Shown here one piece after another: positions 1 to 64,000 of a stretch of DNA of 64,000 bases. This DNA comes from Candidatus Cloacimonadota bacterium (GTDB lineage Bacteria; Cloacimonadota; Cloacimonadia; Cloacimonadales; WRIO01), in NCBI GenBank assembly GCA_009777575.1, contig WRLO01000005.1:1-64000 (forward strand), in the 5' to 3' direction. Both the position numbers and the translations under genes were made by a program. The notes beneath the pieces were generated by a model. That model saw only the letters and a program-made list of their open reading frames with translations. It did not search any database and was not told the origin of the DNA. How positions within the stretch are numbered: the stretch's first letter is position 1; each line of letters starts with the position of its first letter.

Positions 1-257
1 CGTAGCACAATATGGTGTTACACAGATTATATACGGAACAGATAAATCAGTTCCCTACGAATATGGGTGCATTTAAAACGAGGAATAGTATTATGTGCAT
101 CACGATGGAGATGACCATTTGTTGATTTTACAAAACCACTACAGCACCAAACAGCAGGTAGAGGAACTCTGCAAATTAGGAGATTTAAGCGTGCTTGGAA
201 AAACTACCGGTAAGTCACCAAACAAAACAAGCCATGACAATGAATATTGCATTACAT
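1..257 (+). pseudogene. Degraded remnant of a small YCHxDG-type conserved protein; interrupted by stop codons and a palindromic repeat, 3' end lost
   Basis: Plus-strand translation gives ...YYVHHDGDDHLLILQNHYSTKQQVEELCKLGDLSVLGKTTGKSPNKTSHDNEYCIT*, resembling the YCHxDGY...L..HY.....V..L..LGDLS.LG...FDNPE family; in-frame stops upstream and no C-terminus. Confidence 0.5.
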
Positions 258-465
258 AGTTTATAGTTGGATCGGCTACGCTTTGTTCTATAAAATGATT
301 TACATCCTGCCCTGGTTCTAAATCCCATATATCAATCTTCACATCAATTCCGTTATCAACTAATCGTTCAGCAAGCTCAATTACCCTTTTCTGACATGTC
401 CATGAATATGAGATAAAGACTTTAGGTATAAACTCATTATCGTTTTTTTGCTCTACTTTATTCAT
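139..465 (-). pseudogene. Truncated SEFIR/TIR-like domain protein
   Basis: KVFISYSW....VIELAERLVDNGIDVKIDIWDLEPGQDVNHFIEQSVADPTINYV matches the SEFIR N-terminal half; after that the ORF runs antisense into the neighbouring remnant, so the C-terminal half is missing. Likely start MNKVEQ at 465. Confidence 0.7.
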
Positions 466-3400
466 TAGTAACTTCTCCTTTTTCAAAATTAATTTTCGGC
501 AAACTTTTTACTATGTCCACCGTCTGCACACTCAAATTTATCACACTATGCAATAAATCAAGTATATAGCGTGGATTGTCATTTTCTTTTGCCCAATCAT
601 TTGGGTCGTTTGTAATACCACTTTCTTTGTGAGTGGTGATTTGATATCGTTCCATTATCCATTCGATTGCAGATTTACCATTCACTATGTATTCATAAGC
701 CTTTAGTGGGATATTTTCGAGGCTTATTTGATTGTTATAAATTATTCTGGTTTTATCCTCTTTATTTAGGAACTTCATTTTTTCTACTTTATACTCAATG
801 AATTTCTTTTCCTCAGCAGAAAGTAATTTAAAGGTGTCAGTAAGAGATGAAGGTTCATATATTGTTTGCACATCGGGATGGTGTGGTATATTTTCATAAT
901 TCAAATGCAGGTCAGCAAGTTTTCGTCCCGCTTTACTGAATATCCAGAAATCGCTCACATTGTCAAGTAGCGGTAGTCTTGGTAACATTTTTTTCAAATC
1001 ATTGGCAAAGATGGTTCTGTATTCTGGACTATGTAAAAATCCGTAAACATAATAAAAGATGTCTTCTCTGGTAACGCTTTTTCCATACTGTTGCTTCGCT
1101 CTATTAAAAATGAAATCGCTAATGGCTTCATGGCGGATGTAATTGTTTTCATTTTCTAATTCTTTTAATGTTAGTTGACCGGATGTTTTTTCTTGGTAGT
1201 AGTGTAGGGGGAAGCATTGGCAAGCAAATACTAATTGGTATTCAACAATACTGTCTGTGATAAATGGAGTGAAGTCTTTGTTGTTACCTGCATTCGGTAC
1301 ACATATCACTAAATTCGTGTGTATTTTTGTGGGAAAAAGATGATTCCATAAGCTTGGGCTTTCGATAAAAGACTTATGGTAATACAACCATAATTTTGTG
1401 AACGGACGATGCATTCCAATGGTTGCGTATTTATCATTAAAACTATGCATAACTCCATTGTATACATCCCTCCGTAATGCACGTGTCCAACTAATTTTTG
1501 TTGTGTCTGTTTCAATAAAATCTTCTACTGTAAGATTTTGATTGTTTTTTTTGTTTTCTTTGAAATCAACGCTTTGTTTGTTATAAAAGTATATCTGTCC
1601 TTGCATGTTATTTAATAAGCTATGCTTTGAATAATTTAAAACCCAAGCATCCCTACCTGTAGCAACGGCAACAATATTTAAGTTAAAAAAACTTTTTGTT
1701 TTTAAATCAAATTTCTTTTCTGGCTCAAGTGGTATCATAGCAGAAAACTCATCATTTCGTAGATTTAACCAGTCTCCATGTTCGTTTGGAGTTAATTCTG
1801 TCCAGTTGATACTATTGATAGTGTTGAAATTTTTAATAATTCTTAATTTTTGTTCTCGGGTATGGTAATCACCGATATCATAGTAAAGAATTTTAGCTTT
1901 GTTTTGCATAGACGATTGGAAATAACCGCTACGAACAAGAAGTGTTATAGTTATAGGAGCACGACTACCACTACCAAATATTTTTCCACCTTCTCTGCGA
2001 CTTAATTCACCACTTGTTCTCTGATTTCCACGTAAATTAAATACATAGATTGTAGTGAACTCTTCTAAAAGACATTTTCTGAAACCATCAGTACTATTTC
2101 CATCAAGCCAACCACCATTACTAACGAATGCTATGATACCATTATTATCACCCAGTCTATCTGTACTCCAGCGAAATGCCTTTATATATGAATCATATAA
2201 TGCGTTTTTTAAACTAGCACTAGACGCTTTTGCATAAGTCATTGCTATTTTACTATCAAGCGAAGGATATGATTGATTTTGAGAGTTATCATTTGCAGAC
2301 CTTTGACCTATTGAATATGGTGGATTCCCAATTATAACCGTAATATCTGTGCTTTTTTGTTTTTTTACACGTTCAGTATTTTGAGGAAATATCTCTGAAA
2401 AGAAGATATGAGCAGGGTCTTTTTCATCATACTCTCCAAGTTGGAAGGTATCTGTGAGACATATACCTTCAAATGGATAATAATTATCAGTACCCATAGC
2501 ATCATGGAAAGTATTTTCAATATTCACAGCCGCAATATAATATGCCAACAAGACGATTTCATTTGCAAAAATTTCATGTTGATATTTATGTATCAGGTCT
2601 TTCTTATCTATCAGTCCACTCTGTATCAAGCGAGTTATAAATGTCCCTGTGCCAGTAAATGGATCAAGTATATTGACATTTTTATCGCTGAGTGACCGAC
2701 CAAATTCTTGTTTTAAAACATCGTTTACAGAATGAATGATAAAGTCAACAACCTCAACGGGTGTATAAACAATGCCGAGCTTTTCTACCATTTTAGGAAA
2801 AGCTATTTTGAAGAATTTCTCATATAATTGCGAGATGAGATTTTGTTTTCCACTGGCAGTATTTACGGATGAAAGGCTAAGTTGGACTTCAAAATAAAAG
2901 TGTTGCATTACCTTTATATCAGTTTCGAAACCTGCTTTTGTGAGCAGGTCAATCATATTTTGCATAGAGATAGAGATGGGGTTGTTTCGGACAAAAGAAT
3001 AGTCTTCAAATAGAGCCTCAAATATTGGCTTGGTAATGATATGTTGTGAAAGCATTTCTATAGCATCGCTCTCTGAAATACTGGGGTTAATGTTTTTTTG
3101 AAGTCCTAATACAAACTCCTCAAAAGCAGCTTTATATTCACCAATTTTTACAAGAGCAGTGAGTCTGTCTCTCTGCATATTAGCAATATCAACAACCTTT
3201 TTTGCCCATTGCTCAAGGTATCTTCTATTTCCTACTCTTTCTACCATACGGGCATATAAAACTTTTTGCAATCCAGCAAACTTAAATTTTAGCTGTTCTG
3301 CTACAATACTTTCTACATCAGGACCTTCTTTAACACTATCGTTTGGAGTGCTGGTTTCGCTACCTGGATCTGGTTTTACGACCATAATATTGTCAGGCAT

Positions 3401-5650
3401 TTTTTTGTTGAACTCTACTACAGCATCAAATCTATCGTCATGAGCCCTTAAAGCGTTAAGAACAGTCCATACCACCTTGTATCTTTCATTGTCATCGAGT
3501 GCTTTTTCAGGCTCAATATCTGTGGGAACAACGATTGGTATGATAATATATCCGTATTTTTTATTTTGTGATTTTCTCATTACCCTGCCTACAGACTGCA
3601 CCACATCTATTTGTGAATTTTTGGCAGAAAGGAACATAACAGCATCCAGCGATGGCACATCTACACCTTCACAAAGACAGCGGACATTGGATAAGATTCG
3701 GCATTCGTTTTCTTCTGTGTCTGCCTTTAGCCATCTCATAAAGTCACTTCTTTTATTTGAGTCCATTGTTCCGTCTATATGCTCTGCTTTTATTTGAACA
3801 ATATTATCTTTTATTTCAGAGGGCAATGTTTTCACATACTCATCTGAGGCAGCGTTAAAAACCCCTGTTATTTCTTTACTATGTGTGATTTTTTTACAAA
3901 AAGCTACAGCTCTTCGCATCGGCTCTGGGTCTGTGGTTTTTATAGTGCCATTATCACCGATGATTTGTTTTGACAAGGCATTTATACAGCCGATAAGTTT
4001 TGGAACATCGTCCATATCAATTTCTTTTGTGTCTTTTGATAAGGCTTTTTGAATCTCTGGAGTAACATCATTTTCATTGAGTGTAAGTATCAAGACTTTA
4101 TAATCTGACAACAAGCCTTTAGCTACTGCTTGCCCAAATCCTATCCGATAAATCTCTTCTCCGTATAAAATCTCATCGTCCATGCTACATAGCAAGGCAT
4201 CAGCTTGAGCAGCTTTTGACTTGGCATCAGGACTGTATATACGAGGTGTGGCTGTCATATATAATCGCTTTTTAGCATTCAAAAAGTCATTGTCATGAAC
4301 CTTTACAAAGGCTGATTCGTCTTTGTCTAATAAGGTAATACCAGTGGTGCGATGAGCCTCGTCACAGATAATTAAGTCAAATTGAGAAAACTGTGGAAGT
4401 ATATTTGCCAGCTCTTTTTGTGCCTCTGAAATCTTTTCAATAGACTGATAAGTAGAAAATACTACCTTTAATCCTTTTTTATTCTTTAATCTATGAAATT
4501 GGTCAAGTATAGTCAGAACATCCGTGCTGGCAGGTAATGGTAAATCTACAATAGAGAGTGAGGAACTATCCTCAGATTTTCTCTTTAGATTAGATGCTTT
4601 TTCATCAGAGCATATACACACAGCGTTAATATTACAAGTAGTATCTGCATACCATTCATTTAGTGTCTGTCCAAGCAAAGCGATAGAAGGCACTAGGAAT
4701 AAGATTAGACCATCATGTAGCGTCAACTTTCCAGTTGAAGAATCATTTATACCTTCTCGAACTGGAAAGTTCGAGTTACTTGGTAGCGTCAACTTTCCAG
4801 TTGACGAATCATTTATATCTTCTCGAACTGGAAAGTTCGAGTTACTTGGTAGCGTCAGCTTTCCAGTTGACGAATCATTTATACCTTCTCGAACTGGAAA
4901 GTTCGAGTTACTTGGTAGCGTCAACTTTCCAGTTGAAGAATCATTTATACCTTCTCGAACTGGAAAGTTCGAGGTACAATTTGAGTTATGCTTTATCATT
5001 TCCTCTGCAATTCTCAGAGAAGTAAAAGTTTTTCCTGTTCCACAAGCCATGATTAGCTTACCTCTGTCATATTTTTCAAAGTGAGCTAAAGTCTCTTTTA
5101 GAGCATCCTCTTGGTGAGGAAACAGAGTTTTTCTTGGTATTCTTGCATTTTCACCAGAAATAGCTTTATCAAGTAGTTCCCAATCGACTGGAGCATTTAT
5201 TAAATCGTATTGATTGATACTTGATACAGGTGGGATTTGATTTTTTAGAGCTTCTTTAGCATTAGAAGACCAGTTGTTTGATGTAGAAATCCAAAGTCTA
5301 TTACTAAAGCCGACAGTATTTTGATTTTTATCAGTAAATGTCCTACTTGATGTAGAAAGAAAGGTGTCTACAGCAGGCTTGTCAATATAAGTATCCTCTT
5401 GTAAACATTTGCATTGAATAGCCCAAAAATCACCATCCACTGTTTCTGCAACCAAGTCTATTCCTGTATCATGCCCACCGAGGTCGTCCTTTGCAAAGAA
5501 ATCTTTCCACAACCATACATTGACAAATATATCTATATATTTAGGGTCAGTTCGCAAATATGCTTGCATTAAAATCTCAAAGCGACTTCCTAAGTCAGCG
5601 TTCGATTCGGCTATTTCACGATATTTATTAATTATCTTATAAAATGACAT
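458..5650 (-). CDS. Type ISP restriction-modification enzyme (nuclease + helicase + N6-adenine methyltransferase + target recognition), with an in-frame repeat insertion
   Basis: GGHDTGIDLVAE...WAIQCKC nuclease core; MACGTGKT and DEAHRTTG helicase motifs; LDPFTGTGTF and GNPPYSIG methylase motifs; single 1730-aa polypeptide as in LlaGI/LlaBIII-type enzymes. Confidence 0.92.
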   Translation of the reverse strand: MSFYKIINKYREIAESNADLGSRFEILMQAYLRTDPKYIDIFVNVWLWKDFFAKDDLGGHDTGIDLVAETVDGDFWAIQCKCLQEDTYIDKPAVDTFLSTSSRTFTDKNQNTVGFSNRLWISTSNNWSSNAKEALKNQIPPVSSINQYDLINAPVDWELLDKAISGENARIPRKTLFPHQEDALKETLAHFEKYDRGKLIMACGTGKTFTSLRIAEEMIKHNSNCTSNFPVREGINDSSTGKLTLPSNSNFPVREGINDSSTGKLTLPSNSNFPVREDINDSSTGKLTLPSNSNFPVREGINDSSTGKLTLHDGLILFLVPSIALLGQTLNEWYADTTCNINAVCICSDEKASNLKRKSEDSSSLSIVDLPLPASTDVLTILDQFHRLKNKKGLKVVFSTYQSIEKISEAQKELANILPQFSQFDLIICDEAHRTTGITLLDKDESAFVKVHDNDFLNAKKRLYMTATPRIYSPDAKSKAAQADALLCSMDDEILYGEEIYRIGFGQAVAKGLLSDYKVLILTLNENDVTPEIQKALSKDTKEIDMDDVPKLIGCINALSKQIIGDNGTIKTTDPEPMRRAVAFCKKITHSKEITGVFNAASDEYVKTLPSEIKDNIVQIKAEHIDGTMDSNKRSDFMRWLKADTEENECRILSNVRCLCEGVDVPSLDAVMFLSAKNSQIDVVQSVGRVMRKSQNKKYGYIIIPIVVPTDIEPEKALDDNERYKVVWTVLNALRAHDDRFDAVVEFNKKMPDNIMVVKPDPGSETSTPNDSVKEGPDVESIVAEQLKFKFAGLQKVLYARMVERVGNRRYLEQWAKKVVDIANMQRDRLTALVKIGEYKAAFEEFVLGLQKNINPSISESDAIEMLSQHIITKPIFEALFEDYSFVRNNPISISMQNMIDLLTKAGFETDIKVMQHFYFEVQLSLSSVNTASGKQNLISQLYEKFFKIAFPKMVEKLGIVYTPVEVVDFIIHSVNDVLKQEFGRSLSDKNVNILDPFTGTGTFITRLIQSGLIDKKDLIHKYQHEIFANEIVLLAYYIAAVNIENTFHDAMGTDNYYPFEGICLTDTFQLGEYDEKDPAHIFFSEIFPQNTERVKKQKSTDITVIIGNPPYSIGQRSANDNSQNQSYPSLDSKIAMTYAKASSASLKNALYDSYIKAFRWSTDRLGDNNGIIAFVSNGGWLDGNSTDGFRKCLLEEFTTIYVFNLRGNQRTSGELSRREGGKIFGSGSRAPITITLLVRSGYFQSSMQNKAKILYYDIGDYHTREQKLRIIKNFNTINSINWTELTPNEHGDWLNLRNDEFSAMIPLEPEKKFDLKTKSFFNLNIVAVATGRDAWVLNYSKHSLLNNMQGQIYFYNKQSVDFKENKKNNQNLTVEDFIETDTTKISWTRALRRDVYNGVMHSFNDKYATIGMHRPFTKLWLYYHKSFIESPSLWNHLFPTKIHTNLVICVPNAGNNKDFTPFITDSIVEYQLVFACQCFPLHYYQEKTSGQLTLKELENENNYIRHEAISDFIFNRAKQQYGKSVTREDIFYYVYGFLHSPEYRTIFANDLKKMLPRLPLLDNVSDFWIFSKAGRKLADLHLNYENIPHHPDVQTIYEPSSLTDTFKLLSAEEKKFIEYKVEKMKFLNKEDKTRIIYNNQISLENIPLKAYEYIVNGKSAIEWIMERYQITTHKESGITNDPNDWAKENDNPRYILDLLHSVINLSVQTVDIVKSLPKINFEKGEVTNE
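4722..4985. repeat. Four tandem copies of a 66-bp palindromic repeat inside the restriction enzyme gene
   Basis: gtcaactttccagttgaagaatcatttataccttctcgaactggaaagttcgagttacttggtagc repeats begin at 4722, 4788, 4854 and 4920; 66 bp = 22 codons (SNFPVREGINDSSTGKLTLPSN). Confidence 0.95.
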
Positions 5651-5717
5651 TGCTATCTATACCCTCTTGTTTTTTTTTACACTATTACCCATGATACAAT
5701 AAAATAAAAATGCTCAT

Positions 5718-5876
5718 TTATGTCAAGAGAAAAATTGCAGGGAAAGTTAAAGGAAAATGAAAAAAAACTAACTTTTTAACAACTAGAAAATTAGTTAATA
5801 ACTTCAATTTCGTGTTCTGCAAACCAAATTCTTTTAGTTTACGAAAGTTTCGTATTTTTATATCAGCTATATGCAT
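5718..5876 (-). pseudogene. Short ORF resembling the N-terminus of an OLD-family/AAA_15 ATPase nuclease, truncated
   Basis: GGAG-N6-ATG then MHIADIKIRNFRKLKEFGLQNTKLK, the characteristic start of OLD/RecF-like ATPases; the ORF ends after about 50 aa with no Walker A motif. Confidence 0.5.
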
Positions 5877-5969
5877 TTTATTCTCCTTTTTTCTAAATTA
5901 TGACTTATCATTAAAATGTTCGTTATAAGTGCAAACATTGGGAGTTCAATATCTTTGCCTTTTTTGTTT

Positions 5970-7640
5970 TTAACATTTGGCTATCATCTCCAGCATCTTT
6001 GTTCGCCTTTTGTAAAGTACTTGGAATTTCTGTTTTAGTTCTTCTACCATACTTTTTCCACCTTTGATTGATTTCATTACTTTAAAAGCATCTACTATAT
6101 TTCTATAGAATTGTTCCCCTACATTTTGCTCAGTATATTTTTCAATTACAAAGCGAAAAATTGCTAATGTTCTTTCAGGATATTCATCACAGAACTTGTC
6201 ATAATAATTCATAATGAGACGATATGACATATATTTTTCTATGTATTCCATCAGTCTGATTTTCAAACCTTCAGAAGCCAAAACATCAGCTATGGCGTGG
6301 CTGGGATAATGTGAGTTATTATTTTTTTCATAGCTTGATATAAGTTTTTCCATTGCTTGTTTCCACTCATCTGTAGAAAAAGTAGCTTTGTAAATTTGAT
6401 AGTATTTATTCGCAAATTTATTCTTTAGAAAACTTAAGGTAATTTTGCGGATCTGAGTAATATCGTTTTCTTTTTGTGCTATTTCAAGTCTCAAATTATC
6501 GAAGTAAACAGGCACATTTCCCCATTGGTTAGGTTTTATCTCATCTAAAAGCTTTTTTGCCTCAGAAAAAAGACTTTCATCTATTAATTTTCTTACCAAC
6601 TTTTCTCTAAAGGTATCTATCTGCAAGTTTTCCTTTATCACCTCCCAGACTTTATCATTATAGCCTTTCATTTGAAGGAAGTCTATCTTTTTTTCTAAGA
6701 GAAATCGTATTTGATAAAGGTCTTTGTCTGAAATTCTTTGCAAAAGAACATCCTGAATAGGTAGGAAGTCATCAACTTGGAGCAAAAGTGACAATTCCAT
6801 CAATAAATCATTGAAATAACCAATCAAAGAATCCGCTTTGTATTTTGGCTTCAGTATTTCAGTTTTACAAAACTCAAGTAGGTTATTTTGTTCATTCTCA
6901 GTCAAGGAGGGTAATATCTCTTCGAATATCACAAAAGGCTCTGAAAAGAAATAATCGTTTATACTAAGGTAAATATCACCTTTTTGCTTTTCTAAAAATG
7001 TGGCAAACTCCTCTATGCAGGTTTTAAGGATCAAAATCGCCTCAGTGTTATTTTTCACTTTGATATAGTCACGAGCTTTATAAAACAATACATCTAATAT
7101 GTCTATGTCGATTTCATCATCTGCATAATAGTATTCATCACGACTACAATGTAGCTGGCAGTTTCGAATGGCTTTTTGAAAACCATTTTGCAGTATAGAG
7201 ACATATTTATTTGTATCATTTTGATTTTTTAAAGCCTGAGGTTGTTCTATCTCTATTTGAATCTTGTGGGCAAATTCTTTATACACCGCATCATTTAATC
7301 CTCTAATCTTTTCTATTTGATCAAGAATAAATTTACATAATTCACTATGAGTGGCTTTTTTCAGCATTTTCTTTACATCCGTATCATCTGATGTATTCTT
7401 TGACGCTGCGGTGGTCAATCGTCTCTTAATCGCTTTTTCAATCATAGCTATGTGTTTGCAGGGATAATAATCGCTTGGACAACTACATGAATAATCAGAA
7501 GCATTCACACCATCATAAGTCATTCTGATAGTATATGTGCCATAATTTCCTTCATATAAAGCTTTCCATCTATTGGGTGCAAGTTCTTTCAATTCAATAA
7601 TGCTCATATTGTTTAACTCCATTCTTTCTTTATAAGCCAA
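5970..7640 (-). CDS. SWIM zinc-finger domain protein
   Basis: YSCSCPSDYYPCKHIAMI = CxCx(n)CxH SWIM motif near the N-terminus; long helical remainder; overlaps the upstream gene by 28 bp. Confidence 0.8.
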   Translation of the reverse strand: MAYKERMELNNMSIIELKELAPNRWKALYEGNYGTYTIRMTYDGVNASDYSCSCPSDYYPCKHIAMIEKAIKRRLTTAASKNTSDDTDVKKMLKKATHSELCKFILDQIEKIRGLNDAVYKEFAHKIQIEIEQPQALKNQNDTNKYVSILQNGFQKAIRNCQLHCSRDEYYYADDEIDIDILDVLFYKARDYIKVKNNTEAILILKTCIEEFATFLEKQKGDIYLSINDYFFSEPFVIFEEILPSLTENEQNNLLEFCKTEILKPKYKADSLIGYFNDLLMELSLLLQVDDFLPIQDVLLQRISDKDLYQIRFLLEKKIDFLQMKGYNDKVWEVIKENLQIDTFREKLVRKLIDESLFSEAKKLLDEIKPNQWGNVPVYFDNLRLEIAQKENDITQIRKITLSFLKNKFANKYYQIYKATFSTDEWKQAMEKLISSYEKNNNSHYPSHAIADVLASEGLKIRLMEYIEKYMSYRLIMNYYDKFCDEYPERTLAIFRFVIEKYTEQNVGEQFYRNIVDAFKVMKSIKGGKSMVEELKQKFQVLYKRRTKMLEMIAKC

Positions 7641-9340
7641 TATCCGTTTTTATTCGAACCTATTCGTGCCAAGATGCCAGCTTTCTTTAAAAGTCTTACA
7701 CTTTTATCTATTGCAGAGAACGAGATACCTATTTCGACAGAGATTTTTTCCATTGTTATTTTTGGATTGATTTTTATTAATTCTAAAATTTTCTTTTGAG
7801 TTTTGTTTATTTCGCAATTTACATCGTAATTTATTTCGCAATTTATATCGTAATTTTCAGGAATCTTTTTATTGCTTACATCATCGTAACTATTTGAAAT
7901 ATATGCATGTTCAGCAACACTATCTATGACATTATCTATGACATTATCTATGACATTTGTATTGTCTTTTTTTATTTCCCAATACCCTCCTCTATCAGCA
8001 CCTTTGCGATCGATTAGACCTTCATTCTTTAGATTATCTATATATCTTGCCACTTGCCTTGATGTGAGCCCCAATATCCTACCGAGAGAGTTCATGCTCA
8101 CATCTGTTTTTTGAGATATTATTTTCAAGATAGCCTTGCTAGTTTCGCTCACATCTCTTTTATACTGTATATCCTTTACGACATTTCCCTCAACTTCTGC
8201 TTCTACACCTTCACCTTTCCTATACTTTTCATCAATTTCAAATCCTACCATCACTTCTCTGCCTCTAAGGTTGTAGTATGGCACAGGTTTATCCCACATT
8301 TTACAGGCATTAACGATATTTTCTATACCTCGTCCCCATGCTTCAATCTGTCCAGAGCGGAAGAATGCTCTTGCTATATTGGGATTATGTGGTTGTGAAG
8401 TATGTGGTGCAAAGAGAGTCTCAGCAGTCCATTTTTCTGGTAATTGCCCGTCATTGTAGATAAGTATTTCTTCAGGGTAAACATGTATATGGATAGGGTT
8501 TCCAGTGCTATAATCACGATGTATTATAGCGTTTAAGATAGCTTCTCTAAATGCGGCTCTTGGTATTGGAAAATTCTCAATTCTCTGTAATCCTTTATAG
8601 CTGATAATTCCCTTGAAATACTTCGAATAAACGAGGTCTTCTGCTTTGTCTGCTTGAGTGATTAGTGGTCCATGTACCTCATCCTGAAAAATCAGATCGG
8701 CTCTATTGGCAAAAAAACCAATTTTTAAGTATGCACCTACAAACCAGTTTTCAGGTTCGTGGTGAAATATGAGTAATGCAGCTCTCTTTAAGTAGTCGCC
8801 TTCATAAAGACGGAGATTTCGTAGTAGCATCTCATTTGTGATGTCGAGGTCTTCTTTTGTCAACCGAGCTGTAGCTATTGCTTTATAGCGAAATCTCTTG
8901 AATGAATCCACTTCAAAATCATCAAGAGTTACACGCGGAACTGGGACTCCGTCCCAACTCAATCCCTGTTTTCTGAGTATAAACTCATCAAGAGCAATAC
9001 CTGTCAAAGCTTGTGTTGTGCTACCAGAGCGAATATAATAAACACCTCTGTAGCTTATCGGGAATGGATATGAACTGATAGAAATAGATATATATTGCTT
9101 ATTATCAGTTTTATGCAAGTCAATATCAACAATCATTGCCATACCACTTTTTATTTTATTGGGTATATCTTCCAATAACTTTTTTGTGTCTGATAAACCC
9201 ACTATTTCGCCAGAGTCATTTTTGCCAATTTCCAATCTACCACCAGAAGCATTAGCAAAGCCACAAATAGTCTTTAAATGTTCGTCATGCCAAGATTCTT
9301 TATATTCGAGATTGTGGGTTTCTGAAGAAAAATTCTGCAT
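7613..9340 (-). CDS. Schlafen AlbA_2 / RecG-like putative DNA-binding regulator with C-terminal winged helices
   Basis: N-terminal ETHNLEYKESWHDEHLKTICGFANASGG...LEIGKNDSGEIVGL; AFREAILNAIIHRDYSTGNPIHIHVYPEEILIYNDGQLP; two HTH segments at the C-terminus. Confidence 0.88.
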   Translation of the reverse strand: MQNFSSETHNLEYKESWHDEHLKTICGFANASGGRLEIGKNDSGEIVGLSDTKKLLEDIPNKIKSGMAMIVDIDLHKTDNKQYISISISSYPFPISYRGVYYIRSGSTTQALTGIALDEFILRKQGLSWDGVPVPRVTLDDFEVDSFKRFRYKAIATARLTKEDLDITNEMLLRNLRLYEGDYLKRAALLIFHHEPENWFVGAYLKIGFFANRADLIFQDEVHGPLITQADKAEDLVYSKYFKGIISYKGLQRIENFPIPRAAFREAILNAIIHRDYSTGNPIHIHVYPEEILIYNDGQLPEKWTAETLFAPHTSQPHNPNIARAFFRSGQIEAWGRGIENIVNACKMWDKPVPYYNLRGREVMVGFEIDEKYRKGEGVEAEVEGNVVKDIQYKRDVSETSKAILKIISQKTDVSMNSLGRILGLTSRQVARYIDNLKNEGLIDRKGADRGGYWEIKKDNTNVIDNVIDNVIDSVAEHAYISNSYDDVSNKKIPENYDINCEINYDVNCEINKTQKKILELIKINPKITMEKISVEIGISFSAIDKSVRLLKKAGILARIGSNKNGYWLIKKEWS

Positions 9341-9347
9341 ATAAACC

Positions 9348-9512
9348 TCATATTTTTTGATTTAGCAATTTAGCAAACGTTGGCTCAAAGCTTGTAAAAT
9401 CTTTTCTTAAAAATTGCATTCTATTTACTTTTGTGGAATTCATCGTCTGAAGCTTAGCACTCAATTTAATCCATAATCCACAATATAGCTTATTTTTATT
9501 TAATACATACAT
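9348..9512 (-). CDS. 54-aa basic small protein upstream of the Schlafen gene
   Basis: GAGG-N7-ATG start; MYVLNKNKLYCGLWIKLSAKLQTMNSTKVNRMQFLRKDFTSFEPTFAKLLNQKI*; the stop overlaps the GAGG ribosome-binding site of the next gene. Absent from the supplied ORF track because of its length. Confidence 0.4.
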   Translation of the reverse strand: MYVLNKNKLYCGLWIKLSAKLQTMNSTKVNRMQFLRKDFTSFEPTFAKLLNQKI

Positions 9513-9725
9513 GTTTTATCCTCAATTCCCAAATTATTAATACCACTAAAAATGTCAAGCATTTTTTCGTCAACCATAAAAAATCTATAACAAATCTCAA
9601 ACTTTATTTCGTATTTTCTAGAACTATTTAGCTGTCTTTATTTGTGAGGTACTTTTCTTGAATTGTCTATAATTTCAAAAATTTAACCACAGAGAACACG
9701 GAGAAACACAGAGAGCACAGAGATT

Positions 9726-9784
9726 GTAGTGGCTGAGCTTGCCTCAGACCTTTGAACATGGACAGAGGCAAGCTCAGCCACTAC
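9726..9784. repeat. Perfect 20-bp inverted repeat (hairpin)
   Basis: GTAGTGGCTGAGCTTGCCTC - 19 nt - GAGGCAAGCTCAGCCACTAC. Confidence 0.95.
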
Positions 9785-9826
9785 GGTTGGGTGGAGCAAT
9801 AAAATTGAAGTTATAGATTAGTGTGT

Positions 9827-10335
9827 AGTGACACGGAGATTGCTTCGTGAGAATAGCAAGAAGGAACCTCGCAAGGACGGGTGGAGGGGTAGTGACACGG
9901 AGATTGCTTCGTGAGAATAGCAAGAAGGAACCTCGCAAGTACGGGAAGGGGTAGGGACACGGAGATTGCTTCGTGAGAATAGCAAGAAGGAACCTCGCAA
10001 TGACGGGTGGAGGGGTAGTGACACGGAGATTGCTTCGTGAGAATAGCAAGAAGGAACCTCGCAAGGACGGGCTGGGGAAATAGCGACACGGAGATTGCTT
10101 CAGAGGGATAGCAAGAAGTGACCTCGCAACGACGGACGGGGGGAATAGTGACATGGAGATTGCTGGGGAATTAAGAATTAAGAATTAAGAATTAAGAATT
10201 TTAAGACCTTTCACTGCGTTCAAGGTGACAGGGGGGAGTAACACGGAGATTGCTTCGGGGGGAGTTTAAAATGAGGGACCTCGCAACGACGGGATTTTTG
10301 ATAGTGACACGGAGATTGCTTCAAGGGGACCAAAA
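9827..10335. repeat. Tandem/dispersed array of a 62-65-bp repeat (ACACGGAGATTGCTTCG...GCAAGAAGGAACCTCGCAA.GACGGG)
   Basis: Units begin at 9831, 9895, 9957, 10021, 10086 and 10151, with partial copies near 10231 and 10305; includes an 8-bp AATTAAGA microsatellite around 10170-10200. Confidence 0.95.
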
Positions 10336-10337
10336 TC

Positions 10338-11756
10338 CTATTTCAGCAACACCATTCTTCGAACAAAAACATCATCATCTGTCTGCATTTGATAAAAATA
10401 AACACCACTTCCTACATTTCTACCATTGTTGTCTGAACCATTCCAGATTACATTATGCTCTCCTGCAGAATATTCATTATTAACTAAAGATTTTACAAGT
10501 TGACCCTTGATGTTGTAGATACTTATATTCACATTGCCAGCTTTAGCAACAGAAAAGCTAATCGTAGTCTCTGGATTAAATGGATTCGGATAGTTGCCAA
10601 TCAATTCTGTTCTTGCTACGACATAATCATCATATTCAGAGACACTACCCCATATTACAGGTCTATCGTCTATATTCCAGCCTTCTTGCCAACCTTCTGG
10701 TTGGCTTTCTGCTTCTGCATATATTGTTAAAATGGGGCAATCCCTGAAGGCAGCATAGTATATACTTGTTACACTGCTAGGGATAAAGATATATGATAGA
10801 TTTGTGCAGCTGTAGAATGCTCCAGAATCTATGCTTATCACACTATTAGGGACAATTAAAGAAGTTAAATTAGTGGAACCAACGAAGGCCCCAGAACTTA
10901 TTCTTGTTACATTATTTGGGATGACACTATTCTTTGTTCCAGAGATCAATTCATTGTCTGAATTCCTAATTAGACTATTCCCTTCACCTCTGAAATAATT
11001 GTTTTCAGGAGAAACTAATATAGTTTCGAGACTTGAGCAGAAAGTAAAAGGATTACTGATTATAGTAGCCACATTGTTTGGGATAGTGATAGTAGTTAAA
11101 CTATTACATCCAGCAAAAACATCTGGTTGTATAAAAGTCAAGCTTTCTGGTAAAGAGATATCAGATAAGGATGTGCAATATCTGAATGCTAATCGTTCGA
11201 TGATTGTAACGCTTTCTGGGATAATGACATTGTTCAAATTAGTACACCACTCGAAAGCATTTTCACCAATCCTTGTCACACCAATGGGAATGATTATTGA
11301 TGTTAAACTTTCGCAATTTGAGAATCCCCATCGTCCAATACTTGTTATGTTTTCAGATAAAGTGACTGAGGTTAAACCACTGCAACCTGTAAAAGCAAAA
11401 TTCTCTATCCTTGTCACACTGTTAGGAATATTTATAGATGTTAAATTAGAAGACAATCTAAATGCATTCTCTCCAATAATTGTCACACTATCTGGTATGT
11501 GAATAGAGGTCATGGTATAAAACTCAGAAAACCCCATACGAGCTATTCTTGTGACCGGTAAACCATCGTAAGTATCAGGAATTTCTATATGAGCTTCATT
11601 GGCTGTGCCTTTACGAACCTCATAAGCAGTTCCATCATCAATCAAAGTAAATGACAGTCCTGGTGTGCCTTGCGCTAATAAACTTATGGCATTAAATAGC
11701 AAAATAACAAGGAATATGTAATTACATTTTCCTAAAATAGTCTTTTTTCTTTTCAT
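10338..11756 (-). CDS. BspA-type leucine-rich-repeat surface protein with FlgD-like/T9SS-type C-terminal sorting domain
   Basis: Repeated SVT.IG..AF..C..L..I.IP.SVT units (LRR_5); C-terminus GNYPNPFNPETTISFSV...GVYFYQMQTDDDVFVRRMVLLK; N-terminal signal peptide. Confidence 0.9.
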   Translation of the reverse strand: MKRKKTILGKCNYIFLVILLFNAISLLAQGTPGLSFTLIDDGTAYEVRKGTANEAHIEIPDTYDGLPVTRIARMGFSEFYTMTSIHIPDSVTIIGENAFRLSSNLTSINIPNSVTRIENFAFTGCSGLTSVTLSENITSIGRWGFSNCESLTSIIIPIGVTRIGENAFEWCTNLNNVIIPESVTIIERLAFRYCTSLSDISLPESLTFIQPDVFAGCNSLTTITIPNNVATIISNPFTFCSSLETILVSPENNYFRGEGNSLIRNSDNELISGTKNSVIPNNVTRISSGAFVGSTNLTSLIVPNSVISIDSGAFYSCTNLSYIFIPSSVTSIYYAAFRDCPILTIYAEAESQPEGWQEGWNIDDRPVIWGSVSEYDDYVVARTELIGNYPNPFNPETTISFSVAKAGNVNISIYNIKGQLVKSLVNNEYSAGEHNVIWNGSDNNGRNVGSGVYFYQMQTDDDVFVRRMVLLK

Positions 11757-11796
11757 AATTAAAACCTTTTTTTATTTTTTTGATACTTAACTAAGT

Positions 11797-11813
11797 AGCA
11801 AGAAGTGTGCCAA
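11797..11813 (-). promoter_or_regulatory. Candidate sigma-54 promoter
   Basis: Minus strand TTGGCACACTTCTTGCT: -24 GG and -12 GC separated by exactly 10 nt; about 40 bp upstream of the LRR protein start. Confidence 0.65.
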
Positions 11814-11951
11814 ACTTAACAAATAATGTGAAATTGATGTGTAGTTTAATAGTATAATCCTTATTTATTGTAATTACAGTCTCTTACAATGATAATATTA
11901 TTTTTTGGAGTATTTATTTATGAATATTTTTATAGGATTCTGGTTGATTTT

Positions 11952-12002
11952 CTGTCCAAAAAAATGGACAGATTTAATATAAGTGTCCATAAAAATGGAC
12001 AC
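11952..12002. promoter_or_regulatory. Pair of palindromic candidate activator sites (UAS)
   Basis: CTGTCCA-AAAAAA-TGGACAG (11952-11971) and GTGTCCA-TAAAAA-TGGACAC (11983-12002); same 7-6-7 architecture, centres 31 bp apart. Confidence 0.6.
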
Positions 12003-12150
12003 CTGCATTAAAAAGAGATTGTCGCATAGTGAAAAAATACTGTCATCATACAAAAAAGAATTGTTTTCATTCTTGGTGTTGATGGAGTATAATGAGCGAT
12101 TCTGAGCGGATCGAAGAATCTAAAGACCTTTCACTATTAAACGTCCCACA

Positions 12151-12206
12151 CCTTCGGTGTGCGTAAGGTATGATTTTATGAAAATATACCTTACACACAC
12201 CGAAGG
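12151..12206. repeat. Inverted repeat, 21-bp arms with one mismatch
   Basis: CCTTCGGTGTGCGTAAGGTAT / ATACCTTACACACACCGAAGG. Confidence 0.9.
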
Positions 12207-12314
12207 TATCGGTTCAAGAGATATGAGGCTATGCGAATAGCTCGCAAAATTACCTCAATAGAAAATAGTATACACTAAATTACCCTAGCCTGAAGGGGTG
12301 GATCTCGTCAAAGT

Positions 12315-12335
12315 CCCACCCCTTCGGGGTGGGAG
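12315..12335. repeat. Strong GC-rich hairpin downstream of hldE-like gene (possible terminator)
   Basis: TCCCACCCC-TTC-GGGGTGGGA, 9-bp perfect stem. Confidence 0.7.
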
Positions 12336-12370
12336 ATGGCGTTAAATGTCGTTTTCTATTAAAAGCCACA

Positions 12371-13369
12371 TCACCTTCGGGATGTGCAAAGAATATCATT
12401 AACAGTAGCAGGATGAATACCTCTTTTCCCACAAACAGCTCCAGCTGCATGATTTGCAATAATAGCAGAAGTTTTTATATCTAATCCCACTGATAAACAA
12501 AGTGTCAAAACGCTTATCACTGTATCGCCAGCTCCAGACACATCAAAGACCTCTTTAGCAAATGTCGGAATATGAGATACATTATTATTCTTATCAAAAA
12601 TCTTTAGTCCTTTTTCTCCCAATGTGATTATGAGATGATCCGGATTTATCCTTTTAAAAAGTTCATAAGCAGCAACATTTAAGCTTTCATCATCTAATAT
12701 TTCTATATTTAAATTTTTCTGTAATTCATTGAAATTTGGCTTAAATACAGTGCAATATTGATATTCAAAAAAGTTTTTGAATTTGGGGTCAACAGTTACA
12801 GGGATTTTTAATTCATTTGCTTTATAAATAGCTTTTCGAATGATCTTTGAAGTTAATAACCCCTTATTATAGTCTTCTATCAAGAGAGCATCAGCGTTTT
12901 CAAGTGCTGAATCAATATTTTTTAAGATTGAGTTCTCAATACATTCTGATATATCGTTTTTTTGCTCTTGATCGTATCTCATCACTTGTTGAGCAGAAGC
13001 AAAAATCCTTGATTTCACGGTTGTGGGTCTTGAATTGTCTTTGATGATAAAATCTGTCCGAATATTTTTTTCTTTAAACAAAGATAGCAATATTTCAGAA
13101 TAATTGTCATCTCCTATTAAACCTATAACTACAGGCATAGCTTTAAGAGAAATGATATTGTTGACCACATTTGCTGCACCACCAAGACAGAAATCTTGTT
13201 TGTAAATATCAACGATAGGGACAGGTGCCTCAGGAGAAATTCTCTCGACCTGTCCCCATAAATAATGGTCTATCATCAGATCACCGATGACAGCTATTTT
13301 TTTTTCTTTAAAACCTTCAAAAATAGAAAGTAGTTTGTTCTTATCGATTTTATGATTTGATAATATCAT
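12371..13369 (-). CDS. rfaE1: D-glycero-beta-D-manno-heptose-7-phosphate kinase (RfaE domain I)
   Basis: IAVIGDLMIDHYLWGQVERISPEAPVPIVD and DVSGAGDTVISVL pfkB-type motifs. Confidence 0.92.
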   Translation of the reverse strand: MILSNHKIDKNKLLSIFEGFKEKKIAVIGDLMIDHYLWGQVERISPEAPVPIVDIYKQDFCLGGAANVVNNIISLKAMPVVIGLIGDDNYSEILLSLFKEKNIRTDFIIKDNSRPTTVKSRIFASAQQVMRYDQEQKNDISECIENSILKNIDSALENADALLIEDYNKGLLTSKIIRKAIYKANELKIPVTVDPKFKNFFEYQYCTVFKPNFNELQKNLNIEILDDESLNVAAYELFKRINPDHLIITLGEKGLKIFDKNNNVSHIPTFAKEVFDVSGAGDTVISVLTLCLSVGLDIKTSAIIANHAAGAVCGKRGIHPATVNDILCTSRR

Positions 13370-13408
13370 ATTTTATCCCTCTATGGATTTGGAAATCGGA
13401 GATTTCTG

Positions 13409-14773
13409 CTACTCAATAGGATATTTTCCTGAAAAACAAGCATGACAATAATGCTCAGGTTTACACACACAATTCAGAAGGCTATCCAGATCAATGTGTT
13501 TTATGGAAGTAATCTTGAAATCATCTAATATTTGTTCAATAGTAAGTCTATTTGAAATCAAATCATCCTTATTCGGAGTGTCTATTCCATAAAAACAGGA
13601 ATATTTTACTTTTGGAGAGCCTAATCTAAGATGAACTTCTTTTGCTCCTGCTTGATTTATTATCGCTATGATTTTTTTGATAGTCGTTCCTCTAACCATT
13701 GAATCATCTATCAATACAACTATTTTATCCTTAAATGTATGTGGTAAAACATTGAATTTATGACTTACTGATTCGTCACGGATGGATTGTTCTGATTTGA
13801 TAAAGGTTCTTCCACTATAGTGATTTCTTATCAAACCAAATGTAACTGGCATTTTTTTAAAGTTTGCATAACCAGAAGCAATAAAATTTGATGAATCTGG
13901 CACTGGAACTACAAGATCAGGCATAAAATCATTATCCATCAAAGCTAGTTTAACTCCAATTCTTTCTCTTACGGAAAAAACATCTTCTTGAAATTGGTAA
14001 CTATCAGGTCGAGAAAAATAAATATGCTCAAAAATACAATGTTGAGCATAATCAACGGTTCTATATTCATTAGGGTCATTTTCAATATTTCTGATACCTT
14101 TGTCATTGATAACAATTATTTCAGCAGGGTTTACACAAGAGATGAACTTTGCCTTTACTATGTCAAGGGCACATGTCTCAGACGCTACAACAAAACTATT
14201 GTCTTCTGTTTTGCCAATAGACATTGGTCTGAAGCCATATGGATCTCGAAACATATAGAGCTCATATCTTGTGGCTAAAACTGTTGAATAAGCACCTTTT
14301 ATGTCTCTCATACAGCATTTTATAGCATCTACAATAGACATTTGTTCGTATTCAACTTTATAGATAATATATTTTAAGATCAATTCACCGTCATTTGAGG
14401 ATGCGAAATAAACGCCTTTATCTTCAAGAATTTGTCTCATTTCATGATAATTTACTATATCTCCATTACTAGCAAGACTATAACAAGGACCAGCGAGAGT
14501 TTCTACTACATGAGGTTGAGAATTGAATTCTGTTGATGTACCTCTAGTCGGATAGCGAACATGCCCAATAGCTATATGTCCGTGTAGTTTTTCTAATTCT
14601 TCTGGTGTAAAAACCTCTTTAACAAGTCCCATTCTTTTTCTTAGTCTTATGACTTTTCCATCACTGACTGCAATTCCACAGCTCTCCTGCCCACGATGCT
14701 GCTCTGCAAACATGGCATTCGCAGCCAATATAGCAGCATGATTGTGGTTGTAAACACCTACTATTCCACACAT
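13409..14773 (-). CDS. purF: Amidophosphoribosyltransferase
   Basis: MCGIVGVYNH N-terminal nucleophile; VVLIDDSMVRGTTIKKI PRPP-binding motif; EHYCHACFSGKYPIE C-terminus. Confidence 0.96.
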   Translation of the reverse strand: MCGIVGVYNHNHAAILAANAMFAEQHRGQESCGIAVSDGKVIRLRKRMGLVKEVFTPEELEKLHGHIAIGHVRYPTRGTSTEFNSQPHVVETLAGPCYSLASNGDIVNYHEMRQILEDKGVYFASSNDGELILKYIIYKVEYEQMSIVDAIKCCMRDIKGAYSTVLATRYELYMFRDPYGFRPMSIGKTEDNSFVVASETCALDIVKAKFISCVNPAEIIVINDKGIRNIENDPNEYRTVDYAQHCIFEHIYFSRPDSYQFQEDVFSVRERIGVKLALMDNDFMPDLVVPVPDSSNFIASGYANFKKMPVTFGLIRNHYSGRTFIKSEQSIRDESVSHKFNVLPHTFKDKIVVLIDDSMVRGTTIKKIIAIINQAGAKEVHLRLGSPKVKYSCFYGIDTPNKDDLISNRLTIEQILDDFKITSIKHIDLDSLLNCVCKPEHYCHACFSGKYPIE

Positions 14774-14915
14774 AAATACTCCATACTCAAAAAATATTCA
14801 ATATCTTTCCTTTAAAATATTGGAAAGATAGACAAAAAAAAATATGTAGTCATTTTGTCAACTAAATCAATAAAAAAAAAGTTAACATACATAAATATTA
14901 ATATCTCTCTAATAC

Positions 14916-15153
14916 GGATTTGGAAATCGGAGATTTCTGCTACGGAAAATAATCATTTTTGGAAATCGGAGATTTCTGCTACGGCAAATAATCATTTTTG
15001 GAAATCGGAGGTTTCTGCTACGGAAAATAATCATTTTTGGAAATCGGAGATTTCTGCTACGGAAAATAATCATTTTTGGAAATCGGAGATTTCTGCTACG
15101 GAAAATAATCATTTTTGGAAATCGGAGATTTCTGCTACGGAAAATAATCATTG
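14916..15153. repeat. Six tandem copies of a 39-bp hairpin-containing repeat in the purF/glmL divergent intergenic region
   Basis: tggaaatcggagatttctgctacggaaaataatcatttt begins at 14921, 14960, 14999, 15038, 15077 and 15116; each contains GAAATC-GGA-GATTTC. Confidence 0.97.
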
Positions 15154-15209
15154 ACTTATGAACGATAAATTTTATTTTGGCAAAGTTAAGTAAAAAAAGG
15201 ATAGATTAA

Positions 15210-18200
15210 ATGAAAGATATAATTGTTATTACCGATATTGGTAGCACTACTACCAAAGCAATGTTATTAAAAAAAGTCGATGACAATTACAAATTTATTG
15301 GTTATACTACAGCCTTTACAACAGTAGAAAAACCTAATGAAGATGTAAAGATAGGGATTTTTAACTCTCTGAGAAGTCTTGAAGAGCTTTATAGTGTAAA
15401 TCTAATCAAAAAAAATCAAAAATCAAGTATTGAACAAAAAGTTTCAATGGACATAAGCTCTGAGATAATAAATCAGGACAAAATATCATCTTATGATTTT
15501 TTGGACAATGTGACTTATCTTACAACAAGCAGTGCTGGAGGCGGGTTGCAGATCTTAGTCGTAGGTCTTACCAAAGCAGATTCAGCTTCTTCTGCCGAGA
15601 GAGCTGCTTATGGTGTTGGAGGAGTGATTTTAGATACTCTTGCTATTGACGATGGGAAGACAAGCATAGAACGAATGGAAGTTTTTAATCAAACTCATCC
15701 AGATATAATCTTATTTTGTGGTGGCATAGACGGAGGTGCTTTATTTAGTGTATATCGTTTAGCTGAAATACTAAAACTTGCAAACCCTACCTTAAAATTT
15801 TCTGACAAAGTTAAGTCAAATCAAGAAAAATCGCTTATTCATAAAATTCCTCTCGTGTTTGCAGGTAATAAAGATGTCATTGATTTCATAAAAATAATAT
15901 TTGAGAATAAATTTGACTTACATATAGTTCCCAATCTAAGACCTACAATGATAGATGAAAATTTAGAACCTACCAAAGAAAAAATCCATGAATTGTTTAT
16001 GAACAATGTGATGGAGCAGGCGCCGGGATACTCAAAAGTAAAAGAATTTGTCTCCACAGACATTATACCTACTCCATCAGGTGTATTAAAATCTTTGAAA
16101 ATTTTAGGGAATAAGTATTCAAAGGTTATAGCTTTTGACATTGGTGGAGCTACTACCGATGTATATTCAAATTTGAATGGAAATTATCACCGAACTGTAA
16201 GTGCAAATTTCGGAATGAGTTATAGCATAGGGAACATATTGGCAGAAACAAATGATTATTTGATAAAAATAATTATCCAATCCACATCTATCATCAATAA
16301 ACCACATTTTTATGAATATTTTCTAAATTATTTAGGAAATAAAATTATTTATCCAGATTTTCAACCTACTCACGATATAGATAAATTTATAGAACATATA
16401 GTAGCAATTCAAGGAATTCGTCTGTCTCTAAAACAGCATTTTAAAATGCATTTTATGACTAAGAGAATAGGTTTTTTGGATTTTTTAAAGCATAAGCCGA
16501 GCCGAGATAAATGGAAAGAAACCATGTATTATCCGCATTATGACAAGAGTTTTATTTTCAATAAATCAGATATTGAGGTTGCTATAGGTGCAGGAGGCAT
16601 AATCAGCCACGCCACTAAAGAGCAAGCACTCTATGTTATGATAGAAAGCTTGCAATTGGAAGGCATAACAGAATTGTGGCGTGATAAACACTTTATTTCT
16701 CCTCATTTGGGGGTGTTATCTTGTTTAGATGAAAAAACTGCTGAACAACTTTTATATAGCGATTGTTTTGAGAAATTAGGAATTTATTTACGACCTTTTA
16801 TTCGCTCTTTTAAAGAAAACAAGATTTTACTTACAATAAATATAGACGATCAGGATTTTTATATAAAAACAAATGAATTTTTCTATCATACCACAAAAAC
16901 TACTCAAAAAATCTGTATATCATCAACAAAAGATTGTAATATAAGTATCTCAGAACTAAATATACAAGCTGGTTTACCATTGATAATAGACACAAGAAAT
17001 AGAGAAGAAAAGGATCTAAAGTCTAACAATACGGTCAATAACACAAAAATTATTATTGATTCTTTAAAACCATATATCTTTTCAAATATAGAAAAGCAAA
17101 GTGTTTTCTCAAAAACAGCTGGAAAAGGTTTTATTTATCCTGTTTCTATTGACCAAAATCAAAAATACCTCCCCCAAAAAAATATTCTCCATTTCGCACT
17201 ACCTTATAAAGGGTCTATATTTGTGAATAATGGAGATATAGTTCGACCGGATACATTGTTGGGAGAAAACAGATTTGACCCACCAAAAATTTATGTAGTT
17301 TTAATATCGACTTTGATAGGGAAAACTCTCACAGAAAAAGAATTTCAAGAAGGTATACTCATCAAAGTAGATGACAAAATTTCTTCGGGAGATAAAATTT
17401 TTAGATATAAATCTCATCAAAATCTTTTCAAAGGTAATGAATATGCTTATTCACCAGTCAGAGGTTTTGTAGAACAGATAAATAGCGTAACAGGATCAAT
17501 AATAATGAGAGAAATACAAGATTATCCCACAAAACCTGTTATGATTGACGCAGCGAAAAAACTTAAAATTAAAGAAAAATACTTAAAAGGTTATTTAAAA
17601 AAACAAGAAGGTGATTTTGTCTATAAAGATGATATTTTAGGAGTAAATCAAGTTTCAAGCTCCCTTTTAGAATCTCCTGAATATATAACTTTGTTATCTC
17701 CTTATACAGGCACTATCCAAAAAATTGATAGTATTAAAGGAACAATAACAATCTGTTATGATAAAAAACCTTATCAAATGTTATCATTGTGTCATGGTTT
17801 AGTGGAGAATATTACAGAAAATAATGAAATATTTATATCTGTAGAAACAATTGATATATTTGGAAAAATTGGGTTTGGAAAAGATGTGGGAGGATTTTTT
17901 AGGAAATCTGATATAGAATATGTTCCTCATATAGAAAACTATCAAAATCTACAGAGTCTTGCTGAGAAAAGTATAAAAGGTCTTATATGCAATACAATAA
18001 CTTATTCATGTCTAAAGCAGTTCTTAAATAAAGATATTGGAGTTGCATTAACCGGCAGCGAATCGATACCTTTCTCTTTGATTATCCTCAATGGATTTTC
18101 TGATAAAGCTTTGATGGATGATACAAATTTTTTCCAACAATTTGAAAACAGATATATCTTAATAAAACCTCATACTCAAATCAGGGCAGGTGCAACAAGA

Positions 18201-18236
18201 CCAACCTTGTTGATATTTAACGAAACTTGTGATTGA
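15210..18236 (+). CDS. Glutamate mutase L (MutL/GlmL-like ASKHA protein) with long C-terminal extension
   Basis: MKDIIVITDIGSTTTKAMLL, TTSSAGGGLQILVVGL, AFDIGGATTDVYS; C-terminal 400 aa with repeated barrel-sandwich-like V..G..V....L segments and IGVALTGSESIPFSLIILNGF...TQIRAGATRPTLLIF. Confidence 0.85.
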   Translation: MKDIIVITDIGSTTTKAMLLKKVDDNYKFIGYTTAFTTVEKPNEDVKIGIFNSLRSLEELYSVNLIKKNQKSSIEQKVSMDISSEIINQDKISSYDFLDNVTYLTTSSAGGGLQILVVGLTKADSASSAERAAYGVGGVILDTLAIDDGKTSIERMEVFNQTHPDIILFCGGIDGGALFSVYRLAEILKLANPTLKFSDKVKSNQEKSLIHKIPLVFAGNKDVIDFIKIIFENKFDLHIVPNLRPTMIDENLEPTKEKIHELFMNNVMEQAPGYSKVKEFVSTDIIPTPSGVLKSLKILGNKYSKVIAFDIGGATTDVYSNLNGNYHRTVSANFGMSYSIGNILAETNDYLIKIIIQSTSIINKPHFYEYFLNYLGNKIIYPDFQPTHDIDKFIEHIVAIQGIRLSLKQHFKMHFMTKRIGFLDFLKHKPSRDKWKETMYYPHYDKSFIFNKSDIEVAIGAGGIISHATKEQALYVMIESLQLEGITELWRDKHFISPHLGVLSCLDEKTAEQLLYSDCFEKLGIYLRPFIRSFKENKILLTINIDDQDFYIKTNEFFYHTTKTTQKICISSTKDCNISISELNIQAGLPLIIDTRNREEKDLKSNNTVNNTKIIIDSLKPYIFSNIEKQSVFSKTAGKGFIYPVSIDQNQKYLPQKNILHFALPYKGSIFVNNGDIVRPDTLLGENRFDPPKIYVVLISTLIGKTLTEKEFQEGILIKVDDKISSGDKIFRYKSHQNLFKGNEYAYSPVRGFVEQINSVTGSIIMREIQDYPTKPVMIDAAKKLKIKEKYLKGYLKKQEGDFVYKDDILGVNQVSSSLLESPEYITLLSPYTGTIQKIDSIKGTITICYDKKPYQMLSLCHGLVENITENNEIFISVETIDIFGKIGFGKDVGGFFRKSDIEYVPHIENYQNLQSLAEKSIKGLICNTITYSCLKQFLNKDIGVALTGSESIPFSLIILNGFSDKALMDDTNFFQQFENRYILIKPHTQIRAGATRPTLLIFNETCD

Positions 18237-18325
18237 TTATAAAGATTTTCTTATATAATCAAAAATATCGGTAAGGTTTACAAAAAACGAAATATCGAAC
18301 CTAATTTCATCAAGGAAGTGCTTAT

Positions 18326-19933
18326 CTAATGTCTAAAATGTCTTCGACCTGTTAATACCATCGCTATCTTTAGCTTATTGCATGCCTGAATCACTTCTAG
18401 ATCGGCCTTTGAACCACCCGGTTGGATGACTAGTTTCACTCCTATTTCGGATAACCTTTCGATTGAATCCTTAAATGGGAAAAAACCATCAGAGGCACAC
18501 ACAGAATTAGTTAAATCAAGATTGGCTCTTTTTGCAGATTCTACCGCTATATTCAAAGAACTAATTCGACTAGTCTGACCTATCCCTAATCCAAGGGTTT
18601 GTTTGTTTTTTGTAAAACATATTGCATTTGATTTAAGCATTTTGACTACTTGCCAAGCGAATTTGAGTTCATCAAGCTCATTATTTGAAGGTTTTTGATC
18701 TGTGGGAAAAGTCCATTCTTCTACATTATCTTCTACTAAATCTGGCATTTGAGCAAGATAGCCATCTAAACATGGTTGAATTTGTAGGTGGTTTTTCATT
18801 TTATTAAGCAAATCTCGATGATAAATAATTAATCTTCTATCTTTCTTTTTCTTTAGTTTTAATAGAGCTTCTTCTGAAAAATCAGGAGCGATGACAATTT
18901 CAGTAAAAACTTTATCAATAGCTTCCACAAAATCAAGATGAATTTTCTCATTTGTGACAATTATTCCGCCAAAAGGTGAAACAGTATCAGTAGCAAAGGC
19001 TTTTTGATAGGCTATAGTTATTTCTGGATCTGAAGCTATTCCAGAAGGGTTTGTATGTTTAAATATTGCCACTGTTGGTTCAGAGAATTTTATTATTGTC
19101 TTCAGAGCAGCATCAATATCGAGATAATTGTTGTATGATAGCTCTTTACCATGTATTTGAGATATTATATCTTGTTCATTTATTTCCAAAGTTGTTGTTA
19201 TACTTTTTTGAAAATATGTAGCTTTCTGATGGGGATTTTCACCATATCGTAATTTTGTAGGAAAATGAAAATATTCAAAGGGAAAAAAAGGAACTTCGCA
19301 AACTTGCGAATAAGAGCTGGTTAAATAGCTATTAATTAAGTAATCATATCGAGATATATGCTCAAATACTTTAGCAGCAAGTCTCAATCGTGTCTCTACA
19401 GATGTAGTTCCTTTTTTTTCTAGCTCGTTTAAAATACAATCATAATCAGCTGGATCAATTAAGACAGTAACGGCTTTAAAATTTTTGGCTCCAGCTCTTA
19501 GCATTGCCGGTCCACCTATATCTATATTTTCGATAATTTCTTCAGAATATTCTGAATCAAGGAGGTGATGGTTTGATTTTTTTTCTTGAATATCAAGAAT
19601 ATGCTTTCGAACTGTTTCCTCAAAAGGATAAAGATTTACTACAAGTAAGTCAATTCCAATGATAAAATGTTCATTAATTTGCCTTAAATGTTCTTCATTT
19701 TCTCTTAAAAACAACAAACCACCATGTATTTTGGGATGAAGTGTCTTTACTCTTCCTTCCAAAATTTCTGGAAATCCAGTTATATCAGATACAGCTGATG
19801 CCTTTATGTTATTCTTTAAAAGGACCTCGAGGGTTCCACCCGTAGAGATTATTTCATATCCAAAATCCGAAATTCTTTTAGCAAAATCTACGATACCTTT
19901 TTTATCAGAAACACTAATCAATGCTCTTTTCAT
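18326..19933 (-). CDS. purH: Bifunctional AICAR formyltransferase/IMP cyclohydrolase
   Basis: MKRALISVSDKKGIVDFA, STGGT, GRVKTLHPKIHGGLL, IFKHTNPSGIA, QPGGS. Confidence 0.96.
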   Translation of the reverse strand: MKRALISVSDKKGIVDFAKRISDFGYEIISTGGTLEVLLKNNIKASAVSDITGFPEILEGRVKTLHPKIHGGLLFLRENEEHLRQINEHFIIGIDLLVVNLYPFEETVRKHILDIQEKKSNHHLLDSEYSEEIIENIDIGGPAMLRAGAKNFKAVTVLIDPADYDCILNELEKKGTTSVETRLRLAAKVFEHISRYDYLINSYLTSSYSQVCEVPFFPFEYFHFPTKLRYGENPHQKATYFQKSITTTLEINEQDIISQIHGKELSYNNYLDIDAALKTIIKFSEPTVAIFKHTNPSGIASDPEITIAYQKAFATDTVSPFGGIIVTNEKIHLDFVEAIDKVFTEIVIAPDFSEEALLKLKKKKDRRLIIYHRDLLNKMKNHLQIQPCLDGYLAQMPDLVEDNVEEWTFPTDQKPSNNELDELKFAWQVVKMLKSNAICFTKNKQTLGLGIGQTSRISSLNIAVESAKRANLDLTNSVCASDGFFPFKDSIERLSEIGVKLVIQPGGSKADLEVIQACNKLKIAMVLTGRRHFRH

Positions 19934-20261
19934 CTTTATTTATTCCTAATTTTTTTATTTTTTTACAGATAATGTAATTCTGAATTACAACATAAAAATA
20001 AAATAGATTTATTATTATTAAACAATTTGTCATCACAACTGAAGATTCTATGTATGACCATATCATTAAGGGTAATATTATTATTATTATAGATTTTAAC
20101 AATAAAATACCCTTTAAAGCTCCATATCTCTTTATGAGCTTTCTGGCAAAAGGATTTCTTTCTCCATGATAACCACAATTTGTCACCACAAAATAGGTGG
20201 TTTTAGCATCAAAAAAATTTAATAAAAGAAATAAAAACAAAAGTCCTATAAGTATTAGCAA
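19914..20261 (-). CDS. Small membrane protein, DUF5658-like
   Basis: FFDAKTTYFVVTNCGYHGERNPFARKLIKRYG plus hydrophobic helices; overlaps purH start by 20 bp. Confidence 0.6.
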   Translation of the reverse strand: MLILIGLLFLFLLLNFFDAKTTYFVVTNCGYHGERNPFARKLIKRYGALKGILLLKSIIIIILPLMIWSYIESSVVMTNCLIIINLFYFYVVIQNYIICKKIKKLGINKDEKSID

Positions 20262-20280
20262 CTTATTTCTCCCTTATCAC

Positions 20281-21453
20281 TTACCTTTCAGTCCTTACAA
20301 AAAGCATTTTTCCATCACTATATACTACTATATGCCCAGAATCATCAAAATAATTATGATTTCCGGTTGGTATTTCGCTTGCTTTATTGGTTCCATAAGT
20401 ATAAAAATTGTTGAATCTATTTAATATTCTCGGATGGTTGTAAGTATTGTTCAGACCAAAAGACAAAATTGCTATTTTTGCAAATTGATTTAGGGTTGCA
20501 TCCAGAAAAATTCTATCTGATGAATTGTTAGATGACGCTCCATGATGAGGTACCTTTAAAACATTTATAGACAAATCAAAACCTTCATTGATCATCCAGT
20601 CTTGAACATCTCCGTAAATATCGCCAGTGAACAAGAAATTAACATCACCATAAGTAGTTTTTAAGACTATACTTGTGTTATTTATGTTGTTTCCATGATA
20701 GCTAGGTGGAAAACCAATATTAAAAAAATCCAAACGAACTTCATTACCGAGCATCATTCTACTTCCGGATTGATAGCCGTGAGTTTGATTAGGAGAAATA
20801 TAAGGTCCCGATGTTATTGCACTATCTAGTATGTCTTGTAAACCACCCCAATGGTCAAGATGCCTATGCGTTTCAACAATAAAATCGAGGTGCGTTATAT
20901 TCATGTTTTCTAAATAATTTAATGCTATAGGAACACCGCCGCCCTGCCAATCTCTGGTGCCTCTGCGACCATATCCTCCATCTATCATCATGTTTTTATC
21001 ATCCGGACTTTGTATCAAGATGGCATCCCCTTGCTGAACATTGATAAAATGAACCTTTAAATGTGGATATGAGAGGGAAGTTGAAGTAAATGTAAAGGTA
21101 GTATCTTGAAACACACCTTTATCGTTTTTATCAAATACTGATAATTTCATTTCATAGATGCTTATTTCTTGATAATCAACAGGTAAATAATAAATATGAT
21201 TTATGACTGCATTACCACCTGTCCAGCCTCTATATGCTTCGTTATTATTTGTCCGATTATTATAGTAAATCTGAATATATGTAGAGTCTCTCGTGGCCAC
21301 AGAGAGTTGGTTGTTTTCTATTTTCCAGTTTATTATCATCCCTGAAGTGGGTTTTGAATCTCGTGGTCCTAACGACTTATTCCAACCACAGGATATAAAA
21401 TAAATTGAAATGGTCAGAAATATTAATAAAAATATAATCCAATTTTTTTTCAT
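20281..21453 (-). CDS. ComEC/Rec2-like metallo-beta-lactamase-fold lipoprotein
   Basis: Lipobox-like ISCGW; VHFINVQQGDAILIQSPDDKNMMIDGG, ETHRHLDHWGGL, LFTGD, KVPHHGA motifs. Confidence 0.85.
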   Translation of the reverse strand: MKKNWIIFLLIFLTISIYFISCGWNKSLGPRDSKPTSGMIINWKIENNQLSVATRDSTYIQIYYNNRTNNNEAYRGWTGGNAVINHIYYLPVDYQEISIYEMKLSVFDKNDKGVFQDTTFTFTSTSLSYPHLKVHFINVQQGDAILIQSPDDKNMMIDGGYGRRGTRDWQGGGVPIALNYLENMNITHLDFIVETHRHLDHWGGLQDILDSAITSGPYISPNQTHGYQSGSRMMLGNEVRLDFFNIGFPPSYHGNNINNTSIVLKTTYGDVNFLFTGDIYGDVQDWMINEGFDLSINVLKVPHHGASSNNSSDRIFLDATLNQFAKIAILSFGLNNTYNHPRILNRFNNFYTYGTNKASEIPTGNHNYFDDSGHIVVYSDGKMLFVRTER

Positions 21454-21826
21454 AAAAAAATTCCTCTTTTTTTATTTTTTCTATATACAAATCTCAGTTT
21501 TTATCTATAACTACAAAATAGTTATTGTCATAATATGTAAACACATCGTTTCATATAGTGTTCAAGCTCTAACAATGATTTCACCAACGCAAACTTAATG
21601 TTGAGCCTAATAAAATGACCAATAAAAATAAATTAGGGTTTTAGTCAACATATATTTTGCAAATAGCATTAGGTTTTATATAAAATTAATGATGACGAAA
21701 CTGTTTGGTGGATAAAAAAAATAGTTTAAATGACATCATAATATAGAATTTTAGAAAGTTCTTGACAAATTATACTTGTTAAAATAATTGGCATGTATAA
21801 AAAAACTAAAATGGAGTAAAACATAC

Positions 21827-22171
21827 ATGAGTAATAAGAAAGAGGAAATTGTCGATAAATTTCTTGAAAAGAACAATATGGATTATTTGTTCTGTATCCT
21901 TGCAGATAAAGAATCAGAGAGATTGTCTATCTTACCAGATTCTATCAAAAGAGGTTTTTATGAAAAAACAACTACAATGGCATTAAAACATATAGCCTTA
22001 AATGATGTCCCGGACTACATTGTCGAAGAAGTAGAAACGAAAGAAAGTGATGATTATGAAAACTTTGACTATACAGAGGAATATGAAGACGACAGAAAAG
22101 ACTTATTAAACAAAGATCTTGATGTTTTTGAAAATTCCACAAATATAGAAGAAGATTATAAAGATGATTAA
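21827..22171 (+). CDS. Hypothetical protein with strongly acidic C-terminus
   Basis: GGAG ribosome-binding site then MSNKKEEIVDKFLEKNNMDYLF; Asp/Glu-rich tail. Confidence 0.6.
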   Translation: MSNKKEEIVDKFLEKNNMDYLFCILADKESERLSILPDSIKRGFYEKTTTMALKHIALNDVPDYIVEEVETKESDDYENFDYTEEYEDDRKDLLNKDLDVFENSTNIEEDYKDD

Positions 22172-22221
22172 TCTGTTTTGAAGTTTTTGTTAATTATTTA
22201 TCTCTGCAAATTTAGAAAACA

Positions 22222-23028
22222 ATGTCTTTGAGAGCTTTAAAACAATATATTGAGCTGTATCATTATTATGGACTTTCTGATTTTTTCTTAGAATCGCAGG
22301 TGTTTCAAAAACCATTAAACACTCAACCACAGAAAAAATCAATAAATTCAAACTCAAATTACATAACAAGGGAAAGTTATAAGGATTCCAATAATAAACA
22401 AATATACGATTTTGAATATGATGTTGAAACTACTGATTTTACATTTTTACAGAGGAAGTATGCGAATTGTTTTAAATGCTCTTTTTCTAAATCTCGTTGG
22501 AAATTTGTTTATGGAGAAGGGCAACAAAATGCTCAATGTATGCTTATTGGCAATCCTCCTATAACAGATGAAAACGCCAATGGGAAGCCTTTTGTTGGGC
22601 ATTCTGGGGATTTATTTAATAAAATGATGGCTTCTATTGGTATAAAAAGAGAAGACCTTTATATCACAAATATAATTAAATGTAAACCTAATTATATAGA
22701 TTATTCTGAGATTCAAAAATGTATGCCATATTTATTAGAACAGATAAGAATACTCAAACCGAAGATAATACTCGTTATGGGTGATATTGCTGCCAATGCC
22801 TTGTTTACAACATTACATCATGTAAAATCAACATCACAACAAATAAATCTACTCAAAGAAAATATTGACTACTATAGACTTCATCAAGGTCAGCTCTATC
22901 AAAATATTCCCATATATGTTACTTATAATCCGTTTGATTTATTGAGAAATATTGATTTAAAAAAATTAGCATGGGAAGATTTAAAGTTATTTCGTGACCA
23001 CTTCTTAAAAATCAAAAACTCTGAATAA
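22222..23028 (+). CDS. Family-4 uracil-DNA glycosylase superfamily protein with altered active-site motifs
   Basis: CFKC...FGEG..NAQCMLIGNPPITDENANGKPFVGHSGDLFNKM...YITNIIKCKP; four cluster-type cysteines retained; GEAPG reads GNPPI and HPS/HPA reads NPF. Confidence 0.8.
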   Translation: MSLRALKQYIELYHYYGLSDFFLESQVFQKPLNTQPQKKSINSNSNYITRESYKDSNNKQIYDFEYDVETTDFTFLQRKYANCFKCSFSKSRWKFVYGEGQQNAQCMLIGNPPITDENANGKPFVGHSGDLFNKMMASIGIKREDLYITNIIKCKPNYIDYSEIQKCMPYLLEQIRILKPKIILVMGDIAANALFTTLHHVKSTSQQINLLKENIDYYRLHQGQLYQNIPIYVTYNPFDLLRNIDLKKLAWEDLKLFRDHFLKIKNSE

Positions 23029-23048
23029 AACAATTTTATGGAATTTTC

Positions 23049-24398
23049 ATGGCAGAAAACATAGAAAGAATATTACCCAACGATCTAAATGCTGAAACGG
23101 CAGTCTTATCAGCGATGATGATAGACACATATTCAGTGACAAAAGGTATCGAAATCCTAAAAGAAAATCATTTTTATAAGACAGCTCATAGAATCATTTT
23201 TTCAGCAATGCTTGATCTGTTTGAATCAAATATTGAAGTAGATATAATTACTTTAATTAATAAACTTGAAGAAAAAGGTCAAATTGAAAAAGTAGGTGGA
23301 AAAGCTTATATCAATGAACTTTCTGATGTTGTTTTAAGCTCAGCAAATTTAGAATATCATGCTAATATTGTTCTTGAAAAAGCATTGTTTAGAGATTTGA
23401 TAACTGCTTCAAACAATATCATCAAAAGATGTTATGAACCTGATGGTCCCGCCAGCGAGACAGTAGACTGGGCAGAACAAACCATTTTTCAAATCGCTGA
23501 GATGCCCAACAGGCAAACTTTCAAAAGAATCAATGAATTAATACCTATTACTTTAGAACACATTGAAGAGGTCGCTAGCTCAAAATCAAGTGTGATTGGT
23601 GTTCCCTCTGGTTTCATAGCTCTTGATAGGATGGTAGGTGGGTTTCGTAAGGGGCAATTGATAGTTGTCGCTGCTCGACCCGCTATGGGAAAAACTTCCT
23701 TCGCCTTAAATATAGCATTTAGTGCAGCCACTTCTTATGAAAAAAAAATCGGCATTTTTACACTTGAGATGTCCAATGAAGAGTTGATTTTAAGATTGCT
23801 AAGTAGTGCTTCAGAGATTCCGATGGAGAACTTAACTAAAGGTTTTGGTTTAGATAGTGACAAAATAATCAAAATCACTGGTATCGCAGAAGAACTTGCT
23901 AAAAAAGATATTTTTATTGATGACAGCGGTTATAATACCGTAATGGATATCAGAGCAAAGTCAAGAAGATTGAAAGCAGAGATGAAGACACTTGATTTAA
24001 TTGTTATTGATTATATGCAGTTGATGTCGACGCGTAAAGTCGGAGAGAATAGACAACAAGAAATCTCAGAAATATCAAGAGGTCTAAAAATACTCGCCAA
24101 AGAGCTTGATGTGCCAGTACTTGCCTTGTCACAGTTAAACAGAAGTTTAGAATCTAGAGAAGACAAAAGACCTAGACTTTCAGACCTAAGAGAATCTGGA
24201 GCTATAGAACAAGATGCGGACATAGTCATGTTTATCTATAGAGATGATTATTACAACAAAGAAACTCAAAAACCCGGTATTTCAGAAATTATCATAGGAA
24301 AAAATCGACATGGAGCTACGGGGTCCGTAGAACTGAAATTTATTCACAACATTACTCAGTTTAAAGATAAAGAATATGAAGCTTACGAGAATTTTTAG
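23049..24398 (+). CDS. dnaB: Replicative DNA helicase
   Basis: ERILPNDLNAETAVLSAMMID; VVAARPAMGKTSFALNIA; IDYMQLM; LSQLNRSLESR. Confidence 0.97.
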   Translation: MAENIERILPNDLNAETAVLSAMMIDTYSVTKGIEILKENHFYKTAHRIIFSAMLDLFESNIEVDIITLINKLEEKGQIEKVGGKAYINELSDVVLSSANLEYHANIVLEKALFRDLITASNNIIKRCYEPDGPASETVDWAEQTIFQIAEMPNRQTFKRINELIPITLEHIEEVASSKSSVIGVPSGFIALDRMVGGFRKGQLIVVAARPAMGKTSFALNIAFSAATSYEKKIGIFTLEMSNEELILRLLSSASEIPMENLTKGFGLDSDKIIKITGIAEELAKKDIFIDDSGYNTVMDIRAKSRRLKAEMKTLDLIVIDYMQLMSTRKVGENRQQEISEISRGLKILAKELDVPVLALSQLNRSLESREDKRPRLSDLRESGAIEQDADIVMFIYRDDYYNKETQKPGISEIIIGKNRHGATGSVELKFIHNITQFKDKEYEAYENF

Positions 24399-25131
24399 CT
24401 TAATTGGTGAATTTACAATTTTTACTAAAGATACTTTAATCTCTTTTATCTTTATTTTTAAAAGAAGGGCTATTTGTATAAATCAATTTAAAAAGATTGG
24501 ATATGATTCTACCTTGCTTATTGTTGTTACATCAGCTTTTACAGGCTTAGTATCAGCTTTACAGGCTTCTTATCAGACTAAAGGGTTCATACCTCAATCT
24601 CTGATTAGTGTCATGATATCAAAGATGGTAATGATTGAACTTGCTCCTGTTTTGACTTCGCTTGTATTTGCTGGCAAAGTAGGGGCTACAATTTCAGCTG
24701 AAATTGGCTCTATGAAAGTTACTGAACAGATTGACGCCTTAGAAACTATGTCAGTAAATCCTTATGAATATCTATATATGCCAAAATTGGTAGCTTCACT
24801 GACTATGTTGCCTATTTTGACAATTATTTCTATTTTTGTGACGATTATGTTTGCTTTTGTGTTTTCAAATCAGGTATTTCACATTACTTCTTATACTTTT
24901 TTTGTTAATATGAAAGCTTTTTTTGAACCATTGGATTTGTGGATTGGCTTGATTAAAGCGTTTGTTTTTGGTTTTATCATAGTTAGTATAGCAAATTTCA
25001 ATGGAGCGAGAACAAAGAATGGAGCTGAAGGTGTTGGTATTGCGACTACAAACACGGTAGTATCAAGTTCCATTGGGATATTAATGACCGATTTTTTGGT
25101 TGCACAAATTATTTTTGGAGGTTTTGCATGA
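24376..25131 (+). CDS. MlaE-family ABC transporter permease
   Basis: TGLVSALQASYQ...MIELAPVLTSLVFAGKVGATISAEIGSMKVTEQIDALETM; overlaps dnaB by 23 bp. Confidence 0.92.
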   Translation: MKLTRIFSLIGEFTIFTKDTLISFIFIFKRRAICINQFKKIGYDSTLLIVVTSAFTGLVSALQASYQTKGFIPQSLISVMISKMVMIELAPVLTSLVFAGKVGATISAEIGSMKVTEQIDALETMSVNPYEYLYMPKLVASLTMLPILTIISIFVTIMFAFVFSNQVFHITSYTFFVNMKAFFEPLDLWIGLIKAFVFGFIIVSIANFNGARTKNGAEGVGIATTNTVVSSSIGILMTDFLVAQIIFGGFA

Positions 25132-26183
25132 AATTTAAATTAACCTTTATAGTTTCATTAATCTGGGTGTTTATCTCTTTATTCCTTATTGCAAGTTGTA
25201 GAGATGAAATAATCCATAAGGAAACTGAAATCAGAACCGATGTTTTGATTATTTACACTACTGATCCTTTTATTTTAAGCGGATTGGGAGCTATCGTTAT
25301 TGAAGAATTTGAAAGTCGTTATGAATGCACTGTTATTTTAAGAACTTTTAGTGAAAGTGGTTTATTAATAAATCACTTGCAAGCAGATATAGATACGCTT
25401 CAAGCTGATCTTGCAATAGGCATATTAAGTCCTCATATACACAGAGCTTTACGGACAAATCTCTTTATACCAAACGAACCTGAATTAGTTCGAAACATCA
25501 GCAACAGAAGCTTTTTAATAGATAGTAGACATAGGTTGATACCCTATAATTACGATTTTTATGCCTTTGTTTATGATGCAGATATTGTTCTAATTCCTCC
25601 AAAAACTTTTGGAGAATTGCAAAGTTCCGTTTGGAATGATAGAATTATCATGACCGACCCAAGAACATCTTCAATAGGGATGGGAGCCATTATGTGGTCA
25701 TTAGGTTTATTTGGCGATAGAGGATTTGAACAATTTTGGATTAGTCTTAGAAGCAATGTTGTTTCTATACCAACAAGCCTAAATGAAGCTTATGCCTCAT
25801 TTCAAGCTGGAGTAGCACCGATTATTTTATCTTATGTTTCAAGGCCAGCTTATCACCAAGATATAGAAAATAATTATAGATATCAAGCTTTCATACCCCA
25901 AGAAGGCAGAATAAAAGAAGTAGAATATGCTGGTATATTAAATGGAGCTGTAAATCTTTTTCTAGCAAGAAGATTTCTCGAGTTTATGCTTTCTTTTGAC
26001 TTTCAGAGTCATATACCTACAACTATGTGGAAATTTCCTGTCCTTGATGGTGTTGAAATGCCTTATAGTTTATCATCAATCCAATTACCAGTCAATAGCT
26101 TGTCCGAAAATATTTTTAGTAACAATACTTTTTTTAACAACGCTTGGGCGGATGAATGGATTATGATTATGACAGATCGCTAA
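25128..26183 (+). CDS. Periplasmic substrate-binding lipoprotein, thiamine/iron-type ABC transporter family
   Basis: Lipobox LIASCRDE; VLIIYTTDPFILSG...AIVIEEFESRY; DLAIGI; TDPRTSSIGMG. Confidence 0.8.
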   Translation: MKFKLTFIVSLIWVFISLFLIASCRDEIIHKETEIRTDVLIIYTTDPFILSGLGAIVIEEFESRYECTVILRTFSESGLLINHLQADIDTLQADLAIGILSPHIHRALRTNLFIPNEPELVRNISNRSFLIDSRHRLIPYNYDFYAFVYDADIVLIPPKTFGELQSSVWNDRIIMTDPRTSSIGMGAIMWSLGLFGDRGFEQFWISLRSNVVSIPTSLNEAYASFQAGVAPIILSYVSRPAYHQDIENNYRYQAFIPQEGRIKEVEYAGILNGAVNLFLARRFLEFMLSFDFQSHIPTTMWKFPVLDGVEMPYSLSSIQLPVNSLSENIFSNNTFFNNAWADEWIMIMTDR

Positions 26184-26656
26184 GTTTCAGAATTGTTCTC
26201 TACAATCCAGAAATTCCTCAAAATACTGGAAACATAGGTAGATTGTGTATAGGTGCAAATGCTGAACTACATATAATCAAACCAATGAGATTTTTTATCA
26301 ATGATAAATATCTAAAAAAAGCCGGTATGGATTATTGGGAAAAAGTTAAATTATTTATTCATGATGATTGGAATAGTTTTTTAACTCAATGTGGAATATC
26401 ATTATTGACTAATAACAATATCTATCTCTGCTCTACTAAAGGTAAAAAATCATATACTGATATAGTTTTTAAAAAAGGTGATATTTTTGTTTTTGGTCCC
26501 GAATCAAGAGGTTTACCTGAAGAGATGTTAAATAAATACAATGACAAAGTTATCACAATAAAAATGACTAAAGATATAAGATCCATAAATCTTTGTAATT
26601 CTGTTGCTATTGTCTTATATGAGGGATTAAGGCAGATAAATTTTGATTTTTATTAA
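26156..26656 (+). CDS. trmL: tRNA (cytidine(34)-2'-O)-methyltransferase, SpoU family
   Basis: FRIVLYNPEIPQNTGNIGRLCIGANAELHIIKP; FGPESRGLPEEML; NLCNSVAIVLYEGLRQ. Confidence 0.92.
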   Translation: MDYDYDRSLSFRIVLYNPEIPQNTGNIGRLCIGANAELHIIKPMRFFINDKYLKKAGMDYWEKVKLFIHDDWNSFLTQCGISLLTNNNIYLCSTKGKKSYTDIVFKKGDIFVFGPESRGLPEEMLNKYNDKVITIKMTKDIRSINLCNSVAIVLYEGLRQINFDFY

Positions 26657-26657
26657 A

Positions 26658-27887
26658 TTATTGTGCTGTTTGAGATTTTTTATTTCTAAAAAAAGCAAAA
26701 TAAGAAATCGATGATAATAAATATAAAACAATAGTTATATAGAAAGACCAAGCAAATGAGTATTTTTCTATGATATAACCTCCTGCTAAAGCACTTATTG
26801 TCCACGAACCTTGCCATGAAAGCGTAGAAACTGCATTCGTAAAAGCATGTTCGTTGGGTTTCACTATTTCCATCTCAAAATTCGAAGCTACTGGCTGGCT
26901 TAAATTCATTAGAGTCCCTCGTGCAATAAATGCTATAACCGCAAGGGATAGGTTGTTACTCAGTGCAAGTATAAACATAAAAGGTATAGAAAATAGTTGT
27001 GTTAAGACTATAGTCCTGAGCATACCCATTTTTTTTACAAAAAAAGGCGTGGATATCATACCTAAAAATAGAAAAAATTGTAAAATTGAGAAAAAAGTGC
27101 CGATACTTGACGAATCAGCTCCAAATACTAATTTGAAATAGAGATTCATAAATGGTATTATCAATCCTGCACCCATTCCCACTAACAATCGTGGAATCAT
27201 TAACCGTATTATAATTTGCCAACTATAGTCTTTAAACCTATTTATGAATCTTTTTCTCGTTTCGGGGATAGGCATTTGTTTGATTTTAAAAAAGGGAATT
27301 ATTGATATCAAGCTCCCAATAACCGATAAATAGAGCGACCATTCATAAGCTATTGCAAGAGAATCTGTAAAATTCAAAGACATTAACAGCTTTGGTAAGT
27401 ATCCACCCAACATGAAACCAATTAATTGCGAAAGTATGCCTATAGCACCATTAAAACTAAATAAAAATATCCTTTCTCTTTTTGTACTGTTTCTCATAAA
27501 AAATGGAGCTATTGATACTCTATAAACTGTTAAAAACATGTTTGCAAAAAATATGAAAAAAAAGATAAAGGAGAGTATTTTTGAGTATATTGACATAAAA
27601 TATGCCAATGAAGCTAGTATCGTTGATATGATAAGCACTTTTCGAACATGCACTCTTTCAAGCAATATAGCAGCTGGTATGGCTACTAATGCAGAACCTA
27701 AGGAACCCCATGATAGTATTTTACCTATTTCCGCTTCTGAAAATCCATTTTCTATCAAATAAAGATTAAACAATAAACTAAAGACTGAAAAACCTATTCC
27801 ATTAAACAAACCACCAATAAGAAATAGCTTAACATTCCTACTAAAATACTGCAAATGAAGATTATAATATTTAAATAATTTAGTCAT
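26658..27887 (-). CDS. Major facilitator superfamily transporter
   Basis: 12-TM-like hydrophobic pattern; FSVFSLLFNLYLIENGFSEAEIGKILSWGSLGSALVAIPAAILLERV. Confidence 0.85.
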   Translation of the reverse strand: MTKLFKYYNLHLQYFSRNVKLFLIGGLFNGIGFSVFSLLFNLYLIENGFSEAEIGKILSWGSLGSALVAIPAAILLERVHVRKVLIISTILASLAYFMSIYSKILSFIFFFIFFANMFLTVYRVSIAPFFMRNSTKRERIFLFSFNGAIGILSQLIGFMLGGYLPKLLMSLNFTDSLAIAYEWSLYLSVIGSLISIIPFFKIKQMPIPETRKRFINRFKDYSWQIIIRLMIPRLLVGMGAGLIIPFMNLYFKLVFGADSSSIGTFFSILQFFLFLGMISTPFFVKKMGMLRTIVLTQLFSIPFMFILALSNNLSLAVIAFIARGTLMNLSQPVASNFEMEIVKPNEHAFTNAVSTLSWQGSWTISALAGGYIIEKYSFAWSFYITIVLYLLSSISYFAFFRNKKSQTAQ

Positions 27888-28052
27888 TTTTACCTCAAAA
27901 TATCAATATCGTTCAAAAGATTATTATTTGCTTTTTTAGTCAATTAAAAATAATTTTCTATGTATTTCTCACTTTTTCTTGACAAAAATGCCCCCTTTTT
28001 TTTTATGGCAAAATCGTTTACTATAATGGTTCATTTAGGAGGGTTATGCGAG

Positions 28053-29249
28053 TTGGGAGAAATCAGATTAGAGGGTATTACAAAGAAGTTTGACGATTTT
28101 GTAGCCGTCGATAATGTGAATATGATTATCGAAGATGGGAAACTATTCTCATTTTTAGGTCCAAGCGGTTGTGGAAAAACCACGATTTTAAGAATGATAG
28201 CGGGTTTTGAGACTCCAACTGAAGGTAGGATATATATTGATGGTCTTGACATCACAGATTTATCCCCTTACAAGAGACCTGTAAACACAATTTTTCAAAA
28301 TTATTCTTTATTTCCACATATGCGGATTTTTGACAATGTTGCTTTTGGTTTAAAAATAAAAAATTTGCCAAAAAATGAAATTATAGACAGAGTCGAAAGA
28401 ATACTCAATATAGTCCAAATGTTTGACCAAAAACATAAATACCCTAATCAAATCAGTGGGGGGCAAAAACAAAGGATTGCCATAGCTAGAGCTTTGGTTA
28501 ATGAACCTAAAGTGCTTTTACTCGATGAACCGGTTTCCGCTCTTGATTTGAAACTTCGGCAAAAAATGATCATTGAACTTATGAATATCCACGATTTATT
28601 CAGTATTACATTCATTTATGTTACCCATGACCAGGGAGAAGCTATGAGCTTATCCGACAAAATAGCTATCATGAATCATGGAAAAATTGTTCAGATAGGG
28701 CTTCCTGATGATATTTATGAAAGACCAAACTCGATTTTTTCTGCTCATTTTATTGGTGATACAAATTTGATTTCAGGAACTGTAAAAGCTATACACGAAG
28801 ATTATATAGAAGTAGAAACAGGTTTTAGTCAGAATAATGAAAAAATCCTTTTAGACAGTACTTATACCCAAGATGTAAGTATTGGAGAAAAGATAACTTT
28901 ATCACTGAGACCTGAAAAAATAGCAGTTTCGCGCAGATCCCCCGGTTCGCAATCCGATTTTAATATATTGAAAGGGCAGATAGAAGATATACTATATCTC
29001 GGGACTCATACTCAATATATAATTAAAGTCGGAGACCAGCTTTTTAAAGTATTTTCACAACACAAAAAAGTTTATTTTGATGATACCGCTTTAGATTGGG
29101 AAGAAAATGTTTTTCTATATTGGCATGATACAGATTCTTTTGTCATAAAAGAAGAAAATTTTGAAAAACAAGAGCTGGGAATTGGTAGCCAAGAATTGAG
29201 AGATAAAAGAATTGAAGCAAATGGGAAACGACAGAAAGGGGTAAAATAG
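28053..29249 (+). CDS. Spermidine/putrescine-type ABC transporter ATPase (PotA family)
   Basis: GPSGCGKTTILRMIAGFE, QISGGQKQRIAIARAL, LLDEPVSALD; probable TTG start (LGEIRLEGITKKF) after AGGAGG rather than the 27960 start. Confidence 0.9.
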   Translation: MGEIRLEGITKKFDDFVAVDNVNMIIEDGKLFSFLGPSGCGKTTILRMIAGFETPTEGRIYIDGLDITDLSPYKRPVNTIFQNYSLFPHMRIFDNVAFGLKIKNLPKNEIIDRVERILNIVQMFDQKHKYPNQISGGQKQRIAIARALVNEPKVLLLDEPVSALDLKLRQKMIIELMNIHDLFSITFIYVTHDQGEAMSLSDKIAIMNHGKIVQIGLPDDIYERPNSIFSAHFIGDTNLISGTVKAIHEDYIEVETGFSQNNEKILLDSTYTQDVSIGEKITLSLRPEKIAVSRRSPGSQSDFNILKGQIEDILYLGTHTQYIIKVGDQLFKVFSQHKKVYFDDTALDWEENVFLYWHDTDSFVIKEENFEKQELGIGSQELRDKRIEANGKRQKGVK

Positions 29250-29439
29250 CAAGGGAAAACTCTTAAGATAAGTATTTCTAGAGGCTGAAGCGTAATTGGT
29301 TTTCCATTTCATTCTGATCGGAGTGAAGAATCTTAAGGCCTTTCACGGTGCTTAAGGTGACAAAGCTTTGATATCAACAATTTATGGTTTTTTTCGATAT
29401 TTGTAGTTATAAAGAAGAAAATGTTCTATGAAAATTATT

Positions 29440-30825
29440 TCATTTTAAAAGTATCATCTTTTGGGTTTCTATATTGTCCTCTACTCGCATCTGATAAAAA
29501 TATACCCCACTTGATACATATTTACCATTTTCGTCTGTCCCATTCCAGATAACAGAATGTTCTCCTTTTTCCATAAATCTATTTAAAATATTTTTCACTT
29601 TTTGTCCCCTGATATTATATATAGTGATGCTGACATTTTCATCATTTCCTATTGAATATCTTATCTCAGTTTCAGGATTGAAAGGATTCGGAAAATTACC
29701 TATTAAATATGAGGAAATGGATAGGGTTCCTTTAATTTTATCGTATTCATTGACCAAAGAAGACAATCTTAAATAAGGTAAACCTCCATTGATTTCAGGT
29801 TTTATATCCCAAATATTTTCAAAATCCCAACCGTTATTTGTATAAGTAGACATAGTCATCATTTCTGTGATAGTAAGGGGGAAATTATCTGTCTCAGTGC
29901 TATTATTAGATACATTTAGAAAAGGTTCTTGAGACCCTGTGCTGATCGGATTCCAAAAGCTATTCAAGAAACTTGACGAAGATATCAACGCAAGAGATAA
30001 CCCTGCACTCATTTCTGCTAATCCATTGTTATTTACATACACATTTTGAATTTGAGAATTATTCATCACTTGTCCTGCAAAACCACCAATAGTTCCAGAA
30101 TCAGATAAAAAACTTCCATTAAAATATGAATTATTTACTGTTGAACCATTGTGTAATGCGCCAACAAAACCGCCCGGCGATGCTTCTGAGGCTGTTATTA
30201 TGTTAACTGTAGAGTAGCAGTATTCGATAGTTGTATTTGATGTTGATGCTATGAATCCTCCAATATAAACAGCTCTATCTGAACGAACTATCCCAGATGC
30301 TGAAGAAGTTCCTATATAACTGTCTGCAGCCCATGCCACTACAGTTCCTGTAGACCAAGCTCCTAATATATCAGCATCTTCAAGAACTACTCCAACGATT
30401 CGAGAATATCTTATGGCGCCGAACAAACCAACTGAAGTCTGCCTAATATGGACAAAAGGTTTATTAATGTAAATACCCTTGATGGAAAACCCATTTCCAT
30501 CATAGTTACCATAAAAATATTGGGTGTAAGAATCAAAGCCATTATAATAATTCGTTCCTATAGTAGAAAATCCTGCTCCTTCATTCCATAAAATAGTTTC
30601 TGACGCATCTATATTTGCTGTTTGGAGGTAATATACCTTTTCATCTTGTGTTCCCCATGCATCAGGAGTTTCTGATAACCACCTCAGATTTCCTAGACTG
30701 CTTATCTGAAATGGATTTGCTTCTGTTCCTGCACCCAATGGTTGTTCTATTAAGGTTTCAGCTGATAGTATAACCAAAAATATCATCATGAAAAATATTA
30801 GTAGTATAATCCTTTTTATGAACAT
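29440..30825 (-). CDS. GLUG-type secreted protein with FlgD-like/T9SS-type C-terminal domain
   Basis: Start MFIKRIILL signal peptide; GLUG-like segments (VGLFGAI..., GGFIASTSNTTIEYCYS, GGFAGQVMNNSQIQNVYV); GNFPNPFNPETEIRYSIG...GVYFYQMRVEDNIETQKMILLK. Confidence 0.85.
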   Translation of the reverse strand: MFIKRIILLIFFMMIFLVILSAETLIEQPLGAGTEANPFQISSLGNLRWLSETPDAWGTQDEKVYYLQTANIDASETILWNEGAGFSTIGTNYYNGFDSYTQYFYGNYDGNGFSIKGIYINKPFVHIRQTSVGLFGAIRYSRIVGVVLEDADILGAWSTGTVVAWAADSYIGTSSASGIVRSDRAVYIGGFIASTSNTTIEYCYSTVNIITASEASPGGFVGALHNGSTVNNSYFNGSFLSDSGTIGGFAGQVMNNSQIQNVYVNNNGLAEMSAGLSLALISSSSFLNSFWNPISTGSQEPFLNVSNNSTETDNFPLTITEMMTMSTYTNNGWDFENIWDIKPEINGGLPYLRLSSLVNEYDKIKGTLSISSYLIGNFPNPFNPETEIRYSIGNDENVSITIYNIRGQKVKNILNRFMEKGEHSVIWNGTDENGKYVSSGVYFYQMRVEDNIETQKMILLK

Positions 30826-30848
30826 GATTTTTTCCTTATTTTTTCTAT

Positions 30849-31322
30849 TCAGAAACAACATCCACCACCGAATCCAGCACCAGAGTACCCACCTCTACCG
30901 CTATTACCGCGACCACCCCGATAGTCTCGCATTAACAAGATTTGCTCGGGTGTAAATAACTCATAGACTTTTTCTTCATAATCGATTCTCAATTGGGATA
31001 TTTCAAATCTGAGTATATTACTCTCCTCGTTCAATCTTCTCATTTCATCAAAGTTTCTGTCAATTGATGCTATTCTTCTCAACGCTGAATTTCTTTGAAG
31101 TTCAAGTCGTTTTTCTTCAGTTGTTATGCGATATTCCGTATCGTATTCTGACAATAAACTCTGTTGAGTTTCTGTCAAATTCAAATTATCCCAGCGAAGA
31201 TAATTTCTTCCTTGCATCAAACTATCTTGCGATTGTCTTCTTTCAGCTCTAGTCTGAGAGAACAAACTACAAGTTATTACCAACAGAATAATTACCATTA
31301 AAACATTTTTTTTGTTTTTCAT
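30849..31322 (-). CDS. Spy/CpxP (LTXXQ)-like periplasmic protein with Gly-rich CC-terminal tail
   Basis: Signal peptide; NLTETQQSLLSEYDTEYRITTEEKRLELQ...LFTPEQILLMRDYRGG; tail GRGGYSGAGFGGGCCF. Confidence 0.7.
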   Translation of the reverse strand: MKNKKNVLMVIILLVITCSLFSQTRAERRQSQDSLMQGRNYLRWDNLNLTETQQSLLSEYDTEYRITTEEKRLELQRNSALRRIASIDRNFDEMRRLNEESNILRFEISQLRIDYEEKVYELFTPEQILLMRDYRGGRGNSGRGGYSGAGFGGGCCF

Positions 31323-31381
31323 GATTTGCTCCTTATTTAGTTTTTTCTTGTGCAGAAGTGGTTTGGATGATATGTGACATT

Positions 31382-32269
31382 TTAGTCAACCAACCAATTC
31401 GCTCCTCTTTGACTTACCAACTGTTCTCTTTGCTCTGCTGTCAGCATGCTTACTACTGCTTCTAAATAATTTATAGTGCTAGCAGCTATTTCACCTCTGA
31501 CATTATTTATATCAAGTGCAATTCTACCAGCTCTATTAAAATTGTAGCCATTTGTAGCAATTTGAAATTCTGATAGTAGTCTTCTCAATTCAAAATCTTT
31601 TTCCATGATGTGAGTTTGAAAATTAAAGTTGAGCCTATTAAAAAAATCCATTTGATTTCCATCTAAAGAAATACCACCTAAGATTAATGTCAACCTACTT
31701 ACACTGTTCAGAGCGATCCTTTCTATCAAGGTTTCTGGAAATAGAGAATCTTCGTGTCCCATTCTTCCTGAATTTGAGTCTCTTGGGGGAAGGGCTGGAG
31801 CTGATCTTTCTTGCCTACTGTCTGGAGTTGGTTGGTTTGAATCAGTTGGAACACGGACAGGTGTGGATTCCCATATAGGTTGAGATTGAACTGGTCTTAC
31901 TTGTTCACGAACTGGAGGAGTTTGAACTGGTCTTGCATCCATTATTGGACTTTGAACTGGAACAGGTCTGGAATCCAAAACTGGATTTTGGGTATTTACA
32001 GATCTTTGCTCTCTTCTATTTACTTCAGGTTGAACCTCATTTTCTTCTACAACAACTCTTTGTGTTTGTGGAGGTGGCGATGGTTGAGTGACTCTTTCGA
32101 TGGTTACGCGTTGAGTTGGTTCTGAAGGTGTATGAGTCTCATCTACTGGACTTAATACCTGTTGTGCAGGTTGTGCATTTGATTCTCTTGTTTCTGTTGC
32201 GGCTCTCTGTGCATAAGATGAGCATACAAAAACAAACATTACGATAAGAACGATAATGATTTTTTTCAT
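31382..32269 (-). CDS. Periplasmic protein: Pro/Gln-rich linker plus Spy/CpxP-like helical domain
   Basis: Signal peptide; repeated RPV/PVQ/PVR segments; C-terminal SLDGNQMDFFNRLNF...VVSMLTAEQREQLVSQRG. Confidence 0.7.
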   Translation of the reverse strand: MKKIIIVLIVMFVFVCSSYAQRAATETRESNAQPAQQVLSPVDETHTPSEPTQRVTIERVTQPSPPPQTQRVVVEENEVQPEVNRREQRSVNTQNPVLDSRPVPVQSPIMDARPVQTPPVREQVRPVQSQPIWESTPVRVPTDSNQPTPDSRQERSAPALPPRDSNSGRMGHEDSLFPETLIERIALNSVSRLTLILGGISLDGNQMDFFNRLNFNFQTHIMEKDFELRRLLSEFQIATNGYNFNRAGRIALDINNVRGEIAASTINYLEAVVSMLTAEQREQLVSQRGANWLVD

Positions 32270-32271
32270 AG

Positions 32272-32724
32272 TTATCTCCTATTTCTACCTTTTTGATTAC
32301 TTTTTTCTTGCCTACTCTGATGTCTATTTTCATATCGATTTAGAAATCTTGAAAAAAAGACTTCTGCTTCCTCAGCATTCATTTCTTGTCGGACACTCAA
32401 AAAATGTTCCAATACAGCTTTTTCTAAAGCGGTTTGGCTAAGCTCTAATTTCAACATCAGTTCGCTAATTTTTTCTATTTCCAGCTCAGGCTGAGCAAGT
32501 TCTGAAAAAAACTCTTTACGCAATTCCATGTTTTCGCTTCTGGCGGTTTTCATTTCTTCATTTTGAAAAAAAACTGCTGTTCGTGCTGGGCGTTCGCTTC
32601 TTTGTGTCGGTGCTGGGATTTGAGCATTTTGTTGGTTAGATACTTTGTATAAATAGCAAAAGATAAAACCTACATTGAACGCCAAAGAAATTAACAAAAG
32701 AATAAATAAAATTTTTGGTTTCAT
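32272..32724 (-). CDS. Membrane-anchored Spy/ZraP/CnrX-like periplasmic protein
   Basis: One N-terminal TM helix then LRKEFFSELAQPELEIEKISELMLKLELSQTALEKAVLEHFLSVRQEMNAEEAEVFFSRFL. Confidence 0.7.
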   Translation of the reverse strand: MKPKILFILLLISLAFNVGFIFCYLYKVSNQQNAQIPAPTQRSERPARTAVFFQNEEMKTARSENMELRKEFFSELAQPELEIEKISELMLKLELSQTALEKAVLEHFLSVRQEMNAEEAEVFFSRFLNRYENRHQSRQEKSNQKGRNRR

Positions 32725-32804
32725 GGATACTCCTTATAAATAAATTATTTGAAAAATATATTCTATTTTTAAATAACTCAATTTTGTTTGTTTTACTTAA
32801 TATC

Positions 32805-33299
32805 TTATAAAACACCAGTATCTTTAAAAACCTGCAATATTTTTTTACATTCCTTTTTTGCTCGGACTAATACGCTTTCTACAGCTGATACAGACATACC
32901 TGTCAAATCAGATATTTCTTTATATGATTTCTTTTGGTAGTATTGCAATTCCAAGACCATGGAATATCGTGGTTTCATTTTTTGAAAGCAAGCACGAACT
33001 GCTTTTTCAAGATTTTCTTTTCGTAATTCTTCCTCTGTTCTATCATGATGAACAAGTTCTGGTAGATGTCCATACACAAGTCTTTGATTTTTCTTTACAA
33101 AGTTTATTGCTTTGTTATGAGCTACTTTATAAAGATAGGGTAGTATAAAATCAGGGTCTATACGGTCTATATTCTGGTAACAGGCTAAAAAGGTATCCTG
33201 AACTATGTCTTTTGAATTGTCGATTTGACCTACTATTTTATTTACATAATTTAGGATTTTTTCTCCTTCTTTTAAAACCAAGCTATCCCAGTCGAGCAT
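32805..33299 (-). CDS. ECF-family RNA polymerase sigma factor
   Basis: DIVQDTFLACYQNIDRIDPDFILPYLYKVAHNKAINFVKK (region 2); YYQKKSYKEISDLTGMSVSAVESVLVRAKKECKK (region 4). Confidence 0.93.
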   Translation of the reverse strand: MLDWDSLVLKEGEKILNYVNKIVGQIDNSKDIVQDTFLACYQNIDRIDPDFILPYLYKVAHNKAINFVKKNQRLVYGHLPELVHHDRTEEELRKENLEKAVRACFQKMKPRYSMVLELQYYQKKSYKEISDLTGMSVSAVESVLVRAKKECKKILQVFKDTGVL

Positions 33300-33381
33300 T
33301 TTTGTCTTTATAACCTACTTTTTTCAGAAAAAACTCAATATTCAATTAAAAATAGCATTATTTATCTATGTTGAAATATTG

Positions 33382-34902
33382 CTATAAATCATTAAAGGGA
33401 TTATCTTCTGGAACAGACTGATAATTGGTAGCGTATTTTTTCCAATCTTGGTCTTGGCTATAGTCGCGATTTTGTTTTCTATTTTCTTGTCGTTCTCTTG
33501 GTTCTCTCGGTTCTCGAATTTCGCGAGAATCTTTATTATCTCTTGTCTCTTTTCGATCAGATGTCCTTACTTCCAATTCAGGCATAAAAAGAGGTTCGAG
33601 AGACAATCTTTGAGATTTTATATCAAAACTGGCAACTCTTACCTGAATTTCATCACCAATGTTTTCTTGTTTGAGGTTCAGTTTAGCACGCTTCATTTTA
33701 AATTGAGGCATCAAACCAGTTAAAGTGTTTTTTACTTTGATAAAAGCACCATGATCGGTAATATTTTCTATTACCCCATTCAGTTCCATACCTATTTGTA
33801 AATCAGCTCCGTCAATTACCCATGGATTAACGACTTCTTCTCGTAAGGTTAAAGATATTTTGAGGTTTTCGGTATCGAGTTTCAGAATTTTAGCCTTAAT
33901 TTCGTCTCCAATGTTGAGAACTTCTGAAGGTTTATTGATTCGTTTTTGTGATATTAATGAGATAGGGATCAAGCCCTCTACACCTTTTTCGATTTCTACA
34001 AAAGAACCAAAACTTCCATGGCGGATAACTTTGCAAGTTACGGTATCTCCTATTTTTAACTTATTCATGGCTACAAGCATCGGATTTTCATGTAAAGCTC
34101 TATAAGAAAGTGAAATTTTATCATTTTCTATTTTTAAAATTTTTACATCGATTTCGTCGCCGACATTTATCACCTCATTAGCTTTGTTGATGTGAGTCCA
34201 TGATAACTCAGAGATATGAAGTAAACCTTCAAATCCTCCTAAATCAATAAATGCGCCATATGTTGTTACTCTGACTACTTTTCCTTTTACAACATCGCCC
34301 ACATTTATTCTGGAAAAAAATTTTTCTTTTTTTTCCTCTGTTTCGGCAGATAATATGCTTTTTCGTGATAGAATTATGCTGCCTTTTTCAAATTCGATGA
34401 TCAAAAAATCATAAGTGTTGTTTATATATGCTTCAGGTTTTTCATTTCCATGCAAATCGATATGTGATAATGGGCAAAATGCTCTTATACCAAAGACATC
34501 AACAGAATATCCTCCTTTTAATGATTCTATCACTTTTCCTTTCACAGGAATTTTCTTTGTAAAAGCTTCTTTTACTAGAACTTTGTTTCCATGTGAACGG
34601 TTTAGGCTTTTAGATATTGTTATCTGGTCATCTACCATTTTAACTATAAAGCCTTTAATTTCTTCGCCTACTTTTAAAGGCAAAACACCGTTTTCTAGGT
34701 AATCACCTATTTCGGCTAAAGCATCCTGCTTCTGTCCTATCGATATGATGATATGCGATTCATTGATGCTTGAGATTTTACCTACAACTACATCACCTTT
34801 TTTGAAGTTTGAGTTGAGGTTTTCGATGCTCTCATTGAGCATTGTTTCGAAGTCTTCAGAGTTGTTGACCAAAGTTGTTTTTTCAGTTTCCTGACTTGCC
34901 AT
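33382..34902 (-). CDS. rpsA: 30S ribosomal protein S1
   Basis: Repeated S1 domains: GDVVKGKVVRVTTYGAFIDLGGFEGLLHISELSW; GDTVTCKVIRHGSFGSFVEIEKGVEGLIPISLIS. Confidence 0.95.
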   Translation of the reverse strand: MASQETEKTTLVNNSEDFETMLNESIENLNSNFKKGDVVVGKISSINESHIIISIGQKQDALAEIGDYLENGVLPLKVGEEIKGFIVKMVDDQITISKSLNRSHGNKVLVKEAFTKKIPVKGKVIESLKGGYSVDVFGIRAFCPLSHIDLHGNEKPEAYINNTYDFLIIEFEKGSIILSRKSILSAETEEKKEKFFSRINVGDVVKGKVVRVTTYGAFIDLGGFEGLLHISELSWTHINKANEVINVGDEIDVKILKIENDKISLSYRALHENPMLVAMNKLKIGDTVTCKVIRHGSFGSFVEIEKGVEGLIPISLISQKRINKPSEVLNIGDEIKAKILKLDTENLKISLTLREEVVNPWVIDGADLQIGMELNGVIENITDHGAFIKVKNTLTGLMPQFKMKRAKLNLKQENIGDEIQVRVASFDIKSQRLSLEPLFMPELEVRTSDRKETRDNKDSREIREPREPRERQENRKQNRDYSQDQDWKKYATNYQSVPEDNPFNDL

Positions 34903-35163
34903 ATTTTCTCCATTATAAAAATCTTAGATGTCATTTTTTTAAAATATGTTTTTTTGTAAAGCGTTTTTTGAGATTTCTATTAAAATTCATTAAAAAAAAA
35001 TATATTTGTTTTTCATTCATTAATCTTTATGGTTTATTCTATTCATTAATAAGTGGCTTTCATTGCTGTTTTCTTGATTTTTTTTAGGGTGAAATCTGTT
35101 TGTTTTAGTAATGAAAAAATTCTGTAAAAAAAACAGAAATCACCCTTAATATAAATTTTTCTT

Positions 35164-38100
35164 TTATTTTAGCAATAATGCTCTTTTTACATCAATAATC
35201 CTATTATCTATCATCAATCTGTAGAAATACACTCCTGATGACATACCTTCTGCTAGCCATACAACATATCCATTTTGAATATTTCCCTCTGACAGAGATA
35301 AAGTCTCAACGCGTTGACCACGGATGTTAAATATCTCTATATTAGCACTATTAAATTTCTCCTCATCGATAAAAAAGGATATTTTGGTCTCAGGGTTAAA
35401 GGGATTTGGATAATTCCCAAGTAAACCTGTTACTATAGGTCGTGTATCAACAAAGTCATAGTCATTGACAAAATAAGATTTATATACCGAATTTCTACTT
35501 CTTGTATAAGCATGAGTTGGATATTGACTTGCATTAAAACTCACTGGTAGATCTATATAGTATACTGATGACATATTTGACATTAAAAAATTTCCACGAC
35601 CGCTTCCATCAACATCAGCATATACTGGTGATGAGTGCCAGCTTCCGATAAAAGTATATGGAAAACCTGTTACGAATGTTCCATCATATTTTATTGCATG
35701 CAAAGAGCCATCATTGACCAAAACTATGATTTCTGCTGTGCCATCATTATCAACATCAGCTAATATTGGGTGCTGGGTTACAATACCTCCCAAAGATACT
35801 GGGAAACCTTCTCGAAGATTTAACATACCATCAAATAGATATACTATTCCGCTGTTTGTTACAACCACAAAGTCTAAAGAACCAGAATCATTTATGTCAG
35901 AAATTATTGGTAATATACTTGTACTGCCATTGATTTCTGCCGAGTTGATAAGGTTACCAGTTTGGTCAAATACTTTAACATTGTCATTTACAGAGGATAA
36001 ACCAACTGCATAGATAAATGTATCTATGCCATTTGTAGCAGCTACCAAGCCAGACCTATTTATAGTTTCAATATTAATCGGGCTATTGAGGTGGGTTTCT
36101 CCAGTAGAGGCTGTGTAACTATAGAGTTGTCGATCTGCTGGATTGACAAGTATATCTATTTGCCCATCGTTGTTTATGTCGACAAAAATTGGCAAAGATA
36201 CTAATGGGGAACCAACAATTATGGGATAGTTATGTCGTAATGTTAAATCATTATTAAATAAATACAATAAGCCGCGAATTGTTCCTACTGCTATAGATTC
36301 ATAACCTTCTCCATCTACATCGTAAGATACAGCTGAGCTCATTATATTACCATCTAACTGAGTTTCAGCTCTAATCTCTCCATATTTATTGATTATCTGG
36401 ATTCTGTTTGAACCAGTTAAGACTATTTCAAATTCATTTCCAGACTTGATTATCGTTATTGGATTTACGTTTGAGATGTTTGTTGTTACGGGAAAACCGG
36501 GTAGATTTTCTTTATTAGAGTTCATTACGAATAACTGTTCTTGAGAAGCGAAAATTATCTCTTTTTCTCCATCTTGATTTAGATCAAAGACTATAATGGA
36601 ATTAGCAGTAAAATCATTTGTTGATAAAGGCCAATTGTCTTTATTTCTTGAAACAAGAATTGTAAAAGGAACTTGATATTCATAATTAATTCCAGTGCCT
36701 CCTTCAGCTAAATAAAACAAAGTAAATTCAATATGGGTTTCAATTGGCATAAGATCATTTACGCTGATGATAAATGAATTTTCTGATCCTCTTGATTCAC
36801 CCTGTGGGATTAATCCATAATTAACAGTTGAATTGATGATCTGAACCCAAGGATCATCAGTTTCAATTCTCGCTGTAGTTGGTAATCCATCAAGCCAATT
36901 TGCTCGGTTTTTTAGGTGTATTTTAAAACTAAGAGTTTCACCTGGATTCAAAGTGTTATCGTCACCTGTTAAGGCTATCTGTTCAATCGATTCAAAGTCT
37001 ATTCTGGGAATCCGATCATACATCAATGAATTAAAAGGGTTTGCCCTTCCAGCACCTAGTTTACCTTGATGTTGAGGTTGATTTAAATGATCGATTGGAT
37101 CTGCACCTCTTCGAAGACGTTCTTTCAATTCATCTACTGTTAAATCCGGATAATATGACCATACTAGTGCTGCTATACCAGCTAATATTGGTCCCGACAT
37201 TGATGTTCCAGAGGCTAGCCCATAATTATCCACTCTATCATTTGAATAATAAGTCGACAATATGCCTGCACCAGGTGCTGATATATCAACAAAAGAACCA
37301 AATGATGAAAAACTCGCTTTTATATCTCCTCTATCTGTCGCTGCTACACTAAAGGCATCCACCGCTCCGGCTGGGTAAAACATTTCCTCATTGTTTCTAT
37401 TGCCAGCACTCGATACAACCAAGACTCCTTGGGATTTGGCATAAGATACTACTTCATTTGCGGTTTCTCCACCACCTGGTCCGCCCCATGATGTATTCAC
37501 TATATTGGCTCCATTATTTACTGCAAAAATTATTCCTTCGTATCCGTTGATTATCGAATTGGTAGAAGTTGTGGTGAATGAATGTTTAGTATTCATTATT
37601 CTCACATTATATGCCGGACCGGCGACACCTATTCCATTGTCTCCAACTGCGGCAGCACAACCTGCTACATGCGTTCCATGTTGATTACCCGGATGAGTTT
37701 GATATGGATTGTTACCTTCTGTCAAATCCCACCAGTCACTTCCTTTTGCAAAATCCCAGCCTATTATAACCTCAGTTCCATTACCTCCGACTATTTCTCC
37801 AGTATCCCAATTTATCGTTATTCCCGGAAAAGCTGATTCGTTAGTCCAAACATTGGCTCTCAGGTCAGGGTGATTCCATTTGGTTCCAGAATCCACTATC
37901 CCTATCACTATGTCCCTTGAACCGGTCTCGAAATACCATGCCATTTCAGCTTCTATTGCTTCTATTGCCCATTGTTGAAGCAACAATGGGTCATTGGGGG
38001 TATAGCTCCAGCCAGATAATTCCGATGTATCATTATGTTCTGATAGATAAATATCCGGAAATGTTCTTAATACTGGATCATATTCAGCATACATAATCTC

Positions 38101-38457
38101 AGGAAGCGCTTCTAGAGCTTCACGAAGCTCGCTTGTCCGATTATGGTCTGCTATCTGAAGGTTAAAAATATTCATTAGATAGCGTCCATTACGGTTCCAT
38201 TCGGTGTCGTGAACTTTGAACCGTTGGCGTAATTCAATGATTTCGTATTCCATTGAAATTTCATTAAACCAATCGAATTGTGTTTTCACAATGCCATCTT
38301 CATTGCGGATTTCTATTTCCCCAACACGGCTACGGATACCTGTTGAACTAAAGCAAACATTCAATCGACCCGGATAAAAATCTCCAAGCTCTTCTGTCAA
38401 CAAACTACTAATCATTAACAAGCTCACTATCAGGTATAAAATAAGTCCTTTTTTCAT
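35164..38457 (-). CDS. Secreted S8 subtilisin-like protease with FG-GAP/VCBS repeats and FlgD-like/T9SS-type C-terminal domain
   Basis: Triad segments IVIGIVDSG, HGTHVAG, GTSMSGPILAG; D-D-G repeats in the middle; GNYPNPFNPETKISFFI...GVYFYRLMIDNRIIDVKRALLLK. Confidence 0.92.
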   Translation of the reverse strand: MKKGLILYLIVSLLMISSLLTEELGDFYPGRLNVCFSSTGIRSRVGEIEIRNEDGIVKTQFDWFNEISMEYEIIELRQRFKVHDTEWNRNGRYLMNIFNLQIADHNRTSELREALEALPEIMYAEYDPVLRTFPDIYLSEHNDTSELSGWSYTPNDPLLLQQWAIEAIEAEMAWYFETGSRDIVIGIVDSGTKWNHPDLRANVWTNESAFPGITINWDTGEIVGGNGTEVIIGWDFAKGSDWWDLTEGNNPYQTHPGNQHGTHVAGCAAAVGDNGIGVAGPAYNVRIMNTKHSFTTTSTNSIINGYEGIIFAVNNGANIVNTSWGGPGGGETANEVVSYAKSQGVLVVSSAGNRNNEEMFYPAGAVDAFSVAATDRGDIKASFSSFGSFVDISAPGAGILSTYYSNDRVDNYGLASGTSMSGPILAGIAALVWSYYPDLTVDELKERLRRGADPIDHLNQPQHQGKLGAGRANPFNSLMYDRIPRIDFESIEQIALTGDDNTLNPGETLSFKIHLKNRANWLDGLPTTARIETDDPWVQIINSTVNYGLIPQGESRGSENSFIISVNDLMPIETHIEFTLFYLAEGGTGINYEYQVPFTILVSRNKDNWPLSTNDFTANSIIVFDLNQDGEKEIIFASQEQLFVMNSNKENLPGFPVTTNISNVNPITIIKSGNEFEIVLTGSNRIQIINKYGEIRAETQLDGNIMSSAVSYDVDGEGYESIAVGTIRGLLYLFNNDLTLRHNYPIIVGSPLVSLPIFVDINNDGQIDILVNPADRQLYSYTASTGETHLNSPINIETINRSGLVAATNGIDTFIYAVGLSSVNDNVKVFDQTGNLINSAEINGSTSILPIISDINDSGSLDFVVVTNSGIVYLFDGMLNLREGFPVSLGGIVTQHPILADVDNDGTAEIIVLVNDGSLHAIKYDGTFVTGFPYTFIGSWHSSPVYADVDGSGRGNFLMSNMSSVYYIDLPVSFNASQYPTHAYTRSRNSVYKSYFVNDYDFVDTRPIVTGLLGNYPNPFNPETKISFFIDEEKFNSANIEIFNIRGQRVETLSLSEGNIQNGYVVWLAEGMSSGVYFYRLMIDNRIIDVKRALLLK

Positions 38458-38507
38458 ATTTATTTCTCCTAAAAATCATTCTCTGATTGTTATTTTTTTT
38501 TGAGGGG

Positions 38508-38565
38508 GCTTTTTCGTCAAGCTTTTTCTCAAAAATGTTTTTAAGATAATGCTTGACAAAAAAGC
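38508..38565. repeat. Inverted repeat between divergent genes (15-bp arms, one mismatch)
   Basis: GCTTTTTCGTCAAGC (38508-38522) / GCTTGACAAAAAAGC (38551-38565). Confidence 0.8.
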
Positions 38566-38609
38566 TATATCATTTTTCTTTGTCAAAAAAAGATAGAGAG
38601 GATTGATTT

Positions 38610-39017
38610 ATGAGTAAAAAACTTATTATCTTGATTTGCATTATAGCGATGTTGGGTTTTACAGTGCCTATATTTGCACAACAAACTCCTGTTGGACCAG
38701 GCGGTTTTGTTGGACCTATGACCCACGGTTTTGGTGGTTATGATGGACCTTCAGCTATAATTACAGTTAATCAGACTGCAATGTTTCCCAATAAGACTCC
38801 AGTAATAATGAGAGGAAACATTATCCAAGCCATTAGTCATGATAGGTTTATTTTTCGTGATGAAACGGGAGATATATCCGTAAAGATTAAACGTGACAGA
38901 TGGTGGGGACAGACTGTAACTCCAGAGGATACTATTGAGATCTCTGGTGATTTTAAAAGAGATAAAAGAAACTGGCAAGTTGTCCATGTTGATGTGAAAC
39001 TTTTGAAAAAATTGTAA
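38610..39017 (+). CDS. YgiW/YdeI-type bacterial OB-fold (BOF) periplasmic protein
   Basis: Signal peptide; GPGGFVGP; VIMRGNIIQAISHDRFIFRDETGDISVKIKRDRW...DTIEISGDF. Confidence 0.88.
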   Translation: MSKKLIILICIIAMLGFTVPIFAQQTPVGPGGFVGPMTHGFGGYDGPSAIITVNQTAMFPNKTPVIMRGNIIQAISHDRFIFRDETGDISVKIKRDRWWGQTVTPEDTIEISGDFKRDKRNWQVVHVDVKLLKKL

Positions 39018-39118
39018 CAGTAGTTGCGTTTCCAGTCGATTAAGTAGTTGCGATTTCCTGCTCTATGATTTCGTTATCAAATAGTGATAGGAAATCGCTA
39101 TACTTTAAAGGAGATATT

Positions 39119-40330
39119 ATGTCATTAATCGAGATAATGCAAATTGCCTTAAAATCACTCCTAAAGAACAAAACAAGGACTTTTTTAACTATGCTTGGCA
39201 TCATTATTGGAGTTGGTGCAGTGATAACTATGCTTGCTATTGGGCAAGGAGCAAAAAGATTAATTGAAGACCAAATTCAAAGCGTAGGGACAAATGTCAT
39301 TACTATTATGACAAATTTTCAAAGAAGTGCCGTTAGAACAGAAACAGGTGAAGCCAACAGACTGAGTTTACAAGATCTTGATGCTATAATTGAACAGGTT
39401 CCCGGTATAAATTATATCACACCTGTCATTGGCACTGGGGGACAGCTCAGATACAGAAGTTTAAATTGGCGAACTCGTGGATTTGGAGTAGACACAGACT
39501 ATTTTTTCATTAGAAATTATGATATGGATGAAGGCGAAATGTTTTCAAACCTTGATGTTGAGAGAGGAGCAAAAGTAATTGTCTTAGGAAAAACTATTGC
39601 TGACCATTTTTTTCCTGAAGAAGATCCGATTGGAAAGTTAATTCGCCATCGAAATACTCCTGTTCGTGTGGTTGGTGTGTTATCAAGTAAAGGACAAAGC
39701 ACTTTAGGTGGTGATTTAGATGATATTTATTTAATGCCTTATACTACGGTTTTACAACGATATATAAACAGAAGATTTCCCAATATGACTATATATGTAT
39801 CAACTGTGTCAAGGCAAGTTATACCTTTTGTGCAAAGAGATATTACACAAGTTTTACTTTCCAGATATAGTAATTCCACTGATGAAGATTTTCTGGTAAA
39901 TTCCCAAAAAGAAATGGCACAGATGGCAAGTAATGTGTCGGATACTATGACATTGTTGCTGGCAAGCATAGCAGGCATTTCTTTAGTAGTGGGTGGTATA
40001 GGTATTATGAACATAATGCTAGTTTCTGTATCCGAAAGAATAAAAGAAATAGGTTTAAGAATGGCTGTGGGTGCAAAAAAAAATGATGTATTATTGCAGT
40101 TTGTTGTAGAAGCCATTTTTATCAGTGGTATTGGAGGGATTTTTGGCATTATTGCCGGTTCAATTTGCACGAATATACTTGGAAATATTATGAACTGGCA
40201 CACAGAAGTTACATTAGGTTCTGTGTTTTTAGCAGTTAGTTTTTCTTGTCTGATAGGAGTTTTCTTCGGTTGGTATCCAGCAAAAAAAGCAGCAAATTTG
40301 AATCTGATTGATGCTTTGAGATATGAATAA
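39119..40330 (+). CDS. MacB-like/FtsX-family ABC transporter permease
   Basis: AAAGGAG then MSLIEIMQIALKSLLKNKTRTFLTMLGIIIGVGAVITMLAIGQGA; GGIGIMNIMLVSVSERIKEIGLRMAVGAK. Confidence 0.94.
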   Translation: MSLIEIMQIALKSLLKNKTRTFLTMLGIIIGVGAVITMLAIGQGAKRLIEDQIQSVGTNVITIMTNFQRSAVRTETGEANRLSLQDLDAIIEQVPGINYITPVIGTGGQLRYRSLNWRTRGFGVDTDYFFIRNYDMDEGEMFSNLDVERGAKVIVLGKTIADHFFPEEDPIGKLIRHRNTPVRVVGVLSSKGQSTLGGDLDDIYLMPYTTVLQRYINRRFPNMTIYVSTVSRQVIPFVQRDITQVLLSRYSNSTDEDFLVNSQKEMAQMASNVSDTMTLLLASIAGISLVVGGIGIMNIMLVSVSERIKEIGLRMAVGAKKNDVLLQFVVEAIFISGIGGIFGIIAGSICTNILGNIMNWHTEVTLGSVFLAVSFSCLIGVFFGWYPAKKAANLNLIDALRYE

Positions 40331-40549
40331 ATAAACATATAAATTCTTTCTCTTTTTATCAGTATTATTATACTTTCATTCGTTATGCTTTCGAACAATC
40401 ACTATTTTTTACATATTTTGAAGATTTTCTTAAACTTTTACTGAAACCCTTAATTTACTATTTTATAAGAAAATATGTGGATATAAAAAATGTGATTGTT
40501 TTCGTATTATGGCATAAAAAAACTGTTATGCGACAGCCATTAAAATTCA

Positions 40550-41467
40550 CTATTTACTCTTTAACCTATAAAAAGGAACTAACCTCAATGGTTGATATGA
40601 CCTTTTAGCTTGCCTAATACCCGGTAACCCCATATCTTGCTCTCTATTGGCAAATTTATATCTATCTTTCAAGAGCATAGCAGTTTCGTGATTTATTACT
40701 TGTCCAGCTCCTTTTATTGCAGGGTCATATTTTTCATAGTGAACTGTCACCATATCTTCTTTTTGTGGACTCCAGATAGCAAACGCTGCTAGCTTTTTTT
40801 CGACATAGAGCTTTATACCTTCATTGGGCAAACAATCCCAGTTTTTTAGAGCAAGTTTTAAAGCTTCTATCTCTATATCGAGATATTCGTTTTGTTCTAC
40901 ATGAACGCTTTTCCAATAATAAACAAAATCCATTATCTCGTTAAAATCTTTGTTTTCAATTTTTTTTATTTCCCAATCAGAATATTGTCTCATGAACTGT
41001 GAAACCAGATTTTTCTTTTTAGCAAGTTTTTTTCCAGACAGATTTACAAGACTTTCCAGACTATACACATAGTCATTCCAGTCTAAATCATTGTAAATAG
41101 TAAAATATTCTCCCAGACTAGGAGTGCTATTGACATAATCTTCAGAAACCACCATGATTTCTACTTTTTTATGAATCTTCTCACAACAATTGTTTATTTG
41201 AAAAAGCTCTTGTGCTGTAAAATCTTCACCTAATGGAGCTAATAGATAACCATAAAAAGGATTAAACAAAATCAATCTATCATTAAAAATGGTGTATTCG
41301 AGCTTGAAATAAAGACCCCATGTAAAAAGTGTACAAATATTAAAATCACAATTTTCTTTTGGATATTTTTTTACATATTCGTTTATAATCTCAATATCAT
41401 CGAGTGAAATAGTTTTAAATCTCTTATCAAGAGATGATATTTCGTCTATCATATATTCTTTCCTCAT
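40550..41467 (-). CDS. DUF2156 (phosphatidylglycerol lysyltransferase-like) protein
   Basis: NICTLFTWGLYFKLEYTIFNDRLILFNPF...KKLAKKKNLVSQFMRQY...MVTVHYEKYDPAIKGAGQVINHETA. Confidence 0.85.
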   Translation of the reverse strand: MRKEYMIDEISSLDKRFKTISLDDIEIINEYVKKYPKENCDFNICTLFTWGLYFKLEYTIFNDRLILFNPFYGYLLAPLGEDFTAQELFQINNCCEKIHKKVEIMVVSEDYVNSTPSLGEYFTIYNDLDWNDYVYSLESLVNLSGKKLAKKKNLVSQFMRQYSDWEIKKIENKDFNEIMDFVYYWKSVHVEQNEYLDIEIEALKLALKNWDCLPNEGIKLYVEKKLAAFAIWSPQKEDMVTVHYEKYDPAIKGAGQVINHETAMLLKDRYKFANREQDMGLPGIRQAKRSYQPLRLVPFYRLKSK

Positions 41468-41525
41468 TGGTAGGGAACGGATTTATCCGTTCCGAAATTA
41501 TTTGTAAGGGACAGATTTTTCCGTC
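41464..41525. repeat. Palindromic GGAACGGAT/ATCCGTTCC repeat plus degenerate second copy
   Basis: ggtaGGAACGGATTTATCCGTTCCg-type palindrome followed by agggacagatttttccgtcacct; related sequence at 35-60 (cGGAACAGATAAATCAGTTCCctac). Confidence 0.85.
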
Positions 41526-41527
41526 AC

Positions 41528-41956
41528 CTACAATTTATCTTTCAGTAAAAACGGCACATAGTTTTCCATCCGTGAAAATCCGTATCTATCATAAAATGAC
41601 ACGGCATTGGGTTCTGCTATAAGTCCTATCCAGGTGATGTTTTTATTTTTTAAAAATTTGATAATCTCATCCATTATCTTCACTCCAATTCTTTGTCCAC
41701 GAAATTCCCTTAAAACTGCAACATCTTGAATATAAGCATCTGAAACACCATCGCTGATAGACCTACCCATACCGATTATTTTGTCTTCAATGACTGCTAT
41801 AGCAAAGCAAAATGAGCCTTCAATAATTTTTTGAATAAATGAAGGATCTGTTCCATCATTTTCTTCTTTCCACCAACCAGCATCTTTATATAATTCTATT
41901 AATTGCTTTATATCAGCTGTTTTAACTATTTTTATTTCTATTTTCATAATCTCCAT
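41528..41956 (-). CDS. GNAT family N-acetyltransferase
   Basis: AYIQDVAVLREFRGQRIGVKIMDEIIKFL; ...NAVSFYDRYGF. Confidence 0.93.
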   Translation of the reverse strand: MEIMKIEIKIVKTADIKQLIELYKDAGWWKEENDGTDPSFIQKIIEGSFCFAIAVIEDKIIGMGRSISDGVSDAYIQDVAVLREFRGQRIGVKIMDEIIKFLKNKNITWIGLIAEPNAVSFYDRYGFSRMENYVPFLLKDKL

Positions 41957-42711
41957 TATCCATTAAATATTCCCATTATTTGAGAAACAGCACAAATTGC
42001 AGCGGTTTCTGCTCTTAAGATATTTTTTGAGATAGTTACTTGTTCAATATCAAGCTCTTCAAACATATCAAATTCCGATTTGTCGAAACCACCCTCAGGA
42101 CCAATGACTATACAGATATTAGTTTTATTCGCTAAAATTGACCTATTATGAGACTCTTTTTTTTCTGAGCTATTTTCCAAAAATTTCATTAGAGTTGATT
42201 TTTGAATTATTTCTGAGGCAATAATAGGTAAATAATCATGCTCTTTCAAGATATTAAAAACTCCGCTCAAATCATGCACCTGATGTATTTTGGGTAACCA
42301 AGCATTATTACATTGTTTAGACGCGCTGATAGCTGTCCTATAAAACTTTTCGATAGTATTTTCACTTGATTGTTTGACAGAGTTTTTAGTCAGTATTGGA
42401 AAAAGGTCATCTACACCGAGTTCTGTGAGCTTTTCTACAATAAATAAGTCATTCTTTTGTTTCAATAGAGTAAAAGCACAAGCCACTTTATTAAAAGGCT
42501 TCTCTATATATACTATCTCATCTATCTTTATAAGCAAAGACTTTTTAGTAATTTCATGTATCTTTCCCTTTGCCTTTACTCCTTTACCATTAATTAATGA
42601 TAATACATCACCTTTTTTATGTCTAAAAACATTTACAATATGGTGATACTCATCATTAAGCACTTCTATACCTGATGTATTTTCAGAAAAATTTAGGTAG
42701 AATGAGGGCAT
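41956..42711 (-). CDS. rsmE: 16S rRNA (uracil(1498)-N(3))-methyltransferase
   Basis: HHIVNVFRHKKGD; KLTELGVDDLFPILTKNSV; VIGPEGGFDKSEFDMF; ILRAETAAICAV. Confidence 0.93.
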   Translation of the reverse strand: MPSFYLNFSENTSGIEVLNDEYHHIVNVFRHKKGDVLSLINGKGVKAKGKIHEITKKSLLIKIDEIVYIEKPFNKVACAFTLLKQKNDLFIVEKLTELGVDDLFPILTKNSVKQSSENTIEKFYRTAISASKQCNNAWLPKIHQVHDLSGVFNILKEHDYLPIIASEIIQKSTLMKFLENSSEKKESHNRSILANKTNICIVIGPEGGFDKSEFDMFEELDIEQVTISKNILRAETAAICAVSQIMGIFNG

Positions 42712-42767
42712 ATAAATTTCTCCATTCTCTGCCCCCCTTCATTAGGGGGGATTTACATTCTCTATTA

Positions 42768-43916
42768 TCACCTAAATAACCCTTTAAACCTTTCCACAAA
42801 ACTTTTTTCCAGTTTTAAATCTCTTTTATTGTCAAATTCTCTAAATTGTTCTAAAATCTTGATTTCTGCATTGCTCAGGTTTGTAGGAGTCATCACTCTG
42901 ACCATCACATACAAATCACCCATATAAGATGAATTTGCTTCAGGCATACCTTGACCAGATACCTTAAACACTTTGCCTGTCTGTGTCCCTGCTGGTATTT
43001 TCAACTTGATTTTGTTGTTGATAGAAGGAACAAAGACATCATCGCCTAAAGCAGCTTGAGTAAAGCTGATAGGGAATTCACAATAAAGATTCGCACCTTC
43101 TCTTTTTAACATATTGTCATCTTTTTCGTGAATCATGACAAGTATATCACCTTTTATACCACCTCTTGGAGCAGCGTTTCCTTCACCACGAATTCTAACA
43201 TATTGACCTTCATGGACACCTCTTGGGATATTTACATTCACATTTTTTGATTGTGGTGTCCGACCTTCGCCATTACAAGTTAAACATTTATTTGCTATTA
43301 TTTTACCATCACCTTTGCAACTGGGACATGTAACTATCGTCTGTATATGACCAAAAATTGATTGTTTTACTTGCCTAACCTGTCCTTGCCCACCACACTG
43401 TGAACACGACTGAGTTTTGCCATCTTTAGAACCTGAGCCACGACAAACTTGGCAAGTATCTCGAACATTCATTTTTATAGTTTTTGATACTCCCTCATAT
43501 ATCTCTTTTAGGGTTAAGGACATCTCTATCTTCAGATCTTCGCCTTTTGACTGACCTCCGGAGCTTCTTCTGCTTCGAGAGCCTCCTCCAAAAAAAGCAT
43601 CAAATATTGATTCAAAACCTCCAAATATATCTGCAAAATCACCTTGTCTGGTGAAGTCACTCCAGGAGAAGCCACCACTTCCAAAGGCGCCTTCTAAACC
43701 AGCATGACCATGTTGATCATATAAGGACCTTTTTTCTGAATCACTGAGAACTTCATAAGCTTCACTCGCCTCTTTGAACTTATCTTCAGCTTCTTTATTA
43801 TCTTTATTTTTATCAGGATGATATTTCATTGCCAATGAACGATAAGCTTTTTTTATTGTTTCATTATCGGCTGATTTATCTACTCCTAAAATCTCGTAAT
43901 AATCTCTTTTTGCCAT
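42768..43916 (-). CDS. dnaJ: Chaperone protein DnaJ
   Basis: [37 protein letters not shown]; four CxxCxGxG zinc motifs. Confidence 0.97.
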
Positions 43917-44356
43917 TAAACCTCTACTTTGTCAAAATACATAAAACATTTTCTCAAAATATTTCCTTTTTCAGATTTGCAGAAAACCTTTTTATTTATA
44001 TTGTCTAGTATTTCTTCTGCAATATAAATGTCAGATTTCTGGGTCTCAATAAATATTTTAAGCTCTTTATCAATTGGTAATTCAACTATGATAGCTGGAT
44101 TTGGATCAGATTTTTTTACTTCGTTAATTATATATAAATCCTTTTCAAATAACTCAAAACTGATAGTTTTTTCAACATTATTGAGCATTAAGGAGCCGAG
44201 TTGCTCACTTCCTTGAAATTGCTTGGAGTCAAAATATAATTTCAATCCTTTTCCTTTTGAATCCCTCAAAATGATGTCAAAACTGTCTGTTTGTATAGAA
44301 ATAACTTCTATACTACTTAATACAGTATTTTTGATTAATATACAATCATTATCCAT
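43916..44356 (-). CDS. Hypothetical protein
   Basis: ORF between dnaJ and pdxS; stop overlaps dnaJ start; no recognised family. Confidence 0.6.
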
Positions 44357-44374
44357 TATCCATTATCCATTATC
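44347..44374. repeat. Heptanucleotide microsatellite (CATTATC)x4 spanning a start codon
   Basis: CATTATCCATTATCCATTATCCATTATC; on the minus strand each unit supplies an ATG. Confidence 0.95.
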
Positions 44375-44388
44375 CAGTATCAATTGAT

Positions 44389-45258
44389 TTACTTCCCTCT
44401 ATCCGCCATCAGTATTTGAATCTCATTCTCATTTATGCCGACCATAGCTTCACCGAGATCTTCTGACAAACTTGCTACTATATCTGGTTTATCATAATTT
44501 TGCACAGCTTTTACTATCGCTGTTGCCCTCTTTACTGGGTCTCCAGATTTAAAAATGCCTGAGCCTACAAAAACCCCTTCAGCACCGAGCTTTACCATCA
44601 ATACAGCATCTGCTGGAGTTGCAACACCACCAGCTGAAAAATTTAAAACCGGCAATTTTCCGTTTATATGCACATATTCGAGTAAATCAAAAGAAACTTG
44701 CAATTCTTTTGCTTTGTGATAAAGAGCATCGCGACTTAGAGACTTGACAGACATCATTTCACTTTGGATTGCTCTCAAATGACGAACCGCCTGAACTATA
44801 TCTCCTGTACCTGCTTCTCCTTTTGTGCGGATCATGGCAGCACCTTCTTCTATCCGTCTGAGAGCCTCACCTAAATTTGTTGCGCCACAAACAAATGGAA
44901 CATTAAAATCTCGTTTATTGATATGGTATCTATCGTCAGCTGGTGTCAAAACCTCGCTTTCATCGATACAATCTATTCCGAGTGCTTGTAGGATTTCAGC
45001 TTCTACAAAATGCCCGATACGCGCCTTTGCCATCACAGGTATTTTCACTGTTTGCTTAATCTCTTTTATTACTTTGGGGTCAGACATGCGAGATACTCCA
45101 CCTACTGCACGAATATCTGCTGGGACTCTTTCAAGTGCCATGACTGCTACTGCTCCAGCTGCCTCAGCTATCAATGCTTGTTCAGGGGTAGTAACATCCA
45201 TTATCACCCCACCCTTAAGTTTTTGAATTGATGCTCCTATTTTTTCGTAATTTAGCAT
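44389..45258 (-). CDS. pdxS: Pyridoxal 5'-phosphate synthase lyase subunit
   Basis: [38 protein letters not shown]...[21 protein letters not shown]. Confidence 0.97.
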
Positions 45259-45275
45259 ATTATCTCCATAAATTT

Positions 45276-45635
45276 TTACCAGTTGGTAAGATTTTTTATT
45301 TTTTTTCCACCTATCAAATGTAGATGAAAATGCGGAACTGACTGCACAAAGAAAGGTGGTTTCTTAGAATTGGTCAGAGTATTAAAATTTTCTTTTAAAT
45401 CTAATATCTCTGCTGTTTTTTGAAAAACTTCCCAAAACCCTTTCTGCTCTTCAACGGATGCCTTTGATACAAAATCATAAATCTCTGCGTATTCACCCTT
45501 GGGCATGATCAAGGCATGGATACTGGCTACAGGGTCTATATCTTCTATGGAAAGTGCATATTCGTTTTCAAAGATTTTTTTAGCGGGTATTTCACCACGA
45601 ATTATCTTTGCAAATACATTATTTTTGTCGTACAT
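45276..45635 (-). CDS. HIT family protein
   Basis: [50 protein letters not shown]. Confidence 0.93.
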
Positions 45636-45668
45636 AATTAATCATCCTTTTATTTTGATTTATTGATG

Positions 45669-45965
45669 TCAGTTTTGATTTTCTTCAACAGTAATTCCTT
45701 CTTCAAACAAATATTCAGGTGCTATGTCTATTTCACCATCATTCCAAACTGTACACCCAAAATCTATATAAACACTATTAAAAACAGTTTTATCTTTTAA
45801 AGGTTTAAAAACGGGTTCATCAAGTAAAGGTTTAAAATTAAACTCTTTTACTTCTCCATTTGTAAATCTTAACCACAACTTATATTCGTCTAATGCCCGA
45901 ACAGATATTACTCTTATGGGTGGTTCTATTTCACCAGCATAGACTATTCCATTTTTGACATACAT
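45669..45965 (-). CDS. DUF2442 domain protein
   Basis: VISVRALDEYKLWLRFTNGEVKEFNFKPLL...FNSVYIDFGCTVWNDGEIDIAPEYLFEEG. Confidence 0.9.
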   Translation of the reverse strand: MYVKNGIVYAGEIEPPIRVISVRALDEYKLWLRFTNGEVKEFNFKPLLDEPVFKPLKDKTVFNSVYIDFGCTVWNDGEIDIAPEYLFEEGITVEENQN

Positions 45966-45978
45966 AATGGTGCTTCCA

Positions 45979-46245
45979 TTATTTTATAGGTTCTATCTTT
46001 TCAATAGGGAGATTTCTGACAGCATTATTCCAAGCAGAGTATAATTCGTTTTCTCTCATTATCATCCAAGCTTGAAGTAGAGTAAACTTTTTTTGTGGTA
46101 GAGACCCCTCTAGTATTTCACCATCTAAGCTTACAGTAGCAATATGCTCAGCGTAATAATCATGAATGTGTGGTTTATGATACTTTTTATTGTCAGAAAA
46201 CATCATCTTTATTATCATTCGGTAAAATCTACATAATTCTGGCAT
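45979..46245 (-). CDS. DUF4160 domain protein
   Basis: PELCRFYRMIIKMMFSDNKKYHKPHIHDYYAEHIATVSLDGEILEGSLP. Confidence 0.9.
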   Translation of the reverse strand: MPELCRFYRMIIKMMFSDNKKYHKPHIHDYYAEHIATVSLDGEILEGSLPQKKFTLLQAWMIMRENELYSAWNNAVRNLPIEKIEPIK

Positions 46246-46260
46246 ATTATGTAATCCTTT

Positions 46261-47007
46261 TTAATCCATTTTTATCAATCTTCCTGATCCCGATATATTA
46301 GAGGTGATATTGGGGTTGCCACTATAACGAACTCTCCCAGAACCACTGATTCTCACATTGAGATTTTCTAAAACATTCATAGATATGTTTCCAGATCCAC
46401 TAATGTTTATATTTGCGTTATTCACAACAAAACTCTCACCATTGAAATTACCTGAACCAGAGATTCTTATAGCAGTATCTTCGCTTTTTCCCTCTAAGTT
46501 AATTCTTCCAGAACCTGTTATAACCGTTGTGAGTCTATTGCTTTCAAGTTTTCCTGTGATATTACCTGAACCAGTTACTGCTATTTCAAAATTTTCTGTT
46601 TCTATAGTTTCATTAGTGTTAAAAGAACAAGAACCAGACAAAGATATTCCATTTAGTGTGGGAGCATAAACATTAACCACAAAGTTTGTGTATTGATACG
46701 AATTAGATCTTTTCATTCTAATCACGAGAGCTTTGTTGTTGTTTGTAAAGATTTCCACATACTCCTCGAGATTAGAATCTATGCTAAATAAAACTCCATA
46801 CTCTTCACTTTTGTGAAAGCGTACTTCTGCTGAACCATCACAATTTATTGTCTCAAAAGGGGAAATGGTAACATCGCTTTCCACGATGTTTCCATTTCCT
46901 TTGATTGTTTCTGGGTCACATGATAAAACCATTATTATCATAAAGACTAAAAACAATAAAATAAGTATTTTAATCATTTTCTTACCTACATTATCTGTCC
47001 CAATCAA
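46261..47007 (-). CDS. DUF2807 (GIN domain) putative lipoprotein
   Basis: Lipobox VLSCDP; IKGNGNIVESDVTISPFETINCDGSAEVRF; repeated SGSGNI/SGSGRI turns. Confidence 0.9.
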   Translation of the reverse strand: MIGTDNVGKKMIKILILLFLVFMIIMVLSCDPETIKGNGNIVESDVTISPFETINCDGSAEVRFHKSEEYGVLFSIDSNLEEYVEIFTNNNKALVIRMKRSNSYQYTNFVVNVYAPTLNGISLSGSCSFNTNETIETENFEIAVTGSGNITGKLESNRLTTVITGSGRINLEGKSEDTAIRISGSGNFNGESFVVNNANINISGSGNISMNVLENLNVRISGSGRVRYSGNPNITSNISGSGRLIKMD

Positions 47008-47028
47008 ATGGGGGATTTACATTTTCCA

Positions 47029-48990
47029 TCATCCATTTTCAACTACTTCGTATTCAGCCTCTACTGGTCCTGAGTTCTCAGTGGGTGCCTCCTGCGTAGG
47101 AGGTTTTTGTCCACCTGTCATATTGATAAAATCTTCTGGACTCATACCAGCACCCTCTGCTCCTTGTTGCGCCTGCATATTTTTGTAGACAATTTCTCCG
47201 AGTTTCATAGCTTTTTCTGAAAGTGCTTTTATTGCATCTTCAAATTCTTGTGCAGTGTTACCTTTTTCATGTTTTTCCTTTGCTTCACTGATTGCAATTT
47301 CTATTTCGTTTTTTTCAGTATCGCTAAGTTTATCTCCATATTCTTTTAGGCTTTTTTCAGTGCTAAGAATAAAACCATCGAGCTCATTTTTCTTTTGAAT
47401 TTTTTCTTTTTTCTCGTTATCTTCTGCTGCATGAGCTTCTGCTTCTTTCACCATTCTATTGATTTCATCTTCGCTTAATGAACCCGGTCTTTCGATTCGC
47501 ATAGAATGTTCTTTACCGGTTCCTTTATCTTTAGCACTTACATGTAAAATACCATTGGCATCAATGTCAAAGGTAACTTCTATCTGAGGAACTCCTCTCA
47601 TCGCTGGCGGAATACCTACAAGGTCAAATCTTCCGAGAACTCGATTGTCTGCAGCCATGGGTCTTTCACCTTGTAAAATATTTATTGTAACAGCACTTTG
47701 ATTGTCCGCAGCAGTAGAGAAGATTTGTGATTTTTTGGTGGGTATCGTTGTATTTCTGTCTATTATAGGTGTCCTGACACCACCAAGGGTTTCCAACCCG
47801 AGAGTCAGAGGTGTAACATCAAGCAATAAAATATCCTGAACGCTTTCATCACCACCTAATATACCGCCTTGAACTGCTGCTCCAAAAGCAACTACTTCAT
47901 CAGGATTCATCGTGCTATTAGCTTTTTTTCCGAAGAATTTTTCTACAGCCTCAACTACTGCTGGTATTCTTGTGCTACCACCGACGAGTAGGACTTCATT
48001 AATATCATTCGCACTTAATTTTGCATCCGAGAGTGCTTTTCTGCAAGGTTCGATACTTCTTGCTATGAGATGATCTGTCAATCTATTAAATTCAGCGAGT
48101 GTCAAATCATAGTTTAAGTGTTTTGGACCGCTTGCATTGGCTGTGATAAAGGGTAGATTGATATTTGTGGTTTGTATACCTGAAAGCTCTACTTTGGCAT
48201 TTTCAGCGGCTTCTTTTAGCTTTTGCAACGCTTGGGAATCTTTACTGAGGTCGATATTTTCATCTTTTTTAAATTTGTCTATCAACCAGTCCATCACTAC
48301 CTTATCAAAATCATCTCCACCTAAATGCGTGTCTCCATTTGTTGAAAGCACTTCGACAACTCCATCAGCTACTTCAAGTATTGATATATCAAATGTACCG
48401 CCACCAAGGTCATATACTGCTACTTTTTCTGATCTTGTCTTTTTGTTTTGCAATCCATAAGCTAATGCCGCAGCTGTAGGTTCATTGATGATTCTCTTTA
48501 CTTCGAGACCTGCTATCTTTCCAGCATCTTTGGTAGCTTGTCGCTGTGCGTCATTAAAATAAGCTGGTACAGTAACAACTGCTTCTGAAATCTCCATTCC
48601 GAGGTATGATTCTGCTGTCTCTTTCATTTTTTTCAAGATCATGGCTGAAAGCTCTTGTGGGGTAAAGTCTTTTTTTTCTGCTTCTATATATACCAATACT
48701 TCACCATTCGATGCTGCTTTCACTTGATAGCCTACTATACTTGTCTCTTCTTGAACTTCATTTAGTTTTCTTCCTATAAATCTTTTTATGGAATAAACTG
48801 TGTTTTTATGATTGGTAATTAACTGTCTTTTTGCTATACGACCTACCAATCTTTCTCCTTTGGCAAAGCCTATCACAGACGGAGTCGTTCTTGCCCCTTC
48901 TGCATTTACTATCACTACAGGTTTTCCACCTTCCATTACGGAAACACAAGAATTTGTGGTCCCTAAATCAATTCCAATGATTTTACCCAT
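47029..48990 (-). CDS. dnaK: Chaperone protein DnaK
   Basis: [46 protein letters not shown]. Confidence 0.98.
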
Positions 48991-49064
48991 TGTATTTATC
49001 CTCCAGTTTTATTTATTTAAAATTACAATTAAAAAGTCAATATTGACAATTCTTAATTCTCAAT

Positions 49065-49604
49065 TTACTCCGGTTTTTCTCCATTTGATACAGCCACTCT
49101 ACTAGCTCTAATGACTTTTTCGCCTAACATGTAGCCATTTTGAACTATTGCTACAATTATGTTTTCTGGTTCAAGAGCCGGTATTGAAGACCAAGCTTCA
49201 TGATAATTTGGGTCAAATTCTTTACCTAAAGCATCGATTTTTATGACATCGTTCTTTTTGAAAATAGAATTCATTTGTTGAAAGATCATTTCCACACCTT
49301 TTATATAAGATGAGTAATTTTCGCTATTTACATCTGTAGATAAAGCTCTTTCAAAATTATCAAGAACATCGCAAAACTCCAAAAAGACTTTTTCATTGGC
49401 GTATTTTATCCAATCTTGTTTCTCTTTATGAGAGTTTTTTCTATAATTTTCAAACTCCGCAAGCGTTCTTAACCATTTGTCTTTAAATTCACTCTTTTCT
49501 TTTTCCAAATCTTCAATGATTTCTGTTTTTTTCTTTTTCATCTTTACCTCTTTTACCTCTTGCTCTGTATTGCAAGTTGAACTTTCAGGTGATGTTTTAT
49601 TCAT
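49065..49604 (-). CDS. grpE: Nucleotide exchange factor GrpE
   Basis: DKWLRTLAEFENYRKNSHKEK; FDPNYHEAWSSIP; VIAIVQNGYMLGEKVIRASRVAVSNG-type C-terminus. Confidence 0.95.
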   Translation of the reverse strand: MNKTSPESSTCNTEQEVKEVKMKKKKTEIIEDLEKEKSEFKDKWLRTLAEFENYRKNSHKEKQDWIKYANEKVFLEFCDVLDNFERALSTDVNSENYSSYIKGVEMIFQQMNSIFKKNDVIKIDALGKEFDPNYHEAWSSIPALEPENIIVAIVQNGYMLGEKVIRASRVAVSNGEKPE

Positions 49605-49616
49605 TTTTATTTCTCC

Positions 49617-50717
49617 TTATTTTAATTCATAATTCTTGACTACCATCATTCCTTTCTTTGTTGTTTCCGTGATTGTTTTGGCTATATCTCTAACTTTAGG
49701 TATCAGATTTTTATAATCCATTCGAGAGGGTCCTATTACTCCTAAATAACCAGGAATATCAAAGATCTCATATTTTGCGTATACAATTGAAAAATCCGAC
49801 CATTCTGGATTCCCAAACTCTTCACCAAGAACGACTTTCCATTCGTTATTTCCTAGATTTTTATGCATGATATTTACCAACATATCTTGCCTTTGCATCA
49901 AGTTAAAAAAGAGGATGATTATATTTTTTGTATCAAATTCTGGTTGCTCAAGAAATTCAACATTACTGTCAAAATGGATAAAATAATTATTCATCTCAAA
50001 TAACGCAAAATAAAATTCTTTCACAAACAAGTTTAACAATTTATTTTCTGAAGCCCATTTTTCTGACATTTCTTCTATATATTTATTTTGGATATCAAAT
50101 ATACGCATTCCAGATAATTCCTCATTTATATAACGAACTGCTACTTTCAATTGTTGTTCAGATATTTCAAAATCTGCTTTGATTACTACTGTTTTATCCA
50201 TACCTGAAGCTAAACTAACTACAAAAAGCATCTTCTCCTTTGAAATCTTAAAAACATCGAGTTTCTGCAATATATCATATGATATCTCGGGTTCTGCTAC
50301 AAATGTTAATAAATCTGTCTCTTTGGCTAAAAGTTGTTTTATATAATGCAATGACAATGGGATATCACGATAATTATTTATCAACAATGTTTTTAAAAAA
50401 TCAAGTTTTTCATAAATTGTATTTTCGATTTCATTGGATATTAAATTTATATATTCTCTATAACCTGATATTGTTGGCATTCTACCAGCTGAAGTGTGAG
50501 GTTGATAAATTAGACCTCTTTTTTCGAGTTTAAACAACTCATTTCTGATAGTAGCAGAACTAACCGATTTTTGCTTATTATCACATATAATTCGAGAGGA
50601 AATTGGAGCTTTTGTCTGAATATATTCTTCTATAAGCCCTTTCAAAATAGTGTTTTCACGAAGTTCATCGCTGACTACTTTTTCTCTTCTTAAAGATTTA
50701 AACCTTGGTTTATTCAT
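49617..50717 (-). CDS. hrcA: Heat-inducible transcription repressor HrcA
   Basis: LIEEYIQTKAPISSRII...SVSSATIRNELFKLEKRGLIYQPHTSAGRMPT; VIGPSRMDYKNLIP. Confidence 0.95.
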   Translation of the reverse strand: MNKPRFKSLRREKVVSDELRENTILKGLIEEYIQTKAPISSRIICDNKQKSVSSATIRNELFKLEKRGLIYQPHTSAGRMPTISGYREYINLISNEIENTIYEKLDFLKTLLINNYRDIPLSLHYIKQLLAKETDLLTFVAEPEISYDILQKLDVFKISKEKMLFVVSLASGMDKTVVIKADFEISEQQLKVAVRYINEELSGMRIFDIQNKYIEEMSEKWASENKLLNLFVKEFYFALFEMNNYFIHFDSNVEFLEQPEFDTKNIIILFFNLMQRQDMLVNIMHKNLGNNEWKVVLGEEFGNPEWSDFSIVYAKYEIFDIPGYLGVIGPSRMDYKNLIPKVRDIAKTITETTKKGMMVVKNYELK

Positions 50718-50744
50718 TTAGCACTCCTTTCAAATAATTGCTAA
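50718..50744. promoter_or_regulatory. Degenerate CIRCE operator at the hrcA start
   Basis: TTAGCACTC-N9-AATTGCTAA versus consensus TTAGCACTC-N9-GAGTGCTAA; directly adjacent to the ATG. Confidence 0.75.
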
Positions 50745-50928
50745 TTTTGTGCCAAAATATCCAAAGGGTCATTTTTGTCAATCAAAATCTGAGATTGCTA
50801 ATTATTTTTTTTCCAAAATGCTAACACTTTCTGAGGAACAGATGTATTAAACACAGAGTAAACAATCTCTTCTATATTTATTAATAGTATAGTTTATTTT
50901 AAGAGAATAATAAAAAAATATAGTTTTA

Positions 50929-51304
50929 CGGGAAATATATCAATAGCATTTCCACTTTACATTAACCAGGATATTGTAGGTGCATGCCCATAAGTGTCAA
51001 CTTATCTATTTTAGCTTACTTTGAATGTTTAAGAGAGGCTATGGTTTGATAGAAATCTGATGCAAAAAGGGGTTATTTCTCGTAGTGGTTCAAGAGATTT
51101 TAGATTTATCGAGAAGCTCTCAGAATAACGATATAGCATTATCCTTACGGGATATAACCCCTATTATGATAACCGTTTTCTACCAAACCATTATTCCTCT
51201 TGAATATTCAAAGAATATGAACCAAAATGAAAAGTAAACACTTATTACCCTACTGCTACGGTATATTGGCAAATGTCAAGTGAAACTGCTAAAAATATCG
51301 CGAA
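50929..51304. mobile_element. MITE-like long imperfect palindrome flanked by 9-bp direct repeats
   Basis: Arms of roughly 165 bp pair imperfectly (e.g. ATAAGTGT..., GGTTTGRTAGAAA..., AGGGGTTAT); ATAGTTTTA at 50920-50928 and 51305-51313. Confidence 0.6.
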
Positions 51305-51495
51305 ATAGTTTTAGAAAATGCATAAAGACTGTTGATTTCAAATGGAAATGCTTTACAATTAAATTTTATATTTGTAAAATTATGTAAAATAGATGTTTTA
51401 AGAGAGTTCTAAATGTTGATTATTATCTTTTAGTTGACATAAAACCCTCTTGATTTTTTTTTACATTTCTTGGAATATTTATAGGAATTAATTAT

Positions 51496-53181
51496 ATGAC
51501 TTTATTGTTTTTTATCAATTTTTTCGGTGGTTTAGCGATGTTTCTATACGCTTTGAAGATAATGAATGATAATCTTCAAGCAGTAGCAGGAAACAAAATG
51601 AAAAGGATATTGAAAAGATTGACAGATACTCCTTTAAAAGGGGTAGGTGTTGGGTTAGCAGTGACAGGGATCATCCAGAGTAGTAGTGCTACATCTGTAA
51701 TGGTGATAGGGCTTGTCAATGCTGGATTGATGACACTCGCACAGGCTATCGGTGTGATCATGGGTGCGAATATTGGGACTACTGTCACTGCACAATTAAT
51801 AGCTTTCAATTTAGGTACTTATGCTTATATATTTGTAATAGCAGGGATTGTTATGTTATTTTTAAGAACAAGCAAATCTATGGAGAAATGGAGCTATATA
51901 ATATTGGGATTTGGGTTGTTATTCGTATCTTTGGATGTAATGTCATCTTCTGTAGTTCCAATACGCAATTCTCCCATAGCTCAAGATTTTCTAGTGAATA
52001 TGTCCAACAATCCGATATTATCTGTTCTTGTGGGAGCTGTTTTTACAATGATTATTCAAAGTTCTTCAGCAGCTATTGGTATAACATTAGTCTTGACCAG
52101 CACAGGATTAATCAGTTTAGAAGGTGCTATGTATCTGATTTTTGGAAGTAATATAGGAACTACTATTACAGCTTGGTTTGCAAGTGTAAATGTGAGTAAG
52201 GCAGCAAAACAAGTTGCTCTTGTGCATACTTTATTCAATGTTTTAGGTGCAGTTATTTTCGCTTTTTTGACATATATTGGGGTTTACACAAGATTTATTT
52301 ACTTAGTCACTCCTATCGATACAGGTAATATAGCTCGTTATGTAGCCAATGCTCACACTTATTTCAATATAGTAAACTGCTTGATATTTTTGCCTTTTAC
52401 TGGATTATTAGCAAAATTGGCTCAACTTATTATCAAAAAAGATTCATTTGAAGAAATATCCTCTGGCGATCCCAAGCATCTTGATCAGAATCTTTTAACT
52501 ACCCCTGAGATAGCCATAGAGCAGTCAATAAAAGAAATGCAAGAAATGCTTCGATTGTCAAAAAATTCACTTGAAACATCAATGGAGCTATTCAATACAA
52601 GCAATTATCGAGATCAAGAAAAAATTGAAAAAATAGAAAATGCCATTGATCATCTACAAGCAGAAATAACGCTTTATTTGGTAGCATTAAACGAAAGGTC
52701 AAATTCAAAATTGATAGCAGAAAAAATTCCTTCTTTACTTCATGCAGTCAATGATGTGGAAAGGATTGGCGATTATGCAGAGCATATCAATGAAATACTT
52801 AATGTTCAAATACTTGGAATTAAAGCAAATTTCAATGACGAATTTTTAGGTATCATTTCAGATATGCATAAGAAGGTTCTTTTTATGTTAGATTTATGTG
52901 TAAATTTTTTAGAAGATTTTGATAAAGATTTGTCAGACAAGATATTTGAACTTGAAAACAGATTAAATCATCAACATAAGGATTTAAGAAATAAACTTAT
53001 GGAAATGATACAAAATAACGATTGTGAAGCTATGGAAGGACTTCATACTATAGACTATATTGATGCAGTAGAGTCTTTGACAGGAAAAATACATAATATT
53101 CTTGTTGCTGGTTCTCATAGATTTGTTTATTTACCATTGGAAAGACCTAAAATCGAGAGAACATTACATAGTGTTAAATAA
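51496..53181 (+). CDS. Na/Pi cotransporter family protein with PhoU-like C-terminal domain
   Basis: GGLAMFLYALKIMNDNLQAVAG; TGIIQSSSATSVMVIGLVNAGLMTLAQAIGVIMGANIGTTVTA; repeated QSSSA motif. Confidence 0.94.
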   Translation: MTLLFFINFFGGLAMFLYALKIMNDNLQAVAGNKMKRILKRLTDTPLKGVGVGLAVTGIIQSSSATSVMVIGLVNAGLMTLAQAIGVIMGANIGTTVTAQLIAFNLGTYAYIFVIAGIVMLFLRTSKSMEKWSYIILGFGLLFVSLDVMSSSVVPIRNSPIAQDFLVNMSNNPILSVLVGAVFTMIIQSSSAAIGITLVLTSTGLISLEGAMYLIFGSNIGTTITAWFASVNVSKAAKQVALVHTLFNVLGAVIFAFLTYIGVYTRFIYLVTPIDTGNIARYVANAHTYFNIVNCLIFLPFTGLLAKLAQLIIKKDSFEEISSGDPKHLDQNLLTTPEIAIEQSIKEMQEMLRLSKNSLETSMELFNTSNYRDQEKIEKIENAIDHLQAEITLYLVALNERSNSKLIAEKIPSLLHAVNDVERIGDYAEHINEILNVQILGIKANFNDEFLGIISDMHKKVLFMLDLCVNFLEDFDKDLSDKIFELENRLNHQHKDLRNKLMEMIQNNDCEAMEGLHTIDYIDAVESLTGKIHNILVAGSHRFVYLPLERPKIERTLHSVK

Positions 53182-53196
53182 TAAATAAGAGGAAAA

Positions 53197-53892
53197 ATGT
53201 GCGGACAATTTGCAATTTTGGGTAGTTTAAAAGCTATCAAGGATTATTATAATTTTTTAAAAAACGGAAGTTTTGTTCTTGATGAGGATGATTTTTACAA
53301 TTTTGAATCTGAATTGCTTTCAAATCTGCCAAATGAGATTGTGAAACCGATGAATTGGGTTCCTATAGTGACTAGTGATTTAACCCTAAGATCTCACAAT
53401 TTTACTTTTCAAGATGTGATACCATCTCAAATAGAAGGAGTGGGGGAGAGGAGTGGCAAAATAAAAATATTACCAGCACGGTGGGGGCTCATCCCATTTT
53501 GGGCTAAAGATGAAAAGGTAGCTTATAAAACAATAAATGCAAGACAGGAAACTCTTGCAGAAAAACCATCCTTTAAATATGCATATCATCAAAGACGATG
53601 TTTAATCCCATTTACAGGATTTTATGAAAGAGACAATAAAACTATAGAGAATAAAAATTTTGAAGATATATTTTTTCAAACCTCAAAAAAAGAAAAATTA
53701 CTTTTTTTCTCAAATCCGAATAATAACATCAAAAGTTTTGCCGGTTTATATGAAATATGGGGTCAGGAGAAACTTGTTACTTTTACTATAGTAACCTGTC
53801 CGGCAAATGAAGAAATTTCGAAGATTCATCACAGAATGCCAGTCATTTTAGATGAATTTGAAGCATATAAATGGTTAACAAATATTGGATAA
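53197..53892 (+). CDS. SRAP (HMCES/YedK) DNA-protein crosslink family protein
   Basis: MCGQFA catalytic Cys2; PARWGLIPFWA; NARQETL; RRCLIPFTGFYE; HHRMPVIL. Confidence 0.92.
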   Translation: MCGQFAILGSLKAIKDYYNFLKNGSFVLDEDDFYNFESELLSNLPNEIVKPMNWVPIVTSDLTLRSHNFTFQDVIPSQIEGVGERSGKIKILPARWGLIPFWAKDEKVAYKTINARQETLAEKPSFKYAYHQRRCLIPFTGFYERDNKTIENKNFEDIFFQTSKKEKLLFFSNPNNNIKSFAGLYEIWGQEKLVTFTIVTCPANEEISKIHHRMPVILDEFEAYKWLTNIG

Positions 53893-53906
53893 ATAATGGA
53901 GGATAA

Positions 53907-56900
53907 ATGCAAAAGTTTATTTTTACACTTTTTTTTGCGCTAACAATCAGTGCTTTATCGGCTTATGAGCCATTTTATGTAGATGACCCAGCAATATCAC
54001 CAGATGGTCAGAGTGTGCTCTTTGTCTACATGAATAATATTTGGGAAGTCCCTTTTGAAGGTGGTGTAGCACGGAGATTGACGGCTACAAATGATAGAAT
54101 ATCGCGACCAGCATATTCACCTTGTGATAACTGGATATCTTTTCAATCTGATAGAGAAGGAATAAATAAGATTTTTCTTATGCCTCGCAATGGAGGAGTG
54201 GCAAGAAAAATCAGCGATGAAGATATAAATTTTTCAGAATGGTATCCGGATAGTTCTGCTATTCTCGGCATAATGAGGTCACCGGGAGAACTTGGATCTT
54301 ATGTAAAACTTGAATTAGGTGGACATAGACCATTAGAAATATTGGGGATTACAGGCAGTTTCGCTACTATATCTGATGAAGGGACAAAGATAGTCTTTGA
54401 CAGGCGTGGTTTAGCTTTTAGACCAGCTTATCAGGGGACTCATAATGGAGATCTATGGCTTTATGACATAAATACAGAGGAATTTACAAGACTTACAGAT
54501 ACACCATTGACAGAGAGATATCCGAAATTTTCCAGAAAACACAAGGATAGACTTTACTATGTAGCTTCTGATGGTAAGCATTTTCAATTATTTTATATGG
54601 ATGATTTTGATATAACTACTCAGACACAATTGACTTTTTTCACAGATTGGTCAGCCCGCGACATATCAGTCTCATCCAGCGTAGATAGGGTAGTATTTGA
54701 GTATTTTAAAGAAATTTGGAGCTATGATCCTGCTACAGAGCAAGTGAGAAAGATACCCATAGCGATTTGGGAAGACAATTTTCCTAATCCTATTGTTCAT
54801 CAAAGATTTGAGAGTGAATTGACCTCTTTCTTTGTATCGCAAAATCAAGAATTACTCGTTTTTTCTCATAGGTATGATTTATTTGCAGTGCCTATCAGAG
54901 GTGGATTGGTCCGCCAATTAACCTTTGATCAAGCTGGAATACAGGATTTTGTGATAATGAACGACAATGAGACAATCTATTTTGCTAAAAATATCAAAGG
55001 GATACCGAGGCTTCATAGATTAAATATCAGAAATCCTCAAAACATTGAACAAATAAGCTGGTCGGACGATAAATATATTGAGTCTTTACGGATTAATCAT
55101 GCAGGAGAAATGATTATTCGTTATGATAAAAGCATAGAAAGAAATATTTTTGCAAAAATGGATAGGAATGGAAATTTCACAGATACATTTCCTGATGATA
55201 TTGTAGGAAACTATATCGAAACATCGTCAGAAAAAGGGAAAACACTTTATTCATCCATTGATCTTTCAAGATGGGTAAGAACACTAAAAATAAAAGATTT
55301 AAGAACAAACACCGTGCAAGATTTATTTAAAACTACACGAAATATAGGAACTATGGTTTTCAGTGAAGATGAAAATAAACTGTTCTTTTCATACAATGGT
55401 AATATAAACATTGTGAGTTTAGTAAATGAATGGCAGAAAAACGAAGATCATTGGGATAGAATAATTCCTAGAGGAGCATCACAGGATGTACAAAATCCTA
55501 TAGCAACTGCAGAATGGGATATAAATTTTGATAATTTTCAACTCAGAAATAGGGTATTGGTAGATGAACCGGGTTGGTTACAACCAGTTTTTGCCTCAAG
55601 AGATTCGACACTATACTATTTCAATACAAACAACGGAAATACTGTTTTGAAAAGTATCAAGTTTGATGGAACTAAAAAAGAAGATGTATTCAATACTCGT
55701 GGAAATGTCAATAATTTTCAGCTGACTCAAGACCAAAGTGCGATTTACTATATACTGAACAGTAGGTTGCATAAACTCACATTACGAAGTAAACAAAGCA
55801 ATCAAATCGAGTTTGATTATAGTTATACTTTCAATGTAGAAAAATTGAATAAAGATGTATTTGAACATGTTTGGGGAAGATTTGGGCATAATTTTTATGA
55901 CCCCAATATGCACGGTCAAGATTGGGAAGAGATATATGAATTATTCGAACCACACATTCATGAAATAAGAGATGTAAATATTTTACAAAGATTTATAGAT
56001 GAAATGATTGGTAGAGTCAATGCATCTCATACAGGTTTTACACCGAGAACAGATGGTAGAGTAAATTTATTTACTCCAGCTTTCGCAGGATTTATTCCAG
56101 ATTATAGGTCGAGATTACCAATAGGGATCAGGGTAAAAAAGATTTATTTTGGTTCTGAACTACATCAAAAATATAATATCACTGAAAATGATATAATTCT
56201 CGAAATTAATGGACAATCCATAAATTCCACTACAGCAATATCACCATTATTACTAAATCAATTAGGAAAAGATATTAGTTTTAGAATACAAACCTCTAGA
56301 GGAGTGGTAAATGCTTTAGTAAAAGGTATTTCAGCTGCTGATCAAAGTCAATTAAGATACGAAGACATGGTATTGTCAAATTTTCAAACAGTAAAAGAAT
56401 TGACCAACAATCGAATTGGATACATACACATACAAAGGATGAATCAATCTTCATTAAGAAGATTTGAACAAGACATATGGGCGATTAATGCTAATACCGA
56501 TGGGTTAGTAATAGATATTCGTGGAAATGGTGGTGGTAGTATCAGACACGATTTAATGGATATTATTACGAGACCTGCTAGGGCATATACCTACAATCGG
56601 ACTTGGGGAATCGAACCTTACCCAACTCCAAGTAATATCTATCAAAATCCTATAGTCCTATTAATAGACGAAGATTCATATTCGGATGCTGAAATATTTG
56701 GAACATTGTTTAGAGATTTTAATATTGGTTATGTGATAGGTATGCCAACCAGTGGCTCTGTGATAGGAACAAGACCATGGCCTCTTTTCGACGGGTCAAG
56801 CATGAGAATGCCTGTCAGTGGTTGGTTTAGACTAAATTGGGAAAACATGGAATTGTTTCCAACAATCCCGGATATTTTAGTTCCAAGACTTCCAGAACAT

Positions 56901-56969
56901 CATATAAGTGGCGATGATCCGCAGTTACAAAGAGCAATTGATGTTTTGTTTGAGTTGATGGGTGATTGA
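53907..56969 (+). CDS. Tricorn-like secreted protease (beta-propeller, PDZ, S41 peptidase)
   Basis: Signal peptide; PAISPDGQSVLFVYMNNIWEVPFEGG; PDZ-like region; VIDIRGNGGGSIRHDLMDII; LLIDEDSYSDAEIFG. Confidence 0.9.
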   Translation: MQKFIFTLFFALTISALSAYEPFYVDDPAISPDGQSVLFVYMNNIWEVPFEGGVARRLTATNDRISRPAYSPCDNWISFQSDREGINKIFLMPRNGGVARKISDEDINFSEWYPDSSAILGIMRSPGELGSYVKLELGGHRPLEILGITGSFATISDEGTKIVFDRRGLAFRPAYQGTHNGDLWLYDINTEEFTRLTDTPLTERYPKFSRKHKDRLYYVASDGKHFQLFYMDDFDITTQTQLTFFTDWSARDISVSSSVDRVVFEYFKEIWSYDPATEQVRKIPIAIWEDNFPNPIVHQRFESELTSFFVSQNQELLVFSHRYDLFAVPIRGGLVRQLTFDQAGIQDFVIMNDNETIYFAKNIKGIPRLHRLNIRNPQNIEQISWSDDKYIESLRINHAGEMIIRYDKSIERNIFAKMDRNGNFTDTFPDDIVGNYIETSSEKGKTLYSSIDLSRWVRTLKIKDLRTNTVQDLFKTTRNIGTMVFSEDENKLFFSYNGNINIVSLVNEWQKNEDHWDRIIPRGASQDVQNPIATAEWDINFDNFQLRNRVLVDEPGWLQPVFASRDSTLYYFNTNNGNTVLKSIKFDGTKKEDVFNTRGNVNNFQLTQDQSAIYYILNSRLHKLTLRSKQSNQIEFDYSYTFNVEKLNKDVFEHVWGRFGHNFYDPNMHGQDWEEIYELFEPHIHEIRDVNILQRFIDEMIGRVNASHTGFTPRTDGRVNLFTPAFAGFIPDYRSRLPIGIRVKKIYFGSELHQKYNITENDIILEINGQSINSTTAISPLLLNQLGKDISFRIQTSRGVVNALVKGISAADQSQLRYEDMVLSNFQTVKELTNNRIGYIHIQRMNQSSLRRFEQDIWAINANTDGLVIDIRGNGGGSIRHDLMDIITRPARAYTYNRTWGIEPYPTPSNIYQNPIVLLIDEDSYSDAEIFGTLFRDFNIGYVIGMPTSGSVIGTRPWPLFDGSSMRMPVSGWFRLNWENMELFPTIPDILVPRLPEHHISGDDPQLQRAIDVLFELMGD

Positions 56970-57343
56970 TAATCAATTTATTCCTTTTTTCAAGGTAGGT
57001 TCAAGAGATATGTAGAATGAGGAATCTTTTCCGCCATTGTCATTACTGTGTGTTGGAGAAATCTTTAAGTCCTTTCACTTCGTTCAAGGTTACAGGTTAG
57101 TTTTGAGACAGGAATGATTTGTGAATCTTCGCCTCTTGAAGAATTACAAGAATGTTATTTAAAGATATAGGAAAAGATATATTAACATTATCACTTTTTA
57201 CTTGCAAAAAAAACTAACTTTAAAAAAATTGAATTTATCTTGCGAAAAATTAAATATTAAGCAATAAAAATTGATTATTTTATGTGTGAGTTAGAAAATA
57301 TGGAGCGATATGAAATGTAAATCAAATATTCAAAGGAGACTAA

Positions 57344-60076
57344 ATGTCAAAAAAAAATAAAACTATTGATAAGAAAGGTTTAGTTCAAAGCACAAATCTT
57401 GAATCGCAAATTTCTGAAGATTTCAGACCTCAAACAATAATATCTCCGAAAATAAACTCAATCATTGCCTCAATGATATTTATTTTTACAATGCTTATTT
57501 ATGTGATGACTAATGCAAAATCCGTTTCTTTTTGGGATTCTGGAGAATATATTTCTTGTAGCAGTATTTTGGGTATACCTCATCCACCCGGAAATCCTTT
57601 TTTTATACTACTTGGGAGGTTTTTTACTATATTCAATTTAGGATTTGACCATGCTGTAATGATAAGTTTTATGGTGTCATTGTTTGGAGCTTTAGGAGTG
57701 GTGTTTACTTATTTAATAACGGTTCAGCTATTAAGCATGTTAAAAGATGATAAGTATCTAGTATTTACCGGAGGCTTTATTGCCGCTATTTTGACTGCAT
57801 TTTCTTACACATATTGGATGAATTCAATTGATCCTGGGGGCGGTTATTCTGGAATGGCATTTATAATCAATATTTCCATTTGGTTGATATTGGTCTGGGT
57901 AAAAAAGCAAAACGATTTCTCCCATCAAAATATCTTGTTATTAATTATTTATCTCCTTTTTTTAGGATTTAGTATCCATCAAACTACTTTACAAATAGCA
58001 CCAGCTATCTTGTTTATAGCCGTATATCCTTACATCAAAAATAGTTTTAAGTCTTTTTCATTTTGGGGTAAAATAATCTTGTATCTAATCGGATTGCTGA
58101 TAGTATATATCATTTGTGATGGATTAAAAGAAATCACAAATGTGCCAGAACTACCTAAATTGGCTTTCGGTGTTGCTTTAGTAGGTATCATGGTGTGGTA
58201 TTTAAGGAAATATATTGGTCGAAAAGCATGGTTTCTAGGTTTTTTGATGTTGATATTAGGATTTAGCACCCATTTCTTTTTGTTAGCTCGTTCAGGCTAT
58301 CGTCCCTTTATCAATGAAGGTCATCCTCACAATTTAAATATGTTTATGGACTATATTTTGCGTAGGCAATATGGTAGTTATAATTTTCTACAGAGACGAG
58401 GAAGTTTTTCTGTCCAAGTCATAGAGCATTTTATACGCTACTTAACATGGCAATTTATGGATGTGGAAGTGGTGTCTTCTTGGTTTAAAATGCCATTAAA
58501 TTTTTTGACTGGAGTGAGTAATATGCTTATGGTGTTTTTAGGTATATATGGATTTCAATATTCATTCAAGAATAATAAAAATTCTTTTGCTTATCTATTG
58601 AGCATATTTTTTATGGCTTCAGTAGCGATGATATTTGTGATGAATTTATCAGGAAATGAAGTCAGAGATCGAGACTATTTTTTTGCAACTGCTTACAATT
58701 TCTGGGCAATAGCAATGGGAATAGGAGCGGTGGGGGTGATAAAATACTTTTCGGACCAAAAATTCTTAAAATATTTTGTAGTATCTGTGTTATTAATATA
58801 CCCGATATTAAATATGGTCTCTCAATATCATAAACACGACCGTTCAGGCGAATATATCGCTCTAGGTTATGGTTTAAACTTACTTTTGGGGCTCGAAGAA
58901 AACGCTATTATCTTTACCAATGGAGACAATGATACTTTCCCTGTTTGGTATGTTCAATCTGTTCTTGATAGCAAAGCCAATGAGCATATCGCTCAAATAC
59001 ATGAATCGAGCAATCGACAAGGTATTGGACACCTTTATGATGCTGAAAATGTATTTCCTACAGCAAGGACTCGAGAACTGATAACAAGAGGTCTTGATTG
59101 GAAAAGCACTCATATCAAAGGCATTCGACAAGATGTAGTAGTCGCCAATCTAAGTCTGTTAAATACTCCTTGGTTTTTGAAACAGCTTCGCGATATGGAT
59201 AGTCTAGAATTGAACTGGACTGATGAACAAATCGATGGTCTTAGACCTGCATTTTTTCCTGATGATATGGAGATAGTAATAAGTTCTCCCAATGGTGAAA
59301 GATTTTCTATAACAATACCTGCTGGTTCAGGAATGCAAATACAAGATATAGCTGTGATTCGAATTATACAAGACAATTTTGGGAAAAGACCGATTTATTT
59401 TGCAGTTACTGTTCCGGGTTATTCAGGATTTGACAATCATCTTATAAACGAAGGAATGGTATCCAGAATAGTATCAACTCGAGGTGCAGATAGAATAAAT
59501 TATGAAAGGATAAAAAACAATCTTGATAATATATATTTTTATGGTGGAATCTTCAATGAAAAGCTATTTAAAGATGAAAACAAAACAAGGCTAGTGGCAA
59601 ATTATGGGGCTGCTCACATGAGACTTGCAGAATATTATCAAAACATCAGAGATGATGAAAATTCATTGAAATATTTTGAAAGAGCATTGGAATTTGTCCT
59701 TGATGAAGATGAGAAAAGTAGATTTTATGGGTCCTTGATTATATCGAATGCAAGTGCTGGAAATGTAGAAAGAGCAGAAGATTTGATAGAAATAATGATA
59801 ACGAACAATCCTTATTCCGCTCAACCATATATTTCTGGTGCAATAGCAATGACAAGAGCAGAAAACCTGGAACGAGCATTTTATTATCTTGAAGAAGGAC
59901 TTGATTTAGACCCATTTAATCGACAACTCATAGCTTTGACTTTCCAAATAGGTTTTGAATATAACATGCGTGAAGAAGCACATAGCGTTATTCTAAAAAT
60001 TCTCCCATTTCAACCACATTTGGCTGAATTTTTTGATGTTTTATTAGACCCGACAAAGACTATAGACGACCTTTGA
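57344..60076 (+). CDS. DUF2723 (TMEM260-like) membrane protein with C-terminal TPR region
   Basis: VSFWDSGEYISCSSILGIPHPPGNPFFILLGR; multiple TM helices; TPR-like EYYQNIRDDENSLKYFERALEFV. Confidence 0.88.
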   Translation: MSKKNKTIDKKGLVQSTNLESQISEDFRPQTIISPKINSIIASMIFIFTMLIYVMTNAKSVSFWDSGEYISCSSILGIPHPPGNPFFILLGRFFTIFNLGFDHAVMISFMVSLFGALGVVFTYLITVQLLSMLKDDKYLVFTGGFIAAILTAFSYTYWMNSIDPGGGYSGMAFIINISIWLILVWVKKQNDFSHQNILLLIIYLLFLGFSIHQTTLQIAPAILFIAVYPYIKNSFKSFSFWGKIILYLIGLLIVYIICDGLKEITNVPELPKLAFGVALVGIMVWYLRKYIGRKAWFLGFLMLILGFSTHFFLLARSGYRPFINEGHPHNLNMFMDYILRRQYGSYNFLQRRGSFSVQVIEHFIRYLTWQFMDVEVVSSWFKMPLNFLTGVSNMLMVFLGIYGFQYSFKNNKNSFAYLLSIFFMASVAMIFVMNLSGNEVRDRDYFFATAYNFWAIAMGIGAVGVIKYFSDQKFLKYFVVSVLLIYPILNMVSQYHKHDRSGEYIALGYGLNLLLGLEENAIIFTNGDNDTFPVWYVQSVLDSKANEHIAQIHESSNRQGIGHLYDAENVFPTARTRELITRGLDWKSTHIKGIRQDVVVANLSLLNTPWFLKQLRDMDSLELNWTDEQIDGLRPAFFPDDMEIVISSPNGERFSITIPAGSGMQIQDIAVIRIIQDNFGKRPIYFAVTVPGYSGFDNHLINEGMVSRIVSTRGADRINYERIKNNLDNIYFYGGIFNEKLFKDENKTRLVANYGAAHMRLAEYYQNIRDDENSLKYFERALEFVLDEDEKSRFYGSLIISNASAGNVERAEDLIEIMITNNPYSAQPYISGAIAMTRAENLERAFYYLEEGLDLDPFNRQLIALTFQIGFEYNMREEAHSVILKILPFQPHLAEFFDVLLDPTKTIDDL

Positions 60077-60179
60077 TTTAAAAGATCCTTTGATGAAATT
60101 AAATTGATTAAAAATAACTTGTTTTTAGTTTTATTCATACCATTTGTGGTTTTAATCAAAAATAACTCAGAATTTAATT

Positions 60180-61691
60180 ATGGCTAAAAAAAGAAAAAGA
60201 TCAAATAAACCAAGAAAAATAACAAAAAAAAAGAACCATAATATCAGAAATATGATATTTCTGGTAGGTTGTGTTATTGCAGTTGGTTTTCTCAGCGTTT
60301 ATTTTGTTTTGCCTATAATCAACATTTCACCCGAAGAAGCTACTCTTGTCGCGATAAACGAGACATCTGATATACATGATGTGGTAAATAATCAGCGAGA
60401 AACAGTTTCAAATAACGAACCAAAAGATAGTAGAAAAGAAAGAAGAGTTAGGAGACAAGAAACTAGAGAGATAAATCGTAGAGAACAAACAGAAAACAAT
60501 AACAATGCTAGTAATCAAGCTTCTCATTCACAGTCCACTAGAAATAATGTGCCAAGAGAAACAAGACATGATGGGTCTACTAGAAACTCTTGGCGCGATA
60601 TAATCGGGGCAGGAAACGATTCACAAGAAATTCAAGAAACTCGAAATCAGGAGCAGAGAACTTCTCCACAGGTTCAAACTCCCAATTCTCAGTCTAATAC
60701 AAATAATGATCAGCGACCTGAAAGGCAACAGAGAAATTCAAACGATTCATGGCGGGATATAATAGGTTTTGGACAAGAATCAAGAGAAGAAAGTCAAAGA
60801 GTTGTTCATACAACTAACGATAATATTCAATTACCGCAAGAAATAATACCTGAACCCCAGCAAAGAGAAACATTTCTACCAACAATCTCTGAGTCTGATA
60901 TCTCAAATCTAGAAACACAAATTAGGAACAATGAAAATGAAGAAATAAACCAAACTATAGCAGCCTCAACAACTTCGCAAAGACTAAGGGAAAGAGATAG
61001 AGAAAGACAGTATATAGTAAATCCAAATTTGCCAAAAATTTTAATTATTATTGATGATTTCGGTGGAATAGGAAACTCACTGTTCCAAAGATTTAACTCG
61101 CTAGATAGAGAAATTGCCTTTGCGGTCCTACCCGGACTTAGATTTTCTCAAGATCATCAAGAAAGAGCAGTAGCAGCTGGTAGAGAAGTTATTATACATA
61201 TACCGATGGAACCTGAAGGTAGAGAAAGGCAAGAACCTAACACAATCCTAACTTCCATGAATGATTTTCAAATCAGAAATCAAATAGATAGCTGGATAGT
61301 AGAATTACCTTTAGCTATAGGTGTGAATAATCATATGGGTAGTAAAGCAACTCAAGATGATAGAGTTTTAGAAGCCATCATGCAGTCATTGAGACCAAAT
61401 AACATGTTTTTCATTGATAGCTTTACAACTGGTAGATCACGAGTAACGCAGGTAGCTCAAAGAAGTAGTGTTAAAACAGCAACCAGAGATATATTTCTTG
61501 ATGTTCCCGATTCATCGTTGACTGTAGCAAGAGATAAGATAAATGAGATAAAAAGAATAAGAAATCAAGAAGTCATAATAGTTATCACACACTGCCATAA
61601 CGATATGAAATATAGGCAATTAGTTCATTTCGTTGATAGATTAAAAGAAGAAGGATTTCAGCTAATTCCACCATCAATTGCTGTGAGATAA
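60180..61691 (+). CDS. Divergent polysaccharide deacetylase family protein with N-terminal TM and low-complexity linker
   Basis: KILIIIDDFGGIGN; IAFAVLPGLRFS; VIIHIPMEP; GVNNHMGSKATQD; FFIDSFT. Confidence 0.88.
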   Translation: MAKKRKRSNKPRKITKKKNHNIRNMIFLVGCVIAVGFLSVYFVLPIINISPEEATLVAINETSDIHDVVNNQRETVSNNEPKDSRKERRVRRQETREINRREQTENNNNASNQASHSQSTRNNVPRETRHDGSTRNSWRDIIGAGNDSQEIQETRNQEQRTSPQVQTPNSQSNTNNDQRPERQQRNSNDSWRDIIGFGQESREESQRVVHTTNDNIQLPQEIIPEPQQRETFLPTISESDISNLETQIRNNENEEINQTIAASTTSQRLRERDRERQYIVNPNLPKILIIIDDFGGIGNSLFQRFNSLDREIAFAVLPGLRFSQDHQERAVAAGREVIIHIPMEPEGRERQEPNTILTSMNDFQIRNQIDSWIVELPLAIGVNNHMGSKATQDDRVLEAIMQSLRPNNMFFIDSFTTGRSRVTQVAQRSSVKTATRDIFLDVPDSSLTVARDKINEIKRIRNQEVIIVITHCHNDMKYRQLVHFVDRLKEEGFQLIPPSIAVR

Positions 61692-61828
61692 TGCTTGATA
61701 TCCAATTCGGTGAATTAATTTTTTGGTGATTTAGAAAGCCTCATGTTTTAAGAATTTAAGATAACCGTAAGTTTATTAGAATTTTTACTTATAGGGGCAA
61801 GCAGTAAATATTTGGCTTTTTTTGATGG

Positions 61829-61964
61829 TAGAGGCTGTCGCATAACAGGTATTGTTTGTCATTCTGATGGAAGCGAAGAATCTGTAACTTTATATTTAAT
61901 AGTGTAGTTGAGATTCTTAACTTCTTATAGAATGACAAAATATTACATTATGTAACAGCCTCTA
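61829..61964. mobile_element. 136-bp palindromic MITE-like element with GAGGCTGT ends between TA dinucleotides
   Basis: TA-GAGGCTGTCGCATAAC...GTCATTCTGATGGAAGCGAAGAATCT / reverse complement arm GAGGCTGTTACATAATG...GTCATTCTATAAGAAGTTAAGAATCT-TA. Confidence 0.7.
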
Positions 61965-62141
61965 TTAATACCTTTTCTTAAGAAATGATTACTCTATCAA
62001 GGAGTAATAGTAATATAAGTGAGAGAATTAATAAAAATTGCCAAATATTCGGAATAAACCTTTGAAAAAAACAGTTGACAATAAAAGAAAATTAATAATT
62101 ATTGTCCATATTGAATAAAATAATATCATTTGGAGATATTT

Positions 62142-63659
62142 ATGATAAATAATAATATTGTCATTAAGCTATTTGAGGAAATTAATCAAATTCCTCGTTG
62201 CTCAGGAAATGAAAAATATATCAGTGATTGGTTGGTAGAATATGGCAAAAAACAAGGATGGGAAATATACCAAGATGATGTATTGAATGTGGTTTTGCGA
62301 GTACCTGGCAGAGGAGAACTATCCTCAGGAGAGAGTATAATCATTCAAGGGCATATGGATATGGTAGGTGTTAAAGAAGAAGGTTCGTTACATGATTTTA
62401 CTAAAGACCCTATCATGATGTTTGAAGAAGATGGCTGGTTAAAAGCTAAAGGCACAACTCTCGGTGCTGACAATGGAATAGCCATAGCTATAGCTCTTGC
62501 AATAGCAACAGAGAAGAACATCTCACATCCACCGCTCGAATTACTCTTTACAGTGGACGAAGAGAGGGGGTTGACCGGAGCAAGAGAATTAAAATCTGAT
62601 GTTTTAAAAGGAAAATACTTGATAAATATCGATTCTGAAGATGAAGGTGTTTTTACTATCGGTTGTGCGGGTGGTAGGAATACTTTGATCGATATACCTC
62701 TTGTATATGAAGAAAATATATCAAAAAATGACTGTTATAAGTTATCAATCTCAAGATTGAGTGGTGGACATTCAGGTATCCAGATAAATGAAAATAAGCC
62801 TAACGCAATAAAGATTGTAACAGATGTTGTGCATTGGATAACGAAAAATACAGATAATTTCAATTTGTGTTCAATAAATGCAGGTGTTGCTCACAATGCA
62901 ATTCCTACAAACGCTACGATTTGTTTTTCGAGTAAAAATGAACCATTGGTAAAAATAATTAAAAAACAAACATTTGATGAAATCGAAAGGGATTTCAGAG
63001 CAAAAGAACCCCAGATGGAGCTATCCTTTGAAAAGATAGAACCTTGTGAAAGATATATTAGAACAGACATCTCTCAAAATATCATCAAAATGTTGATGGA
63101 TTTACCTCATGGTGTCTTTTCACTAGTAAACGATAAACAATCACAAAAAACAGACCCTGCTACACAAAAAAATGTCTCGCCTGAATTGAGTTCTGTAAGC
63201 CAAACCCTTGAACCTATAGGACATGATGAAATAGTAGAGACCTCAAACAATCTTGCTCAAGTAGATACAGATGAAGATAAGTTGCGGATATTGATCAGCC
63301 TAAGAAGTAGTAAATCCTCCCAGATGGATGTATTGTATGAAAAGATTGAAGATATTTCCCAGATGTATGGAGCGAATTGCTATGCTGATGAAGGTTATCC
63401 AGCTTGGGAACCAGATTGGGAATCAGAATTATTGACAAAATCAAAGGTTTCTTATAAAAATATTTATGGAACTGAACCCGAGGTTGAGGTAATTCATGCA
63501 GGATTAGAATGTGGTGTGATAGGAGCAAAATATCCAGAAATGCAGATGATTTCTATTGGTCCGACAATCAAAGCTCCACATACTCCAAATGAAAGTTTGA
63601 AAATAAAAGACATAGATAAGATTATCTCTTTTCTATTGGAATTATTCAAAAATATATAA
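62142..63659 (+). CDS. pepD: Aminoacyl-histidine dipeptidase (PepD family)
   Basis: IPRCSGNEKYISDWL; IIQGHMDMVG; LGADNGIAIAIALAI; IDSEDEG; HAGLECGVIG. ATG at 62142 follows GGAG. Confidence 0.93.
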   Translation: MINNNIVIKLFEEINQIPRCSGNEKYISDWLVEYGKKQGWEIYQDDVLNVVLRVPGRGELSSGESIIIQGHMDMVGVKEEGSLHDFTKDPIMMFEEDGWLKAKGTTLGADNGIAIAIALAIATEKNISHPPLELLFTVDEERGLTGARELKSDVLKGKYLINIDSEDEGVFTIGCAGGRNTLIDIPLVYEENISKNDCYKLSISRLSGGHSGIQINENKPNAIKIVTDVVHWITKNTDNFNLCSINAGVAHNAIPTNATICFSSKNEPLVKIIKKQTFDEIERDFRAKEPQMELSFEKIEPCERYIRTDISQNIIKMLMDLPHGVFSLVNDKQSQKTDPATQKNVSPELSSVSQTLEPIGHDEIVETSNNLAQVDTDEDKLRILISLRSSKSSQMDVLYEKIEDISQMYGANCYADEGYPAWEPDWESELLTKSKVSYKNIYGTEPEVEVIHAGLECGVIGAKYPEMQMISIGPTIKAPHTPNESLKIKDIDKIISFLLELFKNI

Positions 63660-63719
63660 TTGTGCGATTTGAGAAGGAATAGTTTTATACTATCTGTTTC
63701 ATAAAATCAAGGAGGGAAT

Positions 63720-63989
63720 ATGATAATGATAATAATAGCGATGATACTTGTGTCAACCCCTATAATATTAATGTTATACTTTTCAATAAAGAAAACATTA
63801 ATATATATGAAAACTCAAAAAATAACCCCAAAAATACCAAGTATCTCATCAAAATTTTTGTTGAAAAAGGATGAAAAAAATGATAGTAATCATCTTGTTA
63901 CCCAATCACTTCAAAAATTAAGTGATAAAGAAGATGAAGAAATAACAGCTGTAATAACTGCTGCGATAAATATGTATCTAAGGTCTTGA
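63720..63989 (+). CDS. OadG-like small subunit of a sodium-pump decarboxylase
   Basis: Single N-terminal TM; Lys-rich linker; C-terminal DEEITAVITAAINMYL typical of decarboxylase gamma chains. Confidence 0.7.
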   Translation: MIMIIIAMILVSTPIILMLYFSIKKTLIYMKTQKITPKIPSISSKFLLKKDEKNDSNHLVTQSLQKLSDKEDEEITAVITAAINMYLRS

Positions 63990-64000
63990 AATGTAGAAAT

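Follow-up and report, generated by a model that had tools for sequence, protein, structure and literature searches.

Which signals control the gene for the BspA-like secreted protein encoded at 10338-11756 on the minus strand of the 64,000-nt Cloacimonadota sequence analysed here (the window), and do they serve that gene alone? The 472-aa ORF matches LRR_5 at 215 bits and has a C-terminal FlgD_ig / type IX secretion (T9SS type A sorting) domain. The original prediction placed upstream of it a -24/-12 element of GG-N10-GC geometry, its GC about 40 bp before the ATG, and two 7-6-7 palindromes with centres 31 bp apart that had no counterpart elsewhere in the window. It took these for a sigma-54 promoter with tandem enhancer-binding-protein (bEBP) sites, and proposed that expression of the surface protein may be specifically switched. 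All of these elements were recovered exactly. The -24/-12 element TGGCAC-ACTTC-TTGC (TGGCACACTTCTTGC; 11798-11812, minus strand) is an exact match to TGGCAC-N5-TTGC and the sole mismatch-free match to this consensus in the window, and its GC lies 41-42 bp before the ATG (11756). The proximal operator CTGTCCA-AAAAAA-TGGACAG (11952-11971) and the distal operator GTGTCCA-TAAAAA-TGGACAC (11983-12002), both proposed activator sites, are exact palindromes with centres 31 bp apart at -158 and -189 from the -24 element, and are the only exact TGTCCA-N6-TGGACA matches in the window. From the usual sigma-54 spacing, transcription is predicted to start at 11786-11787 on the minus strand, some 12 bp past the -12 GC, and a likely ribosome-binding site, AAAGG, is found at 11765-11769 on the same strand, 8 nt before the ATG. 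Our analysis indicates that minus-strand 11757-12002 is very probably a sigma-54 promoter of a pilin regulon that came to precede the BspA-like gene and that would act by the mechanism set out below.

We searched the host genome (3.76 Mb in 198 contigs, with the window on contig C5) by pattern and by stretches. Exact TGTCCA-N6-TGGACA was found at nine places, eight of which form four tandem pairs with spacings of 31-32 bp, each pair 150-189 bp from an identical 15-bp -24/-12 element. All tandem palindromes in the genome are tied to such elements, no further tandem pair was present, and a reversed control of the pair pattern gave 0 matches. The ninth, single palindrome (contig C47) sits within a coding ORF and was rejected as a module. 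The palindromes are thus neither frequent nor unrelated to -24/-12 sites. The three remaining modules (contigs C40, C60 and C67) directly precede a pilin-like gene starting MGTQQILMIVLSVIIVGAAVAVGIQMF. All three are at contig ends, with each contig breaking inside the pilin-like gene, as expected from near-identical copies. LRR_5 matches were found on 14 contigs, and the module is present only at the window's gene. This supports a PilSR-like sigma-54 module, as judged by sequence, that is common to three pilin-like genes and one LRR gene, and suggests that the BspA-like surface protein may be made together with pili. The predicted sigma-54 switch therefore stands, but it is not specific to the BspA-like gene, as three pilin-like genes share the module. 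Since the genus of the host is represented by one genome in the dataset, the module at a BspA-like gene is known from one genome.

Alignment of the four copies showed that the -24/-12 block with its flanks is identical at 19/19 positions in every pair, and the operators at 17-20/20. In the downstream half of the spacer, identity between the C5 copy and the others falls to as low as 31-36/68, and the stretch from the -12 element to the ATG is conserved at 47 of 47-48 positions in the pilin copies and at 26 in C5. Because the operators and the -24/-12 element were kept while the remainder decayed, the C5 copy looks like an old duplicate. Such a duplicate could also be a relic, a pilin promoter copied upstream of the BspA-like gene that no longer drives it, and C5 is indeed the most diverged copy (26/47 matches between -12 and ATG). 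We consider this quite improbable, as the decay has spared the -24/-12 element and every operator arm, and as a plausible ribosome-binding site precedes the gene start, which is 41-42 bp downstream of the element's GC.

The exact tandem TGTCCA pair was not found outside the host genome in a search of 125 genomes of the phylum, because relatives carry a relaxed half-site form, TGTC-N10-GACA. A -24/-12 element scoring at least 9/10 was present in 64/123 upstream regions of the pilin-like family, compared with 46/2460 random windows of the same loci. Within 300 bp upstream of these elements, matches to TGTC-Nk-GACA (one mismatch allowed) were most numerous at k=10 (38/75; shuffles, 4.2 ± 2.6), and after redundancy removal the N10 form was present in 34/70, against 10.7% of random windows. 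The consensus operator of the phylum is TGTCAT-N6-ATGACA. Operators are concentrated 125-175 bp away from the -24 element and tandem spacings are mostly 29-34 bp, with some of 62-64 bp; the window has its operators at -158 and -189, with a spacing of 31 bp. Phased inverted repeats some 100-200 bp upstream therefore recur at several sigma-54 promoters, as bEBP sites do. Counting against this reading, roughly half of the sigma-54 pilin promoters in the phylum lack an operator even when one mismatch is allowed. When 123 genomes were searched for a perfect -24/-12 element accompanied by a single, slightly relaxed operator, 16 distinct places emerged outside the host genome, 11 of which precede a pilin-like gene (reversed control, 0); the others include a secreted-protein gene beside another activator (L258) and a CheW gene (L269). 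Perfect sigma-54 sites apparently not followed by a pilin gene, intended as a negative control, numbered only four in the fetched loci; at least two of these turned out to serve a pilin gene after all, through a longer leader, and the set was therefore of no use as a control.

The pilin-like family (MGTQQILxIVLSVIIVG...) was found in 89/123 Cloacimonadota genomes with a profile built from 36 members. A scan of named genomes gave 80 loci (L101-L180), nearly all in records titled Cloacimonadota, a distribution that places the host in this phylum; records titled Neomarinimicrobiota (L112, L151), Gemmatimonadetes (L164, L167) and Ignavibacteriales (L173) also hold the family (MGTQQILLIVLSVIIVG). 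We use the name pilin-like because the proteins lack the classical type IV pilin motif with E5 (MGTQQILLIV... has no E5) and no curated pilin model scores above its cut-off: Pfam and NCBIfam models gave nothing above cut-off for the members scanned, and Pfam Pilin_N reached 14.3 bits against a cut-off of 25.2. The AlphaFold model of L116:5231-5653 (pLDDT 90) has a 54-residue N-terminal helix (residues 2-55) followed by four strands, the long helix and antiparallel sheet typical of type IV pilins, and its best Foldseek match in the PDB was full-length PAK pilin (1oqw, TM 0.61, with a weak E of 0.017). In relatives the pilin-like gene is followed by T2SSF (PilC-like) and T2SSE (PilB-like) genes. 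This agrees with a PilSR-type system, whose target is a pilin-like type IV subunit accompanied by assembly genes for PilB and PilC; three of the four modules precede a pilin-like gene. The host genome also has full-length copies at C13:42922 and C13:43604 (G000:C13:42922-44045), and C-terminal pieces of further copies at the ends of contigs C17, C140 and C81. The C13:43604 copy alone among the C13 pilin-like genes has its own perfect -24/-12 element; these genes have no exact operators, which counts against our preferred explanation.

Sigma-54 promoters need a bEBP. The original prediction called for rpoN and a bEBP gene, and both were found in the host genome. The rpoN product matches TIGR02395 at 312 bits, above the cut-off, and the -24/-12 consensus is evidently in use, since other, non-repeat sites precede flbD, rod/hook, fliD, flhA, fliJ and flgI genes. 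Four clear activators are encoded, on contigs C74 (NtrC/NtrX-like, with a kinase), C18 (with a kinase), C22 and C19. The C22 activator (G000:C22:41145-42533) is an NtrC-family response regulator with a histidine kinase gene just upstream; it scored 399 bits with AtoC and 377 bits with PEP_resp_reg (TIGR02915), both below cut-off, and is a putative PilR-type activator. The C19 activator (G000:C19:22299-23402 = L068:3800-4903) is an AAA-HTH protein without a receiver domain and a paralog of C22, with 47% identity. In relatives, the activators that adjoin pilin genes are mostly of the C22 type (55-60% identical), and several genomes share the order kinase - activator - [sigma-54] - pilin - T2SSF - T2SSE. 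G002, from the same family as the host genome, has a C22 ortholog (59%) 389 bp ahead of its pilin gene. Across 40 genomes, a C22-type activator and the pilin either occurred together or were both missing in 36 (26 with both, 10 with neither, 3 with pilin only and 1 with activator only; Fisher P = 3.4e-6, with relatedness of the genomes ignored).

The four-copy module, the phylum-wide operator geometry, and the presence of rpoN and PilR-like activators together support the predicted layout of tandem bEBP sites at a sigma-54 promoter. Drawing on established bEBP biology for binding, looping, the kinase signal, expression and the identity of the acting activator, we infer the following scheme. 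A PilR-type NtrC-family response regulator, most likely C22, would be phosphorylated by the kinase encoded just upstream of it, bind both palindromes as phased dimers and oligomerise. It would then loop to sigma-54 RNA polymerase at TGGCAC-N5-TTGC and drive open-complex formation, so that the surface protein would be co-produced with the three pilin-like subunits. The elements, their recurrence and their conservation across the phylum are well supported, and on this reading the surface protein is most likely produced when the pilins are.

The step in this scheme with the strongest competitor is the choice of activator. A genuine sigma-54 module could instead be served by C19 or another bEBP, in which case control would be independent of a kinase acting on a receiver domain. 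The HTH region of C19 is similar to that of C22, the C22 gene lies in the host genome at a contig end after Rnf-like genes with no adjoining pilin gene, and a similar module in G086 has another activator next to it. We regard this as unlikely, as relatives pair the pilin with a C22-type activator, whose presence tracks that of the pilin, whereas no comparably close relative of C19 was found among the matches listed in relatives. The palindromes themselves might act otherwise than as activator sites. Palindromes of such size would also suit a repressor or some other factor with no part in sigma-54 activation, but their position 125-190 bp upstream and their helical phasing at sigma-54 promoters, conserved in the phylum, fit activator sites and make a repressor very unlikely. 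Both also fold strongly as RNA (z ~ -7) and the proximal palindrome is predicted as a plus-strand terminator, as RNA hairpins, terminators or parts of a dispersed repeat might be. Their location, however, is upstream of the predicted start; in the host genome they always come in pairs tied to -24/-12 elements, and in relatives their counterparts are imperfect TGTC-N10-GACA half-sites separated by a constant spacer, not long stems. No Rfam family reached threshold for them, and we rejected an RNA hairpin or Rfam element as extremely unlikely. A role as terminator of the gene upstream of the operators, a pfkB-family kinase gene, was ruled out because that gene ends at 12371, some 370 bp away.

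Sigma-54 activation by a PilR-type regulator, the mechanism preferred here, belongs to a familiar class (PilSR/sigma-54). What is new is the phylum in which it is placed, the consensus of the operator and the LRR surface protein that has been recruited. Control of pilA by PilS-PilR and sigma-54 in Pseudomonas and Geobacter likewise combines a response-regulator bEBP, a sigma-54 promoter and a pilin target, and the half-site TGTC reportedly agrees with the Pseudomonas PilR sites of Jin et al. 1994. In G. sulfurreducens pilR lies directly upstream of the sigma-54 pilA gene (PMC2725144), as the activator gene does upstream of the pilin gene in Cloacimonadota relatives. PilR sites are marked by TGT-N11-AGA and GTCT elements (PMC6058289). 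The system described here differs from PilS-PilR in its phylum, in its TGTC-N10-GACA palindromes in tandem about 31 bp apart and in a pilin without the E5 motif; furthermore, the linked kinase in a relative matches HisKA/HATPase and not 6TM_PilS, which is matched by another nearby gene. Surface-exposed non-pilin proteins are reported to be under the pilin activator PilR in Dichelobacter nodosus (PMC6058289), whereas the target proposed here from sequence is an LRR protein of BspA type that carries a type IX secretion tail. Sigma-54 activation of secreted surface proteins also recalls PrsK-PrsR / RpoN, in which a related response regulator is reported to activate PEP-CTERM surface proteins (PMC9850573); C22 matches TIGR02915 but remains below its cut-off of 502.6, and no PEP-CTERM target was seen here. 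A literature search returned no paper joining Cloacimonadota and sigma-54, and among papers on Cloacimonadota pilin or type IV pili, in the portions available, none describes such a module.

Two loci in relatives resemble the module in the window. In G086 (L258:1500-3154) the gene for a different activator is followed by TGTCCGGAAAACAGGACA, a perfect -24/-12 element and a secreted-protein gene; this is a parallel case of a predicted surface protein under a similar module. In G001 (L269:568-1098) a tandem operator and a sigma-54 element precede a CheW gene, with a short ORF between. We propose tentatively, and with less than even confidence, that the Cloacimonadota pilin activator commands a wider surface-remodelling regulon, in which the TGTC-N10-GACA / sigma-54 module would spread by duplication and recruit the BspA-like LRR protein, the G086 secreted protein and the G001 CheW, so that surface proteins, chemotaxis and pili would be switched together. 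For an uncultured phylum, the module defines a testable regulon whose targets, promoter and operator consensus are specified and for whose activator and kinase there are candidates. It connects the production of pili with a secreted BspA-like protein and draws attention to a pilin-like family, found throughout the phylum, that has no Pfam or NCBIfam name. The predicted co-expression is directly testable in metatranscriptomes of the anaerobic habitats that hold these bacteria.

The window also contains several repeats. A dispersed repeat with TGGCACGGAGATTGC, a perfect match to the sigma-54 consensus, lies at 9829-10319 and has 75 exact matches in the genome; the copies in the window have 1-2 mismatches. 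This repeat would swamp naive -24/-12 scans, and its 75 genomic matches were rejected as promoters. Long inverted repeats of the cacaccttcggtgtg type are found at 12131-12223 and 12283-12340, between the kinase gene and the operators, and gave only sub-threshold matches in an Rfam scan. Between two genes, 14855-15154 holds short tandem repeats with open frames on both strands (ENNHFWKSEISAT / MIIFRSRNLRFPK).
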